Positions 1-64,000 of a stretch of 64,000 nucleotides of DNA are shown here, piece by piece. The notes under the pieces were generated by a model. The model saw nothing but the letters and a program-made list of their open reading frames with translations. It had not been told where the DNA came from and searched no databases. The stretch spans positions 1,240,001 through 1,304,000 of the forward strand of contig NZ_CP099391.1 in assembly GCF_023913515.1 (NCBI RefSeq). Direction: 5' to 3'. Position 1 is the first letter of the stretch, and the number at the start of each line of letters is the position of its first letter. The stretch comes from Natronococcus sp. CG52 (lineage in GTDB: Archaea; Halobacteriota; Halobacteria; Halobacteriales; Natrialbaceae). The position numbers were made by a program, and so were the translations under genes.

Positions 1-326
1 TCGACTTCGGCGGCGACGAACTCGAGGACGCCGATCTCGAGCCGGTCTCTACGGAGCTTCGCGACCCCGACGACGAGTACGGCTGGTGGGAACTCGAGGG
101 CGGCCAGTACGTCTTCCAGCACAACGAGTTTCTCACCGATCTCGAGGAGCCGCTGTTGCTCCAGCCCACCAACGAACTGCTCGCCCGCGGCGGCTCGCAT
201 CCGACGGTGCAGGTGGCCTCACACCTGCCGCTGATGCCGCTGACCGTCACCGGTTCCGGACTCGAGATCAAGGAAAACGCGCGCGTCTCGACGCTCGTTC
301 CGATCGGTACCGGACGGTTCGAGTGA
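1..326 (+). CDS. dCTP deaminase/dUTPase-like protein, 3' end only
   Basis: The open frame enters from the left edge (first full codon at 3) and stops with TGA at 324-326, giving about 107 residues. The segment reads through LLLQPTNELLARGG and ends TLVPIGTGRFE, which resembles the C-terminal beta-barrel of the dCTP deaminase/dUTPase superfamily, enzymes that keep dUTP low and supply dUMP. The N-terminal half, with the most informative motifs, lies outside the window, so catalytic residues cannot be checked. Codon use is typical haloarchaeal. The family call is likely but partial. Confidence 0.6.
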   Translation, partial: DFGGDELEDADLEPVSTELRDPDDEYGWWELEGGQYVFQHNEFLTDLEEPLLLQPTNELLARGGSHPTVQVASHLPLMPLTVTGSGLEIKENARVSTLVPIGTGRFE

Positions 327-388
327 GCCGCCGATTTCGGTCCGTGTCGTCGAACCGGACTACAGCGGCAACGGTCCGCGGAGTTGTC

Positions 389-793
389 TCAGTGATCTTC
401 GGACCGGTCCCGCCGTTCTCGCTCGAGCCGCTGACAGCCGACCACGAGCGAATCCGGGATATCGATCGCCATCGCCTGTAAACTCTCGAGGACGACGGTG
501 ACTTCGTCGAATCGCGATCCCCGAGCGGCGGTGAGCGGGTCGGTCTCCCACTCGACGAACTCCCCCTCTTCCAGCATCGGTAGATGACGGTGGTACAGGT
601 CGCGCCGAAGCTCCTCCGGATCGGGGGGAACGTTCGGATTTACCGCCGCTTCCGGGAGCGAGATCGACTCGTCTGCGGAACGGTCCAGAAGAGAGACGAC
701 CAACTGTCGACGGGGTTCGGCCGAGAGGGCGTCGAACACCCGATTCCATCTGCGAATAATACGCTTTCCGTTTTCGAATCGGACGGCTGTCAT
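389..793 (-). CDS. DUF7344-type winged-helix protein
   Basis: This 134-residue soluble acidic protein has a helix-rich N-terminal half (VFDALSAEPRRQLVVSLLD), then a segment LRRDLYHRHLPMLEEGEFVEW. That pattern is typical of the haloarchaeal DUF7344 winged-helix domain, in which the two parts form the recognition helix and wing. It is presumed to be a DNA-binding regulator; the target is unknown. It stands alone, convergent with the dCTP deaminase-like gene, and the ATG at 791-793 is the natural start. A related domain with two membrane helices is encoded at 4302-4973. The domain call rests on pattern recognition. Confidence 0.6.
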   Translation of the reverse strand: MTAVRFENGKRIIRRWNRVFDALSAEPRRQLVVSLLDRSADESISLPEAAVNPNVPPDPEELRRDLYHRHLPMLEEGEFVEWETDPLTAARGSRFDEVTVVLESLQAMAIDIPDSLVVGCQRLERERRDRSEDH

Positions 794-988
794 ACGCTTC
801 GATACGGTTCGTTCCCAATAAGGGATGGCCCCACCGACAATATTGGTAATTACCCGGTTGAAACGAGAGTCTCTCGCGGGAGCATCCGAGCGGTAGGTCC
901 CCCGTTTCCTCCCGTCGAATCGGCTCGAGCCGCCGGTCGGATCACTCCTCCTGGCGAAGTAGAGCCGGCACCCTACCGGTTGCAGCGC

Positions 989-1789
989 CTACCGGCCCTC
1001 GAACTCGGGCTCTCGATCCTCGAAGAACGCGGTGGCGCCCTCCTCGTGGTCGTCGGTCCCGAAGACGATGCCCTGTGCGGTCGCCTCGTCGACCAGCGCC
1101 TGTTCGATGGCTTTCTCGATCCCCTCTCCGACGAGCCGTTTCATCTGCCGCATCGCGACCGGCGGGCCGGAGACGATCTTTTCGACGACGTTCTCAACCG
1201 CCTCGTCGAACTCCTCGTCGGGGTAGACGTGATTGACGAGTCCCAGTTCCGCGGCGCGATCCGCGCCGACGATATCGCCCGTGAGGACGAGTTCCTTCGC
1301 GACGTTCTCGCCGACGATCCGCGGCAACAGGTAGGAGGTGCCCGCGTCGACGCTCAGGCCGACCTGGCGGAAGACGAAACCGAAGGCGGCCTCCTCGGTC
1401 GCGAGCTGGATATCGCAGGCTAGCGCCAGGTTCGCCCCGGCGCCGACGGCGGGGCCGTCGACGAGTGCGATCGTTGGGAGCGGGAACTCGACCAGTCGCG
1501 CGATCGTTTCGTTCGTCGTCCGTTCGAGGAGACGGACGCGTTCGTCGATCGGCATCTCGGACTGAATCCCCTCGACCATCGCCTCGATGTCGCCGCCGGC
1601 CGAGAACGAACCGCCGGAGCCCTCGATTACGACGCAGCGGGCGTCGGTCTCCTCGATTTCGTCGAGCGCCTCGACGATGCCCGCGCCGATCTCCCGCGAG
1701 AGCGCGTTCCGCCGATCCGGCTGATCGAGGGTGATCGTCGCCGCACCCTCCGCCTCGATCTCGAGGAGGACTGCCTCGCCGAGCGCCAT
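989..1789 (-). CDS. enoyl-CoA hydratase/isomerase family protein
   Basis: This 266-residue crotonase-fold enzyme has the oxyanion-hole segments GSFSAGGDIEAM (about residues 60-71) and GPAVGAGANLALACD (about 112-126). The usual pair of hydratase glutamates is not obvious. The second position reads VDAGTSYLLPRIVG, with Asp, as in PaaG-like isomerases, so the reaction may be isomerisation rather than simple hydration. A GTG at 1792 overlaps the stop of the upstream ligase gene (GTGA), and an ATG follows at 1789; either could be the start. It is cotranscribed with the acyl-CoA ligase, so a beta-oxidation or aromatic/fatty acid role is inferred. Confidence 0.85.
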   Translation of the reverse strand: MALGEAVLLEIEAEGAATITLDQPDRRNALSREIGAGIVEALDEIEETDARCVVIEGSGGSFSAGGDIEAMVEGIQSEMPIDERVRLLERTTNETIARLVEFPLPTIALVDGPAVGAGANLALACDIQLATEEAAFGFVFRQVGLSVDAGTSYLLPRIVGENVAKELVLTGDIVGADRAAELGLVNHVYPDEEFDEAVENVVEKIVSGPPVAMRQMKRLVGEGIEKAIEQALVDEATAQGIVFGTDDHEEGATAFFEDREPEFEGR

Positions 1790-3414
1790 CACTCGGCCTC
1801 CGCCTCGACGTCCTCCTGGTCGCGGAGTTTGAACTTCTGGACCTTCCCCGTCGTCGTTCGTGGAAGTTCCTCGACGAACTCGACCTCGCGGGGGTGTTTG
1901 TACTCGGCGAGGTTCGTGAGACAGTACTCCTTGATCTCCTCGGGCGCGACGTCAGCGTCGGGAGTTGGCACGATATACGCTTTGACGGTCTCGCCACGGC
2001 GCTCGTCGGGAATCCCGACGACGGCGGCGTCGGCGACGGCCTCGTGCTCGAAGAGCAACTCCTCGACCTCCCGGGGATAGACGTTGTAGCCGCCGGTGAC
2101 GATCATGTGCTTCTCGCGGTCGACGACGTAGAAGAAGCCGTCCTCGTCGTGGTAGCCGAGGTCGCCGGTGTGGAACCAGGTCTCGCCGTCGGCCTCGGTG
2201 AACGCCTCCTCGGTCGCCTCCGGGAGCCCGTAGTAGCCCTTCATCACGTTCGGTCCGGAGACGACGATTTCGCCCGTGATTTCCGTGAGATCCGCGTTCT
2301 CTTCGTCGATCGGTCCCTCCCCGACCGGCTGAACCTTCTCGAAGTCCTCGTCGACGACGCGGGAGTCGACGCCCGGAACGGTCTTGCCGACACTGCCGAC
2401 GCGTCGTCCCTCGATCGGGCTGTTGAAGTGCGTGATCGGACTCGTTTCCGTCAGTCCGTACCCTTCGTAGAGCTGTACGTCGTAGAGTTCCTCGAACTGG
2501 CGGAGGACCTCGACGGGGATTCCGGAGCCGCCGACCCCGCAGAGCCGCAGCGAGGAGAGGTCGAACTCGTCGGCGTCCGGCTGGTTGATGACGTCGTTGT
2601 ACATCGCCGGGACGCCGTGCATCAGCGTCAGTTCCTGCTCTTCGATGATCGAGACGGCCTCCTGGGCGTCCCACTGCGGGACCGCGTAGTAGGTTCCGCC
2701 GCTGAACAGCGTCGCGTTCATCACGACGGTCATGCCGTAGATGTGGAACAGCGGCAACACCCCGAGCTGTTTGTCGTCGGGGCGGATCCCGTCGGGGATG
2801 AGTTCGTCCGCCATCGAGGTGTTCGACTCGAGATTCCGGTGGGTCAGCTGCACCCCCTTGGGCTGGCCGGTCGTCCCGCTGGTGTACGGCTGGACCGCGA
2901 CGTCGTCGTCGTCACGCTCGACGATGTCGGGTGCGCCGGGTACCAGGAACTCCGCGAAGGGAATCGCGCCCTCAGCCTCGCCGCCGACATCGTGAGACGA
3001 CGTCTCACTGCCCGGTGAGCTCCGCTCGCCGACGCTGACGACGTGCTCGACGCTGGTGTCGTCCCGTACCTCCTCGACGAACGGGACGAGGTCGGCCAGC
3101 GCGACGACGACGTTCGCCTCGCTGTCGGCCAGCAGGTGGCCGATCTCGCGAGCCTTGTACTGCGGGTTCATCGGGACGACGACCCCGCCGGCCCGCAGCG
3201 TCCCGTGGAAGGCGATCACGAACGGCGGGACGTTCGGCAGATAGAGTGCGATCCGGTCGTCCTCGCCGATTCCCCTCTCCTCGAGTGCGGCGGCGAACGC
3301 GCCGGTCTGGCCCCAGAACTCCTCGTAGCTCGTCTCCTCGCCCCGGAAGCCGACCGCGGGGTTCTCCCCGTACTCCTGGACGGTCTCCGCGACGTGGTTG
3401 ACAAGATTTGTCAT
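1789..3414 (-). CDS. long-chain-fatty-acid--CoA ligase-type AMP-forming enzyme
   Basis: This 541-residue ANL-superfamily adenylating enzyme activates a carboxylic acid to its acyl-CoA with ATP. The phosphate-binding loop YTSGTTGQPKGVQLTH is at about residues 177-192, followed by YGLTETSP, the hinge region HTGDLGYHDEDGFFYVVDR and the C-terminal catalytic lysine in RTTTGKVQKF. It is the first gene of a two-gene operon with the enoyl-CoA hydratase. A Ser/Gly/Glu-rich stretch at about 129-149 interrupts the N-terminal domain and is encoded by DNA with two adjacent hairpins (see repeat at 2992-3027). The acid substrate cannot be read from sequence. Confidence 0.9.
   Translation of the reverse strand: MTNLVNHVAETVQEYGENPAVGFRGEETSYEEFWGQTGAFAAALEERGIGEDDRIALYLPNVPPFVIAFHGTLRAGGVVVPMNPQYKAREIGHLLADSEANVVVALADLVPFVEEVRDDTSVEHVVSVGERSSPGSETSSHDVGGEAEGAIPFAEFLVPGAPDIVERDDDDVAVQPYTSGTTGQPKGVQLTHRNLESNTSMADELIPDGIRPDDKQLGVLPLFHIYGMTVVMNATLFSGGTYYAVPQWDAQEAVSIIEEQELTLMHGVPAMYNDVINQPDADEFDLSSLRLCGVGGSGIPVEVLRQFEELYDVQLYEGYGLTETSPITHFNSPIEGRRVGSVGKTVPGVDSRVVDEDFEKVQPVGEGPIDEENADLTEITGEIVVSGPNVMKGYYGLPEATEEAFTEADGETWFHTGDLGYHDEDGFFYVVDREKHMIVTGGYNVYPREVEELLFEHEAVADAAVVGIPDERRGETVKAYIVPTPDADVAPEEIKEYCLTNLAEYKHPREVEFVEELPRTTTGKVQKFKLRDQEDVEAEAE
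2992..3027. repeat. in-frame paired-hairpin insertion in acyl-CoA ligase
   Basis: Positions 2992-2999 and 3001-3008 are perfect 8-nt complements around one base, and 3017-3020 pairs with 3024-3027 around 3 bases. The stretch encodes GERSSPGSETSS, unlike the well-conserved flanks. A similar peptide, GERTEGSRSSSELRSDGG, is encoded by a paired-hairpin stretch in mch at 58456-58499. It is interpreted as a small in-frame inserted element; absence from orthologues still has to be shown. Confidence 0.5.
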
Positions 3415-3593
3415 GGCTCACGGCCAACGTTGCCGTGTGTCGTAAAAAAGATTTACATTGTTCGGATTATCTCGGCAATAGTCTTACCGAGGATAAACGT
3501 CGGAAACCGACCGATCGATCGGAAGCGACGCGCCGCTCGTCGAGCGGTTTCCGACGCGGGGTATTTATCGCCGCCGTCCCTAGTCCCGTCTCG

Positions 3594-4205
3594 ATGTATC
3601 AGGACGTCCTCGTTCCGACCGACGGAAGCGACGGGACCCGACGAGCGATCGCACACGCCCTGACGATCGCCGACCGCTTCGATGCGACGGTGCACGCGCT
3701 CTCGATCGTCCCGCAGGGACCGCTCGGGACGGTCGAAGAAGAGGAGACGACCGCGGCCGCACGCCGGGCCGTCGAGCGCGTCGAGTGCGAGGCCGGACGG
3801 AACGGAACCGCGGTCACGACCGCGATCGAGTACGGCATCCCGCACGAGGAGATACTCGCCTACGTCGAGGACAACGGAATCGACATGGTCGTCATGGGGA
3901 CGCAGGGCCGAACGGGACTGGATCGGGTGCTGGTCGGAAGCGTGGCGGAACGCGTCGTCCGCCTGGCCGACGTTCCGGTCGTCACCGTTCGGCTGACCGA
4001 CGAAATTCGGCTCGAGGACGCCGAGGAGGTCGAACGACTCGCCCGCGAGCGAGCCGAATCGGACGGCTACGAGGACGTCTCGCTCCGCGACGAGCCACAC
4101 CGGACGAGTGCGTCGTGGACCGTCCCGCTCGAGACGGCCAGCGGACCCGTCTCCGTACAGGTCGACGCGGTCACGGCCGACGCTCGAATCACGACGGCGG
4201 CCTGA
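3594..4205 (+). CDS. universal stress protein (UspA family) with C-terminal extension
   Basis: This 203-residue protein opens with MYQDVLVPTDGSDGTRRAI, the usual UspA beta1-alpha1 segment. It carries the ATP-binding signature MGTQGRTGLDRVLVGS at about residues 100-115, followed by VPVVTVR. The last 65 or so residues form an acidic extension not present in minimal UspA domains (about 140 residues). An upstream in-frame start would give 265 residues, but the ATG at 3594 fits the domain start and a TATA-like GTATTTAT lies at 3561-3568, suiting a leaderless message. It is presumably cytosolic and stress-related; the partner is unknown. Confidence 0.88.
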   Translation: MYQDVLVPTDGSDGTRRAIAHALTIADRFDATVHALSIVPQGPLGTVEEEETTAAARRAVERVECEAGRNGTAVTTAIEYGIPHEEILAYVEDNGIDMVVMGTQGRTGLDRVLVGSVAERVVRLADVPVVTVRLTDEIRLEDAEEVERLARERAESDGYEDVSLRDEPHRTSASWTVPLETASGPVSVQVDAVTADARITTAA

Positions 4206-4301
4206 TCGGTCGTTGCTTCGAACGGATCAGATCTGCCGCAAACAGAAAAAGCGGTGCGAAGATACCCACCGAGACCCCACAGTAACCCCGTCGAAGCTCG
4301 C

Positions 4302-4973
4302 TTATCTCAGCGGTTTCACGTCGGCCGGAACGAGCGAGGACGCGTAGTTCCTGCCGATCGTGAACGCGAACAATGCGGTGGCGATCGTGCCGAGCACCAT
4401 CCCCGGAATCGCGACCGCTCCGATCGCGAGTGCGAGCGTGAGACTGGTTTCGACGGCGCTGATCGCGGCGTACACGCCGATCGCGGAGGACAGCAACAGA
4501 CTGGCACTCGCGACGGCGAGGACGGTGGAACGCTGCCGCAGCGTGCCTCCTCGTCCGTCTTCGTCTCCGGACTCGTCGGTATCCGTCTGCAACTCGAGGT
4601 ACGGTCGGAACAGTTCGAGTTTCTCCGTCGGACGGACGATACCGCGAGACTTGTTGTACTCGATGATGCCTTCCTTGTCGAGTTTCGGAAGGTGTGACTG
4701 GTAGAGCGGGATGTAGACGCGCTGGCGTTCCGTCGAGGACAGTTCCGCGACCGTCGTGTCGTTTTCCTTGGCGGCGACGTACTCGGCGACGTCTCGCATC
4801 TTGACGGCGTCGTTTTTCTCGAGGAGGTACCGAATCGAGTCCCGACGACGGTTCGTCTGCAGAATGTGAAAGATGTCGTCGTCCGGGAGCGTTGATACAT
4901 CCGTGTCGGTGCTCTGCGCGTCGGAGGAGGGTTCGTCTGCGGGATGTGGAGGGCGGTCTGTTTGGAGGGACAT
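4302..4973 (-). CDS. DUF7344-type winged-helix protein with two membrane helices
   Basis: The product is about 223 residues. After a polar leader, an N-terminal winged-helix-like domain (DIFHILQTNRRRDSIRYLLE to YQSHLPKLDKEGIIEYNKSR) precedes a short acidic linker. Two hydrophobic segments follow near the C-terminus (STVLAVASASLLLSSAIGVY and LALAIGAVAIPGMVLGTIA). This suggests a membrane-anchored DNA-binding or sensory protein, a layout common in haloarchaea. ATG at 4973 is preferred over a GTG three codons upstream. The segment at 4983-5040 is AT-rich and holds the promoter. Function is unknown. Confidence 0.65.
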   Translation of the reverse strand: MSLQTDRPPHPADEPSSDAQSTDTDVSTLPDDDIFHILQTNRRRDSIRYLLEKNDAVKMRDVAEYVAAKENDTTVAELSSTERQRVYIPLYQSHLPKLDKEGIIEYNKSRGIVRPTEKLELFRPYLELQTDTDESGDEDGRGGTLRQRSTVLAVASASLLLSSAIGVYAAISAVETSLTLALAIGAVAIPGMVLGTIATALFAFTIGRNYASSLVPADVKPLR

Positions 4974-5202
4974 CGTCTGCACTCAAACTGTGAGATCAAC
5001 ACTACATAATCTTTTTCTTATTTCGCCTAGTGAAAATTACTATTTCTTTTTTATGGATGGTTTCGTGACATTCGTTGTATTCGTACGGTGAATCGGATAA
5101 TTCGTCGTATTCCCGTCCGAGAGCGCGAGCCACGGTCTGTGACCGACGGTGACGGTCTCGAGGGCAGCGACAGCGGCGCGGCTCGACGGAACCTAACCGA
5201 GA

Positions 5203-6468
5203 CTATCGGGTGATTCGATTCACGACCGGCGTCGCCGTGATCCCGTGGACGAAAATCGAGATCAGGATTACCGCCCCGACCAACGCCCACAGCAGGTCGG
5301 CGTCGGCGAACGCGCCCTCGTTCAGACCGTGGGCGAGGTAGTAGAACGAACCGATCCCCCGGATCCCGAAGAAGGCGATCGTTCCCCGCTCGCCCCACCC
5401 GCGATCGAATCCGAGCAGGGACGTGATCCCGGCGAGGGGCCGAACGACGAAGACGATCGCCACCGCGGCGAGGATCGCCTCGAGCGTCAGCGGCTCGAGG
5501 AGACCGCCGGCGATCGCGCCGCCGAAGAACACCATGATGACCGCCATCGCGGTCTGCTCCGACAGCTCGCTCATCTGGTGAAGCGCCTCGTTGTAGTCGT
5601 GCGATCGCTCGTAGTCGCGGATCATCACCGCGGCGACGAAGACGGCGATGAACCCGTAGGCGCCGACGAGTTCCGTGATTCCGTAGACGAACAGCGTTCC
5701 GGCGACGGCCTCGAGTCCCTGAACCGACTTCGAGATCTGCGTCTCGGGGTTCGTCAGGAAGACGAGCCGAGCGACCACCCAGCCGAGGAGGATGCCGAGG
5801 ATCGTGCCGACGACGATCTTGTAGACGACGTCGATCAGGAGCCACTCGCCGGCCCAGTTGCCGGGAGCGATCCCGACGAGTGCGATCGCGATCGCCAGGT
5901 TGGTGAACGGAAACGCGAACCCGTCGTTCAGCCCGGCTTCGGAGGAGAGCGCGAACCGGACCTCGTTCTCGCGGTCGATCTCGTCCGCGCCGTCTGCCTG
6001 CCCGTCGCCGTTCGGTCCCTCGCCGGGGTCCGCGACCTGCACCTCCGAGGCGAGCACCGGATCGGTCGGCGCGATACACGCCCCGAGCAGAACGGCCGTC
6101 GGGAGGAACAGTCCGACGTACCACCAGCCGAGCAGCGCCGCGCCGGCGATCGACAGCGGCATCGCGATCAGGAGCAGTCGCCAGGTCGACATCCACGCGC
6201 GCAGTCCCGGCGGACGGTCGATCTTCAGCCCGACTCCCATCAGCGCGATGATGACGCCGAACTCCGCGAGCCGTTCGGTGAGCAACCCCTGCTCGAGCGG
6301 ATCCGGCGCCGGCAACCCGGTCGGGAGTCCGAACGCGAGCAGCCCGAACGAGACGAAGAAGATCGGAAGCGAAATCGCCCTGTCGGAAGCGAATCGCGGC
6401 AGGATCGAAACGCCGAACAGGACGACCCCGATGAGAACCAAGCCGACGTCGTACAATTCGAGAGCCAT
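5203..6468 (-). CDS. CPA1-type Na+(K+)/H+ antiporter
   Basis: This 421-residue polytopic membrane protein has about 12 predicted helices. The CPA1 core motifs are visible: ACIAPTDPVLASEVQV (TDP motif) and SEAGLNDGFAFPFTNLAI (the ND ion-binding motif), followed by a conserved helix RGIGSFYYLAHGLNEG. It exchanges cytosolic Na+ or K+ for protons, important for a salt-in organism. An acidic hydrophilic loop (about residues 155-170) sits between the TDP and ND helices. It is shorter than NhaP members with a large cytosolic tail. Ion specificity is not evident. It diverges from the lipoprotein gene at 6561. Confidence 0.88.
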   Translation of the reverse strand: MALELYDVGLVLIGVVLFGVSILPRFASDRAISLPIFFVSFGLLAFGLPTGLPAPDPLEQGLLTERLAEFGVIIALMGVGLKIDRPPGLRAWMSTWRLLLIAMPLSIAGAALLGWWYVGLFLPTAVLLGACIAPTDPVLASEVQVADPGEGPNGDGQADGADEIDRENEVRFALSSEAGLNDGFAFPFTNLAIAIALVGIAPGNWAGEWLLIDVVYKIVVGTILGILLGWVVARLVFLTNPETQISKSVQGLEAVAGTLFVYGITELVGAYGFIAVFVAAVMIRDYERSHDYNEALHQMSELSEQTAMAVIMVFFGGAIAGGLLEPLTLEAILAAVAIVFVVRPLAGITSLLGFDRGWGERGTIAFFGIRGIGSFYYLAHGLNEGAFADADLLWALVGAVILISIFVHGITATPVVNRITR

Positions 6469-6560
6469 CGATACTGCAAATCAACGTGTACTCGGGCATG
6501 AGTAACGGGCTGGCAACTGCAGAACCAACGCCTATTGCCGGGGGGTTCGGAACGTTTGCT

Positions 6561-7166
6561 ATGGAATCAGGATTTCCCTCTGGGAACGCGAGTCGGTCGC
6601 TACGCCGGCGACGGCTCCTGCAGTTGGGCGGACTCGGCGGGTTGTTGCTTCTGAGCGGCTGCACCGAAGACGTCGGCGAGGAACTCCCGCCGAATACGGA
6701 GTGGCCCGTCGCCGAACTGAAGCCGGAGTTACCGGTGGCAGAGAGGACGGAGGTCCTCGAAGAGCGCATCCAGGCGATGGCCGACGCCGAGATCACCGAC
6801 GAGGACGAGTTTGCCGAGGCCTTCGACGAATACGCCTTCGAGATCGAGTCCGTCGAGCGAGAGCAGGAGGTCCTGACGGTCGAGTACGTCAGCACCGAGC
6901 GGTACGCGGAGGGAACCCTCCACGACGTCGCGCCGATCGCGGGTGCGTTCGCGGCGCTGCTCGAGTCCGACTACGACGCCCTCGCACTCAGCATCACCAC
7001 CCTAGACGGGGCGCCGGCGGCGTACGGGTCAGCTTACGTCGAGGCCGAGTGGGCCGAGGCCTACAACGAGGGGGAGCTGACCGCCAAAGAGTACGGCGAG
7101 CTGGTGGAGGGAACGGTCGAGTCCGAGCGCCAGCCCCCGGAAGTCGAGACCGAACCGGACGAGTGA
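6561..7166 (+). CDS. Tat-type lipoprotein of unknown function
   Basis: This is a 201-residue protein. The N-terminus holds four arginines, a hydrophobic run and the lipobox LLLLSGC at about residues 27-33, so it is predicted to be Tat-exported and lipid-anchored on the outer face of the membrane. The mature part is acidic, with many Glu/Asp and Tyr and no recognised catalytic motif. The start at 6561 was chosen because the signal peptide then has a normal length; an upstream in-frame ATG at 6486 would add 25 residues. No family is recognised with certainty. Confidence 0.65.
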   Translation: MESGFPSGNASRSLRRRRLLQLGGLGGLLLLSGCTEDVGEELPPNTEWPVAELKPELPVAERTEVLEERIQAMADAEITDEDEFAEAFDEYAFEIESVEREQEVLTVEYVSTERYAEGTLHDVAPIAGAFAALLESDYDALALSITTLDGAPAAYGSAYVEAEWAEAYNEGELTAKEYGELVEGTVESERQPPEVETEPDE

Positions 7167-7344
7167 GCCGGCGACGATCGGTCCGCAGCGCCGCCGCCGA
7201 TCGAGTTCTCGCCGGGCGCCACCTCGTCCGAGAGGCAACACCGCGGGCCGGGTTCGGACGGAACTGACGGGTCGATTCGATCGATAGGCGCCGACCGGTC
7301 CACGCCGGTGAAACATATGTCCCGCTTCGGCCCCTCGAGTGCGT

Positions 7345-8565
7345 ATGGACAGCCGGACCGACGTTCTCGTCATCGGCGGCGGCGCAACCGGAGCCGGGAT
7401 CGCCAGGGATCTCGCGCTCCGAGACGTCGACGTAACGCTAGTCGAACGCGACGGACTCTCGGCCGGAACCTCGGGGCGATCGCACGGGTTGCTCCACAGC
7501 GGCGCGCGCTACGCCGAGGCCGACCGGCCGGAGGCACGGGCCTGTCTCGAGGAGAGCCGAATTCTGAAGGAGATCGCGGGAGTCTGCGTCCGCGATACGG
7601 GCGGGCTATTCGTCCAGTTGACCGAGGACGATCCGGACTACTTCGAGGCGAAACGCGCGGCCTGCGAGGAGGTCGGTATCTCGACCGAGGTCGTCGACGG
7701 CGAGACGGCCCGCGCGGAGATTCCCGACCTCAGCGACGACGTCGAGCGGGCGATGCGGGTTCCCGACGGCGTCGTCCTCCCGTCCCGGCTGGTCGCGGCG
7801 AACGCGGCGGATGCGCGCGATCACGGTGCGCGAATCCTGACTCACGCCCCGGTCACGGAGATGAGTCGCGAGCACGGCCGCGTTACCGAGGTTCACCTCG
7901 GCGGCGACGTCGACGAGACGATCGCGCCGACGTACGTCGTGAACGCCGCAGGTCCCTACGCGGCGTCCATCGCGGGCCTGGTCGGCGCGAGCGTCGGTCT
8001 CCACCCGACCAGGGGCGTCATGGTCTCGGTCGAGTACGACCGACTCGAGCCGGTTCTCAACCGGTGTCGCGATCCCGACGACGGCGACATCATCGTTCCG
8101 CACGACGACGAGGTCGTCCTCGGAACGACGAGCGTCCCGGTCGACGATCCGGAGGAGTACGAGCGAGCCGACTGGGAGATCGAGCGCTCGGTCGCGGAGT
8201 GTGCGAAGATGCTGCCGCCGGTCGCCGACGCCGCCCACGTCCGGACGTGGTGGGGCGTTCGCCCCCTCTACGAACCCGAGGAAGCCGCGCTGGACGAGCG
8301 CGGCATCTCCCGGGGCTTTCACCTGCTCGAGCACGCCGACGAGGGCGTGGATAACTTCGCCACCGTCGTCGGCGGGAAGCTCACGACGTACCGGAAGATG
8401 GCCGAAGCGACGGCGGATCTGGTCTGTAACCGACTCGAGGTCGAGGCCGACTGCGAAACCGCGACGCGGCGGCTCCCCGGCGCGGCCGATCCGGAGCGGG
8501 TCGACGAGTTCGTCGCCGAATTCGACGGCCAGGGACCGACGGACGCGGACCTCGTCGGCGACTGA
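7345..8565 (+). CDS. GlpA-like FAD-dependent glycerol-3-phosphate dehydrogenase family protein, short form
   Basis: The product is about 406 residues. The Rossmann FAD-binding motif VLVIGGGATGAGIARDLALR starts near residue 7. Later GlpA/GlpD features include SGRSHGLLHSGARYAEAD, VVNAAGPYAASIAG and VVGGKLTTYRKMAEATADLV. Haloarchaeal GlpA proteins usually continue to about 550-580 residues with a C-terminal Cys-rich BFD-like domain. This one stops soon after the FAD domain, and no such domain is seen in any frame downstream. No glpB/glpC/glpK is adjacent. It may act on another 2-hydroxy acid or phosphoester. A GTG two codons upstream is an alternative start. Confidence 0.8.
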   Translation: MDSRTDVLVIGGGATGAGIARDLALRDVDVTLVERDGLSAGTSGRSHGLLHSGARYAEADRPEARACLEESRILKEIAGVCVRDTGGLFVQLTEDDPDYFEAKRAACEEVGISTEVVDGETARAEIPDLSDDVERAMRVPDGVVLPSRLVAANAADARDHGARILTHAPVTEMSREHGRVTEVHLGGDVDETIAPTYVVNAAGPYAASIAGLVGASVGLHPTRGVMVSVEYDRLEPVLNRCRDPDDGDIIVPHDDEVVLGTTSVPVDDPEEYERADWEIERSVAECAKMLPPVADAAHVRTWWGVRPLYEPEEAALDERGISRGFHLLEHADEGVDNFATVVGGKLTTYRKMAEATADLVCNRLEVEADCETATRRLPGAADPERVDEFVAEFDGQGPTDADLVGD

Positions 8566-8651
8566 TCGGCGCAGAACGACTCGAATCGAACGGCTCGATA
8601 ACGGAGAAACCGACTCGTCGCGCCAGCAGGAGACGACCGGCCACCCCCAGC

Positions 8652-8658
8652 TATATAC
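8652..8658 (+). promoter_or_regulatory. TATA box for the dodecin gene
   Basis: TATATAC lies about 29 nt before the ATG at 8687, the spacing expected for a leaderless haloarchaeal transcript. It is the best AT-rich box in the intergenic segment. Confidence 0.5.
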
Positions 8659-8686
8659 TCGATAACGCCGTCCGTTGTCACGGATC

Positions 8687-8893
8687 ATGGGAGCAACTGC
8701 CAAGGTAATCAAGCTCGTCGGGAACTCGAGCGAATCGTGGGAAGACGCCGCACAGAGCGCGCTCGACGACGCGGACGAGACGCTCGAGAACATCAGCGGT
8801 ATCGAGATCGACTCACAGACGGCGGACGTAGAGGACGGCCAGATACAGCACTACAGAACGACGGTCCACGTGTCGTTCGAACTGCAGCGATAA
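8687..8893 (+). CDS. dodecin-family small protein
   Basis: This 68-residue protein has the dodecin pattern: an N-terminal strand (KVIKLVGNSSESWEDA), one helix (QSALDDADETLENISG), then two strands (DGQIQHYRTTVHVSFEL). Dodecins form hollow dodecamers that store flavin between paired tryptophans. Here the position of that Trp (Trp36 in the Halobacterium salinarum protein) reads Gly in ENISGIEI, resembling bacterial-type dodecins that lack it. Flavin storage is therefore doubtful. Four codons upstream is another possible start, but ATG 8687 matches the family. A TATA box at 8652-8658 fits it. Confidence 0.85.
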   Translation: MGATAKVIKLVGNSSESWEDAAQSALDDADETLENISGIEIDSQTADVEDGQIQHYRTTVHVSFELQR

Positions 8894-9007
8894 CGGGTTC
8901 GGTCCAAAAGCGGTATCAGACGGCTTCCCCGTCGCGACCGGGGCTGGAAAACGCTCCAGTCGGACCGAGAAGCCGCGGATCGACCGGTCGGTCCGATGCG
9001 AACTGGG

Positions 9008-10828
9008 CTACTCGAGGACGACGATCACGTCGCCCATGTCGACGCTCTCGCCCTCCTCGACGGCGATCTGGGAGACCGTTCCGCCGCGGGAGGCGACGAT
9101 GTCGTTCTCCATCTTCATCGCCTCGAGGACGACGAGCACGTCGCCCGCCGCGACCTCGTCGCCGACCTCGACCTCGACGCCGAGGATCGTCCCCTGCATC
9201 TCGGCGTCTACCGTCTCGCCCTCCCCCTCGATCTCGGTCTCCTCGCTGGAGCCGCCCGCGGGTTCCGGCGGACTCGCGGCCTGACTGCCGCCGTCGCCGG
9301 TCGGGATCGCCGGCGCGCCGTGTTCCTCGAGATTGACCTCGAAGCGCTTCCCGTTGACCTCGACCGTGAACTCGCGTTCGACGGACTCCTCGTCGTCGGC
9401 GCCGCCGGTGTCGGCGGCACCCCACTGCTCCTGGGCGTCCGCGATGCGGCTCTCGTCGAGTTCCTCGTCTAAGTACTTCGTGGTGTGCGTGCTGGCGACG
9501 AACTCCTCGTCGGTGAGCATCAGCCGGTGGAACGGGATGATCGTTGGGATGCCCTCGATCTCGTACTCCCGGAGCGCGCGCAGCGATCGCTCGAGACACT
9601 CCTCGCGGTCCGCGCCCCAGACGACCAGCTTCGCGATCATCGAGTCGTAGTCCGTGACGAGTTCGTCACCCTGCTTCAGCGCGTCGTCGAGGCGGACGCC
9701 GATCCCGCCCGGCGGGTCGTAGGTCGTCAGCGTGCCGCCGGTCGCCGGCGCGAAGTCCTTGGCCGCGTTCTCGGCGTTGATCCGGAACTCGATCGCGTGG
9801 CCGTCGATCTCGACGTCCTCCTGATCGAAGTCGATCGTCTCGCCGGCCGCGATCCGGATCTGGCGCTTGACGATGTCGATACCCGTGATCTCCTCGGTGA
9901 CCGTGTGCTCGACCTGGATTCGGGTGTTGACCTCGAGGAAGAAGTAGTTCGCGTCCGGACTCAGCGGGCCGTCGCGGCCGGGTTCCTCCTCGACGAGGAA
10001 CTCGACGGTGCCGGCGTTGGTGTAGTCGGCGGCGGAGACGCCGCGACGTGCTGCCTCGCCGATCTTCTCGCGGAGTTCGTCCGTCAGCGCGGCCGACGGG
10101 CCCTCTTCGATGACCTTCTGGTGGCGGCGCTGGAGCGAACAGTCGCGCTCGCCGAGGTGGCGGACGTTGCCCTCCCCGTCGGCGAGGATCTGGACCTCGA
10201 TGTGCCGGGGCTGCTCGAGGTAGCGCTCGAGGTAGACCGAGTCGTTGTCGAAGTAGGCCTCGCCCTCGCGTTTGGCGCTCTCGAGTTGGTCTTCGACCTC
10301 GTTCTCGTCCCAGACGACCTTCATGCCGCGGCCGCCGCCGCCGCCTTCGGCCTTGATAGCGATCGGGTAGCCGTACTCCTCCCCGAACTGCTCGACCTCC
10401 TCGGGTTCGGTAACGGGGTCGGTCGTGCCTGGCACGATCGGGACCTCGGCCTCCTCCATGATCTTCCGGGCTTTCGTCTTCTCGCCCAGTGACTCCATCG
10501 CGCCGCTGGCGGGACCGATCCAGGTAATTCCCTCGGCCTTCTCGACCTTCGCGGCGAACTCGGCGTTCTCCGCGAGGAACCCGTACCCCGGATGGATCGC
10601 GTCGGCGTCGGCCTTGCGCGCGGCCTCGATGACTGCCTCGTGATCGAGATACGAGTCCGCCGCGCGCGCCGGACCGACGTTGTAAGCCTCGTCGGCGTAC
10701 CGGACGTGCCCCGAGTCCTTGTCCGCCTCGGAGTAGATAGCGACGGTTCCGACGTTCAACTCTTCGCACGCCCGCATCACGCGGACGGCGATTTCCCCGC
10801 GATTCGCCACGAGAACCTTCCTGAACAT
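9008..10828 (-). CDS. pccA: propionyl/acetyl-CoA carboxylase, biotin carboxylase + BCCP subunit
   Basis: This 606-residue protein carries an N-terminal biotin carboxylase ([20 protein letters not shown]), the ATP-grasp glycine loop [12 protein letters not shown] and the carboxylase signature [17 protein letters not shown] Pro/Ser/Glu-rich linker leads to a biotinyl domain with EAMKMEN, the biotinylated lysine near residue 572. It carboxylates biotin with ATP and bicarbonate. With PccB it converts propionyl-CoA to methylmalonyl-CoA, needed after the methylaspartate cycle and for odd-chain or Val/Ile breakdown. The start at 10828 matches the family; an in-frame start six codons earlier is less likely. 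The 148-nt gap to pccX holds inverted repeats. Confidence 0.93.
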
Positions 10829-10877
10829 TCCTGCTAAAACCGTCACGGGGCGCCTACCTTACTTTTTCGCAACGATT

Positions 10878-10909
10878 CCGTCAACTACAGAACGTATTTT
10901 GGTTGACGG
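10878..10909. promoter_or_regulatory. inverted repeat upstream of pccA
   Basis: CCGTCAAC at 10878-10885 is the exact reverse complement of GTTGACGG at 10902-10909, with a 16-nt AT-rich spacer. It lies 50-81 nt upstream of the pccA start and could be an operator or a leader hairpin. No regulator is identified. Confidence 0.4.
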
Positions 10910-10960
10910 TCCGAAGACGGACCGGGACGCTCGCGGCGTTGGCTGGCGATTTCCCCGGAT

Positions 10961-10980
10961 CTGACGCCTCGAGGCGTCAG
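10961..10980. promoter_or_regulatory. perfect 20-bp palindrome over the pccX stop codon
   Basis: The half-site CTGACGCCTC is followed directly by its exact reverse complement. The pccX stop codon (10977-10979 on the minus strand) lies inside it. No T-run follows on the minus strand, so a classical intrinsic terminator is not supported. A protein-binding dyad or an mRNA processing hairpin between pccX and pccA is possible. Confidence 0.45.
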
Positions 10981-11288
10981 AACCGATCCGTTCGGCCCGC
11001 GGCGCTCCAGGGATCGGTTGGCGCATCCCGCGGGACGCGGACGTGGCGCTGCTGCTGGGCGCGGATCCGGCCGCTGAACGCCCACCGCCGGTTGTCCCAG
11101 GTCTTTTCGTCTTCGGACGCCGCAGCCGCCGCCAGCGCCTGGTCGTGGAGGTGTGCACCGATGGCAGCGACGATCGCCGCCGCTTCCTCCGAGTCGGCGT
11201 CGTCCGGCAGTTCTAGATCGACGCCGGCCGGAAGGATACCGGCCAGCGGGTCGGCGTCGGCCGCGTTCGACTGGTGCTGTGCGGTCAT
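10977..11288 (-). CDS. pccX: small acyl-CoA carboxylase subunit (PccX/epsilon-like)
   Basis: This 103-residue protein lies between pccB and pccA, one base after the pccB stop, in the position of the small pccX subunit described for Haloferax mediterranei propionyl-CoA carboxylase. Its core, [20 protein letters not shown], then [16 protein letters not shown], matches the pattern of carboxylase epsilon subunits (a helix, then a W..xxRW/F..R element). It is presumed to stabilise the PccA-PccB complex. It is too small for catalysis. The identification is mainly from context plus the short pattern. Confidence 0.75.
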
Positions 11289-11289
11289 C

Positions 11290-12840
11290 TCAGAGCGGGA
11301 TGTTGCCGTGTTTCTTGTCCGGGTTCTCCTCGCGTTTCGTCTCGAGCATCTCGAGGTCGGCGATCAGCCGCGGCCGCGTTTCGGTGGGGAGGATGACGTC
11401 GTCGAGGAAGCCCTTGTCCGTCGCCGTGTAGGGGTTGGCGAACTCCTCGCGGTACTCCTCGATGAGTTCGTCCCGGAGCTCGTCGGGGTTCTCTGCCTCG
11501 GCGAGTTCCTGACGGTAGAGGATGTTGACCGCACCCTGCGGGCCCATGACGGCGATTTCGGCGGTCGGCCAGGCGTAGTTGACGTCGGCGCCGAGGTTCT
11601 TCGAGGCCATCACGCAGTAGGCGCCGCCGTAGGCCTTGCGCGTGATTACCGTCAGCAGCGGGACGGTCGCCTCCGAGTACGCGTAGAGAAGTTTGGCGCC
11701 GTGACGGATGATCCCGCGGTGTTCCTGGTCCGTTCCGGGCATGTAGCCGGGGACGTCGACGAAGGTGACGATCGGGATGTTAAACGAGTCACAGAAGCGG
11801 ATGAATCGCGAGCCCTTCATCGAGGCGTCGACGGTGAGCGTGCCGGCGTTCACGCGGGGCTGATTGGCGACGAGACCCACCGAGCGACCGTCCAGCCGGC
11901 CGAAACCGACGACGATGTTCTTCGCGAAGTTCTCGGCGACCTCGAAGAACGAACCCTCGTCGAGCACCGAGTCGATGACGTTCGTCATGTCGTACGGTTT
12001 CTGCGGACTGTCGGGAACGATCGACTCGAGCGCCTCGTCGCGGCGATCCGGATCGTCCCAGGGATCGACCCGCGGCGGATCCTCGACGTTGTTCTGCGGC
12101 AGGTACGACAGCAGACGCTTGATGTCGTCCAGAGCCTGCTCTTCGTCCTCACAGGCGAACTCGGCGACGCCGGTCTTGCCGGCGTGGGTCATCGCACCCC
12201 CGAGTTCCTCGTGAGTAACGTCCTCACCGGTGACGGTCTTCGTGACGCCGGGACCGGTGATGTACATGTGGCTCGTATCCTTCACCATGAAGATGAAGTC
12301 GGTGATCGACGGGGAGTAGACGGCCCCGCCCGCGCAGGGACCCATGATCCCCGAGATCTGAGGGACGACGCCGCTGGCTTCCTGATTACGCCGGAAGATC
12401 TCGGTAAACCCGGCGAGGCTCTTGACACCCTCCTGGATTCGCGCGCCCGCGGAGTCGTTGAGCCCGATAACCGGTGCGCCGACCTCCATCGCCATATCCA
12501 TCACCTTGCAGATCTTCTCGGCGAAGACCTCGCCCAGCGAGCCGCCGAAGACGGTGAAGTCGTGCGCGAAGACGAAGACGGTTCGACCGTTGACCTCGCC
12601 GTAGCCCGTGACGACGCCGTCGCCGGGAATCTGCTTCTCCTCCATCCCGAACTGGCTGGTCTGGTGGGTCCGGAGCTGATCGAACTCCGTAAACGTCCCG
12701 TCGTCGAGGAAGTAGTCGATCCGCTCGCGGGCCGTCATCTTCCCCTTGTCGTGTTGTTTTTCGATCCGTTCTTCGCCGCCGCCCATCCGGGCCTCCTCCC
12801 GGAGTTCCTCCAGTTCCTCGATCCGGTCCTCCATCGTCAT
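11290..12840 (-). CDS. pccB: propionyl/acetyl-CoA carboxylase, carboxyltransferase subunit
   Basis: This 516-residue protein begins [20 protein letters not shown] and contains [20 protein letters not shown], typical of acyl-CoA carboxylase beta subunits. The two crotonase-fold halves are visible, with the oxyanion regions around [11 protein letters not shown] (N half) and [16 protein letters not shown] (C half). It transfers carboxyl from biotin to propionyl-CoA or acetyl-CoA. A longer frame to 12924 was rejected because the added 28 residues are unlike the family. It is the first gene of pccB-pccX-pccA and diverges from the NSS transporter gene. Confidence 0.93.
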
Positions 12841-12961
12841 GCCGGGAACACCTCCGTCGGTCTCATACGCCGTTGTGTGACGACCAACAGGAAAAGAATT
12901 CCGTAACCCGCCACAATTAGTCATGACCCAATTACGCGGGGACGAGAAGCACTACGAAAAG

Positions 12962-12969
12962 TTATATAT
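12962..12969 (+). promoter_or_regulatory. TATA box for the NSS transporter gene
   Basis: TTATATAT lies 25-32 nt upstream of the ATG at 12994, giving a leaderless or near-leaderless transcript. The small dyad CCTC/GAGG around a TTTTAAC core lies between box and start. Confidence 0.6.
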
Positions 12970-12993
12970 GACTCCTCTTTTAACGAGGGGGAT

Positions 12994-14388
12994 ATGGTAC
13001 AACGTGAAACATGGGCCACGAGAACAGGGTTTATTCTCGCGGCCGTCGGGAGTGCAGTGGGGCTTGGTAACATCTGGCGATTCCCGTTCGTTACGGGAGA
13101 GGGCGGCGGTGCAGCCTTCCTGCTGGTCTACCTCCTGTTCGTCGCGCTAGTTGGCTTTCCGGCGATCCTCGCCGAGTTCGTCGTCGGTCGAAAGACCGAG
13201 CGAAATCCGGTAGGTGCACTGAAGGAGTACGGCGGTGACGCCTGGAAGTACGTCGGGGGAATCTTCATCGTCACCGGTTTCGTCATCCTCTCGTACTACA
13301 GCGTCGTCGCCGGCTGGTTCATTCGATACTTCCTCGAGGGGTTCACCGACAGCTACGCGGGACACCTCGCCGGATACGAGGGCGCCGCCGCGGAGGCTGG
13401 CCAGCCCGAGACGGTCATGATGTTCCTCGACTTCGCGACGGGGCTCGAAGCGTTCGTGTTCCACACCATCTTCATGGCGATCACCGTCGGGATCGTCGCC
13501 CTCGGTATCCGCCGCGGGATCGAATTCGCGGTGAAATTGATGGTTCCGGCAATCATCGTCCTGATGGTCGTCCTGGCGGTCTGGGCCGCGACGCTTCCGG
13601 AGGCTGGGACGGCGTACAGCTACTACCTGTCACCGGACTTCGGCGTCGTTGCCGAGAACTGGGCCAACATCCTCCCCGCCGCGGCAGGACAGGCGTTCTT
13701 CACCCTGTCGCTGGGGATGGGCGTGATGATCACGTACGCCTCCTACCTCGGTGAGGACCGCAACCTCACCCAGGACGCGGCGCTGATCATCGGCTTCGAC
13801 ACCGGTATCGCGTTCCTCACCGGTCTCGTCGTCTTCCCGATGATCTTCGCCGCCGGTGCGGATCCGGGGACCGAGGGGGCCGGTGCGATCTTCTTCAGTC
13901 TCACCGAAGCGTTCGCGACGATTCCGGGCGGCCGCTGGCTGGGTATCCTGTTCTTCGGAACCGTCGCCATCGCCGCGCTCTCGAGTGCGATTTCGCTGCT
14001 CGAGGTCGTCACCTCCTACGTCATCGACGAGAAAGGGATCGAGCGGTGGAAGGCCGCACTCGGGATGGGTGGTATAATCTACCTGCTCGGCGCGCCGGTC
14101 ACGTACGACATGATCTTCCTCGACCTGCTCGACCTGTTCGCGGACGCGATCCTGCTCGTCTTCGGTGCGTTGATGCTGGCGATCCTCGTCGGCTGGGTCG
14201 CACCGCAGGTCGCTATCGATGAACTCGAGAAAGGGATAGGTAGTCTCGACGGCCTCGGCCAGGCGTGGATCTGGGCGATCCGCGTGCCGATCATCATCGT
14301 GCTGGTCGTCTCGCTATACCTCGGCATCGTCGAGTACGTCGAATTCCTCACCGGACCGTTCGCGGAGTGGACGGACGGGAACCTGTAA
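12994..14388 (+). CDS. neurotransmitter:sodium symporter (SNF/NSS) family transporter
   Basis: This 464-residue polytopic membrane protein opens with RETWATRTGFILAAVGSAVGLGNIWRFPFV, the NSS helix 1 signature that contributes to the two Na+ sites and the substrate site. Later segments such as GMGVMITYASYLGEDRNL match NSS helix 6-7, and about 11-12 hydrophobic helices follow in order. It imports an amino acid or related solute with Na+. The substrate is not evident. It lies between pccB and the LivJ-like gene, which hints at amino acid uptake feeding propionyl-CoA; this is an inference. Confidence 0.92.
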   Translation: MVQRETWATRTGFILAAVGSAVGLGNIWRFPFVTGEGGGAAFLLVYLLFVALVGFPAILAEFVVGRKTERNPVGALKEYGGDAWKYVGGIFIVTGFVILSYYSVVAGWFIRYFLEGFTDSYAGHLAGYEGAAAEAGQPETVMMFLDFATGLEAFVFHTIFMAITVGIVALGIRRGIEFAVKLMVPAIIVLMVVLAVWAATLPEAGTAYSYYLSPDFGVVAENWANILPAAAGQAFFTLSLGMGVMITYASYLGEDRNLTQDAALIIGFDTGIAFLTGLVVFPMIFAAGADPGTEGAGAIFFSLTEAFATIPGGRWLGILFFGTVAIAALSSAISLLEVVTSYVIDEKGIERWKAALGMGGIIYLLGAPVTYDMIFLDLLDLFADAILLVFGALMLAILVGWVAPQVAIDELEKGIGSLDGLGQAWIWAIRVPIIIVLVVSLYLGIVEYVEFLTGPFAEWTDGNL

Positions 14389-14652
14389 CGGGCGCAACGT
14401 CGGTTTCGTTTTTGCGGCTCCGATCGACGGATCGTCCGCGGAGTCACCGGCGCGGTCCCCTTCCACGAACCGCCGGCGGGCGTCGCTATCGGCGCTCCGC
14501 TGAGACCGAACACGCGGTTTAAACGCCGCTTCCCTTCTCGAGAGCGGCCGTCCGCCCGTCGAACCGGCGACCCAAGTTCCAGTTCGGAGGCAAACGCGGT
14601 AACTGAGGCATTTTCTTTCCCGGTGAAGGCCGCGTTATCATCACACAAACTC

Positions 14653-14659
14653 TATATAT
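14653..14659 (+). promoter_or_regulatory. TATA box for the LivJ-like gene
   Basis: TATATAT lies 22-28 nt before the ATG at 14681, which supports that start over the upstream GTG at 14666. Confidence 0.55.
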
Positions 14660-14680
14660 GGTTGCGTGCGATCATATGCC

Positions 14681-15967
14681 ATGGGTAGGGAACTCAATCG
14701 ACGAAGGGTGCTCAGTGGAATCGGTACTGCTGGGGCGCTCGGTATCGCCGGCTGTATCGGTGACGAAGGTGAAATCGAAGGGGAAGGGCCCGATGTCCTG
14801 AACATTATCGGATATCCGGAAAGCGGCATCCAGATCTTCCGAGACTACTACTCGGAGTTCGGCACTGGCTCGGCCGAGATCATCGTTCCGGACGGCCTGC
14901 TCGACGAGGCGCTGCCGGGTGAGGTCGGCGAGGACATGAGCGACGTCACGGGGACTGCGCCGTCCTCGGCGGGCCCCAACGAGCAAGCGTTCGAGGAGAT
15001 GTACCAGGACGAGTACGGCGAGACGGCCGGCGTGTTCAACTCGCACACGTTCGACGCCGTCGCGGTGATGGTCCTCGCGAACATCGCCGCGGGCGACAAC
15101 GATGGCGAAGCCCTCCGGGATCAGGTGCGCAACGTCGCTAACCCGGACGAGGGGGACGAGTACGGACCGGACGAACTCGAGGAAGCCGCCGAGGCAGTCG
15201 CGGACGGCGAGATGATCAACTATCAGGGCGCCTCGAGCGCGGTCGACTTCGACGAGGTCGGCGACCCAGCGGAGGCAGCGTACGACATCTGGACGTTCAC
15301 GGAGGATGGAACGGAGACTGAAGACACCGTCAACTTCGAGGGCGAAGGTCCCGGTGGCGACGCAGCTGACGAAGTCCAGGGTGGAACCGATCGGGACGAG
15401 GTGAGCGTCGCCATCCTGCTCCCGCAGACGGGCGATCTCGGTGAACTCGGGAGCCTGATGATCCAGGCCGGCCAGCTCGCGGCCCAGGAGTTCGGGGGCG
15501 TCGTCGACATCGATCTGCAGGTTGAAGATACCGCGACCGACGAGGACACGACCCTGAGCGCGGGGGAGTCGCTCATCGACGCCGGCTATCCCGCGATCGT
15601 CGGAGCGGCGTCGTCCGGCAACTCCGTTCCGCTCAGCGGCCTCACCAGCAGCGCCAACGTCGTCCAGTGTTCGCCGGCGAGCACCGCGCTGAGCCTCTCC
15701 GAAATCGACGACGATGGGTACTTCTTCCGGACCGCACCCAGCGACCTCCTGCAGGGTCAGGTGATGGCGGAAGTCGCCGCCACTCGACTCGAGGGTGCAA
15801 CGACGTCCACACTGTACGTCAACAACGACTACGGTCAACAGCTCTCCGAACAGTACACGGAGATGTTCGAAGACGAACAGGACGGCGAGACCTACAACCA
15901 GGTCTCGTTCGAACCGGAACAGGGGTCGTACACGAGCGAACTCGAGTCGGCGCTAGCTGACAACTGA
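14681..15967 (+). CDS. LivJ-type ABC substrate-binding lipoprotein with swapped halves (apparent circular permutation)
   Basis: This 428-residue protein has a Tat-type lipoprotein signal (RRRVLSGIG..., lipobox IAGC, Cys25). Normal LivJ/Peripla_BP_6 proteins start with the strand VSVAILLPQTGDLG and end with the FDAVAVM helix region. Here residues 37-210 contain the usual C-terminal half (PDVLNIIGYPESG, then NSHTFDAVAVMVLANIAAG). A Gly/Asp linker at about 211-240 follows, and the usual N-terminal half comes last (VSVAILLPQTGDLG at 241, FFRTAPSDLLQGQVMAEVAA, STLYVNNDYG). The protein ends in TSELESALADN, exactly where a normal protein would run into PDVLNI. The reading frame is intact. It likely delivers a branched-chain amino acid or similar ligand to the convergent livHMGF products. 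Confidence 0.85.
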   Translation: MGRELNRRRVLSGIGTAGALGIAGCIGDEGEIEGEGPDVLNIIGYPESGIQIFRDYYSEFGTGSAEIIVPDGLLDEALPGEVGEDMSDVTGTAPSSAGPNEQAFEEMYQDEYGETAGVFNSHTFDAVAVMVLANIAAGDNDGEALRDQVRNVANPDEGDEYGPDELEEAAEAVADGEMINYQGASSAVDFDEVGDPAEAAYDIWTFTEDGTETEDTVNFEGEGPGGDAADEVQGGTDRDEVSVAILLPQTGDLGELGSLMIQAGQLAAQEFGGVVDIDLQVEDTATDEDTTLSAGESLIDAGYPAIVGAASSGNSVPLSGLTSSANVVQCSPASTALSLSEIDDDGYFFRTAPSDLLQGQVMAEVAATRLEGATTSTLYVNNDYGQQLSEQYTEMFEDEQDGETYNQVSFEPEQGSYTSELESALADN

Positions 15968-15972
15968 TCGAG

Positions 15973-15990
15973 CCGTCTCGACGGTTTTTT
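15973..15990 (+). terminator. hairpin plus T-run after the LivJ-like gene
   Basis: CCGTC (15973-15977) pairs with GACGG (15980-15984) and is followed by six T. It starts 5 nt after the stop codon and fits a transcription terminator for the plus-strand gene. Confidence 0.55.
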
Positions 15991-16136
15991 CGGTGCACAA
16001 CGGGTCTCGAGCGACGTCTCCGATCCGGTTGGTGCGGTCGGCGGCTGGAGAGTGAGACCGGACTGACGCGCTCGCGAATTCCGTCGCCGGAGCGGTCGTC
16101 GATCGCCGACGGTGGGTGAAAAAGCAGCGCCGTGGA

Positions 16137-16841
16137 TTAGCCGCCGAGGAACTGCTGACGAACTTCGTCGTCCTCCAACAGCGCTTCGCCCGTGTTCTCG
16201 TAGCGGTTCTTCCCTTGCACGAGGACGTAGCCGCGGTCACATCGGCGCAGCGCCTCCTTGGCGTTTTGCTCCACGACCAGAACCGCGGTACCGCTCTCGT
16301 TAATCGAGTCGACGTGGTCGAACATCTCGGCGACGAGATCGGGTGCGAGCCCCGCACTCGGCTCGTCGAGCAACAGCAGATCCGGATCGAGCATCAGCGC
16401 CCGTCCCATCGCGACCATCTGTTGCTGGCCGCCGCTCATCGTTCCGGCTTTCTGGTCGCGGCGCTCCTGGAGGACGGGAAAGTGGTCGAAGACCGTCTCG
16501 AGCGCCTCTTCGGGCACCTCGTCGAGGATGTACGCGCCCATCTCGAGGTTCTCTTGCACCGTCAGTGACGGGAAGACGTTGTCGTTCTGGGGAACGTACC
16601 CGATCCCCTCGTGGATGACATCTTCGGGGGGGCTGTCGGTGATGTCTCGGCTCTGGAACTCGACTACACCGTCCATGTAGGTCGTCAGTCCGAAGACGGA
16701 CTTCATGGCCGTCGACTTGCCCGCGCCGTTCGGACCGACGATCACGACGTACTCGCCCTCGGCAACGTCGAGAGTGACGTCGTAAAGGATCTGCAGGTCG
16801 CCGTACCCCGCGTCGAGGTCGCGAACTTCGAGCATAGACAT
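16137..16841 (-). CDS. livF: ABC transporter ATP-binding protein, LivF type
   Basis: This 234-residue ATPase has Walker A (GPNGAGKSTAMKS, about residue 38), the signature GTMSGGQQQMVAMGRALM and Walker B (PDLLLLDEPSAGLAP). Its length and the short GYG opening match LivF of branched-chain amino acid importers. It ends the livH-livM-livG-livF series and starts exactly where livG ends. A second Met two codons in (16835) is an equally good start. It powers uptake with LivG. The substrate is inferred from family only. Confidence 0.9.
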   Translation of the reverse strand: MSMLEVRDLDAGYGDLQILYDVTLDVAEGEYVVIVGPNGAGKSTAMKSVFGLTTYMDGVVEFQSRDITDSPPEDVIHEGIGYVPQNDNVFPSLTVQENLEMGAYILDEVPEEALETVFDHFPVLQERRDQKAGTMSGGQQQMVAMGRALMLDPDLLLLDEPSAGLAPDLVAEMFDHVDSINESGTAVLVVEQNAKEALRRCDRGYVLVQGKNRYENTGEALLEDDEVRQQFLGG

Positions 16842-17678
16842 CTACACCTCACCTCCAAGGTAGGCCTCGATAACCTGCTCGTTCGAGGTGATCTCCGCCG
16901 GTCTCCCCTCGGCGAGGACCGATCCCTGGTGCATCACGATGACGTGCTCGCAGTTGTCCATGATGACGTCCATGTCGTGTTCGACGATCAGGAAGGTGTA
17001 GCCCTCCTCGCGCAAGCCGTGGATGTGCTCGAGGAGCTTCTTCTCGAGCGTCGGATTGACGCCCGCAAACGGCTCGTCGAGCAGCAGCATCTCCGGGTCG
17101 GTCATCAGCGCCCGGGCCATCTCCAGGAGCTTGCGTTGCCCGCCGGAGAGGGTTCCGGCTTTCACCTCGGCGAGGTGTTCGATCTCGAAGAACTCGAGGG
17201 TATCCCACACCCGTTCCAGAAGTTCGCGCTCTTGCTGTTCGACTCCCTGTCTGACGACGGGCGTCACGGAACGCCAGAGCGCTTCTCCCTCCTGGTGTTT
17301 CGCCGGAAGCATCAGGTTTTCCAGGACGGTCATGTTCGGCATCTCGCGGGCGATCTGGAACGTCCGAACGACTCCGTAGTCGACGACCTCGTAGGGAGAC
17401 AGCCCGGTGATGTCTTGCCCTCGGAACGTGACCGTGCCCGCGTCCGGTCGGTGAGCGCCGGTGATGCAGTTGAACGTCGTCGACTTGCCGGCCCCGTTCG
17501 GGCCGATCAGACCGGTCATCGACCCCTCCTCGACCTGGAACGTCGCACCGTCCACGGCAGTGATACCGCCGAAGCGTTTGACGAGGCCGCGTACCGTGAG
17601 CGCGACGTTCTCGACTCGATCCGAATCCGGCTCTTCGACGGACGTAGGCGTCGACTGATCGCTCGCTGCGTCGCTCAC
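16842..17678 (-). CDS. livG: ABC transporter ATP-binding protein, LivG type
   Basis: This 278-residue ATPase starts with about 28 acidic residues, then LTVRGLVKRFGGITAVDGATF. Walker A is GPNGAGKSTTFNCITG, with the signature GTLSGGQRKLLEMARALM and Walker B PEMLLLDEPFAGVNP. LivG members share the FGG..A.D segment and a C-terminal ITSNEQVIEAYLG, both present. It overlaps livM by 4 nt (ATGA type), so the two are translationally coupled. It partners LivF as a heterodimeric ATPase. Confidence 0.9.
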   Translation of the reverse strand: MSDAASDQSTPTSVEEPDSDRVENVALTVRGLVKRFGGITAVDGATFQVEEGSMTGLIGPNGAGKSTTFNCITGAHRPDAGTVTFRGQDITGLSPYEVVDYGVVRTFQIAREMPNMTVLENLMLPAKHQEGEALWRSVTPVVRQGVEQQERELLERVWDTLEFFEIEHLAEVKAGTLSGGQRKLLEMARALMTDPEMLLLDEPFAGVNPTLEKKLLEHIHGLREEGYTFLIVEHDMDVIMDNCEHVIVMHQGSVLAEGRPAEITSNEQVIEAYLGGEV

Positions 17679-18985
17679 GTCGACTCACCTCCGTCTTCGA
17701 CGGCGACGCCATCTGACGGACGTCTCGTAAGTGGGATCGCCGCCGCCGTCTCCTCGCGATGGCCGAGTAACCCTTCCGGCCGTCGTTGCATCAGTACGAT
17801 GAGCGTGATCCCCATAATAACGAACTGGAGGGTCAGCAGGTTATCGAACGTGTACCGCAGCAGCGGTATCGGATCGGCCGCCAGCAGGGCTCCGGACCCT
17901 TCCGCGAACGTGTTCGGGGCCGCTTCGACGTCGACCCACGAGTAGATCAGTCGACGGATGTACCGCGGCCCCTCGAAGAGGACGGCCACGAACAGCCCGG
18001 ATCCGAGGATGCTTCCCGTGTTCGATCCCGCGCCGCCGATGATCAGTGCGATCCAGATGAAAAACGTAACGTGCGGGCGGAACGCGTCTGGCGTAACCCC
18101 AGTCCGGCGGAATCGCCACAGGATGCCCGCCAGCCCCATAAGCGCACACCCGAGGACGAACACCTTGATCTTGAACGTGTTCGTGTCCTTCCCGAGTGAC
18201 TGTGCCGCCTCCTCGTCTTCGCGAATCGCCTTGAGTACGCGCCCGAACGGCGATCGGCTGGTTCGCTGGATGAGCCAGTAGAAGCCGACGAGAAACAGGA
18301 GGAGGACCAGCGAATACGCGAGCGCTCGCGCCTGTCGCGGCCCGAATCCGAACCACCGATTCGTCGCGTCGACGAAGGTCGTGAACGCGGGGAGATCGAA
18401 GATGAAATTCATCGGATCCGAGTAGTTCGCGATGATTCCCCGACCGCCGCCCGTTCCGAGCTCCGTCCCGAAGATCGTAAAGCTCTCTAACGGGCCGGAC
18501 TTGAGAGCGAGGCGCACGATCTCGGAGAACGCGATGGTGACGATCGCGAGGTAGTCAGCGCGCAGTCGCAACGCCGGAAGCGCGACGATGAGTCCCGCGA
18601 TAGCGGCCGCGAGAACACCGCCGGCCACGGCGATCGGCATCGGAAGGCCGAGGCCCGGATACTGGGCCGCACCCGTCGTCTCGACGGGTTTGGCGAGCAT
18701 CATCGTCACGTACAACCCGATCGCCATGAACCCGGCGACCCCGATGTTGAACAGTCCGGTGTAGCCCCAGTGTAAGTTCAACGCGAGGGCGACCATGCCG
18801 TAGACGGCGATGAGGTACGTCAACTGTCTGAGCGTGTTGACGATACCGTCCATCGAGTATCCGAGCGCCAGCCCGATCGCCGCGTACACGACGTAGATGG
18901 CGCCGATGACTGCCAGGATCTTCACCGCGTCGTACTCCCAGTACTCGTCGAACCGATCTCGTACGTTGATTTCGTTCGTGCTCAT
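17675..18985 (-). CDS. livM: branched-chain amino acid ABC permease, LivM type
   Basis: This 436-residue membrane protein has about 10 helices. The motif region LNLHWGYTGLFNIGVAGFMAIG and the EAA-like cytosolic loop RSPFGRVLKAIREDEEAAQSLGKD mark LivM. Extra hydrophilic stretches at the N-terminus and near the C-terminus (NTFAEGSGALLAAD) make it longer than many homologues. It overlaps livH by 4 nt and livG by 4 nt. It forms the membrane channel with LivH. Confidence 0.9.
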   Translation of the reverse strand: MSTNEINVRDRFDEYWEYDAVKILAVIGAIYVVYAAIGLALGYSMDGIVNTLRQLTYLIAVYGMVALALNLHWGYTGLFNIGVAGFMAIGLYVTMMLAKPVETTGAAQYPGLGLPMPIAVAGGVLAAAIAGLIVALPALRLRADYLAIVTIAFSEIVRLALKSGPLESFTIFGTELGTGGGRGIIANYSDPMNFIFDLPAFTTFVDATNRWFGFGPRQARALAYSLVLLLFLVGFYWLIQRTSRSPFGRVLKAIREDEEAAQSLGKDTNTFKIKVFVLGCALMGLAGILWRFRRTGVTPDAFRPHVTFFIWIALIIGGAGSNTGSILGSGLFVAVLFEGPRYIRRLIYSWVDVEAAPNTFAEGSGALLAADPIPLLRYTFDNLLTLQFVIMGITLIVLMQRRPEGLLGHREETAAAIPLTRRPSDGVAVEDGGEST

Positions 18986-20115
18986 GCTGTCGTCTTCCCT
19001 CCGAACAGTCCCGATGGTTTGATCAGCAGTACGACGATCATGATGAGGAACGCGGTGATCGTGGTGAAGTCACCGCCCGGTAACCAGATCAGGGAGAGGC
19101 GCATCGCCAGTCCGATGACGATTCCGCCGACGATGGCGCCGTAAACCGAACCGATACCGCCGAGGATCACCGCGGAGAAGATAAGCAGCAGTAACAGCCA
19201 GCCGAACTGATAACTGATCGTTCCCGTCCAGAGCACCATGAGGTACCCCGCGACGCCCGCCAGGCCGCCGCCGATGATCCACGTCCAGCGAATGACGCGT
19301 TCGGTCGGAATGCCGGTCACCTGCGCGAGGTCCTTGTTGTCGGACATCGCGCGCATCGCTTTCCCCAACTTCGTTTTCTGGAGCAGGAGGTGGACACCGA
19401 TCATGAGGCTACCCGCCGCCACCAGCAGTGTGAAGTCGTGCATGTCGACGTTGACGGTTCCGTCGACCAACAGGAAATCGAACTCCGGCAGTCCGAAGGT
19501 GCTCGTCGTTCCGCGCGTACGCGACGAGTAGACGAACACGAGGAGGTACCGGAGCGCGAACGCGACCCCGATACTCGCGATCAACAGCGGAATCCCGCCA
19601 GAACCGCGCATCGGCTTGTACACGTACCGATCGATAAGCAGGACGAGTGCGGCGGTGGCGACGCCGGTGAACACGAGGCCGATCAGAATCGCCAGCGGCG
19701 TCGACCAGATCGAAATGCCGATCTCAGCGCCCCCGACCCCGCGCTGCGGGGCGACGAGGGCGAGGTGTCCGAAACTCACCTCCTCCCCGAACATGAGCGT
19801 TCGTCCGGCGATGAGATACGTTATACCCCAGCCGAGAAACGCCCCCGTCGAGATGTAGTCCCCGTGGGCGAAATTCGCGAAGTTCAGGATGCTGTACGTC
19901 ATCGAGAGGCCGATGCCGGCCAGTCCGATGATCAGACCGTACATCAACCCTTGCCAGGCGTACCTGCCGATCCGGGAGATGCTGTATCTCCCCGTCACAA
20001 CCCCGTGGACGAGATCCACGGCCAGTACCAGGGTCACGAATACTGCGAGTACGAGCATAATCTGCTCGAGAGTGAGCCCCCGCCCTCGATTTACCACCTC
20101 ATCGACAGTCGCCAT
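18982..20115 (-). CDS. livH: branched-chain amino acid ABC permease, LivH type
   Basis: This 377-residue membrane protein has 8-9 helices. The opening hydrophobic block is followed by GLIIGLAGIGLSMTYSILNFANFAHGD, a LivH hallmark, and by the loop TKLGKAMRAMSDNKDLAQVTGI, the ATPase-contact region. It is the first gene of livHMGF. The promoter region upstream (20116-20283) holds a perfect 8-bp inverted repeat. The operon is convergent with the LivJ-like gene at 14681-15967, not in the same transcript. Confidence 0.9.
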   Translation of the reverse strand: MATVDEVVNRGRGLTLEQIMLVLAVFVTLVLAVDLVHGVVTGRYSISRIGRYAWQGLMYGLIIGLAGIGLSMTYSILNFANFAHGDYISTGAFLGWGITYLIAGRTLMFGEEVSFGHLALVAPQRGVGGAEIGISIWSTPLAILIGLVFTGVATAALVLLIDRYVYKPMRGSGGIPLLIASIGVAFALRYLLVFVYSSRTRGTTSTFGLPEFDFLLVDGTVNVDMHDFTLLVAAGSLMIGVHLLLQKTKLGKAMRAMSDNKDLAQVTGIPTERVIRWTWIIGGGLAGVAGYLMVLWTGTISYQFGWLLLLLIFSAVILGGIGSVYGAIVGGIVIGLAMRLSLIWLPGGDFTTITAFLIMIVVLLIKPSGLFGGKTTA

Positions 20116-20153
20116 TGGTACCCCTCCACATAGTCACCTACTTTTTCGGACCC

Positions 20154-20199
20154 CCTGTTATATGTTCCGGTGTGACACGGTGTTGTGACCCATAACAGG
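20154..20199. promoter_or_regulatory. inverted repeat upstream of livH
   Basis: CCTGTTAT (20154-20161) and ATAACAGG (20192-20199) are exact reverse complements separated by 30 nt. Between them lie GTGTGACAC and GTTGTGAC, two further related half-sites. The unit is 39-84 nt upstream of the livH start. It looks like an operator for a dimeric regulator, though none is encoded next to it. Confidence 0.45.
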
Positions 20200-20283
20200 T
20201 GCGTTCGGCCGGATCCGTTTCACACGCCGTCCGATTAATCCGCCACTAGCGAGCGACGGTTGGAGACCGGGACCCCGGTCTCG

Positions 20284-21006
20284 TTAGGCCTCGCCGTAAA
20301 CGGGCACGGCTGCACCGCTCGTCACTGCCGCCCCGTCGCTACAGAGAAACGCCAGCACGTCCGCGATCTCGCGCGGTTCGACCCACGAGTCGTGATCGGC
20401 GTCGGGCATCATCTCACGGTTCATCGGCGTGTCGATCACGCTGGGCATCACGCAGTTCGCCCGGACGACGCCCTCGTTCTCCTCGGCCAGCGTCTCCGTC
20501 AGCAGTCGGATTCCGGCCTTCGTGATCCGGTAGGGACCGTCACCCTCCCCTCCCTCGAGCGACGACCGAGCGCTGATGCTGACGATCGATCCTTCGGACT
20601 GCTGGAGGTGGGGCAGCGCGCGCTTCGAGGCCAGGAAGGCCGTCTTCAGGTTCACGTCGACCAGCAGGTCGAACTCCTCGAGGTCGGTCTCCTCGATCGG
20701 ATCGCCGCCGCGCCAGGTGCCGGCGATGTTACAGAGGTGATCGATCCGACCGTGGTCGTCGACGAGATCGTCGACGAGGCGCGCGACGTCGTCCTCGTCG
20801 GTCAGGTCGGCCTCGTAAAAGTGGGTTCCGGCGTCGGTCTCGAGCAAACTGCCCTCGTCGTCGGGTTCGACCACGTCGACGGCACAGACGGTCGCACCGG
20901 CCTCGCGAAAGCGGTCGACGGTCGCGCTTCCCAGCGCACCGCTCGCACCCGTGATCACGGCGACGGTTCCGTCGAAGTCGACGTCGAAGGCTGTCTTCGG
21001 TGACAT
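20284..21006 (-). CDS. short-chain dehydrogenase/reductase (SDR) family oxidoreductase
   Basis: This 240-residue classical SDR has the NAD(P) motif VAVITGASGALGSATVDRF (TGxxxGxG), CNIAGTWRGG in place of NNAG, the Ser of VSISARSSLEGG and the catalytic pair in PYRITKAGIRL (YxxxK). Tyr and Lys are intact. Start 21006 places the Rossmann motif near residue 15; an upstream frame start at 21057 adds an unlikely leader. The cofactor and alcohol/ketone substrate are not determinable. It is a single gene in a 168-nt spacing from livH. Confidence 0.87.
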   Translation of the reverse strand: MSPKTAFDVDFDGTVAVITGASGALGSATVDRFREAGATVCAVDVVEPDDEGSLLETDAGTHFYEADLTDEDDVARLVDDLVDDHGRIDHLCNIAGTWRGGDPIEETDLEEFDLLVDVNLKTAFLASKRALPHLQQSEGSIVSISARSSLEGGEGDGPYRITKAGIRLLTETLAEENEGVVRANCVMPSVIDTPMNREMMPDADHDSWVEPREIADVLAFLCSDGAAVTSGAAVPVYGEA

Positions 21007-21102
21007 ACCGTCCCCTCCAACGGCAAGACAGATCAATCGTCGGGGCGCTGGCGGCAACGTCTGCGGAGCCGGGAGTGAGAGGGATCCGGCGAAGAAGAAC
21101 CG

Positions 21103-21603
21103 TCAGGAGGAGATCGGCGGAAGCGAGGCTCGCTCGAACCAGAAGCGCTCGATCGCGCTCGCGATCCGCTCGAATGCGGCGGGGTCGGACGGCTTCGTGA
21201 GGTAGGCGTTTGCGGCGCGGTCGTAACTCTCGTTGACGTCCTCGCTGGCGTTCGAGTTCGTCAGCACGAGTACCGGTAAGTGAGCCAGTTCGCCGTCCGC
21301 TCGAACCGCCTCGAGAAACTCGAATCCGTCCATTCCGGGAAGTTCCAGGTTGAGAAGCACGAGGTCCGGAACCGGATCGGTCTCGTCGACGCGCTGCTCG
21401 AGGAACTCCAGTGCCGCCTCGCCGTCCGGCACCACGTCGATCGTGGTTTCCGTCGAAACCGCCCCGAAGGCCTCACAGACGAGTTGCGCGTCGTCGGAGT
21501 CACTCTCGACGAGTAACATCCGTACGCGGTCTTCGGCCGCGGCGTCGTATCGGTACTCCTCCAGGACCGAGGACCCCGAGGTCAAAACATATTGACTTTT
21601 CAT
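21103..21603 (-). CDS. response-regulator receiver domain protein lacking the phospho-acceptor Asp
   Basis: This 166-residue single receiver domain has the order LLVESDSDDAQLV, DLVLLNLELPGMDGFEFLEAVR, VLVLTNSNASED (T) and NAYLTKPSD (K). In active receivers the third strand reads LLDLxLPG. Here the codon is AAC, so Asn replaces the phosphorylated Asp (Asn85, or Asn57 if the ATG at 21519 is used). One of the two acidic residues of the first loop is also changed (ES instead of ED). Thr and Lys are kept. It is probably phosphorylation-independent. No histidine kinase is adjacent. Confidence 0.82.
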   Translation of the reverse strand: MKSQYVLTSGSSVLEEYRYDAAAEDRVRMLLVESDSDDAQLVCEAFGAVSTETTIDVVPDGEAALEFLEQRVDETDPVPDLVLLNLELPGMDGFEFLEAVRADGELAHLPVLVLTNSNASEDVNESYDRAANAYLTKPSDPAAFERIASAIERFWFERASLPPISS

Positions 21604-21855
21604 ACTATACTGAAACTATGACTGTTTACTTATCGTGACTATATAAGTCTGTTTGCCGACAGGCGACGATTACTGATCACTCCTATATGGCGAATAGTTA
21701 TTCGTGGGGCGCTGAGTCTCCCGTTTATTACGACTACACGGACAATCTAAATCATATCGGAACGGTATCATATGTGCGGAGTCATCCCGGTCGGCAGCTG
21801 TGACGGAATCGGCAGACCACAGGCTAAAGCCGTCCCCCGTCGTTTCTCCGTTCGA

Positions 21856-22524
21856 ATGCGTCTGATCGCTCATCGCGGCTTCGCCGCGACGGCTCCGGAG
21901 AACACGATCGCTGCCGTTCAGTCCGCGGCAGCCCAGGCCGACGCCGTCGAGTTCGACGTGAGACGTTGCGGATCGGGCGAACTCGTCGTGATCCACGACG
22001 AGACGATCGATCGGGTCACCGGGAGCGTCGGCACGGTCGCCGACACCGCACTCGAGGAGCTGCGGACGCTCTCGGTGTTCGAGTCGGACGAGCGAATCCC
22101 GACGCTCGAGGAGATGCTCGAGGCGCTCCCGCCACACGTCGAGGTCAACCTCGAGATGAAAGAGCTCGGTATCGCCGGGGACATCCTCGAGGCCGTCACG
22201 GCCGTCGAGAATCGGGTCGTCGTCACCTCCTTCCTGCTCCCCGAACTGCGATCGATCCGGGAACACGACCGTGACCAGCCGACGGGACTGCTCGTCAGCC
22301 GGCGACTCGAGTCTCCGGTCACCACCGCCGTCGAACTCGATTGCGACGTCATCGGTGCGAACTACTGGCGCTGTCTGACGACGCGTCTCGTCCCCCGGGC
22401 GAAGGCGGTGGGACTCGAGATACACGCCTGGGCGATCGAGCGATGGACGACCGCGCGAGTGCTCGGACTCCGCGGCGTCGACTGTATCTCCGCGGATCGT
22501 CCGATTCAGCTCGTCGGCCGCTGA
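21856..22524 (+). CDS. glycerophosphodiester phosphodiesterase family protein
   Basis: This 222-residue GDPD starts MRLIAHRGFAATAPENTIAA, with the catalytic His-Arg and the metal-binding Glu. It has EFDVRRCGSGELVVIHDETIDR (the E-D pair and second His) and EVNLEMKE (third metal Glu). The family hydrolyses glycerophosphodiesters to glycerol-3-phosphate and an alcohol. The product could feed glycerol-phosphate metabolism, but no glp operon is adjacent. The upstream in-frame ATG at 21772 was rejected because it adds 28 residues ahead of the conserved HRG motif. Confidence 0.9.
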   Translation: MRLIAHRGFAATAPENTIAAVQSAAAQADAVEFDVRRCGSGELVVIHDETIDRVTGSVGTVADTALEELRTLSVFESDERIPTLEEMLEALPPHVEVNLEMKELGIAGDILEAVTAVENRVVVTSFLLPELRSIREHDRDQPTGLLVSRRLESPVTTAVELDCDVIGANYWRCLTTRLVPRAKAVGLEIHAWAIERWTTARVLGLRGVDCISADRPIQLVGR

Positions 22525-22550
22525 AACGACGCCACGGCGCTACCTGCCGG

Positions 22551-23567
22551 CTACGAAAGCTGATCACAGGCCCACGCCGCCCGATCGCGTACAGTCGGCT
22601 CCGGATCTCCGGTCGCGAGCCGCGAAAGTTGCTCGCGGGCTTCGGTGACGTTCCCGTAGCCGAGCGCGACGCAGGCGTTCGCGCGGACGGACGGGGACTC
22701 GTCCCCGAGCAGTTCGAGCAGTTGCGTCCGCGCAGGATCGACGACGTTCGGTCGTCCGGCGGCGACGCGGCCGATCGTGACCGCCGCGTTGGCCCGCGTC
22801 TTCGCGTCGTCGCTCTCGAGGGCCGGGGCGATCACGGGGCAGGCCTCCTCGACCGCGGACGGCGTCTGATGAGCGACGTCGGCCAGACAGCCGATCGCGT
22901 TCCGCCGCAGCGAGTCGTCGTCGTGATCGGCGAGTTCGATCGCGTGCTCGACGAACGAGAGCGACGAAAGCGAGAGCTCCGAGCGAGCGACGCGACCCAG
23001 CACGGTGAGCGTCGGGACACCGTTCGCCTCGGGGTTCGCCGCCAGCGCGTCCGAAAGCAACGGTACTGCCGGCTCGAGCGCGTCCGGATCCGTCCGCGAA
23101 ACGCGCATCAGCGTCCGGAGTCCCCAGCGGTCGTACCCCCGACGAACCGACAGCACGGCGACGATCGTCGGGACGTGACCCGCGACGGCCTCCGGCTGGT
23201 CGGCGGCGACGGCGGCGAGACAGCGAAGCAGGTGTCGCGTCGCCGGTGCTCGTTCGTGGTCGGCGGCGAACCAGATGAGTTCGTCGACCGACGGAGCGAC
23301 GTCGGCCGGCGCCTCTCGCGCCAGTTCGGCGAGACAGTACGCGACGTCTTCCCGGGCCTCGAATTCCGGTCGGGTCAGCAACCCCCGGAGCTTCGGAACC
23401 GTCGGCACGTACGCGCCCGGTCGGTCGTCGATCCCCTTACGGATCGTTCGTACGGCGGCCTGTCTGGTTTCCGGTTCCTGAGCGTCGAGCCGTGCGAGTA
23501 CCGACGGCAGATCCGCCGTGCCGGATCGACGACTCTGCTCGACGGCCTCGCCCCCATCCCCGTCCAT
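22551..23567 (-). CDS. HEAT-repeat protein
   Basis: The product is about 338 residues of repeated helical pairs. Units recur roughly every 35-40 residues, for example EPETRQAAVRTIRKGI, DSLRRNAIGCLADVAHQ, DAKTRANAAVTIGRVA, SPSVRANACVALGYG and EPTVRDRAAWACDQL, the pattern of HEAT/PBS-lyase-like repeats. Such solenoids are protein-interaction scaffolds. No catalytic motif is present. Start 23567 was chosen because TTTTAC on the minus strand about 25-30 nt upstream could serve a leaderless message. It lies just after spoVR on the same strand. Function is unknown. Confidence 0.8.
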   Translation of the reverse strand: MDGDGGEAVEQSRRSGTADLPSVLARLDAQEPETRQAAVRTIRKGIDDRPGAYVPTVPKLRGLLTRPEFEAREDVAYCLAELAREAPADVAPSVDELIWFAADHERAPATRHLLRCLAAVAADQPEAVAGHVPTIVAVLSVRRGYDRWGLRTLMRVSRTDPDALEPAVPLLSDALAANPEANGVPTLTVLGRVARSELSLSSLSFVEHAIELADHDDDSLRRNAIGCLADVAHQTPSAVEEACPVIAPALESDDAKTRANAAVTIGRVAAGRPNVVDPARTQLLELLGDESPSVRANACVALGYGNVTEAREQLSRLATGDPEPTVRDRAAWACDQLS

Positions 23568-23643
23568 CTCGTGTGAGCCATGCGTGAAAGTCAGTAAAAG
23601 TGTTCCGACCGTTTTTTCCATCCCGGTTCGCACAATCGGCGGC

Positions 23644-25671
23644 TCAGGCGAGCCATTCGTCCGGCTTCGTGTCGTAGTCGACGTCGTCGGCCGAGAGGTG
23701 TTCGACCTCCTCCCAGGGGACGTCCTCGATCGTCACCTCGGTCCCGTCGTACCGGAGCAGTTTCCCGCGCTCTTCGGGTTCGGGTTCGCGGTTGCGACGC
23801 TTTGCGACCTCGACGTCGTGTTCGTCGACCTCCTTGACGATCGTCAGCAGGTTCACGGGACGACCCCAGAGTTCGAAGATCCGCTTCAGCGTCTCCCGGG
23901 CCTGCCCGAGGTCGAGCATCACGCCGTTGTACTGGTGGCCGAGCAGCAGTTCGTTCGCGTTGTTGTAGTTCCCGTCGTAGACGGCGATCGTCGGCTTCCC
24001 GAAGTTCGTGAACTGCAACAGCAGCTTCTTTTTGACGTCCTCGGCGGCGTCGCTGGCGACGTGGAACTGCCCCGTCGCTTGCGAGTGCTCGTAGGTGAAG
24101 TAGTTGTTCTCCGTGATGAACTCCTGGGTGAGAAACTCGTCCAAGAACGTGACGTCGTTGTGGCTCTCGCGGACGTCGAAGAGCCGATCCCAGCCCGCGG
24201 CGAAGTCGACGTCTTCGAGCGCCTCCCCGACCGACGCGTACCGGGCGTCGTCGAAGAGGTAGCGGCCGATCCGCTCGAGTTCGTTCTGGTTGACCCGGCT
24301 CAAGAACCCGCGGTTCTGACGCTCGACCAGCGAGTAATGTCGGCGGGCCAGCCCCTCGTAGGTGAGCAGCTTCCAGGGGTACTTTTCGACGCTAATTTCG
24401 CCCACCCGAGCGCGCTCGAGCGCTTCGTCGTCGATCCACTCGTCGGGAAGCTCTGCGAGATCGTCGAGGCTCTCGGCATCGATGCTGGCGAGCGCTTCCG
24501 GCGGCTCCAGGATCTCGAGGACCTCGTCGAAGTCGACGACCTCCGTCAGGTTGCGCCAGGAGATCCCCTCGACGCGCAGCAGGCGCTCGAGCACCTCGCG
24601 GCGGTTGGTCGTGTTCTCGACGTACTCCCACAGCTCCATCCCGAGACTGTAGGGGTTGAGACCGCCGGAGGCGAGCACCTTCGCCATGTGATCCGCGTAG
24701 TTTACGAACTCGTCGTCGCCGGCGAACACCTCGTCGGTCATCATCGTCGACTCCCAGTAGGCGGCCCACCCTTCGTTCATCACCTTGGTCATCTTCTGGG
24801 CGGCGAAGTAGTACGCCTCCGCCCGCATCATATCGAGGACGTCCCGCTGCCAGGGCTCCATCTCGACGGCGCGCCCGGCATCCTCGTCGTACCGTTTGCC
24901 GTGCTCGCGGACGAACGCCAGCACGTCCTTCTGGGGCGTTTCGGGGAAGTTCGAGGGGCCATCTTCGCCCTCGAGCTTTTCGATCCACTCCTCGTCGAAC
25001 ACCTCCCCTTTGATCTCGTCGGAGAGCCCCAGTTCGTCGAGTTTCGCGGCCAGGTCCTCGTCGATCTCCTCGACGGGGCCGTCGATGTCGAGTCGACGGG
25101 TAAACACCTGGTGCTGGTCGATGTTGTCCTCGAGCGAGAGACCGTGATCGATCCACTTCTCGACCTCGGCGCGGTCGATCTCGGGATCGGACATGTACTC
25201 GTCGATCGAGCGAGCGTGACGCTCGAGCATGGCCGCGGCGTTGACCTGCCCCTCGTCGGACTGGCCCCGAGTGAAGAGGCCGAACCACTCGTTGTTCGCG
25301 AAGAAGTCGGAGTGGGCCTCGACGTGCGTGATGACCGCCTTCTGGTCGGCCAGCGTGTTCGACTCCTGGAGGAACGCGTGAGCCGGGTTGTCGTTGTTGA
25401 CGATCTCGAAGGCCTTGCCGCCGCCGTACTGGCCTTGTTTCTGCTGGCGGTCGTACTGCATCCCCCACCGCCAGTGGGGGTACCGCGACTGGAACCCGCC
25501 GTAGGCGATGAGTTCGTTCATCTCGTCGTAGTCGATGATCCAGTAGTTGACCGGGTACGGCTCGAGGCCGAGCTTCGTGGCGAGGTTGCGCGCCTCCAGA
25601 ACCGGTTCCTCGAGGTCGGTCGCGATCGCCTGTTTGCGGAATCTGTCGGCGTTTGAGTTGGACTTACTCAT
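23644..25671 (-). CDS. spoVR: SpoVR family protein
   Basis: The product is about 675 residues. The N-terminal third holds the family hallmarks [33 protein letters not shown] and [20 protein letters not shown]. The central LEPY-free helical part includes [12 protein letters not shown]. The family is defined from Bacillus SpoVR and E. coli YcgB and is almost always encoded with PrkA and YeaH. Biochemical activity is unknown. The ATG at 25671 overlaps the end of the upstream yeaH gene by 8 nt, so they are translationally coupled. Fourth gene of the prkA-prkA-yeaH-spoVR operon. Confidence 0.93.
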
Positions 25672-26992
25672 CGGTCTCACTCTCCGTGCTGAGAATCTCG
25701 TAGATCGCGTCGGTCACGTCGTCCTTGCCGTTGACGTAGGCCACGGCCACGTCGGCGGCGTCGGTGCCGAAGTGGCGCTCGAGTTCCTCGGCGTGGGTGG
25801 CGTTGATCGCGTTGCCGCTCGGCTGGGTCTCCACGTAGGCGTGAAGGTTCGCCGGGATCTCCTCCATCAGCGGAATCACCCGTTCGCCGGTGTCGTTGCT
25901 CGAGTTCTCGGAGTCGCCCGCCGCGAAGACGTAGCGGTTCCAGTCGGTCCAGGGGTACTCCTCTAACAGCTCGGCGGCGAGTTCGTACGCGCTCGAAATC
26001 TTCGTTCCGCCGCCGGATCGGATGCCGAAGAACTCCTCGCGATCGACCTCCCAGGCGTCGGCGTCGTGAGCGATGTAGACGAACTCGGCGTTGTCGTACT
26101 TCCCGGTGAGATACCAGTCGAGCGGCGTGAAGGTGCGCTCGACGAGTTCGCGTTTCTTCTCGCGCATCGATCCGGAGACGTCGCGGATGTTGACGACCAC
26201 GACGTTTTTCTCCTTCTCCTCGATGATCTTCGGGTAGCGGTAGCGCTCGTCCTCGCGGCGGAAGGGGACGTGTTTGATCCCCTCGCGCTGGATCTTCTGC
26301 TGAACGCTCTCGCGCTCGACGTTCTGCTCGACCTCCTCGATCGAGGCCCACGTGTTCCGTTCCTGGGACGGGATATCGTCGTAGGCGTCCTGGATCCAGG
26401 CCATCGACACGGGTAGGTTCTCGCCGCGGGCCCACTCGAAGACGTCGCGGGGGCCGAAGCCCTCGATCTTGCACACCTCGCGGAGGTACTCCTCGTCGAA
26501 GTCCATCGCGAGTTTGCGCTTTAACCCCTCCTTGAACATCCGCTCGAAGTCGAGCGTGCTGTCGGGTCCGGTTCGGGTGAGGTCGGTGAAGGGACCCTCC
26601 TTCTCCTCGACGACCTTCTTGCCCTTCGGATCGAGGTCGAGCCCGAGTTCCTCGTCGAGTTCCTGCGCGAACTCCTCGGGGTCCATCTCGTAGTACTCGT
26701 GGTCGCCACCCTCCTCGCCGGGTTCGTCGCCGTCGCCGTCGTCGTCACCCGGCTGGGGCTGTGGCTGGCCGACCGGCTGGCCGACGTCGGGGGTACCGCC
26801 GTCACCCTGTCCGACGCCGCCCTGGTCGCGCTGATCGTACTCGAACTCCGGCAGCGAGACGATCTTGACCGGAATCTGGATCTGGTCGGATCGACTGCCG
26901 CCGAGGTCGCCGTACTTGATGAAATCGGCGAGGTCCTCGCGGCGGTCCTCGCCGACTTCTCGGAATCGTTCGAGGTCGTCTCTCAGTCCCAT
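25664..26992 (-). CDS. yeaH: YeaH/YhbH family (DUF444) von Willebrand-like protein
   Basis: The product is about 442 residues, with start 26992 ([14 protein letters not shown]) matching the family; an extended frame to 27262 overlaps prkA too far. The N-terminal part has a Gly/Asp/Gln-rich linker, and the C-terminal half a VWA-like domain with a MIDAS-type DVSGSM in [19 protein letters not shown] and later [17 protein letters not shown]. The family works with PrkA kinases and SpoVR in stress or stationary phase in bacteria. Its start overlaps the stop of the upstream prkA by 10 nt. Confidence 0.92.
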
Positions 26993-29268
26993 CTGTAGCA
27001 CACCTGTCCCATAACGTGTCTGCTGGTCAGTTCGGCCGACGCCTCGGAGTAGTCGAAGCGCTCGACCATCGTCTCGATCGTCTGTGCTTTGACCGTCTCG
27101 GTCTCCGTCCCGCCCGGCGGGTCGTCCCACTGGCGCGGGTCGAAGTCTTCGAAGGTCCGCTCGACGTCGTCCCAGTCGTGGCTCTCGAGGACGGACCTGA
27201 TCACCGGGATCGCCGCCAGGTCGACGTCCTCGACCGAGAAGTCTTCGTCGCGGTGCTCCCACGCGTGGCGGTTCAGCGACGTGATCACCTTCTCGCGGCG
27301 GAAGTTCCGCACGCTCTCGCGGGGCGTGTTGCCCTCGTACTCGGCCTCGGAGAACCGGCCCAGATGCTCGATCTCGAACAGCTTCATCTTCAGCGGATCC
27401 GGCTCGACGCGCTCGCCGCGGTCGTTGTACAGCGGCTCCTCGGTCTCCCAGGCGTAGACGTGTTCGACGTACTCGGCGACGGTCTCCTCGTCGACTCGTT
27501 TCTCGTGCATGATCGCCTCGATGACGTCGCTTTCCTGCTGATCGAAGACGTAGTTCTTCACCGGAACGACCCGGTTCTCGAACTCCGAACGCTCGCCCGT
27601 CGAGAACACCGGCGCCTCGGATAACCCCTCGGCCATCGTGTTCAGCACGTCGCGAGGCATCACGACGTCCTCGACCGGGAGCTCCGAGTGGTGGCGATCC
27701 CGGTCGGTCTGGAGCAGTTCCGCCAGGGTATCCCGCGTGTAGGTGACGGGAATCCCGTGATCGCCGTCCTGTCCGTCGTCGTTGAAGTCGAACTCCTCCT
27801 TGTCGCGGCGCGTGTCCCCCTCCTGGAGGTAGCCCTGATCGAAGATCAGCGCCTTGTCGACGAGGTCCAGCCCGTTCGGGAGGTCCTCCTCGTCCAGTCG
27901 GGTGACGACCGCGTACAGCGCCGCCGCTTCGAGCGCGTGCGGGGCGAACTCCCGAGGCCGCGTCTCGCCGTCGCGGTCCTTGACTTTCACCGTCACCGGT
28001 TCGCGGATACGGTCGGCGAGGTCGCCGTAGCGGTCGTCCTCCCAGACCTCCGTCTCGTTGGTCAGTTCCCGGCGGATGAGCTCGGTCTCGAGGCTCAGGT
28101 TCGTCAGGTAGCCGAACTCGTGTCTGTCGAGCCGCCGTTTGAGCGCCTTCAGCGGATCCATCCCGTTGCGATCGGAGTGCTGGTTGAGTTGCGCCTCGAG
28201 ATCGGGATTCGAGATGATCAGCATCTGCGTGTCGACGTCCATCCCGATCCCCTGATCGAGTTTCACCGACTGTTCGTCGGGAACGTTCAGCAGCTTCTGC
28301 AGCAGGTCGGCGTGCTGGGCCGCGTCCTCGACGACCGTGAGGACGCCGTTACCCTGCGACAGCACGCCGTCGTAGCTGAACGCCTGCGGGTTCTTCCGCC
28401 CGCGCGAATCCAGTTCCTGGAGCATTCCGTGCATCCACGAGCCGACGAGTCGCTCCTTGGGACGGCCGTCGTCCTCGCTGTGGAGGACGCCGACGCCCTG
28501 GCCGATGCCGACGACGTAGTTTTTCACGCGGAGGTGCTGGTCGTCGGCGATCGCCGAGAACAGGGCTTCCTCCCCTTTGCGGCGGTAGTGCTCCTCGAGG
28601 TAGTTGTACGCCTCCCGAGAGAACGGATCCAGCGCGGCGTCGACCCGAACGGGGACGTGATCCTCGAGGTGGCCGTTTAGCTCCCCGAGGAGGTCCTCGC
28701 GGATCTCGTCGGGGAAGACGGAGAGCGGATGCGCCTGGACCGGACTCTCGTACCAGTTCGTGTCGTCTACGGCGGTCGAGTCGGTGCCGTAGCTCAGGCC
28801 GCGCTCCTCGACGTCAGCGGTGGTGACGTTCCACTCGACGGTGTATCGGCGCCCCTCGGGCGTCTTCGAGTACTCGCGCAGCCCGTTGACCAGACAGCGC
28901 TTGAGTTCGGACTTGCCGGTCGCCGTCGGGCCCTCGAACCAGATGATCTTCTCGTCCTTCGCTCGGCCCGCCGCGATCGACCGGAGATCGTCGACGAACT
29001 GGTTCAGCACCTCGGTGTTGCCGAGAATCGCGTGTTCGCCGTCGTTGTGCGGATCGTCGAAAAATCGGTAGCGCTCCTTCTCCTCGCCCTCCTCGACCAC
29101 GGTACGGGTGCCGGCGGCCTCGATCGCCTCGAGCAGGTACTTCGAGGCGTGGGAGGCGATCGTCGGGTTCTCGAAGACGCGGTCGACGTAGGTAGCGAGG
29201 GTCATCGGCTCTTCGTAGGTCTCCTCCAGGGTGCGGTCGGCCTCGCTGACGTAGTCGCGTCCGGTCAT
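26983..29268 (-). CDS. prkA: PrkA family serine protein kinase/AAA+ protein, second paralogue
   Basis: This 761-residue protein has a PrkA AAA-type domain with Walker [18 protein letters not shown] near residue 114 and [20 protein letters not shown] (Walker B/sensor region). A C-terminal helical PrkA kinase-like region continues to GQVCYRWD. In bacteria PrkA is an ATPase/Ser kinase tied to stress. This paralogue differs strongly from the one upstream (about 10% longer, different N-terminus), suggesting a heteromeric pair. One base separates it from the upstream prkA stop, and it overlaps yeaH by 10 nt. Confidence 0.92.
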
Positions 29269-29269
29269 G

Positions 29270-31342
29270 TTAGTCTTCCATCTCGGCTTTGGCGACCTCG
29301 GCGCCGGCGAACTCGAGCACTTCCTTGGCCCCTTCCTCGGAGTAGCCCTGTTCCATTAGCGCGTCGATCCACGCCGAGCGCTCGTCGTCGTCGAACTCGT
29401 TGGCCGACACCAGCGCCGAGAAGTTGATGTTGTGCTTCTTGTCCTCCCAGAGCTTGCGCTCCAGGGCGCGGCGCAGGCGCTCGTTGTCCTGCGGGTTGAA
29501 CGCCTCCCCCTCGCGGGCGCGCCGGGAGACCCAGTTGCTGACCTCCTGGCGGAAGTCCTCCTTGCGATCCTCGGGCACCGCGAGCTTCTCCTCGACCGAG
29601 CGCAGGAACGTCTCGTCGGGCTCCTGTTCGCGGCCCGTGAGCTCGTCCTCGATCGTGTCGTCGTCGATGTAGGCCATCACGTGGTCCATGTACTTCTCGC
29701 CCTGGCGCTGGATCTCGTCGATGTCGTAGGCGAGGGCGTGACGGACGTCCTCGATGGCGCGCTCGCGGTACTCCTCGCGGACCGTCTCGAGGTAGCGGTA
29801 GTACGTCTCGAAGTTCTCCTCGGGAACCGAGCCGTGGTGCTCTAAGTTCTCCTCGAAGAAGTTAAACACCGTCAGCGGCGAGAGGAACCCTCGAGAGCGG
29901 TGTTTGGAGTCCATGATCGCCTCGGCGATCTCGTCGCCGATAAAGCGGGGTGAGATTCCGACCATCCCCTCGCCGATCTCGGCTTTCGCCTCGGCCTCCT
30001 CGCGGAGCTTTTTGATGTCGATGTCGTCGCCCTCGTCGATCTCGCCGTTGTACGCCTTGGCCTTCGAGAGCAGGTCGACCGTCTCGGTGTCGGGTTCTTC
30101 CACTCTCGTCAGGACGCCGAACAGTCCCGCCATCTCGAGCGTGTGCGGCTCGACGTTGATGTCGGGGACGTCGGCGTTGTTCAGCATCTTGTCGTAGATG
30201 AGCGCCTCGTCCTCGTAGGAGAGGACGTACGGGAAGTCGATCCGCTTGGTGCGGTCGTTGAACGCCTCCATCTTCTCGTCGCCCTTCTTGTCCTTGTACT
30301 CGGGCATGTTCGTCCGCCCGACGATCACCTGGTCGATGTCGATCCGGGGATTGTTCTTCGGCTTGATCGTCTGCTCCTGGGTCGCGTGGAGGAAGTCGTA
30401 GAGGAATTCGCGCTGGAGTTTCAGCAGCTCCTCGCCGGAGAAGACGCCGCGGTTGGCGTTACAGAACGCCCCCGAGTAGTCGAACGCGCGCGGATCGCTC
30501 TCGCCGTAGATGGCGATCTTCGAGTAGTTGACGTCGCCCGTTAGCTCGGTCTCGTCCTGGTTCTTCTTGTCCTTGGGTTCGAACGTCTCGAGACACTGGC
30601 GCTTGTTCTCGTCGGCGATCAGTCGGATGACCTCCACGTGGTTCTCGAGCACCTGCTGGAGGTCGTCCTCGTAGTAGGCGAGCAGCCTGTCCATGTAGAA
30701 CTCGCTTTCGGGGTCCAGGGCCTGCTCGTTCTGGACCGTGTACGGCGCATCGAGTTGCTCGTTCAGGTCGTCGATCACCCGCTGGCGCTGCTCGAGGGGC
30801 AGCAAGACGAGCGGATCCTGGTTCATCGGCGACCGGACGACGTCGTCGGACGGGTCCTGGTCCTGGATGACGTCACAGAGGTTGGTCCACCGGAACGTGT
30901 ACATCCGCCCCTCCTCGCGGAGCGTGTAGTCCTCGAAGTACTTGCGGACCTGTTTGTCGAAGTGTGACTTCCCGGAGCCGACCGGCCCGAGCAGGAGCTT
31001 GATCCGCCGTTCCGGACCGAGTCTACGAGCGCCCGATTTCACCTTGTTGACGAACTCGTGGATCGACTGGTGGATCACCTTCCCGTAGAAGGTGTTCTCG
31101 CCGTCGCCGAGCGGGTCCTTAGAGGCGAGTTCGTACTCCACCACCCCTTCGGTTTCGTCGTAGGTGGTACCGTAGTAGTCGAACATGTCCGCAACCCGTT
31201 GGTGGGCGTTGCGGGTAATCTTCGGGTCCTCGTAGCACTCTTCCAAGTACCAGTCGAAGGACTTGGTCTCCCGCAGGTCTGCGGGCATCGATTCCTTGTA
31301 ATCCGTACTGAGCTTCTCGAGCGTCTCGATGTCACCGTTCAT
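29270..31342 (-). CDS. prkA: PrkA family serine protein kinase/AAA+ protein, first paralogue
   Basis: This 690-residue protein starts MNGDIETLEKLSTDYKESMP. It has Walker A LLLGPVGSGKSHFDKQV, then GRMYTFRWTNLC, NANRGVFSGEELLKL and the long region including PRFIGDEIAEAIMDSKHRSR and YIDDDTIEDELTGREQEPDE, typical of full-length PrkA. The start at 31342 is chosen over an upstream frame extension to 31564, whose residues are unlike the family. It is the promoter-proximal gene of the four-gene operon, with a 634-nt gene-free region upstream that may carry a long leader. Confidence 0.93.
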   Translation of the reverse strand: MNGDIETLEKLSTDYKESMPADLRETKSFDWYLEECYEDPKITRNAHQRVADMFDYYGTTYDETEGVVEYELASKDPLGDGENTFYGKVIHQSIHEFVNKVKSGARRLGPERRIKLLLGPVGSGKSHFDKQVRKYFEDYTLREEGRMYTFRWTNLCDVIQDQDPSDDVVRSPMNQDPLVLLPLEQRQRVIDDLNEQLDAPYTVQNEQALDPESEFYMDRLLAYYEDDLQQVLENHVEVIRLIADENKRQCLETFEPKDKKNQDETELTGDVNYSKIAIYGESDPRAFDYSGAFCNANRGVFSGEELLKLQREFLYDFLHATQEQTIKPKNNPRIDIDQVIVGRTNMPEYKDKKGDEKMEAFNDRTKRIDFPYVLSYEDEALIYDKMLNNADVPDINVEPHTLEMAGLFGVLTRVEEPDTETVDLLSKAKAYNGEIDEGDDIDIKKLREEAEAKAEIGEGMVGISPRFIGDEIAEAIMDSKHRSRGFLSPLTVFNFFEENLEHHGSVPEENFETYYRYLETVREEYRERAIEDVRHALAYDIDEIQRQGEKYMDHVMAYIDDDTIEDELTGREQEPDETFLRSVEEKLAVPEDRKEDFRQEVSNWVSRRAREGEAFNPQDNERLRRALERKLWEDKKHNINFSALVSANEFDDDERSAWIDALMEQGYSEEGAKEVLEFAGAEVAKAEMED

Positions 31343-31976
31343 GGTATCATTGCCAGTTGCGGTTTCCCCCGTCGTCGGGTAGTATCGGAGTTGACGTCGT
31401 TCGACCAGCCGCGGCATCGCGTTGCCGGACCGTCGGGATCCGCCGTCCCGTCGAAGCCCGACACAGACCCCACGCGCTCGGTGCTCCCGGCGAGACGGCT
31501 CGCAGAGAGCGCGAACCTGTGCGGGCGGCGTCGATGTGCCATGCCATATGTGATCTTTCACCACTCGACGTCGCGCGAGAACCGGGTTACCGGTCTCGGA
31601 CGGCGGTGCGCCGGGGACGGGCGCGGAGTGGATCGGTCCGACGAACGGATACCGATAGTATTTAATGAGTGAGTAATCCAGCTACTTAAGGTTAGCCCCA
31701 AAAGGTATTTATCAGAACTTTATTTCAGGCAACCCGTGTAGAACGTATCGATCGTAACTGATACCACGTACCACGGAGGAGGGTCAATGAAATAAATTCT
31801 CGGCCTGCAAACCCCGCGTTCACCGACGCGCGTTCGTTCATCGAATCTCATATATCCTCGAGAGAGCGGTTCTTTTCGGACTCCTGTCCCGGTCCGATCC
31901 AGCGCACGCCGGTGGACCGTCACTCCGTCCGCGGGTCGACGACGCTGATTTACGGGCGCCGTCCCTACCGCCGGCC
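31343..31976. other. gene-free region upstream of prkA
   Basis: No convincing gene is seen. The part at 31650-31860 is AT-rich, with several TATA-like boxes on both strands (for example around 31656-31662, 31704-31710 and 31850-31856), so it probably holds the prkA promoter and possibly others. GGAGG followed by ATGAAATAA near 31776-31792 forms a start and stop separated by one codon. Frames read over this stretch have no codon bias or family pattern. Confidence 0.45.
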
Positions 31977-32387
31977 ATGACCGAACTCGAGTCGCTCCCC
32001 GACGGCTGGGAGGTCTGGTCGGCCGGCGAAGACGGCCGCCTGGTGCTCGCCTACCGACCGGACGTGTTCAACGGGGAGGCGTTTCCCGCGGCCTGCCTGC
32101 CGACGCTGTACCTGACACACGGCAAGCGGACCCGGCGGCCGGGAACGAATCCGACCGACCGCACCCTCGAGAACGACTGGTTCGTAACGCTCTACCTCGA
32201 GCCCGACGTGTCGCTGAACGACACGCACCGGTTCGAGACGCGCGCGGAGGGGGTCGACTGTACGCTAAAGCTCGCCCGGCAGTTCGACGACGGCGAGATC
32301 GACTACCGCGACCTGTACCAGGTGCCCCGAGAGCGGTACTTCGAGCGGCTCGACGAACTCACCGGCTCCGTCGTACAGGACTCGTAA
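31977..32387 (+). CDS. haloarchaeal conserved protein, DUF5820-like
   Basis: This 136-residue acidic soluble protein reads GWEVWSAGEDGRLVLAYRPD, CLPTLYLTHGKR, WFVTLYLEPD and LARQFDDGEIDYRDLYQVPR. Its size and motifs resemble what is called DUF5820 in haloarchaea. No catalytic residues are known. The ATG at 31977 lies after a clear AT-poor leader, with no TATA box close by. Function is unknown and the family assignment is from memory. Confidence 0.6.
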   Translation: MTELESLPDGWEVWSAGEDGRLVLAYRPDVFNGEAFPAACLPTLYLTHGKRTRRPGTNPTDRTLENDWFVTLYLEPDVSLNDTHRFETRAEGVDCTLKLARQFDDGEIDYRDLYQVPRERYFERLDELTGSVVQDS

Positions 32388-32451
32388 CTCCGGAGCGCCG
32401 TCCGGACGACGGGACGTGAGGCTTAACCAGCCCTGGCGACTATCGGTTCGT

Positions 32452-32898
32452 ATGTCGACTGTCACCCTCGTCGGATCCCGCCTGGCGGAGTCGGGAACCG
32501 AGTTCGTCTACCACGGCGAGGCCGACGGCTGCGCCGGCTGTCCGTACCGAAGCCAGTGTCTCAACCTCTCGGCCGACACCAAGTACCGCGTTACGTCCGT
32601 CCGCGAGAACGCCCAGACGCTCGAGTGTGCGATGCACGACGAGGGGGTTCGCGCCGTCGAGGTCGAACCCGTCTCCGTCGCGGCGAACATCCCCTCGAAG
32701 GGCGCGTTCGCCGGCAGCAAGACGAGCCTGTCCGGTCCCTGTCCGTACATCGAGTGCCCGAGCCACGAGTACTGCGAACCCGACGGCGTCGCGTTCGACG
32801 AGGAGTACCGCATCCGGGATATCGTCGGCGATCCGCCACACGAGGTCTGTCACCTCGACCGCTCGCTGGAACTGGTCGAACTCGAGACCGAGGACTGA
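32452..32898 (+). CDS. UPF0179 family protein
   Basis: This 148-residue Cys-rich protein starts MSTVTLVGSRLAESGTEFVY. It contains CAGCPYRSQC near residue 24, a single Cys in LECAMHD, and CPYIECPSHEYC followed by a late Cys (EVCHLDRS). The eight or so cysteines suggest a metal or Fe-S site. UPF0179 is an archaeal family of unknown function. The longer frame from 32416 is rejected because the ATG at 32452 gives the family N-terminus. Confidence 0.85.
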   Translation: MSTVTLVGSRLAESGTEFVYHGEADGCAGCPYRSQCLNLSADTKYRVTSVRENAQTLECAMHDEGVRAVEVEPVSVAANIPSKGAFAGSKTSLSGPCPYIECPSHEYCEPDGVAFDEEYRIRDIVGDPPHEVCHLDRSLELVELETED

Positions 32899-32966
32899 CG
32901 GTCGCCGAAAATCCGGGACCGAATTCGGATCGCAGCGTAGGGTCGCCGATCAGCGGATCGAACGTC

Positions 32967-34250
32967 TCATCTCTCCAACCGGTGCTCGGATCCGGCGATC
33001 CCGACCAGTACCGTCCCGAGCACTCCGATGATTCCCGCTCCGACGAACGCGGGTGTGTACGTGCCGACGAGGTCGTAGACGAGACCGGCGAGCCAGGGCG
33101 CGGTCAGCCCGGAAACGGCGAACGAAAGCGACACGAGCCCGAAGATCGCGTTCGGGTTCGCGGCACCGAACAGATCGACCGTGAGCGGCGAGAGAAGCGC
33201 TCCGTTGCCGCCGTAGGCGATGCCGAAGACGACGGCGAAGCCGTACAGCGCCGCCGCCGAACCCACGAGCGGGAGAACCAGCGTCGAGGTACACATCACG
33301 GCGGAGCAGACGACGAACGTTCGAACGCGACCGGTCCGATCGGCCAGACTGCCGATGCAGATCCGGGCGGCGGCGGTCGTGATGCCGATCGTCGCGAGCG
33401 CGAGCGCGCCCGTTCGCTCGTCGAGACCGATTTCGCCGGCGTACGGGACGATGTGGACGAGCACAACGTACAGCGACGCGTAGATGAGCACCCAGCCCGC
33501 GAACACGAGCAGGAAGGATCGCGACGTCGCGACTGCGATCACCTCCCGTCGATAGGTCGTCCACTCCGCGGGCTCGCGGTCCGGAACGCCGCCGGGAAAC
33601 TCCTCTCCGGGATCGACCTCGCTCGAGGCCGGATCGTCGGCGAACAGCGGCGTCACGGCCGCGACGGCGACCGCCGCTCCGGAGACGAGCGCGAGGAGGG
33701 CGAGCCGCCACCCGAGGGCTGCGACGAGGACGCTCGCGGCCGGTGCCAGCACGACCATTCCGACGCCGAGTCCGGCGGTCGTGACGCCGGTCGCGAGACC
33801 GCGACGGCGCTGGAACCACCGGGGGACCGTCGCGTAGGAGACGACGTAGATCGCGCCGAGTCCGATCGCGACGACGACCCCGTAGGAGAGCAGCAACGCC
33901 CCGTAGGAGTCGGTGCGACTCGTCCAGACCCCGCCGATCGCGAGCGCGGCCCCGCCGACGAGCAGCAGTCGACGAACGCCGAACCGATCCGCGAGGACCC
34001 CCAGCCCCGCCGCCGAGAGGTAGATCACGACGGTCTGGACGGAGAACACGAACGAGATGCCGGACCGAGAGACGCCCAGGTCTCGCTGCATCGGCTCGAG
34101 AAAGACCCCGAAAGCGTAGGAGAGGCCGAAGACGATGAGCGCGCCGACGAAGCCCCCAGCGACGACGTACCACCCGCGGTAGACGATTCCGTCGCCCGTC
34201 CTGTCCGCAGTGTTACCGCGGGAGCGGACAGGGTTATCGTCGCGATCCAT
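32967..34250 (-). CDS. MFS transporter (OxlT/oxalate-formate-like)
   Basis: This 427-residue, 12-helix membrane protein has the MFS loop GVLADRFGVRRLLLVGG between helices 2 and 3 and a second-half equivalent GSLADRTGRVRTFVVCSA. Sequence style (RGWYVVAGGFVGALIVFGLSYAFGVF) resembles OxlT-like antiporters and haloarchaeal MCT-type carriers. An acidic loop DDPASSEVDPGEEFPGG lies between the two halves. It diverges from the atoE-like gene, so both may serve organic acid movement. The substrate is not certain. Confidence 0.87.
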   Translation of the reverse strand: MDRDDNPVRSRGNTADRTGDGIVYRGWYVVAGGFVGALIVFGLSYAFGVFLEPMQRDLGVSRSGISFVFSVQTVVIYLSAAGLGVLADRFGVRRLLLVGGAALAIGGVWTSRTDSYGALLLSYGVVVAIGLGAIYVVSYATVPRWFQRRRGLATGVTTAGLGVGMVVLAPAASVLVAALGWRLALLALVSGAAVAVAAVTPLFADDPASSEVDPGEEFPGGVPDREPAEWTTYRREVIAVATSRSFLLVFAGWVLIYASLYVVLVHIVPYAGEIGLDERTGALALATIGITTAAARICIGSLADRTGRVRTFVVCSAVMCTSTLVLPLVGSAAALYGFAVVFGIAYGGNGALLSPLTVDLFGAANPNAIFGLVSLSFAVSGLTAPWLAGLVYDLVGTYTPAFVGAGIIGVLGTVLVGIAGSEHRLER

Positions 34251-34311
34251 CCCGTATCACTGGTCCGTGAATTCACATAGTCTTTAGTATGTGGTCAGTT
34301 CACATGGACAT

Positions 34312-35757
34312 ATGTCGACCGAATCACCGGCGGCACGTGGCAACGTTATCGAACGAGCGGGGGAACGCATCGCGGACGCGGTCGAGCGGTGGATGCCGAG
34401 CCCGTTCCTGTTCGCGATCATCCTCTCGTACGTCGTGTTCGTGGTAGGAATGGTCGTTCAGGGGGAAGGGCCGACGGACATGGTGTTTCACTGGTACGAC
34501 GGCTTCTGGGCCTTCCTGACGTTCGCGATGCAGATGGTCCTGATCATCATGACGGGATTCGTCATCGCGTATCACCCCTACGTCAACAGCGCGCTCCAGC
34601 GGCTGGCGACGATGCCACGGACCAACAAGCAGGCGGTCGTCCTGGTTGGCGTCGTCTCGATGGCGCTGGCTTGGGTTCACTGGGGGTTTAGCCTCGTCGT
34701 CGGCGCGATCTTCGCCCGGGAGATGGGGAAAGCCGCCTATCGTGAGGGGATTGAGGTCCACTATCCGCTCCTCTGCGTCGCCGGCTACATGGGACTCGGA
34801 CTCACCTGGCACTGGGGACTATCCGGGTCGGCACCGCTCTTGCTCGCGACGCCGGGCAACGAGTTCATCGAACTCGGCATCGTCGACGATCCCGTCGGTA
34901 CGTCGGCGACGATCTTCAGTTCGTACGCGCTCGCGCTGACCGCCCTGTCGATCGTCTTCGCGGCGATCGTGCTCTACCTGCTGACGCCCTCGCCGGAGCG
35001 GTCGAAGGGCATCACCGAGTACATCGCCGAAGAAGAGCTGTTCGAGGCTACGCCGGACGGCGGGCGCGACGAAGAGGTGACGGACGAACCCGCGCCGGAG
35101 CCGAACGCGGACCGGCGTGACGAGACGCTGCCGGCGGAGCGGATCGACAACAGCCGACTCCTCGGCGGATTCATCGCTCTGACCGGCGTCGCCGTGGTCG
35201 GCTGGCAGTTCTGGACGCTCGGACTCGACGCGCTCGACCTGAACGTGCTGAACTTCGCGTTCCTGTTCGTCGGCCTCGCGATCTACACCCGTCCGGCCGT
35301 CTACCGCGAGCGGTTCGGAGAAGCCGCGGAAGCCGCCGCGGGAATTATTCTCCTGTTTCCCTTCTTCGCGGGGATCCAGGGGATGATGGCCGGCTCCGGG
35401 CTCGCGGAGACGATGGCCGAAGGAATGCTCGCGATCTCGACGCCGGAGACGTTCCCCGTGATCGCCTGGCTCACCGCGGCCGTGGTCAACCTCTTCGTTC
35501 CCTCCGGAGGCGGCGAGTGGATCGTCCTCGGGCCGTCGGTACTCGGGGCCGCGCAGGATCTGGGAATTCCGATCGGACACGCGACGATGGCCTACGCCGT
35601 CGGCGACGCCCACACGAATCTGCTGAATCCGTTCTGGGCGCTCCCGCTGCTCGCGATCACGCAGATCAGGGCGCGAGAGATGTTCGGGTACGCGATCGCC
35701 ATGCTACTCGCGCTCGTTCCCTTCCTGGCGGTGGTGCTGTACTTCCTGCCGTACTGA
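34312..35757 (+). CDS. short-chain fatty acid transporter, AtoE family
   Basis: This 481-residue membrane protein has about 11-12 helices. The N-terminal ERWMPSPFLFAIILSYVVFVVGM and the pattern WVHWGFSLVVGAIFAREMGK, LTWHWGLSGSAPLLLATPGN and FVPSGGGEWIVLGPSVLGAA match the AtoE family of short-chain fatty acid or acetoacetate transporters. A hydrophilic loop (about residues 235-275) is longer than usual. ATG 34312 is preferred over one at 34291. Uptake of short acids would supply acyl-CoA ligases in this window; substrate unproven. Confidence 0.86.
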   Translation: MSTESPAARGNVIERAGERIADAVERWMPSPFLFAIILSYVVFVVGMVVQGEGPTDMVFHWYDGFWAFLTFAMQMVLIIMTGFVIAYHPYVNSALQRLATMPRTNKQAVVLVGVVSMALAWVHWGFSLVVGAIFAREMGKAAYREGIEVHYPLLCVAGYMGLGLTWHWGLSGSAPLLLATPGNEFIELGIVDDPVGTSATIFSSYALALTALSIVFAAIVLYLLTPSPERSKGITEYIAEEELFEATPDGGRDEEVTDEPAPEPNADRRDETLPAERIDNSRLLGGFIALTGVAVVGWQFWTLGLDALDLNVLNFAFLFVGLAIYTRPAVYRERFGEAAEAAAGIILLFPFFAGIQGMMAGSGLAETMAEGMLAISTPETFPVIAWLTAAVVNLFVPSGGGEWIVLGPSVLGAAQDLGIPIGHATMAYAVGDAHTNLLNPFWALPLLAITQIRAREMFGYAIAMLLALVPFLAVVLYFLPY

Positions 35758-35892
35758 TCCGCGAATACTGATCCGCGAATATCCTTTCCACCGTCCGGAA
35801 CGAAGCGAGCGACGGCACTGCAGCACCTCGTCCCGTCGGCGTCGGTATCGTCGTCGAGCGAATAGCCGAAAATTATCGGTGCCGCGGCGCCG

Positions 35893-36249
35893 TTACCGTT
35901 TCTCGAGCGCCTCCTCGTCGAGCCAGCTGGTCGCCCAGCACGCGACCTCGTCGAACACCGGCTCGAGCGATTCGCCTTTCTCCGTGAGGCTGTAGTAGGT
36001 GGCGATCGGTGCGTCCTCCTCGAGACGACGCTCGACGAACCCCGTCTCGCCGAGGTCGTCGAGCACGCGCGAGAGCGTCCGCGCGTTGGCGCCGGTCGCC
36101 CGTTTGAGTTCGTTGAACCGGTGTTCGCCGTCGAGCAGCGCGTGGAGGACGGCGAGTCGCCACTGTGAGCCGATCTGTTCGAGCGATTCGACGACGGGAC
36201 AGGCGTCGTCGTGGTCCTGGTGCTGACTCGAGGATTCGGGGGGTGCCAT
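35893..36249 (-). CDS. HxlR-type winged-helix transcriptional regulator
   Basis: This 118-residue protein has the HxlR fold: VVESLEQIGSQWRLAVLHALLDG, then RFNELKRATGANARTLSRVLDDLGETGFVERR and a wing DAPIATYYSLTEKGESLEPV. The family Cys lies in DACPVVES near residue 17 and may be redox-sensitive. It is probably a repressor or activator of a nearby gene; no operator can be assigned. It ends with a short basic tail EALEKR. Confidence 0.9.
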   Translation of the reverse strand: MAPPESSSQHQDHDDACPVVESLEQIGSQWRLAVLHALLDGEHRFNELKRATGANARTLSRVLDDLGETGFVERRLEEDAPIATYYSLTEKGESLEPVFDEVACWATSWLDEEALEKR

Positions 36250-36341
36250 CGTGGAAATCTACCCGCCGCTACGACTCGATGCAGTATACCAGTTCGGATT
36301 AGAACCAGCTATCACACAGTTACCGAAGACGCTGCGGTGGC

Positions 36342-36761
36342 TCAGCGAGCGCCCGCTTCCTCCTCGAGGACCGTTTCGATCCGCTCGAGCGCTCGCAGAC
36401 AGACGGGCGCGTATCCGGACGCGCGCAACGGGAGTTCGAAGACGAGTCGGCACCGGTCGTCGCCGAGGTCGTCCACGCGGTGGCCGGTTACGGGCAGTCG
36501 GGCGACCTGCCACGTCCAGCGGTGATCCGCACAGGAGGTGATTTCGAACGGCAACCAGACGCCGGGGAGACTCACTCGCCCGGTCGTTCCCGTTCGAACC
36601 CGACGATCCGTCGCTTCGACGCCGGTGATGAGCGGCGACCACTCCGGCCACCGCTGCGTGTCGACGAGCAGATCCCAGGCTTCCTCCGACGGGGCGGCGA
36701 AGACGTGCGAGGCCTCCAGTCGGCGGCCGTCCGGGGTCGACGCGACCTGGAGCCGAGTCAT
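36342..36761 (-). CDS. SRPBCC family (START-like) protein
   Basis: This 139-residue protein is a helix-grip fold: LEASHVFAAPSEEAWDLLVDTQRWPEWSPLITGVEATD, then beta strands RVSLPGVWLPFEITSCADHRWTWQV. It binds a hydrophobic ligand in a pocket; ligand unknown. Start 36761 fits the family, with a TTAA-type box about 25-30 nt upstream. An extended frame to 36830 is unlikely. It lies just upstream of the HxlR gene on the same strand, possibly cotranscribed. Confidence 0.82.
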   Translation of the reverse strand: MTRLQVASTPDGRRLEASHVFAAPSEEAWDLLVDTQRWPEWSPLITGVEATDRRVRTGTTGRVSLPGVWLPFEITSCADHRWTWQVARLPVTGHRVDDLGDDRCRLVFELPLRASGYAPVCLRALERIETVLEEEAGAR

Positions 36762-36928
36762 AGCCCCTAGTAGGCGGACGATCGTTAAGGGCGTTCGTCC
36801 GCGCGTACCGTACCGGAACCCTTCAGCCATCGGTGGCGTTCCTCGCGGCCCTGAATCGCCGCCTGCTCACCCCGGCAGTTCCGTTCGAACACTGACAGTT
36901 ATGTGGGCGGCGTCGAACTATTCTACCA

Positions 36929-39310
36929 GTGACAGCAGATCCGACTCGGCGCACCGTCCTCGCCGGCGCACTCGCCGCCGGCGTCGGCGGGCTGACGCTC
37001 ACGTCCGCCCGGGAGTTGCTCGAGCAGTTCGCGCCCCTCTCGGGAACCGCCTGGGACGCCGCCGACAGGACGTTGCCCGAAGCCGTCGAGAGCCCGTACG
37101 GCGCCGCGACCGTGCGATACGACGACTACGGCGTGCCACACGTCGACTCGGAGTCCGAACCCGCGGCGTACTTCGCCGTCGGCTACGTGCAGGCGTTCGA
37201 CCGCCTCGCGCAACTCGACCTGCAGCGGCGGGTCATGCGGGGCCAACTCTCGGAACTCGTCGGCGATGCGACGCTCGAGGACGACGAGTTCCACGTCGCG
37301 ATGGACTTCGCGGGCGCGGCCGAGGCGACCTGGGAGCACGTCGCCGAGACGCCCGCCGGACCGCTCGTCGAGGCCTACGCGGACGGCGTCAACGCGGTCG
37401 TCGACCGCGGCGCACTGCCGCTCGAGTTCGAACTGCTCGGCTACGAGCCGGAGCCGTGGACGCCCGCCGACTCGATGCTGATGGAGAAGCAGATCTCGTG
37501 GACGCTGACGGGGAACTTCGGCGAGCTCCGCCGCGCGCTGATCGCCGACCGACTCGGCGAGGACGTCCTCGAGGAGCTCTACCCGGAACGGATGGACCAC
37601 GACGTTCCGATCCTGCGGGAGTCGGTGGATGGGGAGACGCTCGAGCGACCGTCCATGACCGAGAGCGAGCCGGTCGATCCGGCCCTGACGAACTGGCTCT
37701 CTCGGTTCGAGTCGCCGACGGGCGTCGGCTCGAACAGCTGGGTCGTCTCGGGCGACCACACCACCAGCGGGCAGCCGATCGTCGCCTACGATCCGCACCT
37801 CTCGCTGATGGCGCCGCCGCTGTGGTACGAACAACACGTCGAGACGCCCGAAACATCGGTCCGCGGCGCGACCTTCCCCGGCGTCCCGTTCGTCATCACG
37901 GGCGCGAACGAACACGGGACCTGGTCGTTCACGAACGTCGGCGCGGACGTGCTGGATTGCTACCGGTACGAGATCGACGAGGACGGCGAACGATACCGCT
38001 ACCGTGGCGAGTGGCGCGAGTTCGAGACCGAGGAGCGCGAGATCGCCGTCGCCGACGGCGAAAACCGGACGCTCACCCTCAGGAAGACCGTCCACGGACC
38101 GGTGATCGAGCGCGAGGAGCGGACGGTCGGGGTCGCCTGGACCGGCCACACGGCCACGCGAACGACGGAAGCGATCTACGAGTACGAGCGAAGCGAGGGG
38201 ATCGACGACCTGCTCGAGGCGACCCGGCGGTTCGACCTGCCGACGCAGAACCTCGTCTACGCCGACGCCGACGGCCGGACGCTGTACTACGCGACGGGCA
38301 AACTCCCGGTTCGGGAGATCGACGGCGAGGCGGTCTCGGGGAATCGGATCTTCGACGGCTCCGCGGCCGAGGGTGAGTGGGAGGGGTTCACCCCCTTCGG
38401 CGACTCCACCTGGGACGGGTTCGTCCCCTTCGAGGAGAAGCCCCACGAGATCGATCCGGGCGTCCTCGCGACGGCCAACCAGCGCGTCGTCGACGATCCC
38501 GAACACTACATCGGCGTGGCCTTCGCGACTCCCTACCGCGGCGCGCGCATCTACGACCGCCTCGACGAGCGCGTCGAGTCGAGCGAGCCGACGGATCCCG
38601 ACCTTCACCGCACCCTTCAGAACGACATTTACGACGCCCGGGCCGAACACCTCGTCCCCGAGTTGCTCGAGTCGCTGGAGGCGCACGACGATCGCTCGGA
38701 CGAACTCGCGGATGCCGGCGAGACGCTCGCCGCGTGGGAGTACGAGATGGAGGCGGATTCCCGCGGCGCGCTGATCTTCGCCCGCTGGATAGACCACTTC
38801 CGACGACTGGTCCTCGAGCCCGAGTTCGACGACGCCGGCCTCGACGAGTCGTACTATCCCAACGACTGGGTGATCGCGACGCTGCCCGAGGAGAGCGCGT
38901 TCTTCGAAGTGCGGTCGCGAGCCGAGACGATGGTCGAGGGGCTCGAGGGTGCCCTCGACGAAATCGACGAGGAAGGGTGGGGCACCTACGGCGACTGGAA
39001 CTCGACGCGCGTGATCGAGCACCCGTTCGGCCCGGAAGCGCCCTTCCTCAACTACCCCGAGAGAGCGGCGGACGGCTCGCGGGCGACGGTGAAGAACTAC
39101 CGCGTCGAGACGGCGGTTGGCGCGAGCTGGCGCATGGTCGTCGAACCCGGCGGCGACGCCACGGCAATCTTGCCCGGCGGCAACTCCGGGGACTACTTCT
39201 CCGAGCACTACGCCGACCAGTTCGAGCGCTGGCTCGCGAACGACCAGAAACCGATGGACCGGGTGCTCGAGGGGGAGCCCGACGTCACCTTCGAGGAGGG
39301 GTCGTCGTGA
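36929..39310 (+). CDS. penicillin acylase family (Ntn-hydrolase) protein
   Basis: This 793-residue exported protein starts with GTG and has a Tat-type signal (RRTVLAGALAAGVGGLTLTSA). The alpha-chain region (AVRYDDYGVPHVDSES-like, YFAVGYVQAFDRLAQLDLQRRVMRG) is followed by GVGSNSWVVSG. The Ser at 268 would become the N-terminal nucleophile after self-cleavage, as Ser1 does in penicillin acylases (SNMW). Later GANEHGTWSFTNVGADV matches the family. Likely substrates are acyl-amino compounds such as acyl-homoserine lactones or other amides. The next gene overlaps by 4 nt. Confidence 0.9.
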   Translation: MTADPTRRTVLAGALAAGVGGLTLTSARELLEQFAPLSGTAWDAADRTLPEAVESPYGAATVRYDDYGVPHVDSESEPAAYFAVGYVQAFDRLAQLDLQRRVMRGQLSELVGDATLEDDEFHVAMDFAGAAEATWEHVAETPAGPLVEAYADGVNAVVDRGALPLEFELLGYEPEPWTPADSMLMEKQISWTLTGNFGELRRALIADRLGEDVLEELYPERMDHDVPILRESVDGETLERPSMTESEPVDPALTNWLSRFESPTGVGSNSWVVSGDHTTSGQPIVAYDPHLSLMAPPLWYEQHVETPETSVRGATFPGVPFVITGANEHGTWSFTNVGADVLDCYRYEIDEDGERYRYRGEWREFETEEREIAVADGENRTLTLRKTVHGPVIEREERTVGVAWTGHTATRTTEAIYEYERSEGIDDLLEATRRFDLPTQNLVYADADGRTLYYATGKLPVREIDGEAVSGNRIFDGSAAEGEWEGFTPFGDSTWDGFVPFEEKPHEIDPGVLATANQRVVDDPEHYIGVAFATPYRGARIYDRLDERVESSEPTDPDLHRTLQNDIYDARAEHLVPELLESLEAHDDRSDELADAGETLAAWEYEMEADSRGALIFARWIDHFRRLVLEPEFDDAGLDESYYPNDWVIATLPEESAFFEVRSRAETMVEGLEGALDEIDEEGWGTYGDWNSTRVIEHPFGPEAPFLNYPERAADGSRATVKNYRVETAVGASWRMVVEPGGDATAILPGGNSGDYFSEHYADQFERWLANDQKPMDRVLEGEPDVTFEEGSS

Positions 39311-39660
39311 CCGCAAACGATCGTTTTGCGGATGGTCGACGGGTCCTCGAGCGCGTGCGAACGGAGCCGCGGGTGCACGGAATCGCCGTCTTCGCGGTGG
39401 TCGGTGTCGGACTCGCGCTCGCGTGGCTCCACTGGTTCGGCCTCGTCGTCGGCGGTGCGCTCGTCGGGCTCGTCTCGCCGAGCGTGTGGCGCGGTGTCGC
39501 CGGCGCACTCGGCTTCGGCGTGCTCGTCCTGGCGGCGTTCGCGATCGGACTCGGCGACGCCGCGTGGCGCGTCCTCGAGATGTCCCCGATCGTCTACGTC
39601 ACCGTCGCGAGCGCACTCGGCTTGCCGGCGTTCGGGGCACTGGTCCGGGGGATGGTTTGA
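39307..39660 (+). CDS. small membrane protein coupled to the acylase gene
   Basis: This 117-residue protein begins at a GTG that overlaps the acylase stop (GTGA). It has four hydrophobic segments (HGIAVFAVVGVGLALAWLHW, GLVVGGALVGLVSP, GALGFGVLVLAAFAIGLG, PIVYVTVASALGLPAFGALV). No family is recognised. Tight coupling to an exported Ntn hydrolase suggests a partner in secretion, anchoring or product export; this is inference. Confidence 0.7.
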   Translation: MTANDRFADGRRVLERVRTEPRVHGIAVFAVVGVGLALAWLHWFGLVVGGALVGLVSPSVWRGVAGALGFGVLVLAAFAIGLGDAAWRVLEMSPIVYVTVASALGLPAFGALVRGMV

Positions 39661-39809
39661 GAATCGAGAGCGAGAATCGTCTGCGCGTATTCGCCCGCTA
39701 CGGACGTCCGAGGAGACGTCGTTCGTCACCGACGACTGACGGCGAACGAGAACTCTCGTCGGTTGCCGGCCCACGTACTGTTTTTTCGGTCCGGTTCGTA
39801 CGCGCCGGT

Positions 39810-40784
39810 ATGGAGTACACGACTCTCGGAGACACGGGGATGGAAGTCAGCCGACTCTGTCTCGGCTGCATGAGCTTCGGCTCGAGCGACTGGCGCGAGT
39901 GGGTTCTCGATGACGAGGAGAGCGAAGAGATCCTCGACCGCGCGATCGATCTCGGGATCAACTTCTTCGATACGGCGAACATGTACTCGCGAGGCGAGTC
40001 CGAACGCATCCTCGGCGAGGCGCTCGAGGGCCGCCGCGAGGAGTCGGTCGTCGCCACGAAGGGCTACTTCCGGATGCGCGAGGACGACCCGAACTCGGGC
40101 GGCCTCTCCCGGAAGGCGATCGAACAGGAGCTCGCGGCCAGCCGCGAGCGACTCGGGATGGACACGATCGACCTCTACCAGATCCACCGCTGGGACGACG
40201 ATACCCCGATCGAGACGACGATGCGAGCGTTAGACGACGCCGTCCGCCGCGGCCACGTGCGCTACGTCGGCGCCTCCTCGATGTGGGCCCACCAGCTCGC
40301 CGAGTCGCTGCACGCGAGCGATCGGCTGGGTCTCGAGCGGTTCGCCACGATGCAGAACCACTACAATCTCGTCTACCGCGAGGAGGAACGCGAGATGCTC
40401 CCGCTCTGTGACAGAGAGAACACTGGCGTGATGCCGTGGTCCCCACTGGCTCGAGGGTATCTCACGCGCCCGCACGAAGAAATCGATACGACGACGCGCG
40501 GCGAGACGGAAGAGCACATGTACGAGCATCCCTACCGCGAGGGCGGCGGTCGGGAAATCAACGAGCGCGTCGCCGAAGTGGCCGCCGAGAAGGGTGCGAC
40601 GATGGCTCAGATCGCCCTCGCCTGGCTGCTCCACAAGGACCGGGTCGACGCCCCGATCGTCGGGACCACGAGCGTCGAACACCTGGAGCAGGCCGTCGAG
40701 GCGCTCGAGATCTCGCTCTCGTCGTCGGATATCGCGTACCTCGAGGAGCCGTACGAGCCGGTTCCGGTGTCGGGTCACAGCTGA
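39810..40784 (+). CDS. aldo/keto reductase
   Basis: This 324-residue TIM-barrel oxidoreductase carries the catalytic tetrad: FDTANMYSRGESERILGEAL (Asp, Tyr), VVATKGYF (Lys) and DLYQIHRWDDDTP (His). The NADP-binding C-terminal part contains DAPIVGTTSVEHLEQAV. It resembles the YajO/AKR11-like group that begins MEYTTLGDTGMEVSRLCLGCMSFG. The start ATG 39810 was selected by that opening; an upstream frame to 39117 is a shadow of the acylase. Natural substrate unknown. Confidence 0.93.
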   Translation: MEYTTLGDTGMEVSRLCLGCMSFGSSDWREWVLDDEESEEILDRAIDLGINFFDTANMYSRGESERILGEALEGRREESVVATKGYFRMREDDPNSGGLSRKAIEQELAASRERLGMDTIDLYQIHRWDDDTPIETTMRALDDAVRRGHVRYVGASSMWAHQLAESLHASDRLGLERFATMQNHYNLVYREEEREMLPLCDRENTGVMPWSPLARGYLTRPHEEIDTTTRGETEEHMYEHPYREGGGREINERVAEVAAEKGATMAQIALAWLLHKDRVDAPIVGTTSVEHLEQAVEALEISLSSSDIAYLEEPYEPVPVSGHS

Positions 40785-40834
40785 GTGGCGGCACCCGCTC
40801 CACCGGGCGAACGGCACCGATTGGGGGACCGAAA

Positions 40835-41044
40835 TCAGCTCATGAACAGCCGCCGACCGGCCCGCTCGTGGCGCATGCCCATGATCTCGGCCAGCGGCGC
40901 GAACGAGGTCATCGCCGTCACGTCGGCGTCGGCGTACCGCTCACAGACCTCGGTGACGACCGACTGCACCGACTCGAGAACGGCCTGAATCTCGGTGTGG
41001 CCGAGCCGACCGAGCCGTTGCGCCGCGCCGAGCAGCCCTGTCAC
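40835..41044 (-). CDS. small conserved-looking ORF or gene remnant after the HTH-CBS gene
   Basis: The annotated start is a GTG, giving 69 residues ending in MRHERAGRRLFMS. Codon use is normal. The same frame stays open upstream to the stop codon of the HTH-CBS gene at 41216-41218 (about 126 codons in all, with CQRRNYFRKRW near the start), but it has no ATG or GTG before 41044. It is either a short gene or the remains of a longer one that lost its start. No family is recognised. Confidence 0.4.
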   Translation of the reverse strand: MTGLLGAAQRLGRLGHTEIQAVLESVQSVVTEVCERYADADVTAMTSFAPLAEIMGMRHERAGRRLFMS

Positions 41045-41215
41045 GATACGAGTACGCGTGCGCGAGGCAGGCCTCGAGTCTCGGAACTCGGCACCGACCG
41101 CCTCGACTCGCGCGATGCGGTGACGGAGTACCTCGCGGTCTGATCCGGACGTCCACCGCTTCCGGAAGTAGTTCCGGCGCTGGCAGTCCGACGCGAGCGC
41201 GTCGACCGACGACGT

Positions 41216-41755
41216 CTAGGAGAACCGCGCGGCGATGTCTGCCTCAGTGATGATACCGACGGTCTCGCCCGCCTCGGTGATCATCACGGCCTTGTAGTGT
41301 TCGAGCAGATTGCTGATCTCGTCCAGCGTCGCGTCCTTCGACACCGTCGGAAAACTCTCGCTCATGTGTTCCTCGATGGGTTCGTCGCGCGCCTCGGAGT
41401 CGAGGTGGACGAGATCGCTCTGACTGATCGAGCCGACGGGGATGCCGTTCTGGATGACCGCGAGCTGCGAGTAGGCTTCGGCCTCCATCTTTCGGGCGGC
41501 CTCGCTGACGGGGTCGTCCGGCGCGACGTTCACGACCGCTTCGTTCATGAGGTCTTCCGCGCGGACGACGTCGCTTTCGGCTTTCTCGAGTGCGTTGACG
41601 ATCCGCCGCAGCGTCGAGAGGCGCGGATCGACGTCACCGCCCTCGATTCGGGCGATCAGCGGCTGCGAGACCTCGGCCTTGTCCGCGAGTTCGCTCTGGG
41701 TCAGCCCCAGTTCGGTGCGGCGCTGGCGGAGGTCCGCTGGCGTCGGGAGTTCCAT
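41216..41755 (-). CDS. Xre-type HTH plus CBS-pair transcriptional regulator
   Basis: This 179-residue protein has an N-terminal Cro/Xre helix-turn-helix (LRQRRTELGLTQSELADKAEVSQPLIARIEGG, residues 9-40) and two CBS motifs (DLMNEAVVNVAPDDPVSEAA to VGSISQSDLV; MSESFPTVSKDATLDEIS to VGIITEADIAARF). CBS pairs bind adenine nucleotides, so the regulator probably senses energy charge. This arrangement is common in archaea. Start ATG 41755 is preferred over one at 41764. Confidence 0.9.
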   Translation of the reverse strand: MELPTPADLRQRRTELGLTQSELADKAEVSQPLIARIEGGDVDPRLSTLRRIVNALEKAESDVVRAEDLMNEAVVNVAPDDPVSEAARKMEAEAYSQLAVIQNGIPVGSISQSDLVHLDSEARDEPIEEHMSESFPTVSKDATLDEISNLLEHYKAVMITEAGETVGIITEADIAARFS

Positions 41756-41817
41756 ACGAACCAATAACTACGGGTTATAGAAAGGTGTTTGGGTGCCGTC
41801 GAATCCGGCGACAGCGG

Positions 41818-42171
41818 CTACTCGTCTTCCTCGGTTTCGATGATCTCGACGACGGAGAGCGGGACGTCGCGCAGCGCGCCGCCGACCTCGCTCTTCGCGA
41901 TGCGAGAGGCGTGTTCCTCGCCGTCGGCGTTGAACACGTCCATCTCGAGCGCCAGTCCGACCAGTGCGGTGTCGGCCGCGACGAACGCGGAGTCGAAGGG
42001 CTCACCGCAGGCGGGACAGCCCGTTGCGCCGACCTCGACCTCGACGTAGTCCATGCCTTCGCTGTTGAGTCGTTTTCCGGCCTCGCTGACGGCGACGCCG
42101 ATCGCATCGTCGATCTCCTCGACGTCACGTACCAACCATGCTGCTTCCATCGCGACGAGATAATTTCCCAT
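41818..42171 (-). CDS. UPF0212 (DUF555) family protein
   Basis: This 117-residue protein starts MGNYLVAMEAAWLVRDVEEIDD and carries a zinc-like motif CPACGEPFDSAF near residue 50, then VGLALEMDVFNADGEEHASRIAKSE, as in the archaeal UPF0212 family. Function unknown. The longer frame to 42252 was rejected because MGNYLV is the conserved N-terminus. It is upstream of the HTH-CBS gene on the same strand and may share its transcript. Confidence 0.87.
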   Translation of the reverse strand: MGNYLVAMEAAWLVRDVEEIDDAIGVAVSEAGKRLNSEGMDYVEVEVGATGCPACGEPFDSAFVAADTALVGLALEMDVFNADGEEHASRIAKSEVGGALRDVPLSVVEIIETEEDE

Positions 42172-42431
42172 ATCGGGTGGTCGGTCCGGGGGGTTTCCTG
42201 CTTTGCGGTTCCGGTCGCCGTTCGTAACGATCGACCGGTACGTAGCGCGCACGGGAATTCGATAATGCGCATAAGTTACGAGAATTGAGCGAGTCGATTC
42301 GGACCAAGATAGCCGGATGTCGACTCGAATCCGCTCTGAGTTGGTGAATCAACAACTGAGTTTGAACCGCAAGCAGGCGTCGACCTCTATCTGAGTGTAC
42401 AATAATTATGTATTTCGAATTTCAGTAAGAC

Positions 42432-42439
42432 ATATATAT
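42432..42439 (+). promoter_or_regulatory. TATA box for small membrane gene
   Basis: ATATATAT lies 31-38 nt before the ATG at 42470. Confidence 0.55.
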
Positions 42440-42469
42440 GGGCTCGGGCTGTCCTTCGAGTGAACGCCG

Positions 42470-42643
42470 ATGAAATCCCGCGTGCACCGCGCGACGCTAT
42501 TCGCACTGTACCAGCTCTGCATTGTGGTCGGCATCATCGCGATGCCTGTCGCAATGGCCACCCGCCGAGTCGGGTTTACCCTCCCCCTCCACCGACTGAT
42601 CGAGAACGTCGGCGAAGCGTACGAAGCCGCACAACACGAATGA
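42470..42643 (+). CDS. small membrane protein (57 aa) upstream of the proteasome gene
   Basis: The ATG at 42470 opens a 57-residue frame ending TGA at 42641-42643. The N-terminus is basic (MKSRVHRATLFALYQL), followed by one hydrophobic segment (CIVVGIIAMPVAMATRRVGF) and an amphipathic tail (LPLHRLIENVGEAYEAAQHE). A strong TATA box lies upstream. It looks like a small protein conserved near psmB in haloarchaea; this is from memory. Confidence 0.65.
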   Translation: MKSRVHRATLFALYQLCIVVGIIAMPVAMATRRVGFTLPLHRLIENVGEAYEAAQHE

Positions 42644-42812
42644 GCTGACGATACTTCTCTCCGTCCCGAACCGTCGAGCCACCGGCATCGACGAGAGCCG
42701 CGAAGACGGCCGGGAGTGGACGCAACCTCGCCCGCGAGCGGCGCCGTCCGGCACCGGAGGACGAGTCGTGCCATCGGACGAAAGCGGAAACGACGGTTGT
42801 GACCGCCGATGT

Positions 42813-42820
42813 TTTATATG
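42813..42820 (+). promoter_or_regulatory. TATA box for psmB
   Basis: TTTATATG lies 24-31 nt before the ATG at 42844 and supports that start over the one at 42799. Confidence 0.6.
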
Positions 42821-42843
42821 CTCCCGGTCGTAACGTTCGGTCA

Positions 42844-43575
42844 ATGCGTACGCCTACTCACGAGTCGGAGTTCTCCCGGACGAGCAGCCAGCTGTCGGCT
42901 GATATGAACCCGTACGAGCCGGAAGTCGGCTCCTTGCCCCAGAACGACCTCTCGCGTGCCGACCTCGATAACGTCAACAAGACCGGCACGACGACGATCG
43001 GCATCACGACCGCCGACGGCGTCGTCATCGCGACCGACATGCGCGCCAGTCTCGGCGGCCGGTTCGTCTCGAACAAGAACGTCCAGAAGGTCGAACAGAT
43101 CCACCCGACCGGTGCGCTGACGATGGTCGGCAGCGTCGGCGGCGCCCAGTCGTTCATCGCGAGCCTCCGCGCCGAGGTCAACCTCTACGAGTCTCGCCGC
43201 GGCGAGGCCATGAGCATCGACGCGCTCGCGACGCTCGCAGGTAACTTCGCCCGCGGCGGTCCGTTCTTCGCCATCCACCCGATCCTCGGCGGCGTCGACG
43301 AGGAAGGGAGCCACGTCTACAGCATCGACCCCGCCGGCGGCGTCATGGAGGACGACTACACCGTCACCGGCTCCGGGATGCAACTGGCCTACGGTCACTT
43401 GGAGCAGTCCTACGAAGAGGGCATGTCCAACGAGGAGGCGAAGACGGTCGCCGCTCGCGGCATCAAGTCCGCGGCAGAGCGTGACACCGGCTCCGGTAAC
43501 GGCGTCTTCCTCTGTGAGATCACTGACGAGGGCGTGGACATCCGCGGCCACCACGACTTCGACGACGTCATCTAA
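42844..43575 (+). CDS. psmB: proteasome beta subunit
   Basis: The product is about 243 residues. The N-terminal propeptide (about 48 residues) ends in NKTG, and Thr49 of the TTTIGI stretch is the expected nucleophile after self-cleavage. Following motifs DMRASLGGRFVSNKNVQKVEQI (Asp, Lys), GSVGGAQSFIASLRAE and GSGMQLAYGHLE are those of archaeal beta subunits. It forms the inner rings of the 20S core for protein degradation. The alpha subunit gene is not in the window. A TATA-like box 24-31 nt upstream supports the start. Confidence 0.95.
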   Translation: MRTPTHESEFSRTSSQLSADMNPYEPEVGSLPQNDLSRADLDNVNKTGTTTIGITTADGVVIATDMRASLGGRFVSNKNVQKVEQIHPTGALTMVGSVGGAQSFIASLRAEVNLYESRRGEAMSIDALATLAGNFARGGPFFAIHPILGGVDEEGSHVYSIDPAGGVMEDDYTVTGSGMQLAYGHLEQSYEEGMSNEEAKTVAARGIKSAAERDTGSGNGVFLCEITDEGVDIRGHHDFDDVI

Positions 43576-43718
43576 GGCGGTCGTTCGTCCCAGCTTCTTC
43601 GCCGCTACCCGTTCGTCCGTGAGCATCGCGGCCGCCGCGCCCGCAGTCAGTGGGGAGCCGCCGCCGTCGTTCTCGAGTCGGGCTAACAGTTATACCGCAC
43701 GTTGTTGGGTGATACCAC

Positions 43719-45389
43719 ATGGCGACAGAATACAACCTCGAGGACTACGAGACGGCTCGCGAATCGTTCAGCTGGGAGGAGATCTACGCGGACGCCGACT
43801 GGGACGCGCCGGAGTCGATAAACGTCGGACACGAGGTGTGTGATCGCCACGTCGCGGACGGCGATCGCATCGCGCTCCGCCAGGTCGGAGTCGACGGCGA
43901 GTCGCGGACGCTGACGTTCGAGGAACTGGCCGATCGATCGAACCGGTTCGCGAACGTACTGACCGATCTCGGCGTCGACCGGGGCGAGCGCGTCTTCTCC
44001 TACATGCCCCGAATTCCGGAACACTACGTCGCGCTGGTGGGGACGCTCAAACACGGCGCGGTCTTCGGCGGCATCAACGAGCGGTTCGGTCCCGACGGGA
44101 TCTCCTACCGCCTCGCGGACTGCGACGCGTCGGTCGTCGTGACCACGAGCGAGAACCGCGAGACCGTCGCCGAGGCGCTTTCGGACGCGCCGTCGGTCGA
44201 ACACGTCCTCGTCGTCGACCGCGGCGACGGCGTCGAGAGCGAGGAGGTCGACCTCGAGTCCGCGCTCGAGGACGCCTCGTCGACCTACGAGACGGTCCGA
44301 ACGAGCGGCGAGGACGACGCGCTGCTGTACTACACGAGCGGGACGACCGGCCCCGCGAAGGGCGTCCTCCACAAGCACCGCTGGGTGACCGGCGTCGCGG
44401 CGACCCAGCGGTTCGCGGGCGATCTCCGAGAGGACGACCTCTACTGGTCGACGGGCGACCTCGGCTGGCTCACCGGCCCGATCAACACGCTCGGGGCGTG
44501 GTTCTGGGGAACGTCGCTGTTCACTTACGAGGGAGAGTTCGATCCGGAGACCTGGGCCGAGTTGCTCGACGAGTATCCGATCACGGTGCTGTTCAGCGTG
44601 CCGACGGCCTACCGGATGCTCCGAGAGAACGCGGAACTGCTCGAGGGATGCGATCTCGACCTCCGCCACGCCCTCTCGATCGGCGAACCGCTCTCCGCCG
44701 GGGTCGTCGAGTGGGGCGAGGAAACGCTCGGCGTGACGATCCACGACACCTACGGCCAGACCGAGACGGGAAACATGATCATCAACAACTATCCCTCGAT
44801 GGAGCTCCGGCCCGGAAGCATGGGGAAGCCGCTTCCCGGGATCACCGCGGAGATCGTCGATCCGGAGAGCGGAGAGCCGCTCGAGCCGGGTGAGACCGGC
44901 GAGATCGCCCAGCGCGGCGACTACCCGTGCTTTTTCGCCGAGTACTGGGAGAAGCCCGAGAAGACCGAGAGCTGTTTCGTCAACGGCTGGTACCTCTCGG
45001 GCGACCTGGCCCACAGGGACGAGGACGGGTACTTCTGGTTCGAAGGGCGAGCCGACGACGTCATCATCTCCTCGGGTTACCGAATCGGTCCCTTCGAGGT
45101 CGAGAGCTCCCTCGGCGAGCACCCGGCCGTCGCCGAGGCGGCGGTCGTCCCGAAGCCGGATCGACAGCGCGGGACCATCGTCAAGGCCTACGTCGTCCCG
45201 AGCGAGACCGCCGACCCGTCCGCCGAACTGAAAGAGGACATCAAGAGCTACGTCCGCGAGGAACTATCGGCACACGAGTATCCCCGCGAGATCGAGTTCC
45301 GCTCCGAACTTCCGAAGACGGTCACCGGCAAGATCCGGCGCACCGAACTGCAGGACGACGCCGCGGAGGAAGTCGACGAGGCGGCGTGA
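43719..45389 (+). CDS. acyl-CoA synthetase (AMP-forming, acetyl-CoA synthetase-like)
   Basis: This 556-residue ANL enzyme has the P-loop LLYYTSGTTGPAKGVLHKHRW (about residues 207-227), IHDTYGQTETGNM, LSGDLAHRDEDGYFWFEGRADDVI and the C-terminal KTVTGKIRR lysine. Start and proportions resemble acetyl-CoA synthetase-like/medium-chain synthetases. It activates a short or medium acid. It lies after the proteasome gene, 143 nt downstream. The substrate is not shown by sequence; acetate or propionate is plausible given the mcl/pcc pathways. Confidence 0.9.
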   Translation: MATEYNLEDYETARESFSWEEIYADADWDAPESINVGHEVCDRHVADGDRIALRQVGVDGESRTLTFEELADRSNRFANVLTDLGVDRGERVFSYMPRIPEHYVALVGTLKHGAVFGGINERFGPDGISYRLADCDASVVVTTSENRETVAEALSDAPSVEHVLVVDRGDGVESEEVDLESALEDASSTYETVRTSGEDDALLYYTSGTTGPAKGVLHKHRWVTGVAATQRFAGDLREDDLYWSTGDLGWLTGPINTLGAWFWGTSLFTYEGEFDPETWAELLDEYPITVLFSVPTAYRMLRENAELLEGCDLDLRHALSIGEPLSAGVVEWGEETLGVTIHDTYGQTETGNMIINNYPSMELRPGSMGKPLPGITAEIVDPESGEPLEPGETGEIAQRGDYPCFFAEYWEKPEKTESCFVNGWYLSGDLAHRDEDGYFWFEGRADDVIISSGYRIGPFEVESSLGEHPAVAEAAVVPKPDRQRGTIVKAYVVPSETADPSAELKEDIKSYVREELSAHEYPREIEFRSELPKTVTGKIRRTELQDDAAEEVDEAA

Positions 45390-45441
45390 ATACCTGAAAA
45401 AGCGGTCGTCGCTTCCGTCCCCTCTTTCGGTGGGGTGCGGT

Positions 45442-46638
45442 TCACTCGACCTGCTGTGAGGCCTCGAGGTCCGCCGTTTCGGCTTGCTCGCGAGTTGCCG
45501 TCTCGGCTTCCTCGGTGTCGACCGTCTCGGCTCGGTGGCGCTCGGGCGTCTCGATCTGCTGTGCGCGGCCCGTCTCGCTCGAGCGATAGATCGCGTCGAT
45601 CACGCGCTGGACGGTCAGCGCCTCCTCGATCGTGTTCGTTTCGGGTTCGATGCCCGCGGCGACGGTCTCGAGGAACGTCGCGTCCTGTTCCTTGTGGCCG
45701 GTCAGCGAGGAATCGCCGGTCATGTTGACGTCCGCGTAGTGGTCACAGCCGACGGTTCCCGCCTCGAGGATCTCCATGTCGGTGGAGCCGATGTCGAACT
45801 GCGCACCCGCGTCGGTTCCGCGCACGCGGAAGTCCATACTCGGTTCGCGGTTCGTCGCCCAGGCGGCCTCGAGCGAGATCGTTTTCCCGCCCTTACAGCG
45901 AATGAACGCGGTGACGGAGTCGTCGACGTCGTAGGCCTCGGCCTGCGCGTCCCAGGCGTCGCCGAAGCCGTCGGGATCGGCGTACTCGCCGTTCGTGCCG
46001 AAGGTCGTCCTGGCGACGCCGCTGACCTCGACGATCTCCGGAAAGTCCATCGCGTACAGCGCGAGATCGAGCGCGTGGACGCCGATATCGAGCAGCGAGC
46101 CGCCGCCGGCGAGATCCGGATCGGTGAACCAGGAGCCGGGACCCGGAACGCCGCGCCGGCGAACGTAGTTCGCTTCGACGTGAGTCAGGTCGCCGAACCG
46201 GCCGCGCTCGTCCTGCTCGTCGAACATCGCCATCGACGCGGCGTGGCGGTTGTGGAAGCCGACCATGCAGATCCCCTCCGCGTCAGCCGCCGCGTCGGCG
46301 ATCCGTTCCGCGCTCTCGAGCGTGTGCGCGAGCGGTTTCTCGACGAGAACGTGACAGCCGGCCTCGAGGGCGTCGACGGTGATCGGCTCGTGGAACCGGT
46401 TCGGCGTCGTCACGATGACGGCGTCGACGTCGTCGTCGACGACGAGTCCCTCGTGGGTCTCGTAGGTCCTCGCCCCGAACTCGGTAGCGAACTGCTGTCG
46501 CTGCTTCTCGACGAGATCCGCTCCGGCGACGACGTCCGCGCCGAACTGTTCGACACTTCGCGCGTGGAGATGGCCCATTCCGCCCAGGCCGACGATACCC
46601 ACGTCGATTCCATCACCGATCACGGAGAAACCCCCCAT
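45442..46638 (-). CDS. Gfo/Idh/MocA family oxidoreductase
   Basis: This 398-residue dehydrogenase has the NAD motif VGIVGLGGMGHLHARSVEQ near residue 13, AVIVTTPNRFHEPITVDALEAG and the family's EKPLAHT (Lys) motif, then SLLDIGVHALDLALYAM, where the C-terminal domain's His contributes to catalysis. The last 35 residues form a Glu/Ala/Thr-rich tail with repeated AET units. It oxidises or reduces a sugar or inositol-like substrate. It diverges from the ThuA gene; the pair probably acts on the same sugar. Confidence 0.9.
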   Translation of the reverse strand: MGGFSVIGDGIDVGIVGLGGMGHLHARSVEQFGADVVAGADLVEKQRQQFATEFGARTYETHEGLVVDDDVDAVIVTTPNRFHEPITVDALEAGCHVLVEKPLAHTLESAERIADAAADAEGICMVGFHNRHAASMAMFDEQDERGRFGDLTHVEANYVRRRGVPGPGSWFTDPDLAGGGSLLDIGVHALDLALYAMDFPEIVEVSGVARTTFGTNGEYADPDGFGDAWDAQAEAYDVDDSVTAFIRCKGGKTISLEAAWATNREPSMDFRVRGTDAGAQFDIGSTDMEILEAGTVGCDHYADVNMTGDSSLTGHKEQDATFLETVAAGIEPETNTIEEALTVQRVIDAIYRSSETGRAQQIETPERHRAETVDTEEAETATREQAETADLEASQQVE

Positions 46639-46944
46639 TTCTCACCCGTTGTCTCAGTTGTCGTGTGAAAAATACCGTATTTCGCTGTCGTTTGCGAGTG
46701 ACCCCGAGCCATACTGGAACGCGGGGAGCAACCGGAATAAGTATTGTGTCCCGTAAATCGGTACGACAGCGCTGTCATATTAGATTTCTTATACTATGAT
46801 CGGGTGTGACAACGCGGTTGTAGATCGGGTAGTGAACTATTACCGGACTCACGGCGATATCAGCGGGATAAATCCGCACTTTCACTGAAGACTCACGGCG
46901 ACTGACCGGACCAGCTAAGGGCGTCGAGAAGGGATCACCCGGCG
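46639..46944. other. gene-free divergent promoter region
   Basis: This stretch lies between the Gfo/Idh (minus) and ThuA (plus) genes. AT-rich segments around 46740-46800 probably hold the two promoters. No gene, repeat or clear dyad stands out. Confidence 0.4.
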
Positions 46945-47640
46945 ATGGTCGCAGTCACGATCTGGAACGAGTTTCGACACGAGCAGGAAGACGAGGACGC
47001 CGCCGCGGTCTACCCCGACGGGATCCACGCGACGATCGCCGACGCCCTCGAGGACGATCACGAGGTGCGAACGGCGACGCTCGACGAACCCGAACACGGG
47101 CTCACCGAGGACGTCCTCGCGGAGACCGACGTCCTGCTGTGGTGGGGCCACATCGCCCACGACGAGGTCGCCGACGAGATCGTCGACCGCGTCCAGGAGC
47201 GCGTGCTCGAGGGGATGGGACTGCTCGTTTTGCACTCCGGGCACTTCTCGAAGGTCTTCAAGCGACTGATGGGGACGACGTGTAACCTCCAGTGGCGCGA
47301 GGACGGGGCGACGGAGCGGCTGTGGGTCGTCGACCCCGGCCACCCGATCGCTGACGGCGTCGACGAGTCGATCGAACTGCCGCAGACGGAGATGTACGGC
47401 GAGCCGTTCGACGTTCCCGAACCCGATCGGCTGGTCTTCACGAGCTGGTTCGAGGGCGGCGAGGTGTTCCGCAGCGGCTGCTGTTACCGTCGCGGAAGCG
47501 GACGGATCTTCTACTTCCGACCGGGCCACGAGACGTATCCCATCTACGAGAACGACGAGATTCGGCAGGTGCTTCGAAACGCCGTCGACTGGGCGAGCCC
47601 GACCGGCGGGTCGCCGCGGACGTTCGGCGAGCGGGAGTGA
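46945..47640 (+). CDS. ThuA-like glutamine-amidotransferase-fold protein
   Basis: This 231-residue protein follows the ThuA pattern: [35 protein letters not shown] and [19 protein letters not shown]. ThuA domains occur in sugar-utilisation clusters (originally trehalose), often with Gfo/Idh oxidoreductases as seen here. Catalysis is poorly defined. Start 46945 is an ATG after the AT-rich divergent region. Confidence 0.9.
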
Positions 47641-47653
47641 GGACGGGAACGGC

Positions 47654-48940
47654 TCAGCCGCTTCGCTGCGTATCGACCAGCTCGACGGTGACCTCGAGAT
47701 CCGTCCCGGTCGCGGTCTCTAACCGCTCGCGAACCGTGTCGGCGAAGTCCGGCGGCTCCCGTTCGCCGGGCGGCCGCTCGGCGAGGACGACTACCGATGG
47801 CCGGGTATCGGCGTAGACGTCGACGAGTTCGTACTCGACGGCGATCTCCTGAAACCGCAGGTCTTCGAAGGCCGGGTCGTCGCTCATCGCCTCGAGTTCG
47901 GTCCGGATGTCGTGTTCGACGGCCGCGGTCTGGTAGGTGCCGTAGGTGGCGCCGCCGAGGACGACCGAGAGCACCGCGATCGCGACGAGAAGCACGACGA
48001 TTCGGGAACGGAGTCGGCCGTAAACGCGCTCGATACGGTCCGTACGGTAGGGTCGGTAACCCGAGGCCCACAACAGAATCAGCGCGGTGAGGTTGATCGA
48101 GAGCAGGTTGACGAGGACCAGCGTCCCGGCGGTGAGGACGACCGTCGGTTCACCCCAGGCGATGCCGAGACCGGCAGTCGCGGCGGGCGGAACGAGCGCG
48201 ACCGCGATCGCCACGCCGACGAGTACCGAACCGACGTTGCGGATGAGACTGATGACGCCGGCGACCCCGGAGCCGAGGGCGAGAAAGAGCGCGAGCAGAT
48301 TCGGCGTGATTCGTTCGCCGATCTGGGGAACCGTCGTAATATCGAATCCGGGTGGAAGCAACACCGTCCCGCGGAGTGTCCAGCCGATCGCGGCAGCCGT
48401 CAGAACCGTGACCGCGAGACCGGTCGTCTGCAGGACGATCCCGCGCGCTGCGAGCTCCTCGTCGTCGACCACGACGCCGACGCTCGCCGCGAGCGCCGGC
48501 CCCATCAACGGGGCGACGACCATCGCACCGATGATCGTCGCCGCGGAATCGAGCAACAGTCCGGCCGTTGCGATAACGGTGCTCACCACGAGCAGGATGA
48601 AGTACGTCGAAGCGGTCGGTGCGAGGTCCTCCGCCCGCGACTGTAACTCCTCTCGAGAGATTCTGGCTCCCTCGAACTCCCTGGACAGGTCATCCGTTCT
48701 GTCCGAGACGATCGTCTCCGCGGCCGTGACGACGGTGTACGACTCCGGATCCAGTCCGGCGGTGCGTAGCGCCGAGAGCAGCGGCTCGACGGCCGCCGGC
48801 GGAACGGGAATCGAGACGACTGACTCGAACTCTCCGCGACTCGTCTCCTCGGAAACCGCGTAATCGACGCCCGTCGCGTCCGCCGTCTCGAGAACGGTCT
48901 CTAGATTTCCGCTCGGAACGAACACCTGTACGAGACGCAT
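47654..48940 (-). CDS. TIGR00341/DUF389 family membrane protein
   Basis: This 428-residue protein starts MRLVQVFVPSGNLETVLETA, a soluble ferredoxin-like N-terminal domain of about 130 residues. A membrane block of about 6-7 helices follows, with GAMVVAPLMGPALAASVGVVV and VALVPPAATAGLGIAWGE. The tail is a cytosolic or external C-terminal domain with the pattern of the TIGR00341 family. Function is unknown; transport is likely. An upstream frame to 48979 was not used because MRLVQV is the conserved N-terminus. Confidence 0.87.
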   Translation of the reverse strand: MRLVQVFVPSGNLETVLETADATGVDYAVSEETSRGEFESVVSIPVPPAAVEPLLSALRTAGLDPESYTVVTAAETIVSDRTDDLSREFEGARISREELQSRAEDLAPTASTYFILLVVSTVIATAGLLLDSAATIIGAMVVAPLMGPALAASVGVVVDDEELAARGIVLQTTGLAVTVLTAAAIGWTLRGTVLLPPGFDITTVPQIGERITPNLLALFLALGSGVAGVISLIRNVGSVLVGVAIAVALVPPAATAGLGIAWGEPTVVLTAGTLVLVNLLSINLTALILLWASGYRPYRTDRIERVYGRLRSRIVVLLVAIAVLSVVLGGATYGTYQTAAVEHDIRTELEAMSDDPAFEDLRFQEIAVEYELVDVYADTRPSVVVLAERPPGEREPPDFADTVRERLETATGTDLEVTVELVDTQRSG

Positions 48941-49030
48941 ACACACGCTACCACAGTGGCGGTGATAGCCTGTCGCCACAGGGGGGAGACTGTCCGAAAA
49001 TCGAGCAAGTGGCGGTTCCGGAACAGTAAC

Positions 49031-49882
49031 CTAGAGCTCCTGGCGGCCCTCGTCGGTGATGACGCTCTCGATCAGGGTGATGGGCGTGGCGTCGTATGAC
49101 GGGTTCTCGATCGTGAACCCCTCGGCAGGCTCCGACATCACCTCGCTTCCCGGTCGGAACTCGTTTTCGAAGACGAAACCACTGTCGACGATCTTCGAGG
49201 CGGAGCCGACGACGGTGACGGGAACGCCGAGCTGGCTCGCCGTCGACGCGATCGGGAAGGTTCCGACGCGGTTGTACAGCGTCTCGTCGACGATACAGTC
49301 CATGCCGATAAGGACCCGGTCGCACTCCTCGAGGTAGACGCCGTGTGCGCTGTCGGTGATCAGCGTCGCGTCGACGCCCTCGAGGTCGGCGAGCGACCGG
49401 GCCGTCTTGCGACCGATGAAGCGCGGCCGAGCCTCGGTGATGTAGACGTCGAACTCCTTGCCCGCCTCGACACCCCGCTCGAGGGCCTCGAGAACGGTCG
49501 AGGAGTAGTCGTGAGTCAGCAGCGTCGCGCCGTCCTCGAGGTGCTCGAGGGCGTTTTCGGCGGCCAGGTCTTTCCCCGACTCGACCCGGGAGACGACCGC
49601 GTCGATCCGCTCCTTGGTGAGTCGCTTGGCCTCGTCGACGTTATCGATGTCGGCTTCGGTGACGTCGTCGACGACCTCCCGAACGGCGTTCTGGAGCGAG
49701 GCGTGCGAGGGGTTGGCCCGCCGGAGGACCGAGCCGTTCCGCTCGAGGGCGCGCTCGTACTCCTCGACGGTGGCGAACTCGCGCTCGAGCAGTTCCTCGA
49801 GCGCGCGAGTCGCGTTTACGGCCACTACCGAGGAGCTGTGCGTCTGCATGTCCTTGATCTCCTCGACCGTCTCGTCGATCAT
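49031..49882 (-). CDS. eIF2B-alpha/ribose-1,5-bisphosphate isomerase family protein without the catalytic Cys
   Basis: This 283-residue protein belongs to the eIF2B/R15P isomerase/MtnA family: ATLLTHDYSSTVLEAL, ITEARPRFIGRKTA, LITDSAHGVYLEEC, GMDCIVDETLYNRVGTFPIA and VPVTVVGSASKI. In active R15P isomerases and MtnA the sequence TH is followed by Cys; here it is Asp (Asp125). The second catalytic Asp (GMD, Asp195) is retained. The haloarchaeal annotation as R15P isomerase is therefore doubtful; it may be an eIF2B-like binding protein or an enzyme with changed chemistry. Confidence 0.88.
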   Translation of the reverse strand: MIDETVEEIKDMQTHSSSVVAVNATRALEELLEREFATVEEYERALERNGSVLRRANPSHASLQNAVREVVDDVTEADIDNVDEAKRLTKERIDAVVSRVESGKDLAAENALEHLEDGATLLTHDYSSTVLEALERGVEAGKEFDVYITEARPRFIGRKTARSLADLEGVDATLITDSAHGVYLEECDRVLIGMDCIVDETLYNRVGTFPIASTASQLGVPVTVVGSASKIVDSGFVFENEFRPGSEVMSEPAEGFTIENPSYDATPITLIESVITDEGRQEL

Positions 49883-49954
49883 ATCTCCACGAATTCCCGT
49901 GAGGGCAAAAGGTGTTCCGGGTGGCTGCGGCGGTCCGTCGCCCCGCCGATCCGC

Positions 49955-50278
49955 TCAGGCCTCGAACTCGAATATCCGTCGCAGTTCGCTCTCGATCCGG
50001 TCGCGAAACTCCTCGAGGACGGCGTCGAACTGCTCGCCGTCCGCGCCGACCGCGGCTCGAACCTCCTCGACGCGCTCGTCCGGCAGTTCGACGTCGAACT
50101 CGCCGTCGCCTCGATAGACGGGTTCGCTCTCGCTCAACACCTTCCGGTCGACCGCGCGGAGCACCTCGGAGTCGTACCGGCCGTGAAGCTGCTGGTAGGC
50201 GTTCGAGTACGCCCGCTCGAGTTCCTCGAAGTAGTGGACGTACTTCTCCTCGAACTTCTCGGGATCGAACTCGGTCAT
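49955..50278 (-). CDS. haloarchaeal acidic protein, DUF5783-like
   Basis: This 107-residue acidic helical protein reads FDPEKFEEKYVHYFEELERAYSNAYQQLHGRYDSEVLRAVD and ends in RDRIESELRRIFEFEA. It fits what is called DUF5783 in haloarchaea, a family of unknown role. It stands alone, 76 nt from the eIF2B-family gene on the same strand. Family name is from memory. Confidence 0.65.
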   Translation of the reverse strand: MTEFDPEKFEEKYVHYFEELERAYSNAYQQLHGRYDSEVLRAVDRKVLSESEPVYRGDGEFDVELPDERVEEVRAAVGADGEQFDAVLEEFRDRIESELRRIFEFEA

Positions 50279-50389
50279 GGCGGGTTCTGGGAGAGCGAGC
50301 GAGTAAACGGTTCGGAAAGTTTCGATTCGGCGGCTATCCTTTCCAGTCTCTCCCGCAGGTTTACGTTCTCGACCGCCCTAGGGCCGCCG

Positions 50390-50713
50390 ATGACCGTCGC
50401 CGTCCGCTACACCTGTCCCCACTGCGGTGCCGTCCACAGCCTCGAGCGACCGCCGGATCTCGCGGACCGCTCCGTCACCACGGTCTCCCAGCCGGGGTGG
50501 GAGTACGCCGAACCCGACGATCCTGGCCGGGAATTCGCCGACGGCATCGCCTTCGTCTGCGGCGAGGACGGGATCGTTACCGACCTCGAGGGCGACCCGG
50601 TCGAGGGCTGCGGTCGCCCCTTTTACCTGAACTTCGTCAGGTACGAGCGCGGGATCGAACTCGAGCCGGATCCGCCGACTTACGGCGGGCCGCGGTTCGA
50701 TTTTAACGAGTAG
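50390..50713 (+). CDS. zinc-ribbon-like haloarchaeal protein
   Basis: This 107-residue protein begins MTVAVRYTCPHCGAVHSLERP, with CPHC near residue 9 and later C-terminal cysteines in AFVCGEDG and EGCGRPFYLNF, a plausible zinc site. It ends PTYGGPRFDFNE. The start was placed at 50390 because it yields the CPHC motif near the N-terminus; a far upstream frame to 49343 is a shadow of another gene. Function is not recognised. Confidence 0.7.
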   Translation: MTVAVRYTCPHCGAVHSLERPPDLADRSVTTVSQPGWEYAEPDDPGREFADGIAFVCGEDGIVTDLEGDPVEGCGRPFYLNFVRYERGIELEPDPPTYGGPRFDFNE

Positions 50714-50787
50714 GGAACGACCGGTCAAAGCGATACGGACAGGTCAATCACACAACATTCATAGTATTTCTTTCCAGAGAAGATTAT

Positions 50788-50973
50788 ATGAACGAGAGAT
50801 GGTTTGATTTCGTACTGCTTCTCCTGTGTCTCCTGTTCGGCCTTTCTGTGGCAACTATAGGGCTCGAATTCGGTTGGACCGTGGTTGTCACCGGATTCGT
50901 GTTCGGAAGTGTTCTGATAGCAGCCGCCTCTCCTCTGTTCTCTGAATCGTTTATTTTGAATCGCGTTCCGTAG
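50788..50973 (+). CDS. small two-helix membrane protein (61 aa), AT-rich
   Basis: This 61-residue frame with ATG at 50788 encodes two hydrophobic helices (FDFVLLLLCLLFGLSVATI and TVVVTGFVFGSVLIAAASPL). Its base composition is much more AT-rich than its neighbours, and it lies in an AT-rich intergenic stretch, so it may be a recently acquired or rapidly evolving gene. No family known. It is a weakly supported coding call. Confidence 0.5.
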   Translation: MNERWFDFVLLLLCLLFGLSVATIGLEFGWTVVVTGFVFGSVLIAAASPLFSESFILNRVP

Positions 50974-51434
50974 TGTTCAGTTCGCACCTGTACGTAACGC
51001 GGTGTCTTCTCGAGTCAACCTGGTTGTACTCTTACCGTGTTCGAAGGCCTAGCTGGGAACTCGAGCGTTCTATTCGGACCGACAACACGGGATCGCCACA
51101 CCCTCCCCAACCGATTCGCTCACTCACTCCGTTCGTTCGCTCATCCCTCGTGCGGCGTCGAACTGTGCCTCACGCTGTGTTCGGCACAGTTCAGCGCACG
51201 CCACCGTCGGTAGTACCGATCGAGCTGATGTACGGAGTGCTTCTATCTCACGGGCGTAGAAATCCCGTATCGCCGGGGCAATGGCACGCTCTCTTCGCCT
51301 CCTGTTCGATCGAACTCCATCACTTCACCCATCGCCGTTCACCGCACTACATACAGGGCGTCGCTCCCGCCGGACGAGTCGAGACTCGGTATCCGAACAC
51401 AACCCTTTTCGACGGCGGGCCATACCCTTCGGAC
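50974..51434. other. 461-nt gene-free region before mrp
   Basis: No convincing gene is seen. A perfect 10-bp inverted repeat (GAACTGTGCC at 51160-51169; GGCACAGTTC at 51183-51192, 13-nt loop) stands out. Also present is a short tandem-like run CTCACTCACTCCGTTCGTT at about 51119-51137. The region could be a relic of a mobile or non-coding element. The mrp promoter probably lies at about 51395-51425 (CCCTTTTC). Confidence 0.4.
51160..51192. repeat. 10-bp inverted repeat
   Basis: GAACTGTGCC and GGCACAGTTC are exact complements separated by 13 nt. It may be a hairpin or a mini-element end. Confidence 0.4.
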
Positions 51435-52511
51435 ATGGACGAAGACGCCGTTCGCGACCGCCTCCGGACGGTCGAGGATCCGGAACTGGGGGACGACATC
51501 GTCTCGCTGGGGCTCGTCAACGAGCTTTCGGTCGACGGCGACGAGGTCGACATCGACCTCGCGCTCGGGGCACCGTACTCGCCGACCGAGACCGATATCG
51601 CCGGCGAGGTCCGCGAACTGCTCGTCGAAGAGGGTCTCGAGCCGAACCTCTCCGCGAGCATCCCGGACCGCGACGCGTTCTCGAGCGACGAACAGGTGCT
51701 TCCTGACGTCAAGAACGTCATCGCCGTCGCCTCCGGGAAGGGCGGCGTCGGCAAATCGACCGTCGCTGTCAACCTCGCCGCGGGGCTCTCGAAACTCGGC
51801 GCCCGCGTCGGTCTCTTCGACGCCGACGTCTACGGTCCGAACGTGCCGCGGATGTTCGACGCCGACGAGCCGCCGATGGCCACCGAGGACGAAACCCTGG
51901 TACCGCCCGAAAAGTACGGCGTGAAGCTGATGAGCATGGCCTTCCTCACCGGCGAGGACGACCCGGTCATCTGGCGCGGTCCGATGGTCCACAAGGTCAT
52001 CACCCAGCTTACCGAGGACGTCGAGTGGGGGAGCCTCGACTACCTCGTCATCGACCTGCCGCCGGGGACCGGCGACACCCAACTGACGATGCTCCAGACG
52101 ATGCCCGTGACGGGCGCCGTCATCGTCACGACCCCGCAGGACGTCGCGCTGGACGACGCCCGAAAGGGGCTCGAGATGTTCGCCAAACACGACACCGTCG
52201 TGCTCGGGATCGCCGAGAACATGTCGACGTTCGCCTGTCCCGACTGCGGCGGCGAGCACGACATCTTCGGCTCCGGCGGCGGCAGGGAGTTCGCCGAGAC
52301 TCACAACATGCCGTTCCTGGGAACGATTCCGCTCGACCCGACCGTCCGCGAAGGTGGCGACGGCGGGAAGCCGACCGTCGTCGAGGACGAGGGCGAGACG
52401 GGCGATTCGTTCCGGACGATCACCGAGAACGTCGCGAACAACACGGGGATCGTCCACCGACGCGGCGTCTCGGAGACGACGAAGCGTCAGTCGCCCGCGC
52501 CGGACCGATGA
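51435..52511 (+). CDS. Mrp/NBP35 family Fe-S carrier P-loop ATPase (ApbC)
   Basis: This 358-residue protein has an N-terminal DUF59/MIP18-like domain (MDEDAVRDRLRTVEDPELGDD; ALGAPYSPTETDIAGEV), then the deviant Walker A of this family (VASGKGGVGKSTVAVNLAAGL, about residue 98). DADVYGPNVPRMF, VIDLPPGTGDTQLTML and a Cys pair ACPDCG (Fe-S binding) follow. It loads or transfers Fe-S clusters. The start was chosen by the DUF59 domain; a frame to 50973 adds unlikely residues. The following gene overlaps by 4 nt. Confidence 0.93.
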   Translation: MDEDAVRDRLRTVEDPELGDDIVSLGLVNELSVDGDEVDIDLALGAPYSPTETDIAGEVRELLVEEGLEPNLSASIPDRDAFSSDEQVLPDVKNVIAVASGKGGVGKSTVAVNLAAGLSKLGARVGLFDADVYGPNVPRMFDADEPPMATEDETLVPPEKYGVKLMSMAFLTGEDDPVIWRGPMVHKVITQLTEDVEWGSLDYLVIDLPPGTGDTQLTMLQTMPVTGAVIVTTPQDVALDDARKGLEMFAKHDTVVLGIAENMSTFACPDCGGEHDIFGSGGGREFAETHNMPFLGTIPLDPTVREGGDGGKPTVVEDEGETGDSFRTITENVANNTGIVHRRGVSETTKRQSPAPDR

Positions 52512-52744
52512 GCGACGACGCCGACGGGCCGGCGGAGTTCGATCCGGATCCCGAGCGGGTCGCGACCCTCCGGGAGATCGCCGACGAGATCCGCGGCGAG
52601 AGCAGCGAGCGAAAACAGCTCGCGAACATCCTCTACCGGACGAGCGACCTCTACGACGAGGACGAGGACACCTCGCCCGAGGAGATCGTTCGCAACGTGA
52701 AGTTCATCCTCGAGGTCACGGAACGCGGCGGCCTCGGTCGCTGA
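52508..52744 (+). CDS. small haloarchaeal protein coupled to mrp
   Basis: This 78-residue acidic helical protein begins at an ATG overlapping the mrp stop (ATGA). Sequence: EFDPDPERVATLREIADEI, then ERKQLANILYRTSDLY and NVKFILEVTERGGLGR. No recognised family. Coupling suggests a role linked to Mrp or Fe-S handling; unproven. Confidence 0.65.
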   Translation: MSDDADGPAEFDPDPERVATLREIADEIRGESSERKQLANILYRTSDLYDEDEDTSPEEIVRNVKFILEVTERGGLGR

Positions 52745-52810
52745 GCGTCCGCGTTCGATTCACCCGTCGCCAGACGGGTCGCTTTTGGTTCCCTGCACCG
52801 AGACTCAACC

Positions 52811-53455
52811 GTGGACGCGAATCAGCGATCTCGGGCGAACCCGTACGGCATGGACGAGGAGTGTCGGAACTGTCCGTCGCTCTGTGAGACGCGCACGCAG
52901 GTCGTCCACGGCTACGGCGACGTCGGAGCCGACTTCCTCTTCGTCGGCGAACGGCCGACTCCCCGCGCCGACGAGATCGGGATCCCGTTTCTCGTCGACG
53001 AGGACGAGTCGGACGGGGGAACGTCGCTTCGTCGGATGCTCGAGCGCCTCGGCCTCTGTGACGCCACCTCCCCGACCGACCGACCCGAAATCGAGAACGT
53101 CTACCTGACGAACCTCACCCGGTGCCGGGATCCCGACCGGAAGCCGACCGACGAGGAGATCGGCAACTGCGAACCCTACCTCAACGCCGAGATCCGGATG
53201 ATCAACCCCGAGATCATCGTTCCCGTCGGCGAGCGCGCGCTATCGGAGATCGGCGTCGAGTACACGACGACGCCGGTCGAGGACCTGTGCCTCGAGTCGG
53301 ACCACGCGACGACGATCCGGGGTCGCGGCTTCGAACTCGTTCCGATGATCGAGCCGCGCGAGCAGACGGACGAGCAGACTCAGGCGTGGCTCGAGCGCTT
53401 CGTCGAACTGATGGCGTCGGATTACCGGCAGACGAAGGGACGACGAGAACGGTAG
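52811..53455 (+). CDS. uracil-DNA glycosylase family protein (Fe-S, family 4/5-like)
   Basis: This 214-residue protein begins at GTG 52811. Four cysteines placed as in Fe-S UDGs are Cys18 and Cys21 (EECRNCPSLC), Cys105 (LTRCRDP) and Cys120 (GNCEPYL). Motif 1 is VGERPTPRADEIGIPFLV, shaped like the family-4 GEAPG motif but altered. IENVYLTNLTRCR and IVPVGERAL follow. It probably removes uracil or a similar damaged base from DNA. The C-terminal active-site motif (HPS) is not seen: the position reads MIEPRE. Confidence 0.8.
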   Translation: MDANQRSRANPYGMDEECRNCPSLCETRTQVVHGYGDVGADFLFVGERPTPRADEIGIPFLVDEDESDGGTSLRRMLERLGLCDATSPTDRPEIENVYLTNLTRCRDPDRKPTDEEIGNCEPYLNAEIRMINPEIIVPVGERALSEIGVEYTTTPVEDLCLESDHATTIRGRGFELVPMIEPREQTDEQTQAWLERFVELMASDYRQTKGRRER

Positions 53456-53475
53456 CGAATCGGGCGGCGCGACGC

Positions 53476-53694
53476 TCACCAGTACGGGTTCTGCCGCCAG
53501 CGCCTCGACCGCGCACCGGCGACGATCAACGCGCCGACGACAGCGACGGCGACGGCGAGCGTGCCGATCGTCGGTGCGAGCCACGCTCCCGGGGACTCGA
53601 GCGCGTAGCCGGTGAGGAATCCGAAGAGACCGAGAGCGACCAGCGCGACGATCACGAGCGTCGCGAACAGTCCGGTACTCGAGCGAGTATCCAT
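53476..53694 (-). CDS. small two-helix membrane protein
   Basis: This 72-residue protein has two hydrophobic helices (LFATLVIVALVALGLFGFL, APTIGTLAVAVAVVGALIVAG) and a basic tail. ATG 53694 is preferred to a longer frame at 53718. A TATA-like TTATGTG lies upstream on the minus strand (53716-53722). No family recognised. Confidence 0.6.
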   Translation of the reverse strand: MDTRSSTGLFATLVIVALVALGLFGFLTGYALESPGAWLAPTIGTLAVAVAVVGALIVAGARSRRWRQNPYW

Positions 53695-53794
53695 ACCGGA
53701 ACGACGGTCGCGGGTCACATAACTCTAGTCGGCAGGACGGACAGTTCGCTCCGCGCGGAAACCCGTCGCGTTCAAGGGTCGCGGCGACCGACGG

Positions 53795-54541
53795 ATGCGT
53801 ATGATCGTCGTCGTTCCCGTCGACCCGCCGCGCGAGGGCCTCGTCCTGTCGTCGCTCGTCGATCGAACGCCGCTGACCGAAGCCGAAGCGGCCACGCTCT
53901 ACGAGGCGGCCGTCGTCGACGTGCTTCGGGCCGTCGCCGCCAGCGGCGGCGAACTCCTGGTGAACTACCGCGACGCGGAGACGCTTCCGGAGTCCGCGGT
54001 CGTCGGCGATCCGGAGGACAACATTCGCGATCTGGCGGACGCAGCCCTCGAGGACCTCGAGGACGTCCGGTTCGAACGGCAGGTTGGCTCGACGCGCGCC
54101 GCCCGCGTCGGAAACACGGTCTCGCACCTGCTCGAGCAGGAGGATGCGGGGAACGTCGGGATCCTCGAGCCGACGGCACCGCTGGTCGCCCGGACGGAGA
54201 TCGACGGGGCGGCGATGTCGCTTCGCCGCCACGACGTCGTTCTCGGTCCGTCCTCGGCCGGCCGCACCTACTTCGCCGGCTTCGGCGAGTCGGTCGACTT
54301 CACCGACGCCTACGCGGTCCCCGAACTGGCGACACTCGCCGAACGGGCCGACGACGCCGGACTCGGCGTCGGTTTCGCACCGATGCTGCCGACGATCGCG
54401 ACCGAGTCGGGACTGTGCGCCACGATCGCCGGCATCCGGGCTCGAGCGGTCGGCAACCGCCCCGGTGCAGCGGCGACGGCAGCCGTCGTCAAGGAGCTAG
54501 GGCTCGGTGTTTCGGACGACGAGTCGCTCGAGCGCGAGTAG
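53795..54541 (+). CDS. DUF2064/GT-A-like protein
   Basis: This 248-residue protein reads MRMIVVVPVDPPREGLVLSSL, then LTEAEAATLYEAAVVDVLRAVAA and ATAPLVARTEIDGAAMSLRRHDVVLGPSSAGRTYFAGF. The pattern (VPV..., then LTxxEAAxLYxA...D) resembles DUF2064 glycosyltransferase-A folds related to CofC. Some of the DUF2064 nucleotide-binding residues are not obvious. Start could also be the ATG at 53801. The next feature downstream is the tRNA-Ser gene. Confidence 0.6.
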   Translation: MRMIVVVPVDPPREGLVLSSLVDRTPLTEAEAATLYEAAVVDVLRAVAASGGELLVNYRDAETLPESAVVGDPEDNIRDLADAALEDLEDVRFERQVGSTRAARVGNTVSHLLEQEDAGNVGILEPTAPLVARTEIDGAAMSLRRHDVVLGPSSAGRTYFAGFGESVDFTDAYAVPELATLAERADDAGLGVGFAPMLPTIATESGLCATIAGIRARAVGNRPGAAATAAVVKELGLGVSDDESLERE

Positions 54542-54582
54542 ACCGATAACCCTTTTTGAACGGGTGGAGAAGGCGTAGGTGA

Positions 54583-54666
54583 GGTGGGGTGGCAGAGCGG
54601 CCTAACGCGCCTGCCTTGAGAGCAGGTGGCTGTCAAGCCTCATGGGTTCAAATCCCATCCCCACCG
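54583..54666 (+). tRNA. tRNA-Ser (anticodon UGA)
   Basis: 84 nt. The acceptor GGTGGGG (54583-54589) pairs with CCCCACC (54659-54665), with discriminator G. The anticodon stem CCTGC (54610-54614) pairs with GCAGG (54622-54626); loop CTTGAGA gives anticodon TGA (54617-54619), so it reads UCA serine codons. A long variable arm follows (class II), then the T-arm with GGTTCAAATCC. CCA is not encoded. Upstream TAACCCTTTTT could be its promoter box. Confidence 0.9.
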
Positions 54667-54754
54667 TTGCTGTCGCGAACAATTTCGTGAGCGACAGCGA
54701 GGTCGATGGATTTGAATCAGGGAGTGAAGGGACCAACGCGAGCGGAACGACCGT

Positions 54755-54776
54755 GGTTCAAATCCCGTCCCCACCG
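54755..54776. repeat. tRNA-Ser 3'-end copy 2
   Basis: It matches the tRNA 3' end (54645-54666) at 21 of 22 positions (one A to G change in the T-stem), starting GGTTCAAATCCC. A candidate attachment-site scar. Confidence 0.6.
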
Positions 54777-54797
54777 TTTTCTCACGGGAGTTCAGGT

Positions 54798-54819
54798 GGT
54801 TCAAATCCCATCCCCACCA
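54798..54819. repeat. tRNA-Ser 3'-end copy 3
   Basis: It matches the tRNA 3' end at 21 of 22 positions (last base A instead of G). It lies 43 nt from copy 2. Confidence 0.6.
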
Positions 54820-54956
54820 CATCTGCGACGAACGGTACGTGAGGAGCGAGGCGTGAAGGACGGATCTGAATTAGACCAGTCGCGCGCAGCGAGAGCGCGG
54901 TCGCGCTGCGACCGCGATTGCGAGCGGTGAAACCGTGATCGAGCGCGTCTGGGGGT

Positions 54957-54978
54957 GGTTCAAATCCCATCCCCGCCG
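54957..54978. repeat. tRNA-Ser 3'-end copy 4
   Basis: It matches the tRNA 3' end at 21 of 22 positions (one A to G near the end, CCCCGCCG). Confidence 0.6.
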
Positions 54979-55071
54979 TTGCCCGTTCAGGCATGATCAA
55001 CACGCCGTACTCTCACGAGAAAATGATTATCATCTCTATAATAATGTCTCCGCTGCCGGGAGTCTCCAGTA

Positions 55072-56409
55072 ATGCCAAACCAAACGAATACCCGGAGGCG
55101 GTTTCTCGCACTCTCCGGAGCAGCGACGGTTGCAGGCCTTGCCGGCTGTATGGGGACCGATTCGGACGCGTCGGAGAACGGCGGTAACGGCTCGTCGGAC
55201 GAAAACGGCGACGGAAACGAGTCGACCAGCTACGGACCGCCGGAACTCCAGGTCGAAACCGAGTACGATAGTCGCGAGGAGTTCGAACAGCCCGGCGAGC
55301 AGTTCGACAACTTCGAAGATCTCGATCCGTGGGAGGTCGTTCAGGGATCTGCGGAAGCAGACGAAGACGTCGTCTTCGACGGCTCCCAGAGCCTCAGGCT
55401 CAGCGCCGAGGACAGTGAAAACGTCGTCGTCGAGCGGCGGATCGACACGACGGACATGAGTGACCTCGAGCTCTCGATGGCCGTCCGGACGTCCACGCCC
55501 TCCAATATCGCGATCGACATTCGGCTCATCGACATTTACGGCGGCTACGCCCACCACCAGCTTCGGTCGGTCACCTACCGTGATTCCGATCCCGGTTGGT
55601 TCCGAACGAACCCCGGTGTCTTCGAGGAGAGTTCGATGCCCCTCGAGCGAGACGTGGTCGAAGAGATCCAGATCATCGTCTACAACACCGACGACGAAGC
55701 GGAGGTGTGGGTCGACGATATGCGAATCCACGAGAAGCCCGAGAAGGGCTACGTCGTGCTCTGCTGGGACGACGGCGTCGAGGACTTCTACGACACGGCA
55801 AGCCCGCTCCACGACGAGTACGGCGTCAACGCGGTCCAGGCTGCCGTTCGACAGTGGACGCGAAATCAGCGCGACGGGATCATGACGGTCGCTCAGCTCA
55901 AAGAGCGCCAGGAGGCCGGCGACCAGATCGTCGCCCACGGTACCCACACGCAGTTCGCGGAGATGGACGAAGCGGATCTCAGGGACGCACTGCGGCGGGA
56001 CAAGAACTGGGCCGTCCAGAACGAATTCGAAGGCGGACACTACATCGTTTATCCCCACAACAGCTTCGACCAGACGGTTCTCGACGTCGTCTCGGACTAC
56101 TACTACGCGGGCGGGTTCAACCAGTCCGGCAACGTCAACCTCACCGGCGTCCACGGCTTCGATCCGCTAGCACTGCCGCGGACGATCGGCCACGACCTCG
56201 ATATCTCGCTTCGAGCTGTCGACCTCGCCGCGAAGCACCGACAGTGTACGATCCTGAACTTCCACGCCTTCGACCAGGACAACACGCTGGACGAGGGCGA
56301 GTACGAACAGCTGCTCGAGCACATCCAGAGCAGGGGCGACGACGTCGAGGTCATCGACTTCGACGACCTCTGGACGATGCGTCGCGAGGGACACCGACCG
56401 GACAACTGA
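55072..56409 (+). CDS. secreted lipoprotein, polysaccharide deacetylase-like
   Basis: This 445-residue protein has a Tat-type signal (RRRFLALSGAATVAGLAGC, lipobox LAGC near residue 25) and a Ser/Gly/Asn/Asp-rich linker. A beta-rich middle domain (about 70-225) resembles a carbohydrate-binding module. The C-terminal domain has VVLCWDDGVEDFYDT (Asp-Asp-Gly metal/base motif) and QIVAHGTHTQFAEM, which replaces the usual H[S/T]xxxH motif with His spaced differently. It probably acts on cell-surface polysaccharide; the altered second motif leaves activity uncertain. Confidence 0.75.
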   Translation: MPNQTNTRRRFLALSGAATVAGLAGCMGTDSDASENGGNGSSDENGDGNESTSYGPPELQVETEYDSREEFEQPGEQFDNFEDLDPWEVVQGSAEADEDVVFDGSQSLRLSAEDSENVVVERRIDTTDMSDLELSMAVRTSTPSNIAIDIRLIDIYGGYAHHQLRSVTYRDSDPGWFRTNPGVFEESSMPLERDVVEEIQIIVYNTDDEAEVWVDDMRIHEKPEKGYVVLCWDDGVEDFYDTASPLHDEYGVNAVQAAVRQWTRNQRDGIMTVAQLKERQEAGDQIVAHGTHTQFAEMDEADLRDALRRDKNWAVQNEFEGGHYIVYPHNSFDQTVLDVVSDYYYAGGFNQSGNVNLTGVHGFDPLALPRTIGHDLDISLRAVDLAAKHRQCTILNFHAFDQDNTLDEGEYEQLLEHIQSRGDDVEVIDFDDLWTMRREGHRPDN

Positions 56410-56461
56410 CTAACAGGACGCAGATCGAAACTGTACTCTCGCTGCTGCTGTGCGGGCCGAA

Positions 56462-56683
56462 CTACCGGTAGACGCCCTGGTATCGCTCTCGGTAGTCGCG
56501 CAGCGCGATCCGAGCGCGGCGTCTCGAGGCAAATCCGAACCCGACCGCGAGGCACCCGTCTTCTGCACACTCCCACCGGAACGTCTCCGTCTCGGAATCG
56601 CGTCCGACCGAGACGTCCGTTCCACACCGCGGACACCGCCACCCCCACCGCGTGTCGCCTGCGTAGTCTCTCGAGCGAGTCAT
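56462..56683 (-). CDS. small zinc-ribbon protein
   Basis: This 73-residue protein has CPRCG near residue 17 and CAEDGC near residue 39, a two-Cys-pair zinc ribbon, then a basic helix RRARIALRDYRERYQG. Haloarchaeal proteins of this size often bind RNA or DNA; no partner known. Start ATG 56683. Confidence 0.7.
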   Translation of the reverse strand: MTRSRDYAGDTRWGWRCPRCGTDVSVGRDSETETFRWECAEDGCLAVGFGFASRRRARIALRDYRERYQGVYR

Positions 56684-56817
56684 GCCAACCCTGTGTCGAG
56701 ATTGAACTCACCGGTGAAAGGAACACGGCTGAACAGAGTCTCGCTATTTACGGCTCGACGAACCGTTCGGCTCCAAGCGCTCGAAAAGGGTCCGAAGAGC
56801 GGGAGTCGGACGACGCG

Positions 56818-57861
56818 CTATCGGTAGGACAGTTCGAGTTCGAGCGCTCGCCCTAACAGGTCGTCGTCGTAGCGCTCCCCGGTCTGATCCGACCGGCGGT
56901 CGTGGATCACTCGCACCTTCTGGACCGTGTTCCGGAAGTTCTTGAACGTCGCCTCGTCGACCATCTGCCCGTCGATGGTGACCGCGCCGGTGCCCTCGCG
57001 CTTGGCCTCGTTGAAGCGCTCGATCTTGTGCACGTCGCGCTCGAGTTCCTCCGGCGTCGGCATGTGAATCGTGTTCGCCTGGATCGTCTGCTTGGGGTAC
57101 AGCGACCAGGAGCCGTCGAGACCGAGTTGTGCCTCGTGTTCGACCTGATCCGCGTACTCGTCGGCGTTGTAGAACGTTAGTCCGGCGCGTTCCTTGAACA
57201 GGTCGTCGAAGGGGCCGCCGATCGAGAGCAGGTCGCCGGCGCTGGCCTCGTTCGACAGGGCCTCGAGCAGGCCGTCCCAGCGTGGGCGGCCGTCGCCGAG
57301 GTCGCGTCCGCCGAGTTCGGCGGTGTAGTCGACGGGACCGAAGACGAGCGCGGTGAGTCGGGAGTTCTCGCCGAACTTCGAGATTTCCCGGAGATCCGAT
57401 CGAGCGCGGCCCGTCTCGACGATGATCGAGAGCCCGATCGAGTCGTCCGGATAGCCGTGTTCGCGCTCGGCCTCCGCGACCGCCGCGGCGGCGCGCTCGA
57501 CGTCCTCGAGGCGGCCGACCTTCGGGACGACCACGCCGTCGATCTCGTCGCCGACTTCGGCGACCAGCCGGTCGATCTGCTCGCGGCCCTTCTCGCGGTA
57601 CTCCTCGTCCTCGTAGCTCCACTCGACGCGGGGCCAGATCTCGCCGGGGAAGTCGTACTGCGGGACCTTCTCGACGGTGTTCTCGAGCCCCTCGGCTTTC
57701 ATGTCCGGCGCGGTGCCGTCCTCCAGGTCGGGGACGAGCCAGTCGGGCGCCTGGAACCCCTCCGCTTCGAGGGCGGAGACGAGGTACTTCGCCGTCTCCT
57801 CTTTCGGGACGGCGGCCGGTGCGGTCTGGAACGTGCGACAGAGTCGGATGTCGTCGGTCAT
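56818..57861 (-). CDS. CitE/HpcH-like beta-methylmalyl-CoA lyase
   Basis: This 347-residue TIM-barrel lyase has PDWLVPDLEDGTAPDMKAE, VVVPKVGRLEDVERAA, LSIIVETGRARSDLREIS (metal-binding Glu) and ALVFGPVDYTAELGG (metal-binding Asp), the CitE/Mcl motifs. In the methylaspartate cycle this enzyme cleaves beta-methylmalyl-CoA to glyoxylate and propionyl-CoA. It is the last gene of mamA-mamB-mal-mch-mcl, and the only lyase of the cluster, which supports the role. Confidence 0.85.
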   Translation of the reverse strand: MTDDIRLCRTFQTAPAAVPKEETAKYLVSALEAEGFQAPDWLVPDLEDGTAPDMKAEGLENTVEKVPQYDFPGEIWPRVEWSYEDEEYREKGREQIDRLVAEVGDEIDGVVVPKVGRLEDVERAAAAVAEAEREHGYPDDSIGLSIIVETGRARSDLREISKFGENSRLTALVFGPVDYTAELGGRDLGDGRPRWDGLLEALSNEASAGDLLSIGGPFDDLFKERAGLTFYNADEYADQVEHEAQLGLDGSWSLYPKQTIQANTIHMPTPEELERDVHKIERFNEAKREGTGAVTIDGQMVDEATFKNFRNTVQKVRVIHDRRSDQTGERYDDDLLGRALELELSYR

Positions 57862-57904
57862 GCGTGTGCGTGTGTCTGTGGTGTAGAGGTCGGTCGTAGA
57901 CGGT

Positions 57905-59086
57905 TCAGCTCGAGCGCCTTCGGATCTCCGCGATCCGGGTGCCGGAGTACACCGGCTCGTCGTCCTGGTTGAACGCGATGTGCTCGAAGCGGACGGTGCC
58001 GGCCTCGTCGTTGGCGCCGTCGTTCTCGGACGGCGTCCGGGAGCCGGTCGAGGGTTCCCCGACGCTGTCCTCGGCCTCGAGCACGCGCGTGAACGCGTAG
58101 ACGGTATCTCCGGGGGTGACGAACGTGTGGAACTGCTCGTCGTCGAACCCCACCTCGCGGTAGGTGTGCTCGTCGGAGCGGGCGTGGCCGAGCGCCGTCG
58201 ACCGGGTGACGTCGCCGTAGGTGACGATGTCGCCCGACGGGGAGTCGGCCATGACGTCGGCGTTGTGGTGCTGTTTGGCCGTGTTGAGCGTCGACAGCGG
58301 CAGCCCGGCGACGGTCACGTCGTCCTGCGTGCGGCCGCGCTCGTGTCGGTAGGCGACCGCCGCGTCGCGGTTCTCGACCTGCTCGAGCGCGTCGACGAAG
58401 TCCTCGAAGTACCCGCCGTCGGGTGTGACGAACTCGTCTGGAAGGGAAGGGCCACCGTCGGAGCGCAACTCCGACGAGGATCGCGAACCTTCGGTTCGCT
58501 CACCGTTCTCAGGGTCCTCGGCGGCAGCCGCGCCGCCTCCGTCCGTCGCAACGGGTTCCCGCCGCGGGATCATGTTCGTCCGCTCGTAGGAGCACACCAC
58601 CTCCCCCGTTTCGGCATCCCTGCCCCGGGTTCGCCAGGTGACGATGCCGTACTCGGGTCGGGAACTCGAGGTCGCCGTACCGACGACCTCGCTCTCGACG
58701 TGCAGTTCGGCGCCGGCGTAGACGGGCGCGCCGGGGAACCGGACGTCGGTGCGTCCGAGGAAGTAGCCGCCTTTCTCGCTCAGGTCCTCGACGGTGATAC
58801 CGAGCGTTGCGGCGGTGAGGTAGTCCGGGTGAATCGGCGGTTCGTCGAAGCCCCGTTCCTGCGCGGCGTCGGTCCGCCAGTAGGCCGGATCGTGGTTGAG
58901 CGTCTGGCTCATCCACGCCTCGTTGCCCCACCGCGTGAGCGTGAGTCCGGGGTCGTGTTCGATGAGGTCACCTTCTTCGAAGGCCTCGAAGTAGTTGCCC
59001 TTCTCGCGGGTGTCGGCCCGCTCGAGCGCCCGTGCAAACGTGTCGGAGTCGGTCCAGTCGATCGGTTTGGGTGCGTCCTCAGTCAT
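57905..59086 (-). CDS. mch: mesaconyl-CoA hydratase (MaoC-like), with two in-frame insertions
   Basis: The 393-residue product holds two hot-dog/MaoC-like halves. The first has NHDPAYWRTDAAQERGFDEPPIHPDYL and FLGRTDVRFPGAPVYAGAELHVES, the second HHNADVMADSPSGDIVTYGDV and FVTPGDTVYAFTRVL. It hydrates mesaconyl-CoA to beta-methylmalyl-CoA. Residues about 181-214 and 341-361 are low-complexity and carry GERTEGSRSSSELRSDGG and GEPSTGSRTPSENDG, peptides that align with each other and with one in the acyl-CoA ligase at 1789-3414. Without these it would be near 350 residues, as expected. Its start overlaps mal by 8 nt. Confidence 0.88.
   Translation of the reverse strand: MTEDAPKPIDWTDSDTFARALERADTREKGNYFEAFEEGDLIEHDPGLTLTRWGNEAWMSQTLNHDPAYWRTDAAQERGFDEPPIHPDYLTAATLGITVEDLSEKGGYFLGRTDVRFPGAPVYAGAELHVESEVVGTATSSSRPEYGIVTWRTRGRDAETGEVVCSYERTNMIPRREPVATDGGGAAAAEDPENGERTEGSRSSSELRSDGGPSLPDEFVTPDGGYFEDFVDALEQVENRDAAVAYRHERGRTQDDVTVAGLPLSTLNTAKQHHNADVMADSPSGDIVTYGDVTRSTALGHARSDEHTYREVGFDDEQFHTFVTPGDTVYAFTRVLEAEDSVGEPSTGSRTPSENDGANDEAGTVRFEHIAFNQDDEPVYSGTRIAEIRRRSS
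58025..58043. repeat. palindromic in-frame insertion in mch (C-terminal copy)
   Basis: CGGACG (58027-58032) pairs with CGTCCG (58034-58039) around one base, and the flanking bases extend the hairpin to about 8 pairs. It encodes part of GEPSTGSRTPSENDG, related to the other two insertions but less perfectly structured. Confidence 0.4.
58456..58499. repeat. paired-hairpin in-frame insertion in mch
   Basis: Two adjacent perfect hairpins: CGTCGGAG (58456-58463) with CTCCGACG (58469-58476), 5-nt loop; and GCGAACC (58483-58489) with GGTTCGC (58493-58499), 3-nt loop. It encodes GERTEGSRSSSELRSDGG-like residues (about 195-212). Confidence 0.6.
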
Positions 59087-60356
59087 CCGCAGTCACCTCG
59101 TCCGTGTTCGCGGGTCGTCGTTCTCGCTCTCGTCGAGCGACGGTTCGTCGCATTTCGTTTTCGACGATCATGTATCCCTCGTCGAAGCCCATTCCGGGCT
59201 TTGCGAGCACCTGCGCGGCGTCGGTCGCGAGCGCGACGTGTGCGCAGGCGCGCGCGGAGGTTTCCGTCTCGTTGCAGGTACCCCCGAGGTACGCGCGGGT
59301 ATCGGTACCCCCGCAGTACCTGACCGCCTGTCCGCTGCGGTGGACGCCCCCGAGATCGGGGGTCTTGATCTGGACGACGTCGGCCGCACCCGCGTCGACG
59401 AACTCCCGGACGTCCTCGAAGGTGTTGCACCACTCGTCGGCGACGATGTCGACGCCGACGGTGGCGTCCCGGAGTCCGTCGCGCAGTTCGACCATCGCTT
59501 CGATCTGACCGGCGCGGTCGCCGACGTCCATCGGCCCCTCGATCTGGAGCGGGTACGGCGCTGCGGCCTCCTCGAGCGCGGCGAAGTAGTCGATCACTTC
59601 GTCGCGGTCGTAAGGGGCGCCGAAGAGCTCGCCGATCATTCCGTACACGTCGATGTGGAATCTGGGTTCGTAGCCCTCCGGTCCGAGTTCTTGCGAGCGT
59701 TCGACGAGCCACGCGACGTACTCGAGCAGGGCCTCGCCGTCCGGACCGATCTTCTCGACGCTGTTGATCAGCGCGTGCGGGAGGACCGGGACGCCCTTGA
59801 TGAACATCTTCTCGGCGTTCGCGTAGCGGGCGTCGCCGGACTGTCCGAAGACGGACACCGGCTCGCTCGCCGGCTCCGTCTCGAGTTCGTCGGCCAGAAC
59901 GTCGGTCTTCGTCACTCCCTCGGCTCGTGCGGCCGCGTCGAGCAGCGCCTGCGAGACGCCGTACCGGATCGCCGTGTGCAGTCGGCTCCCGTCGACTTCG
60001 AGTTCCTCGAGCAGTTCCGCGTTCGCGAGGAACTCCCTCGCGTCGCGGCCGACCAGTTCCTCGGCGACGGCGCCCTCGATCACGGGGACGTACGCCTCGG
60101 CCCGGAACAGCGGATCGCGCCCGCCGGCGCCGGAGTACTGGACCGCGGCGCAGTCCCCGCGGTGGACGCTGCCGTCCGCGAGTTCGACGTCGACGATGAG
60201 CGTCTCGCCGGCCTGACGGATCTCGTCGAAGCCGTCGGTGACGGGGTCGCCGTCGTAGGTGAACCCGTCCTGACGGGCGCCCCGCTTGATCGCGCGCTGG
60301 TCGTCGAAGAAGAACCCGGCGTAGCCGGGCGTCGCGTGGATGGCCTCGATCCGCAT
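59079..60356 (-). CDS. mal: methylaspartate ammonia-lyase
   Basis: This 425-residue enolase-superfamily lyase has VQIKTPDLGGVHRSGQAVRYC (catalytic Lys near residue 329), VGVDIVADEWCN (metal Asp-Glu) and EPRFHIDVYGMIGE. It eliminates ammonia from (2S,3S)-3-methylaspartate to give mesaconate. The stop of the upstream mamB overlaps its ATG by 1 nt. Length and motifs match known haloarchaeal Mal. Confidence 0.93.
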   Translation of the reverse strand: MRIEAIHATPGYAGFFFDDQRAIKRGARQDGFTYDGDPVTDGFDEIRQAGETLIVDVELADGSVHRGDCAAVQYSGAGGRDPLFRAEAYVPVIEGAVAEELVGRDAREFLANAELLEELEVDGSRLHTAIRYGVSQALLDAAARAEGVTKTDVLADELETEPASEPVSVFGQSGDARYANAEKMFIKGVPVLPHALINSVEKIGPDGEALLEYVAWLVERSQELGPEGYEPRFHIDVYGMIGELFGAPYDRDEVIDYFAALEEAAAPYPLQIEGPMDVGDRAGQIEAMVELRDGLRDATVGVDIVADEWCNTFEDVREFVDAGAADVVQIKTPDLGGVHRSGQAVRYCGGTDTRAYLGGTCNETETSARACAHVALATDAAQVLAKPGMGFDEGYMIVENEMRRTVARRERERRPANTDEVTADD

Positions 60357-61789
60357 CAGGCATCACCCTGCGGTCGGCCGATGAGCTTGCCGTCGCTGAT
60401 CGCGTCGACGTCGTCCGCGACCATACGGAACGACTGGTCGCGACCCTCGGTGTCGGCGCGCTGTGAGAGGCGGGCCTTGTGGATCTCTTTGATTTCGTCG
60501 TCCATCTCGAGGTCGCCCCACTCGAAGATCCGCACGCGGCCGTGGTCGTCGCGGGCCGGCAACACGGTGCCCTTCGCGCTGTCGCTCGGGGCGAACGGCA
60601 CGTCGAGCGCGCCCGAGTCGAACGCCTCGAGCGTTCCCCGGACGACGTCGCCGTCGCCGTGCGCGAAGATCGCGTCCATGAGACACCGGGTTTCGCGCTC
60701 GATCAGGTCCTGTTCCTCCGCGATGCCGTCGATGTCGATCTGCTGTTCGATCGCCATGTCGATGACCTGTCGCGTCGTTCGGAGTCCGGCGGCGTTCGCC
60801 TCCTTCGTCGGCACGCCCTGGAACTCCTGGGGCGACTTGGTGATGACCTTATCCGGCTGGGCGATGGCGGCGGTCATCCCGCCGAGTCCGATGACGCCGT
60901 TGGCGCGGGCCTCGTCCGGCGGGAACCCGCCCATCCACTCGTGGAAGACGGTCGTCACGCACACCTCGTCGGGCAGATACTCGTCGCCGAGTTTCTGGAG
61001 GGCGTTCAGCGCGGCGACGTCCTGGACGACGTTGCCGACCTGGCCGTAGCCGAGGGTGATCGAGCGCACTCCCTGTGTCGCCGCCATCTTTCCCTCGACG
61101 ATCATGATCGCGATCGCGATCGAGGGCGGCACGAGCGTCCCCGTGAGGGGGCCGAACGGCTCGCGGTTGATCCGCACGCCGCGTTCGGTGTAAGCCCCCG
61201 CCAACCGGTCGACGAACTGCCACTTCTCGATCGTTTCCTCGAGTCCGTGGCGCTTGGTGTAGGGGATGTTGTAGGAGATCGGGCCGCCCTCGAAGCTCTG
61301 GAAGCCGCCGGCGAAGGTGATCGCCGCCAGCAGCCGCGCGTCGGGCGTGCCGTGGCGCACCTCGATCGGGGCGTCGATCGCCTCGATCAGGTCGCGACAG
61401 CCGTCGATTCCGTGGTTCACGGCCGGAAAACCGTTGAGGGTGTCGTCGCCCGTCTCGCGGGCCTTCTCGAGTCCCTCCTCGGCCTTCTCGTACTCGTTGT
61501 CGCGCGTGTACGAGTCGATCGTCGTCGGCAGGAGATCCGCTTTCCCCTCGCCGTGGAGGTACTCGAGCAACTCGATCTGGTCCTCGAGTCGGGGGACGCC
61601 GGCCCGAGGCTGCAGGAGCGGCTTGTCGGCGGACTCGAGGACGTCCGCGAACTGCTTGTGCGCCGGCAGCGATTCGTGGTAGGCGACGGCCTCCTCGAAG
61701 TCGACAGCTCCGCCGGTAGTCCAGCCGGACCGAATTTCTTCGTCGATACGCCGTAGCTCTTCGGATGGTATTCGTTCGTCTCGTATCAT
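60356..61789 (-). CDS. mamB: glutamate mutase epsilon (large) subunit
   Basis: This 477-residue TIM-barrel subunit of adenosylcobalamin-dependent glutamate mutase includes LLPTTIDSYTRDNEYEKAEEGL, PAVNHGIDGCRDLIEAIDAPIEVRHGTPD, SFEGGPISYNIPYTKRHGLEET, GTLVPPSIAIAIMIVEGKMAA and HEWMGGFPPDEARANGVIGL. It rearranges glutamate to 3-methylaspartate with MamA. The 11-nt gap to mamA and 1-nt overlap to mal mark one operon. Confidence 0.94.
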   Translation of the reverse strand: MIRDERIPSEELRRIDEEIRSGWTTGGAVDFEEAVAYHESLPAHKQFADVLESADKPLLQPRAGVPRLEDQIELLEYLHGEGKADLLPTTIDSYTRDNEYEKAEEGLEKARETGDDTLNGFPAVNHGIDGCRDLIEAIDAPIEVRHGTPDARLLAAITFAGGFQSFEGGPISYNIPYTKRHGLEETIEKWQFVDRLAGAYTERGVRINREPFGPLTGTLVPPSIAIAIMIVEGKMAATQGVRSITLGYGQVGNVVQDVAALNALQKLGDEYLPDEVCVTTVFHEWMGGFPPDEARANGVIGLGGMTAAIAQPDKVITKSPQEFQGVPTKEANAAGLRTTRQVIDMAIEQQIDIDGIAEEQDLIERETRCLMDAIFAHGDGDVVRGTLEAFDSGALDVPFAPSDSAKGTVLPARDDHGRVRIFEWGDLEMDDEIKEIHKARLSQRADTEGRDQSFRMVADDVDAISDGKLIGRPQGDA

Positions 61790-61800
61790 CGAGGTGGTAG

Positions 61801-62241
61801 CTATGAGGTGACGGTGACCTGCTCCGACTCGGTGGTCGTAACGTTGAGGTCTCGCTCGAGGGCGGCGATGGCTTCCTCGGGATCGGTCTCCGAGTCGAAG
61901 ACGCGGTCGAATCCGAGTTCCTCGAAGGTCTCGCGCGTCTGCTCGAAGTCGTCCTGCCCGACGGCGAGGTTACCGCCGATGTAGGTGCACGCGTCGACGC
62001 CGGCCTCCTCGAGGACGTCGTGGAAGCCCTGGCAGTCCTGCTCGGCGTGGCCGTAGAGCGAAGAAACGAGTACAGCCTCCGCGGAGTGTGCTACTGCGGC
62101 GTCCGCGAAATCCTTCTGGGAGGTCTGGACGCCGAGGTTGACGACGTCGAAGCCAGCTGCACTGAGGGCCTGCTCTAGGATGGTAATGCCAACGACGTGG
62201 GCGTCGGAGCCGATCACGCCGAGGACGACCGTTCGGGACAT
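61801..62241 (-). CDS. mamA: glutamate mutase sigma (small, B12-binding) subunit
   Basis: This 146-residue subunit starts MSRTVVLGVIGSDAHVVGITI, carrying the cobalamin motif DxHxxG (Asp13-His15-Gly18; His15 is the axial ligand), then VSSLYGHAEQDCQGFH and CTYIGGNLAVGQDDF (the SxL...GG pattern). It binds adenosylcobalamin and moves it to MamB. The ATG at 62241 is preferred to a start at 62256. A TATA-like box on the minus strand at about 62268-62274 fits this start. Confidence 0.94.
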   Translation of the reverse strand: MSRTVVLGVIGSDAHVVGITILEQALSAAGFDVVNLGVQTSQKDFADAAVAHSAEAVLVSSLYGHAEQDCQGFHDVLEEAGVDACTYIGGNLAVGQDDFEQTRETFEELGFDRVFDSETDPEEAIAALERDLNVTTTESEQVTVTS

Positions 62242-62393
62242 CGTGTCCACAACCATGATGAATCGCCGTATAAACTTAATGGTCGATCATGATAATACTC
62301 CTTATACACCCTAACAGCCCCCCTTTGGCACACAACCACACCTTCATGATCTATTGCAAAGGTTTTTGCGCCTGTCCGCAGACAGTCGGTTCC
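62242..62393. promoter_or_regulatory. divergent mamA / mct promoter region
   Basis: This AT-rich intergenic has a minus-strand TATA-like TTTATA at about 62268-62274 for mamA. CATGAT occurs three times (62254, 62288 and 62345), one within the palindrome ATCATGAT at 62286-62293, a possible shared operator. For mct, GGTTTTTGC near 62361 may be the box. Confidence 0.5.
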
Positions 62394-63572
62394 ATGGGTG
62401 CACTCTCGAATCTGCGAGTGATCGACCTGACGCAGGTGCTCGCCGGGCCGTACTGTACGATGTTGCTCGCGGATATGGGTGCGGACGTGGTCAAGATCGA
62501 ACGCCCCGGCGGCGACCTGATCCGGTCGAACCCGCCGTTCGTCGAGGACGCCGAGGAAGAGGCCTACGGCGGCTACTTCCAGAGCGTCAACCGCGGCAAG
62601 CGAAGTCTCGAACTCGACTTCAACGACGACGAGGACCGCGAGGACTTCCTCTCGCTCGTCGAGGGGGCCGACGTCGTCGTCGAGAACTACCGTTCGGGGA
62701 CGATGGAGAAGTACGATCTGGGCTACGAGACGCTCGAGGAGCGCAACCCGGAGCTGATCTACTCTTCGATCCGGGGCTTCGGCGACCCGCGTACGGGCGA
62801 GACCCACCGCCAGGGCCAGCCGTCGTTCGACCTCATCGCCCAGGCGCTGGGCGGCGTGATGGAGATCACCGGCCAGGAAGACGGCCCGCCGACGAAGGTC
62901 GGTCCCGGTATCGGCGACCTCTTTACGGCGACGCTGAACTGTATCGGCATCCTCGCCGCGGTCAACCACCGCGAGCAGACCGGGAAGGGGCAGTACGTCG
63001 ACACCGCGATGTACGATGCCATGCTCAGCATGACCGAACGCGCCGTCTACCAGCACTCCTACACCGGCGAGCCGCCCTCGCGTCGCGGGAACTCCCACCC
63101 GACGCTGTTCCCGTACGACGCCTTCGAGACCCGGGACGGCTACGCCGTCGTCGCCGCCTTCGGGACCAACCACTGGAACGAGGTCTGTGCGGCGATGGAT
63201 CGGGAGGATCTGGCTGCGGAGTATCCCACCGCCGCCGACCGTCTCGAGCACCGCGACGAACTGCGCGAGGAGATCGCCGCGTGGGCGGCCGACCTCGAGA
63301 CGGAGGCACTCGTCGAGACGCTCGAGGGCCGCGTTCCCGTCGCGCCGGTTCAGAACACGGCCGACATCTTCGACGACCCGCACGTCCAGGACCGGGAGAT
63401 GCTCGTGCCGGTCGAACAGCCCGGTTCGAACGAGACGGTCGAGATTGCGGGTTCGCCGATCAAGATGACCGAGACGCCGCCGGAACCACACGGTCGCGCG
63501 CCGCTGCTCGACGAGCACCGGGAGGAACTCCTCGGATCCGAAACGGACGTCGAGACGGCGGCTGACGACTGA
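62394..63572 (+). CDS. mct: CoA transferase family III, likely succinyl-CoA:mesaconate CoA-transferase
   Basis: This 392-residue CaiB/BaiF protein has VIDLTQVLAGPYCTMLLADMGADVVKIERPGGD, ADVVVENYRSGTMEKYDLGY, GQPSFDLIAQALGGVMEITG (the catalytic Asp is expected here) and VAAFGTNHWNEVC. In the methylaspartate cycle it transfers CoA to mesaconate. It diverges from the mam operon. Specificity for mesaconate is inferred from the cluster, not from sequence. Confidence 0.85.
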   Translation: MGALSNLRVIDLTQVLAGPYCTMLLADMGADVVKIERPGGDLIRSNPPFVEDAEEEAYGGYFQSVNRGKRSLELDFNDDEDREDFLSLVEGADVVVENYRSGTMEKYDLGYETLEERNPELIYSSIRGFGDPRTGETHRQGQPSFDLIAQALGGVMEITGQEDGPPTKVGPGIGDLFTATLNCIGILAAVNHREQTGKGQYVDTAMYDAMLSMTERAVYQHSYTGEPPSRRGNSHPTLFPYDAFETRDGYAVVAAFGTNHWNEVCAAMDREDLAAEYPTAADRLEHRDELREEIAAWAADLETEALVETLEGRVPVAPVQNTADIFDDPHVQDREMLVPVEQPGSNETVEIAGSPIKMTETPPEPHGRAPLLDEHREELLGSETDVETAADD

Positions 63573-63756
63573 TCGGCGGTTACGACTCCCCGACGCGATC
63601 GAACCGAGTTTTGCGAACTGCGGTCCAGTATACGAGAACAGCAGCCGTCGCATCGGTCCGGTAGAGTTCGGCCGGTGTGCTCTCGTCGGTGACGAACGTC
63701 GAAGTCCTCGTCGGGAAGGAGTAATCCTTTTGCGCCCCCCACACACACCTCGGAGT

Positions 63757-64000
63757 ATGGACTGGCCACACGACCCGGACGGCGAGGAGGGGAGCGAGGG
63801 CAAGCGGAAGTACGACATGGCGATCATCGCCAAGAAGGTCGACGAAGACGAGGACTTCCCCCTCGACCGCGACGAGTTCGTCGCGGAGTACGGCGACGAC
63901 CCGATCCGAATCAACTACGAGCGAGTGGTCCCGCTCCGCGAGATCTTCGAACACGTCGAACCCGAGGAGTTCGAGACGATGGTCGACATGCACAAGGCCG
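63757..64000 (+). CDS. DUF5785-like haloarchaeal protein, 5' end only
   Basis: The frame opens MDWPHDPDGEEGSEGKRKYD at an ATG (63757) and continues to the window edge, 81 full codons visible (FPLDRDEFVAEYGDDPIRINY, REIFEHVEPEEFETMVDM). It resembles the DUF5785 haloarchaeal family of about 105 residues. Function unknown. A TATA-like box TAATCCTTTT lies at 63722-63731. Confidence 0.6.
   Translation, partial: MDWPHDPDGEEGSEGKRKYDMAIIAKKVDEDEDFPLDRDEFVAEYGDDPIRINYERVVPLREIFEHVEPEEFETMVDMHKA

Follow-up and report, generated by a model that had tools for sequence, protein, structure and literature searches.

The stretch of DNA analysed here (64,000 nucleotides, called the window in the following) encodes a protein that we read, with a probability of roughly 0.85, as a functional, lipid-anchored and circularly permuted type I binding protein (SBP) of the LivJ/HAAT (Peripla_BP_6) type. 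Its ligands, which it would pass to the adjacent LivFGMH importer, are most likely amino acids. The arrangement is apparently not a one-off; it is widespread and seems to be recurrent.

Half order and predicted fold

According to a preliminary description of the locus, the protein carries its two halves in swapped order, in one continuous frame with a single signal peptide and with a linker between them. Profile searches, comparison with relatives and structure prediction agreed with each of these points. The protein of 428 amino acids is encoded by one open frame from the ATG at 14681 to the stop at 15965-15967 (window 14681-15967), and a Tat-type RR motif (RRRVLSG) and the lipobox Cys25 were both found in the translation. 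The parts of the gene and the neighbouring transporter genes are listed with their evidence; A1 is an alignment of 31 permuted proteins.

14650..14659, + strand: TATA-like box CTCTATATAT, ~26 nt 5' of the ATG (read from the sequence)
14681..14755, + strand: Tat/lipoprotein signal peptide, ending at lipobox Cys25 (RRRVLSG...GIAGC; translation)
14756..14788, + strand: acidic/Gly spacer of 11 residues, residues 26-36 (translation, alignment A1)
14789..15337, + strand: permuted first half, corresponding to the C-terminal half of the family, PDVLNIIGYPESG ... EDTVNF, residues 37-219 (PF13458 191-312; 3td9 205-362)
15338..15397, + strand: joining linker EGEGPGGDAADEVQGGTDRD, residues 220-239, from native C-terminus to native N-terminus (A1, pLDDT, dN/dS)
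15398..15967, + strand: permuted second half, corresponding to the N-terminal half of the family, EVSVAILLPQTGDLG ... ESALADN, residues 240-428, and stop (PF13458 1-188; 3ipc, 1z15)
16137..16841, - strand: livF ATPase, convergent with the permuted SBP gene (ORF; synteny in permuted loci)
16842..17678, - strand: livG ATPase (ORF, synteny)
17675..18985, - strand: livM permease (ORF, synteny)
18982..20115, - strand: livH permease (ORF, synteny)

The position of the TATA-like box relative to the ATG would be compatible with a leaderless archaeal transcript.

The canonical N-then-C order of the Peripla_BP_6/HAAT family is not present in the window protein. Its first half alone gave 25.7 bits to positions 191-312 of the PF13458 profile, and its second half gave 70 bits to positions 1-188; the profile regions are thus found in reverse order. 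As the whole protein reached 94.6 bits at a gathering score of 31.7, the family cut-off was passed. Because of the deviating order it is described here as a circularly permuted relative and not as an ordinary member of the family. The ordinary order was seen in two paralogues encoded by this 4.74-Mb genome and in many relatives. NCBIfam yielded a partial match below threshold, and the best matches of the protein were Leu/Ile/Val-type proteins. The previously noted end of the protein (..ESALADN and stop), exactly before the expected PDVLNI, was confirmed, and PDVLNI opens the mature part after the 11-residue spacer.

With A1 as input, AlphaFold2 predicted one ordered fold (pLDDT 86.5, pTM 0.85) with a linker pLDDT > 80. 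The order of the elements in the model equals that of the model of an unpermuted relative after rotation by a single cut. An ordered linker of ~20 residues would connect the native C-terminus with the native N-terminus, the new ends would lie in the loop before strand PDVLNI of the C-terminal lobe, and the chain would still close as one bilobed fold. The cut before PDVLNI matches approximately residue 193 of LIVBP; taking ~residues 122-249 as the C-lobe of LIVBP, we assume that it falls in the C-lobe, in a loop before a strand and away from the cleft. As a consequence, lobe 2 and not lobe 1 would carry the lipid tether.

For the N-half, the alignment covered residues 1-193 of 3ipc and 1z15, and LivJ-type structures were matched with 2.0-2.3 A rmsd over ~185 residues; the C-half was aligned to residues 205-362 of 3td9. 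In the PDB searches with Foldseek and VIA essentially the N-half alone was matched. These searches align sequentially and cannot show a permuted match, so that the closure of the whole fold rests on the AlphaFold2 model. The structure 5er3 (aligned 8..377 at 4.6 A) was considered as a permuted relative and dropped, since pseudo-symmetric type I lobes give such matches. Conserved residues were found in both halves of A1, together with the linker consensus FEGxxPxGGxxADxSPGGxGR. SSG, T311, Y360 and D47 are invariant in A1; alignments with 3td9 were made, and we take these residues to be equivalent to the ligand-site positions of LIVBP.

Distribution, selection and transporter context

Among 40 relatives, a colinear full-length match with 50-88% identity was detected in ten other genomes, and unpermuted homologues were matched in two pieces with reversed query order. 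A search for other haloarchaea with the same arrangement yielded a full-length colinear permuted match in ~158 of the 392 genomes sampled from the same taxonomic order (~40%); a permuted copy was defined as a best match < 1e-90, and the number is approximate as it was counted by hand. In 393 genomes drawn from the phylum, all full-length permuted matches belonged to this order. Plasmid records were matched in two pieces. Relatives with 45-88% identity are colinear from end to end, hence neither chance nor misassembly explains the swapped halves. An artefact of assembly or annotation, by which two ordinary genes were merged into one, has practically no probability left in view of the identical arrangement in ~158 independently assembled genomes, some of them nearly closed, and of the length of the window contig (3.97 Mb).

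Compared with an orthologue of 88% identity, dN/dS was 0.157 for the whole protein, 0.094 for the C-half, 0.241 for the N-half and 0.055, on few sites, for the linker. The permuted gene is under purifying selection. Signal peptide and lipobox are kept in most permuted relatives. A decaying pseudogene, or a two-domain protein with independently acting halves (for instance through domain swapping between molecules), is very improbable: the frame is open, dN/dS is low and invariant residues occur in both halves, even though a few copies elsewhere are disrupted (L118 in genome G179 and L139 in genome G374). Against separate action of the halves, AlphaFold2 gave one confident monomeric fold with high confidence across the linker, and each half alone would split lobe 2.

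Some deviating copies were observed. In L118 (~9119-10569) the N-half of the permuted gene is split by ~1.45 kb, possibly an insertion element. The permuted copy of L139 (G374:C13:22797-23488) is apparently frameshifted or truncated; other members of the genus have intact copies. Tandem permuted SBP genes were found in L066, L072 and L120, with ~54% and 49-52% identity to the window protein. For the second copy of these pairs no lipobox was recognised, and in L120 both genes are located beside one livFGMH set.

The livHMGF genes reported earlier next to the permuted gene are present in the window and also in permuted loci elsewhere. All permuted genes whose neighbourhood was read converge on livF-livG-livM-livH; L119 is the sole locus among them where livF was undetected. 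As SBP gene and livFGMH lie on opposite strands, they do not form one operon. In the genus of the window the locus is composed of pccB-NSS-SBP-livFGMH-SDR-RR (window 9008-22524), and the SBP at this position is permuted in two genomes (G000 and G008) and unpermuted in three (G001, G005 and G007). The livH and livM genes of the unpermuted loci L104, L107 and L113 are just 44-53% identical to those of the window, whereas the flanking pccB and SDR are 82-97% identical. Diverged permeases between conserved flanks indicate that SBP and permease set were exchanged as one cassette, and this exchange is the strongest argument for a role of the permuted SBP in the adjacent transporter.

The genome of the window contains a second liv cassette with an unpermuted SBP (L046 8957-9018; G000:C1 ~1812960), in which livH, livM and livG are present. 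Unlike in the related cassette L109, livF was undetected between livG and the SBP gene; this cassette may borrow LivF.

Number of origins and mutational route

For the SBP tree both halves were put back into canonical order. The permuted proteins were divided into clade A with the window protein, clade B (G028/G065 type), clade C (genus g45 type) and the lone L133, and unpermuted proteins stand between clades A, B and C. The LivHMGF tree, based on independent data, separated the same three clades, with L039 and L190 as separate single entries. Trees of the N-half and of the C-half each placed clade B beside the same unpermuted proteins. The AU test rejected one common clade of all permuted proteins, with p=0.024 on the SBP data and p=2.7e-5 on the permease data. 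The linkers of the clades (A, ADxSPGGxGR; B, ELSDEDxNATAxxPVGVDSF; C, IPQPEPxGSGSDSGR) are alike in length and dissimilar in sequence.

Judged from these sequence comparisons, the permutation is likely to be recurrent in haloarchaeal LivJ-type proteins. Tentatively, with slightly less than even confidence, we propose at least three independent permutations at the same cut point and one at a second cut; the moved tether or altered lobe dynamics might be selectively useful. A single ancient haloarchaeal permutation, with later reversions by a second duplication and trimming, would explain the scatter in the tree as well, and we consider it rather unlikely. A single origin predicts the cut point that is common to all permuted clades within a residue or two, and for this reason recurrence is regarded as likely only. 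In favour of reversions, a second permutation (described below) did take place, and it restored a native-like N-C junction. In the permease tree 5 gains and 1 gain with 5 losses were nearly equal in cost under the chosen root; this root is arbitrary, so the permease tree does not decide the direction. On the other hand, the SBP tree rooted with unpermuted outgroups needs 4 gains, compared to 1 gain and 9 reversions for a single origin. The linkers of different clades look unrelated. Furthermore, both half trees group clade B with one and the same set of unpermuted proteins, and in the permease tree it stands with the unpermuted cassettes that correspond to them.

The second permutation has the order signal-N(37-191)-C-linker-N(1-39), and its linker is of the A type. 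It was found in three genomes of genus g53:

L135 / L173 (G317:C7:20395-21738), - strand: second-permutation copy
L174 (G713): second-permutation copy
L175 (G717): second-permutation copy

These proteins are 90-98% identical. Their cut is located between the first helix and the second strand of lobe 1, and the gene faces livFGMH in convergent orientation. In the SBP tree as well as in the permease tree, the second type branches within clade A, next to A-type permuted proteins from the same family. The N-half is divided between the two ends of the protein in complementary pieces, which suggests an N-C-linker-N intermediate that may have been trimmed differently by lineage.

An origin by tandem fusion and loss of the outer parts had already been proposed. 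This fits with the composition of the linker, the tandem copies and the variant of the N-C-linker-N type. The linker begins like the C-terminus of an ordinary protein (ETxDTxxFE..) and continues like the last part of an ordinary post-lipobox spacer (..GGxGRE[VI]xVGIL). Probably, a partial tandem duplication with in-frame fusion would have led to N-C-linker-N, and the first N-half would have been trimmed afterwards. Tandem permuted copies, together with tandem ordinary copies in Nocardiopsis, indicate that duplication was available as a step.

In Nocardiopsis listeri (L035 5794-8658) two ordinary LivJ-type genes are arranged in tandem, a layout from which a permuted fusion could arise. Nocardiopsis was the sole genus found in a contig scan with two ordinary SBP genes in tandem and a convergent livF; it serves as an illustration only and not as the ancestor.

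Significance and comparison with known systems

Natural circular permutations are usually viewed as ancient one-off relations between distant folds. In the family described here, a single genus contains one binding protein in ordinary, permuted and re-permuted form. A different genus has either the ordinary or the permuted form at the same chromosomal locus, each together with its own transporter set. The state has seemingly changed several times, and the family can be regarded as a natural experiment on the origin and persistence of circular permutations. If the recurrent origin is true, the forms within single genera capture permutation in progress. As the forms coexist, one can directly test the route by fusion and trimming, what the linker does and what a shifted lipoprotein tether brings about. 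Sequential profile models (Pfam, NCBIfam) score permuted proteins as two fragments; thus, more of them may be hidden.

In our search, which covered little of the subscription literature, no report on permuted LivJ-type or haloarchaeal SBPs, on this cut point or on recurrence was found. Permuted type I SBPs are already known from TpMglB-2; this family, the cut point and the recurrence are apparently new. With LivJ/LivK-type HAAT SBPs (3td9, 3ipc, 4n0q, 1z15) the window protein shares homologous halves, livHMGF neighbours and lipoprotein export, and like Peripla_BP_6/HAAT SBPs in general it is linked to LivH/M/G/F transporter genes. It differs by the swapped halves, termini predicted in lobe 2, a linker of ~20 residues and a presumably relocated tether.

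TpMglB-2 (Tp0684) of Treponema pallidum, a type I binding protein of solved structure, is lipid-anchored and naturally carries a circular permutation; it belongs to the sugar-binding MglB family of spirochaetes and Gram-positives (PMC4990184). Its first three N-lobe strands are located at the C-terminus, the order of the C-lobe is kept, and a fourth hinge crossover is added; the permuted part is just 13% identical to its counterpart (PMC4990184). The protein still binds glucose, a 'Type Ic / Cluster Bc' was proposed for it, and tethering was likewise suggested by the authors as a reason (PMC4990184). Like this 'Cluster Bc' protein, the window protein is a circularly permuted type I binding protein, as indicated by HMM order and AlphaFold2. 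In contrast, it is cut in lobe 2 and not in the N-lobe sheet, it does not belong to the MglB sequence family, and its halves are ~40-60% identical to ordinary relatives. Furthermore, a single haloarchaeal genus has ordinary as well as permuted forms at the same locus. A relationship by circular permutation was also described between glycine-betaine-binding and molybdate-binding proteins and CysB (CPSARST family; PMC2395249). That case is a deep structural relation with < 24% identity in other SBP classes (PMC2395249), whereas the rearrangement reported here took place within one family.

Follow-up and report, generated by a model that had tools for sequence, protein, structure and literature searches.

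The closest precedent for the locus described here, true on a small scale, is the tyrT operon of Escherichia coli. There, repeats known as rttR (RtT) follow a tRNA gene in tandem, and every repeat closes with a copy of that tRNA's 3' end. The rtT RNA is released during tRNA processing in E. coli. Hairpin units that stand in arrays, fold strand-specifically and exchange modules are also found among the REP/BIME elements and in integron attC arrays.

In haloarchaea, short non-coding palindromic repeats termed PATEs and SMRs occur in Haloquadratum walsbyi, the SMRs being about 110 bp long and making no target duplications (PMC3119063). In the sections of that paper considered here, these repeats target PATEs, IS605 elements and scattered sites, and are not described as lying at tRNA ends or as matched to tRNAs. 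In Haloferax gibbonsii LR2-5, partial tRNA remnants were noted beside full tRNAs (PMC7921747); the remarks concerned, as far as the excerpts of that source go, mention neither a structure nor spacers in common, an inverted T arm or an occurrence throughout the class. We found no description of the family reported below in the portions covered of open-licence papers, including PMC3119063, PMC3402447, PMC7921747, PMC3623002 and PMC7230728, and the family of tRNA-trailing hairpin cassettes is apparently undescribed.

Results

Tail copies behind tRNA-Ser(UGA)

All positions refer to the window, a stretch of 64,000 nucleotides of the Natronococcus sp. CG52 genome, and all features lie on its forward strand. 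The tRNA-Ser(UGA) gene occupies 54583 to 54666 (ARAGORN; Rfam RF00005, 52.3 bits), and its last 22 nt (54645 to 54666) form the source tail, W0. A mismatch scan of the window confirmed the observation of the initial annotation that this tail is repeated at 54755, 54798 and 54957, each time with exactly one mismatch (21/22). The forward strand held four matches at up to 2 mismatches, the next-best match having 6, and the reverse strand held none at that threshold. In the whole 4.74-Mb genome, the 21-nt core of the tail was present only at the four places of the ladder (up to 2 mismatches); the matching repeats elsewhere that had been envisaged did not appear. These match counts and the 6 mismatches of the next-best site exclude a chance origin of the four copies.

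The ladder consists of two units and a remnant. The first unit (54667 to 54776) is complete and starts with a hairpin, h1 (54667 to 54705), in which sequence and fold reveal a stem, a GCGAAC..GTGAGC tandem-GA tip and the returning stem. It is followed by W' (54706 to 54716), recognized from inverted repeats as a partial inverted copy of the T-stem and T-loop of the tRNA that is one base shorter; its inverted match to its own tRNA scored 9.5, which 0 of 500 shuffles reached. A second hairpin, h2 (54717 to 54754), was assigned by module comparison and folding to the beta type (CAGGGAG...CGACCGTGG), which also occurs behind other tRNAs, and the unit closes with the tail copy W1 (54755 to 54776), identified like the other tail copies by mismatch count against the tRNA tail. 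The next segment (54777 to 54819) is internally deleted: by eye, an h1-like start resembling the h1 of genome G008 is fused to an h2 end in a remnant at 54777 to 54797, which precedes tail copy W2 (54798 to 54819). The second, more diverged unit (54820 to 54978) was delimited by sequence and fold into an h1 (54820 to 54861), a degenerate W' (GGATCTGAAT; 54862 to 54871) and an h2 of the TTAGACCAGTCGCGCGCAG...GTCTGG type with an enlarged stem (54872 to 54956), and ends in tail copy W3 (54957 to 54978). The degenerate related sequence that had been noticed between the copies was also confirmed; in it, parts of the T arm recur in inverted orientation (GGATTTGAATCAGGG / CCGTGGTTCAAATCC). The gene at 55072, described earlier as encoding a secreted surface-polysaccharide enzyme, does carry a Pfam Polysacc_deac_1 domain; secretion of its product is predicted from the N-terminus only.

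Tail copies behind other tRNAs

We then examined all 47 tRNA genes matched by the tRNA model in the Natronococcus sp. CG52 genome, counting as an own-tail copy the last 18 nt of a tRNA at up to 4 mismatches within 320 nt downstream. Own-tail copies, and with them a tandem tail plan like that of tyrT (a working category), were found behind 24 of the 47 tRNAs, compared with 2.1% when the tails of other tRNAs were used as a control and 1/47 when the upstream side was searched. Two Natronococcus congeners gave 19/48 and 20/49. The tail-copy pattern is not specific to tRNA-Ser(UGA): similar tails do occur at other tRNA genes of the genome, and the counts come close to the multi-copy tail after most tRNA genes that the initial annotation had named as speaking against its own explanation. 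About half of the tRNAs had no recognizable unit. Behind two tRNAs of Natronococcus sp. CG52 that lack a unit, tRNA-Ser(gct) (L052) and tRNA-Leu(cag) (L064), a same-strand open reading frame lies closely 3'; by eye, these frames are apparently ribosomal protein genes.

Despite the common plan, membership in the RtT family was rejected. The RtT covariance model (Rfam RF00391) had no match in the Natronococcus sp. CG52 genome, and among 14 control genomes it found one operon in one genome, that of E. coli. The tail copies behind E. coli tyrV end at +178, +356 and +534, with 3/22 mismatches each. The E. coli repeats differ from the haloarchaeal family in their 178-nt period and their sequence; the haloarchaeal units, by contrast, are spread through a whole class, stand behind most isoacceptors and combine two hairpins with an inverted T arm.

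Cassette architecture and match to the resident tRNA

The units share one plan, in which a tail W is followed by hairpin h1, W', hairpin h2 and a new tail W; the cassette from h1 to the new W is mostly 95 to 150 nt long. W is the resident tRNA copied from the T-loop through the 3' end, and W' corresponds, in reverse complement, to nt 54 to 65 of that tRNA, the T-loop with the 3' strand of the T-stem. Hairpin h1 often has a GCGAAC...GTGAGC tip. Hairpin h2 belongs to a few families common to unrelated tRNAs, namely alpha (AGACCGAGGTTCTGCG...), beta, gamma (AGAGAAGTCGCAGC...) and others.

Among 163 non-redundant units, the inverted match of W' to nt 54 to 65 of its own tRNA averaged 9.45, against 7.49 when units and tRNAs were permuted (2000 permutations, highest permuted mean 7.80). 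The acceptor positions 66 to 73 were not matched in W' of the same units (4.78 versus 4.69 permuted). An earlier test with a badly placed 13-nt probe had given a weak signal, with 15/47 at up to 3 mismatches against a null of 9%. In the 38 cases in which the tail copy differed from the tRNA in nt 54 to 65, W' fitted the tRNA better in 32 and the copy better in 3, and there was no sign of compensation between W' and the tail copy. The hairpins behaved differently from each other in three genomes: where h1 had a good match, the best was most often the same tRNA in another genome (10/27), whereas the best good match of h2 was another tRNA in 30 of 39 units.

Several variants of the plan were observed. 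After an alpha hairpin, the tail copy often reads TTCACAATCC instead of TTCAAATCC (L069, L095, L127, L153, L185 and others), with one base inserted in its T-loop; the insertion recurs across genera. At tRNA-Pro(ggg) of genomes G003 and G008 the plan is shorter: the repeated parts are limited to GGTCCCA, the 3'-terminal 7 nt of the tRNA, and an inverted TGGGA, with beta-like hairpins between them. In Halomicrococcus gelatinilyticus, tRNA-Arg(ccg) (L098) is followed by three consecutive units with alternating h2 types.

Integrases and inserts at tRNA ends

The initial annotation had suggested repeated integration and loss, or tandem duplication, as the origin of the ladder. On the first of these readings, integrative elements would have entered the tRNA 3' end and left repeatedly, each time depositing a tail copy. 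A direct copy of the tRNA 3' end is what such scars would show, and is present here. Haloarchaeal attachment sites are standardly tRNA 3' ends, as for the Haloferax gibbonsii elements in the passages of PMC7921747 that treat them. The part of the proposal that held is that tail copies are gained and lost, as congeners differ by whole units at the same tRNA. The spacers, however, are not random element ends; they are standard two-hairpin modules common to many tRNAs and genera, and integration is not expected to yield inverted T-arm copies. Nor did the expected elements appear. Nine Natronococcus genomes had no large insert between the tail copies at tRNA-Ser. The Natronococcus sp. CG52 genome has seven tyrosine-integrase domains; the 24 unit-bearing tRNAs have none of them within 10 kb, compared with 2 of the 23 tRNAs without units that do, and the nearest to tRNA-Ser(UGA) is 78 kb away.

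Two loci fit the proposal better. In Halovivax sp. KZCA124 (L175), an insert of about 3.4 kb separates two tRNA-Phe ends, each of which bears a unit. The insert has the N-terminal part of an integrase (Pfam Phage_int_SAM_1); the integrase looks broken into two frames, of which the second matched no Pfam family. At tRNA-Arg(ccg) of H. gelatinilyticus, a further tail copy follows after a 2.7-kb gap. In L175, both tRNA-Phe ends carry an alpha unit, which suggests that the attachment site of the element comprised the tRNA end together with the unit; since the unit was duplicated along with the tRNA end, it pre-dated the element, and integration here duplicates units rather than making them. True integrations at unit-bearing sites exist but are rare. 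Given the modular spacers, the attachment-scar reading is largely refuted and integration footprints are unlikely as the origin of the ladder; with the lack of a nearby integrase added, we give the whole scar scenario very little credence. In genome G007 (L011), an IS1341/TnpB-like reading frame was seen by eye directly after the tRNA-Ser array.

Beside the arrays, general tyrosine-integrase domains gave no match. In their arrayed hairpin units, strand-specific folding and modular exchange, the cassettes may be likened to REP/BIME and attC, but no enzyme of a known kind and no cassette genes were seen with them, and their tail is copied from the resident tRNA.

Distribution among genomes

Of 69 Halobacteria genomes sampled, 61 had a generic W'-h2-W pattern, while a reversed-pattern control gave 0; outside the class, the generic pattern was in 0 of 53 genomes of the phylum. 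A pattern for the alpha h2, built without any tRNA sequence, matched 88 of 125 genomes of the taxonomic family. In a scan of named genomes it gave at least 124 matches, and those listed comprised 90 haloarchaeal and 34 bacterial ones. A same-strand tRNA stood within 450 nt upstream of 85 of the 90 haloarchaeal matches listed, covering 13 amino-acid types, compared with 0 of the 34 bacterial ones. The five haloarchaeal exceptions among the matches listed were L121, which is 462 nt from tRNA-Phe, L189 and L209, both at the margin of the available sequence, the second match of L175, and L203. Among the loci of the family scan, 28 of 31 alpha matches had a tRNA; the others were L066 (the same place as L175), L091 and L085, the last of which looks coding. 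PATEs and SMRs, to which the cassettes are similar as short non-coding palindromic repeats of haloarchaea in the passages of PMC3119063 concerned, were compared by description; their dispersed insertion was not found for the alpha unit among the matches listed.

Units were also present in Haloferax larsenii (L185) and H. elongans (L187), where the upstream DNA is shared (96%) and h2 is identical, while h1 and the following sequence differ; this would fit an exchange as well as independent arrivals. Virus-borne units were considered and rejected: the alpha pattern occurred in 5 viral contigs and the generic pattern in 65, and the contexts in contigs with a G+C content above 50% all looked unrelated. 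In phage records, no halovirus matched the unit patterns among the matches listed. A plasmid search returned one matching replicon, of Natronorubrum bangense, which itself bears a tRNA-Gly. An unrelated palindromic repeat, GATTATGAGGTTCTGCG..GCAGGTTCTCATAATAT, was noticed in several contigs of Clostridiales and Lachnospiraceae metagenome-assembled genomes (L103, L114, L119, L120, L129, L142, L144 and L146).

Turnover of units

Within the genus, whole units are present or absent at orthologous tRNAs, and are probably gained and lost while the tRNA is left intact. Behind tRNA-Leu(caa) there is one unit in Natronococcus sp. CG52 and none in G008, with the 43 nt after the tail shared, and behind tRNA-Ala(cgc) there is one unit in G003 and none in G008, with flanks matching from the first base. 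A similar tRNA-Leu(caa) unit occurs in Natronosalvus (L172), so G008 may have lost its unit rather than never having had one; none of the comparisons gave a clean gain. Several seemingly empty sites at orthologous tRNAs contain decayed units. In the tRNA-Ser arrays, G001, G003, G002 and G006 have h1 in common, while h2 is alpha in G001 and G003 and beta in G002 and G006. The copy nearest to the tRNA is best preserved: in 67 arrays with at least two copies, the first averaged 0.78 mismatches and the last 2.03 (P = 9e-5), 41 arrays favoring the first copy and 9 the last.

Such free variation of arrays, the alternation of inverted and direct copies, and internally deleted units such as 54777 to 54797 are what would be expected if the copies were passive by-products of slipped replication or foldback synthesis at tRNA genes, made without selection. 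Replication slippage, however, does not lead to discrete h1 and h2 module families across a class, nor to strand-specific tandem-GA tips and compensatory changes (described below), and we regard a purely passive origin as improbable.

Folding of the sense strand

The folded strand is the tRNA-sense strand. Once near-duplicates had been removed from an initial 159, 153 units were left, and in 133 of them the sense strand had a lower minimum free energy than the antisense strand; the sense strands contained 186 tandem GA/GA internal loops, the antisense strands 1. Control stretches 600 nt downstream (n = 156) had no strand asymmetry (P = 0.92). When the first 80 of the 163 units were set against mononucleotide shuffles, z scores were -2.34 for sense and -1.92 for antisense (P = 0.0019); purine skew accounts for part of the asymmetry.

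Base changes supported the helices. In 104 alpha contexts, pair l1-r1 was CG in 78 and TA in 21, and pair l4-r4 was GC in 81 and TA in 12; swaps were counted outside the invariant core, which is fixed by the search pattern and thus gives no evidence. In an alignment of 16 sequences, 7 pairs had changes on both sides, with 25 such cells against 7.7 in shuffles, and pairing stood at 96.1%, against 23 to 47% when slid. An Rfam scan of the window and 16 unit-bearing loci returned no family other than tRNA above the gathering score, and a known Rfam structured RNA was rejected since only tRNA matches were obtained at the tRNA-Ser locus and the 16 loci. Readings of the hairpins as kink-turns, box C/D or H/ACA motifs were dropped, as none was apparent on visual inspection.

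Folding does not separate RNA from single-stranded DNA as the folded species, because DNA folding parameters also favored the tRNA-sense strand. At alpha pair l7-r8 (104 contexts), TG occurred 48 times, CG 36 times and CA once, far below the others; around GCGAAC hairpins, G.U exceeded A.C by 11 to 4, numbers too small to decide. RNA would be the likelier of the two.

The cassettes might be RNA regulators that benefit the host and are kept by selection on this function; as part of the pre-tRNA trailer they could, for instance, control 3' processing or be released as small RNAs. The compensatory changes, the G.U preference and a sense-strand fold conserved across the class would suit such a role; the alpha units listed are always downstream, in the direction of tRNA transcription, and rttR RNA behind tyrV in E. 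coli is a precedent. The variable presence among orthologous tRNAs of congeners, the same h2 types serving unrelated tRNAs, the decay of distal copies and the lack of a non-tRNA Rfam family at the 16 unit-bearing loci count against this role, which we consider rather doubtful. A TTTT run follows within 12 nt of the tRNA end at 24 of 62 unit-bearing tRNAs and at 15 of 82 that lack units; transcription could stop there, ahead of the unit, which counts against the trailer reading.

On the other hand, the units may be selfish single-stranded-DNA hairpins, like REP, the IS200/IS605-related PATEs and attC, with a trans-acting enzyme that would recognize the folded top strand and insert at the T-loop, W' serving as a target-matching guide. 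The strand-specific folding with DNA parameters, the polarity from the tRNA outward, the sharing of h2 types between different tRNAs and the swap of h2 between relatives with a common h1 are consistent with this proposal. It is at odds with the near absence, among the matches listed, of alpha units away from a tRNA, and with the excess of G.U over A.C at some pairs, a preference typical of RNA but also permissible in single-stranded DNA. No matching enzyme or autonomous element came to notice. Taken as a whole, with enzyme and guide, the proposal seems to us somewhat improbable.

Discussion

We conclude that the ladder behind tRNA-Ser(UGA) is probably a short array of cassettes, structured repeats whose family is found behind tRNA genes throughout the class Halobacteria. 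The existence of a class-wide family of structured tRNA-trailer repeat cassettes is itself well supported.

How the cassettes may act and spread can be outlined. W' can pair in two ways: across h1 with the T arm of the tRNA itself, or across h2 with the tail copy that follows. The two pairings compete for W', and the two helices are mutually exclusive. The tail copy may be a decoy that keeps W' off the real tRNA. The folded species would be the 3' trailer of the pre-tRNA or, alternatively, a single-stranded DNA form. We infer that units are added next to the tRNA, in a copying step in which the tail is duplicated, and that older units decay outward or are deleted by recombination between tails. 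Tentatively, the cassettes can be pictured as mobile hairpins that home to tRNA genes and are re-tailored to each host tRNA on entry, with the T arm copied inverted, the 3' end copied directly and W' acting as a base-pairing guide, the arrays growing from the tRNA outward with a folded single strand, of RNA or DNA, as the intermediate. A repeat that is mainly selfish or neutral accounts for the data no less well than one that serves the host.

If these conclusions are right, about half of the tRNA genes in whole archaeal genera are followed by a folded trailer element that matches the tRNA and is overlooked in annotation or recorded there as "partial tRNA," and such elements would have to be distinguished from true attachment sites in provirus mapping. 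A cassette that rewrites its own flanks to fit each host tRNA would, if true, represent a new targeting principle. The finding poses the question of whether the archaeal pre-tRNA 3' trailer serves as a regulated structure or as the home of a repeat that propagates itself, and the units in the Haloferax species make this question addressable in a genetically tractable genus.
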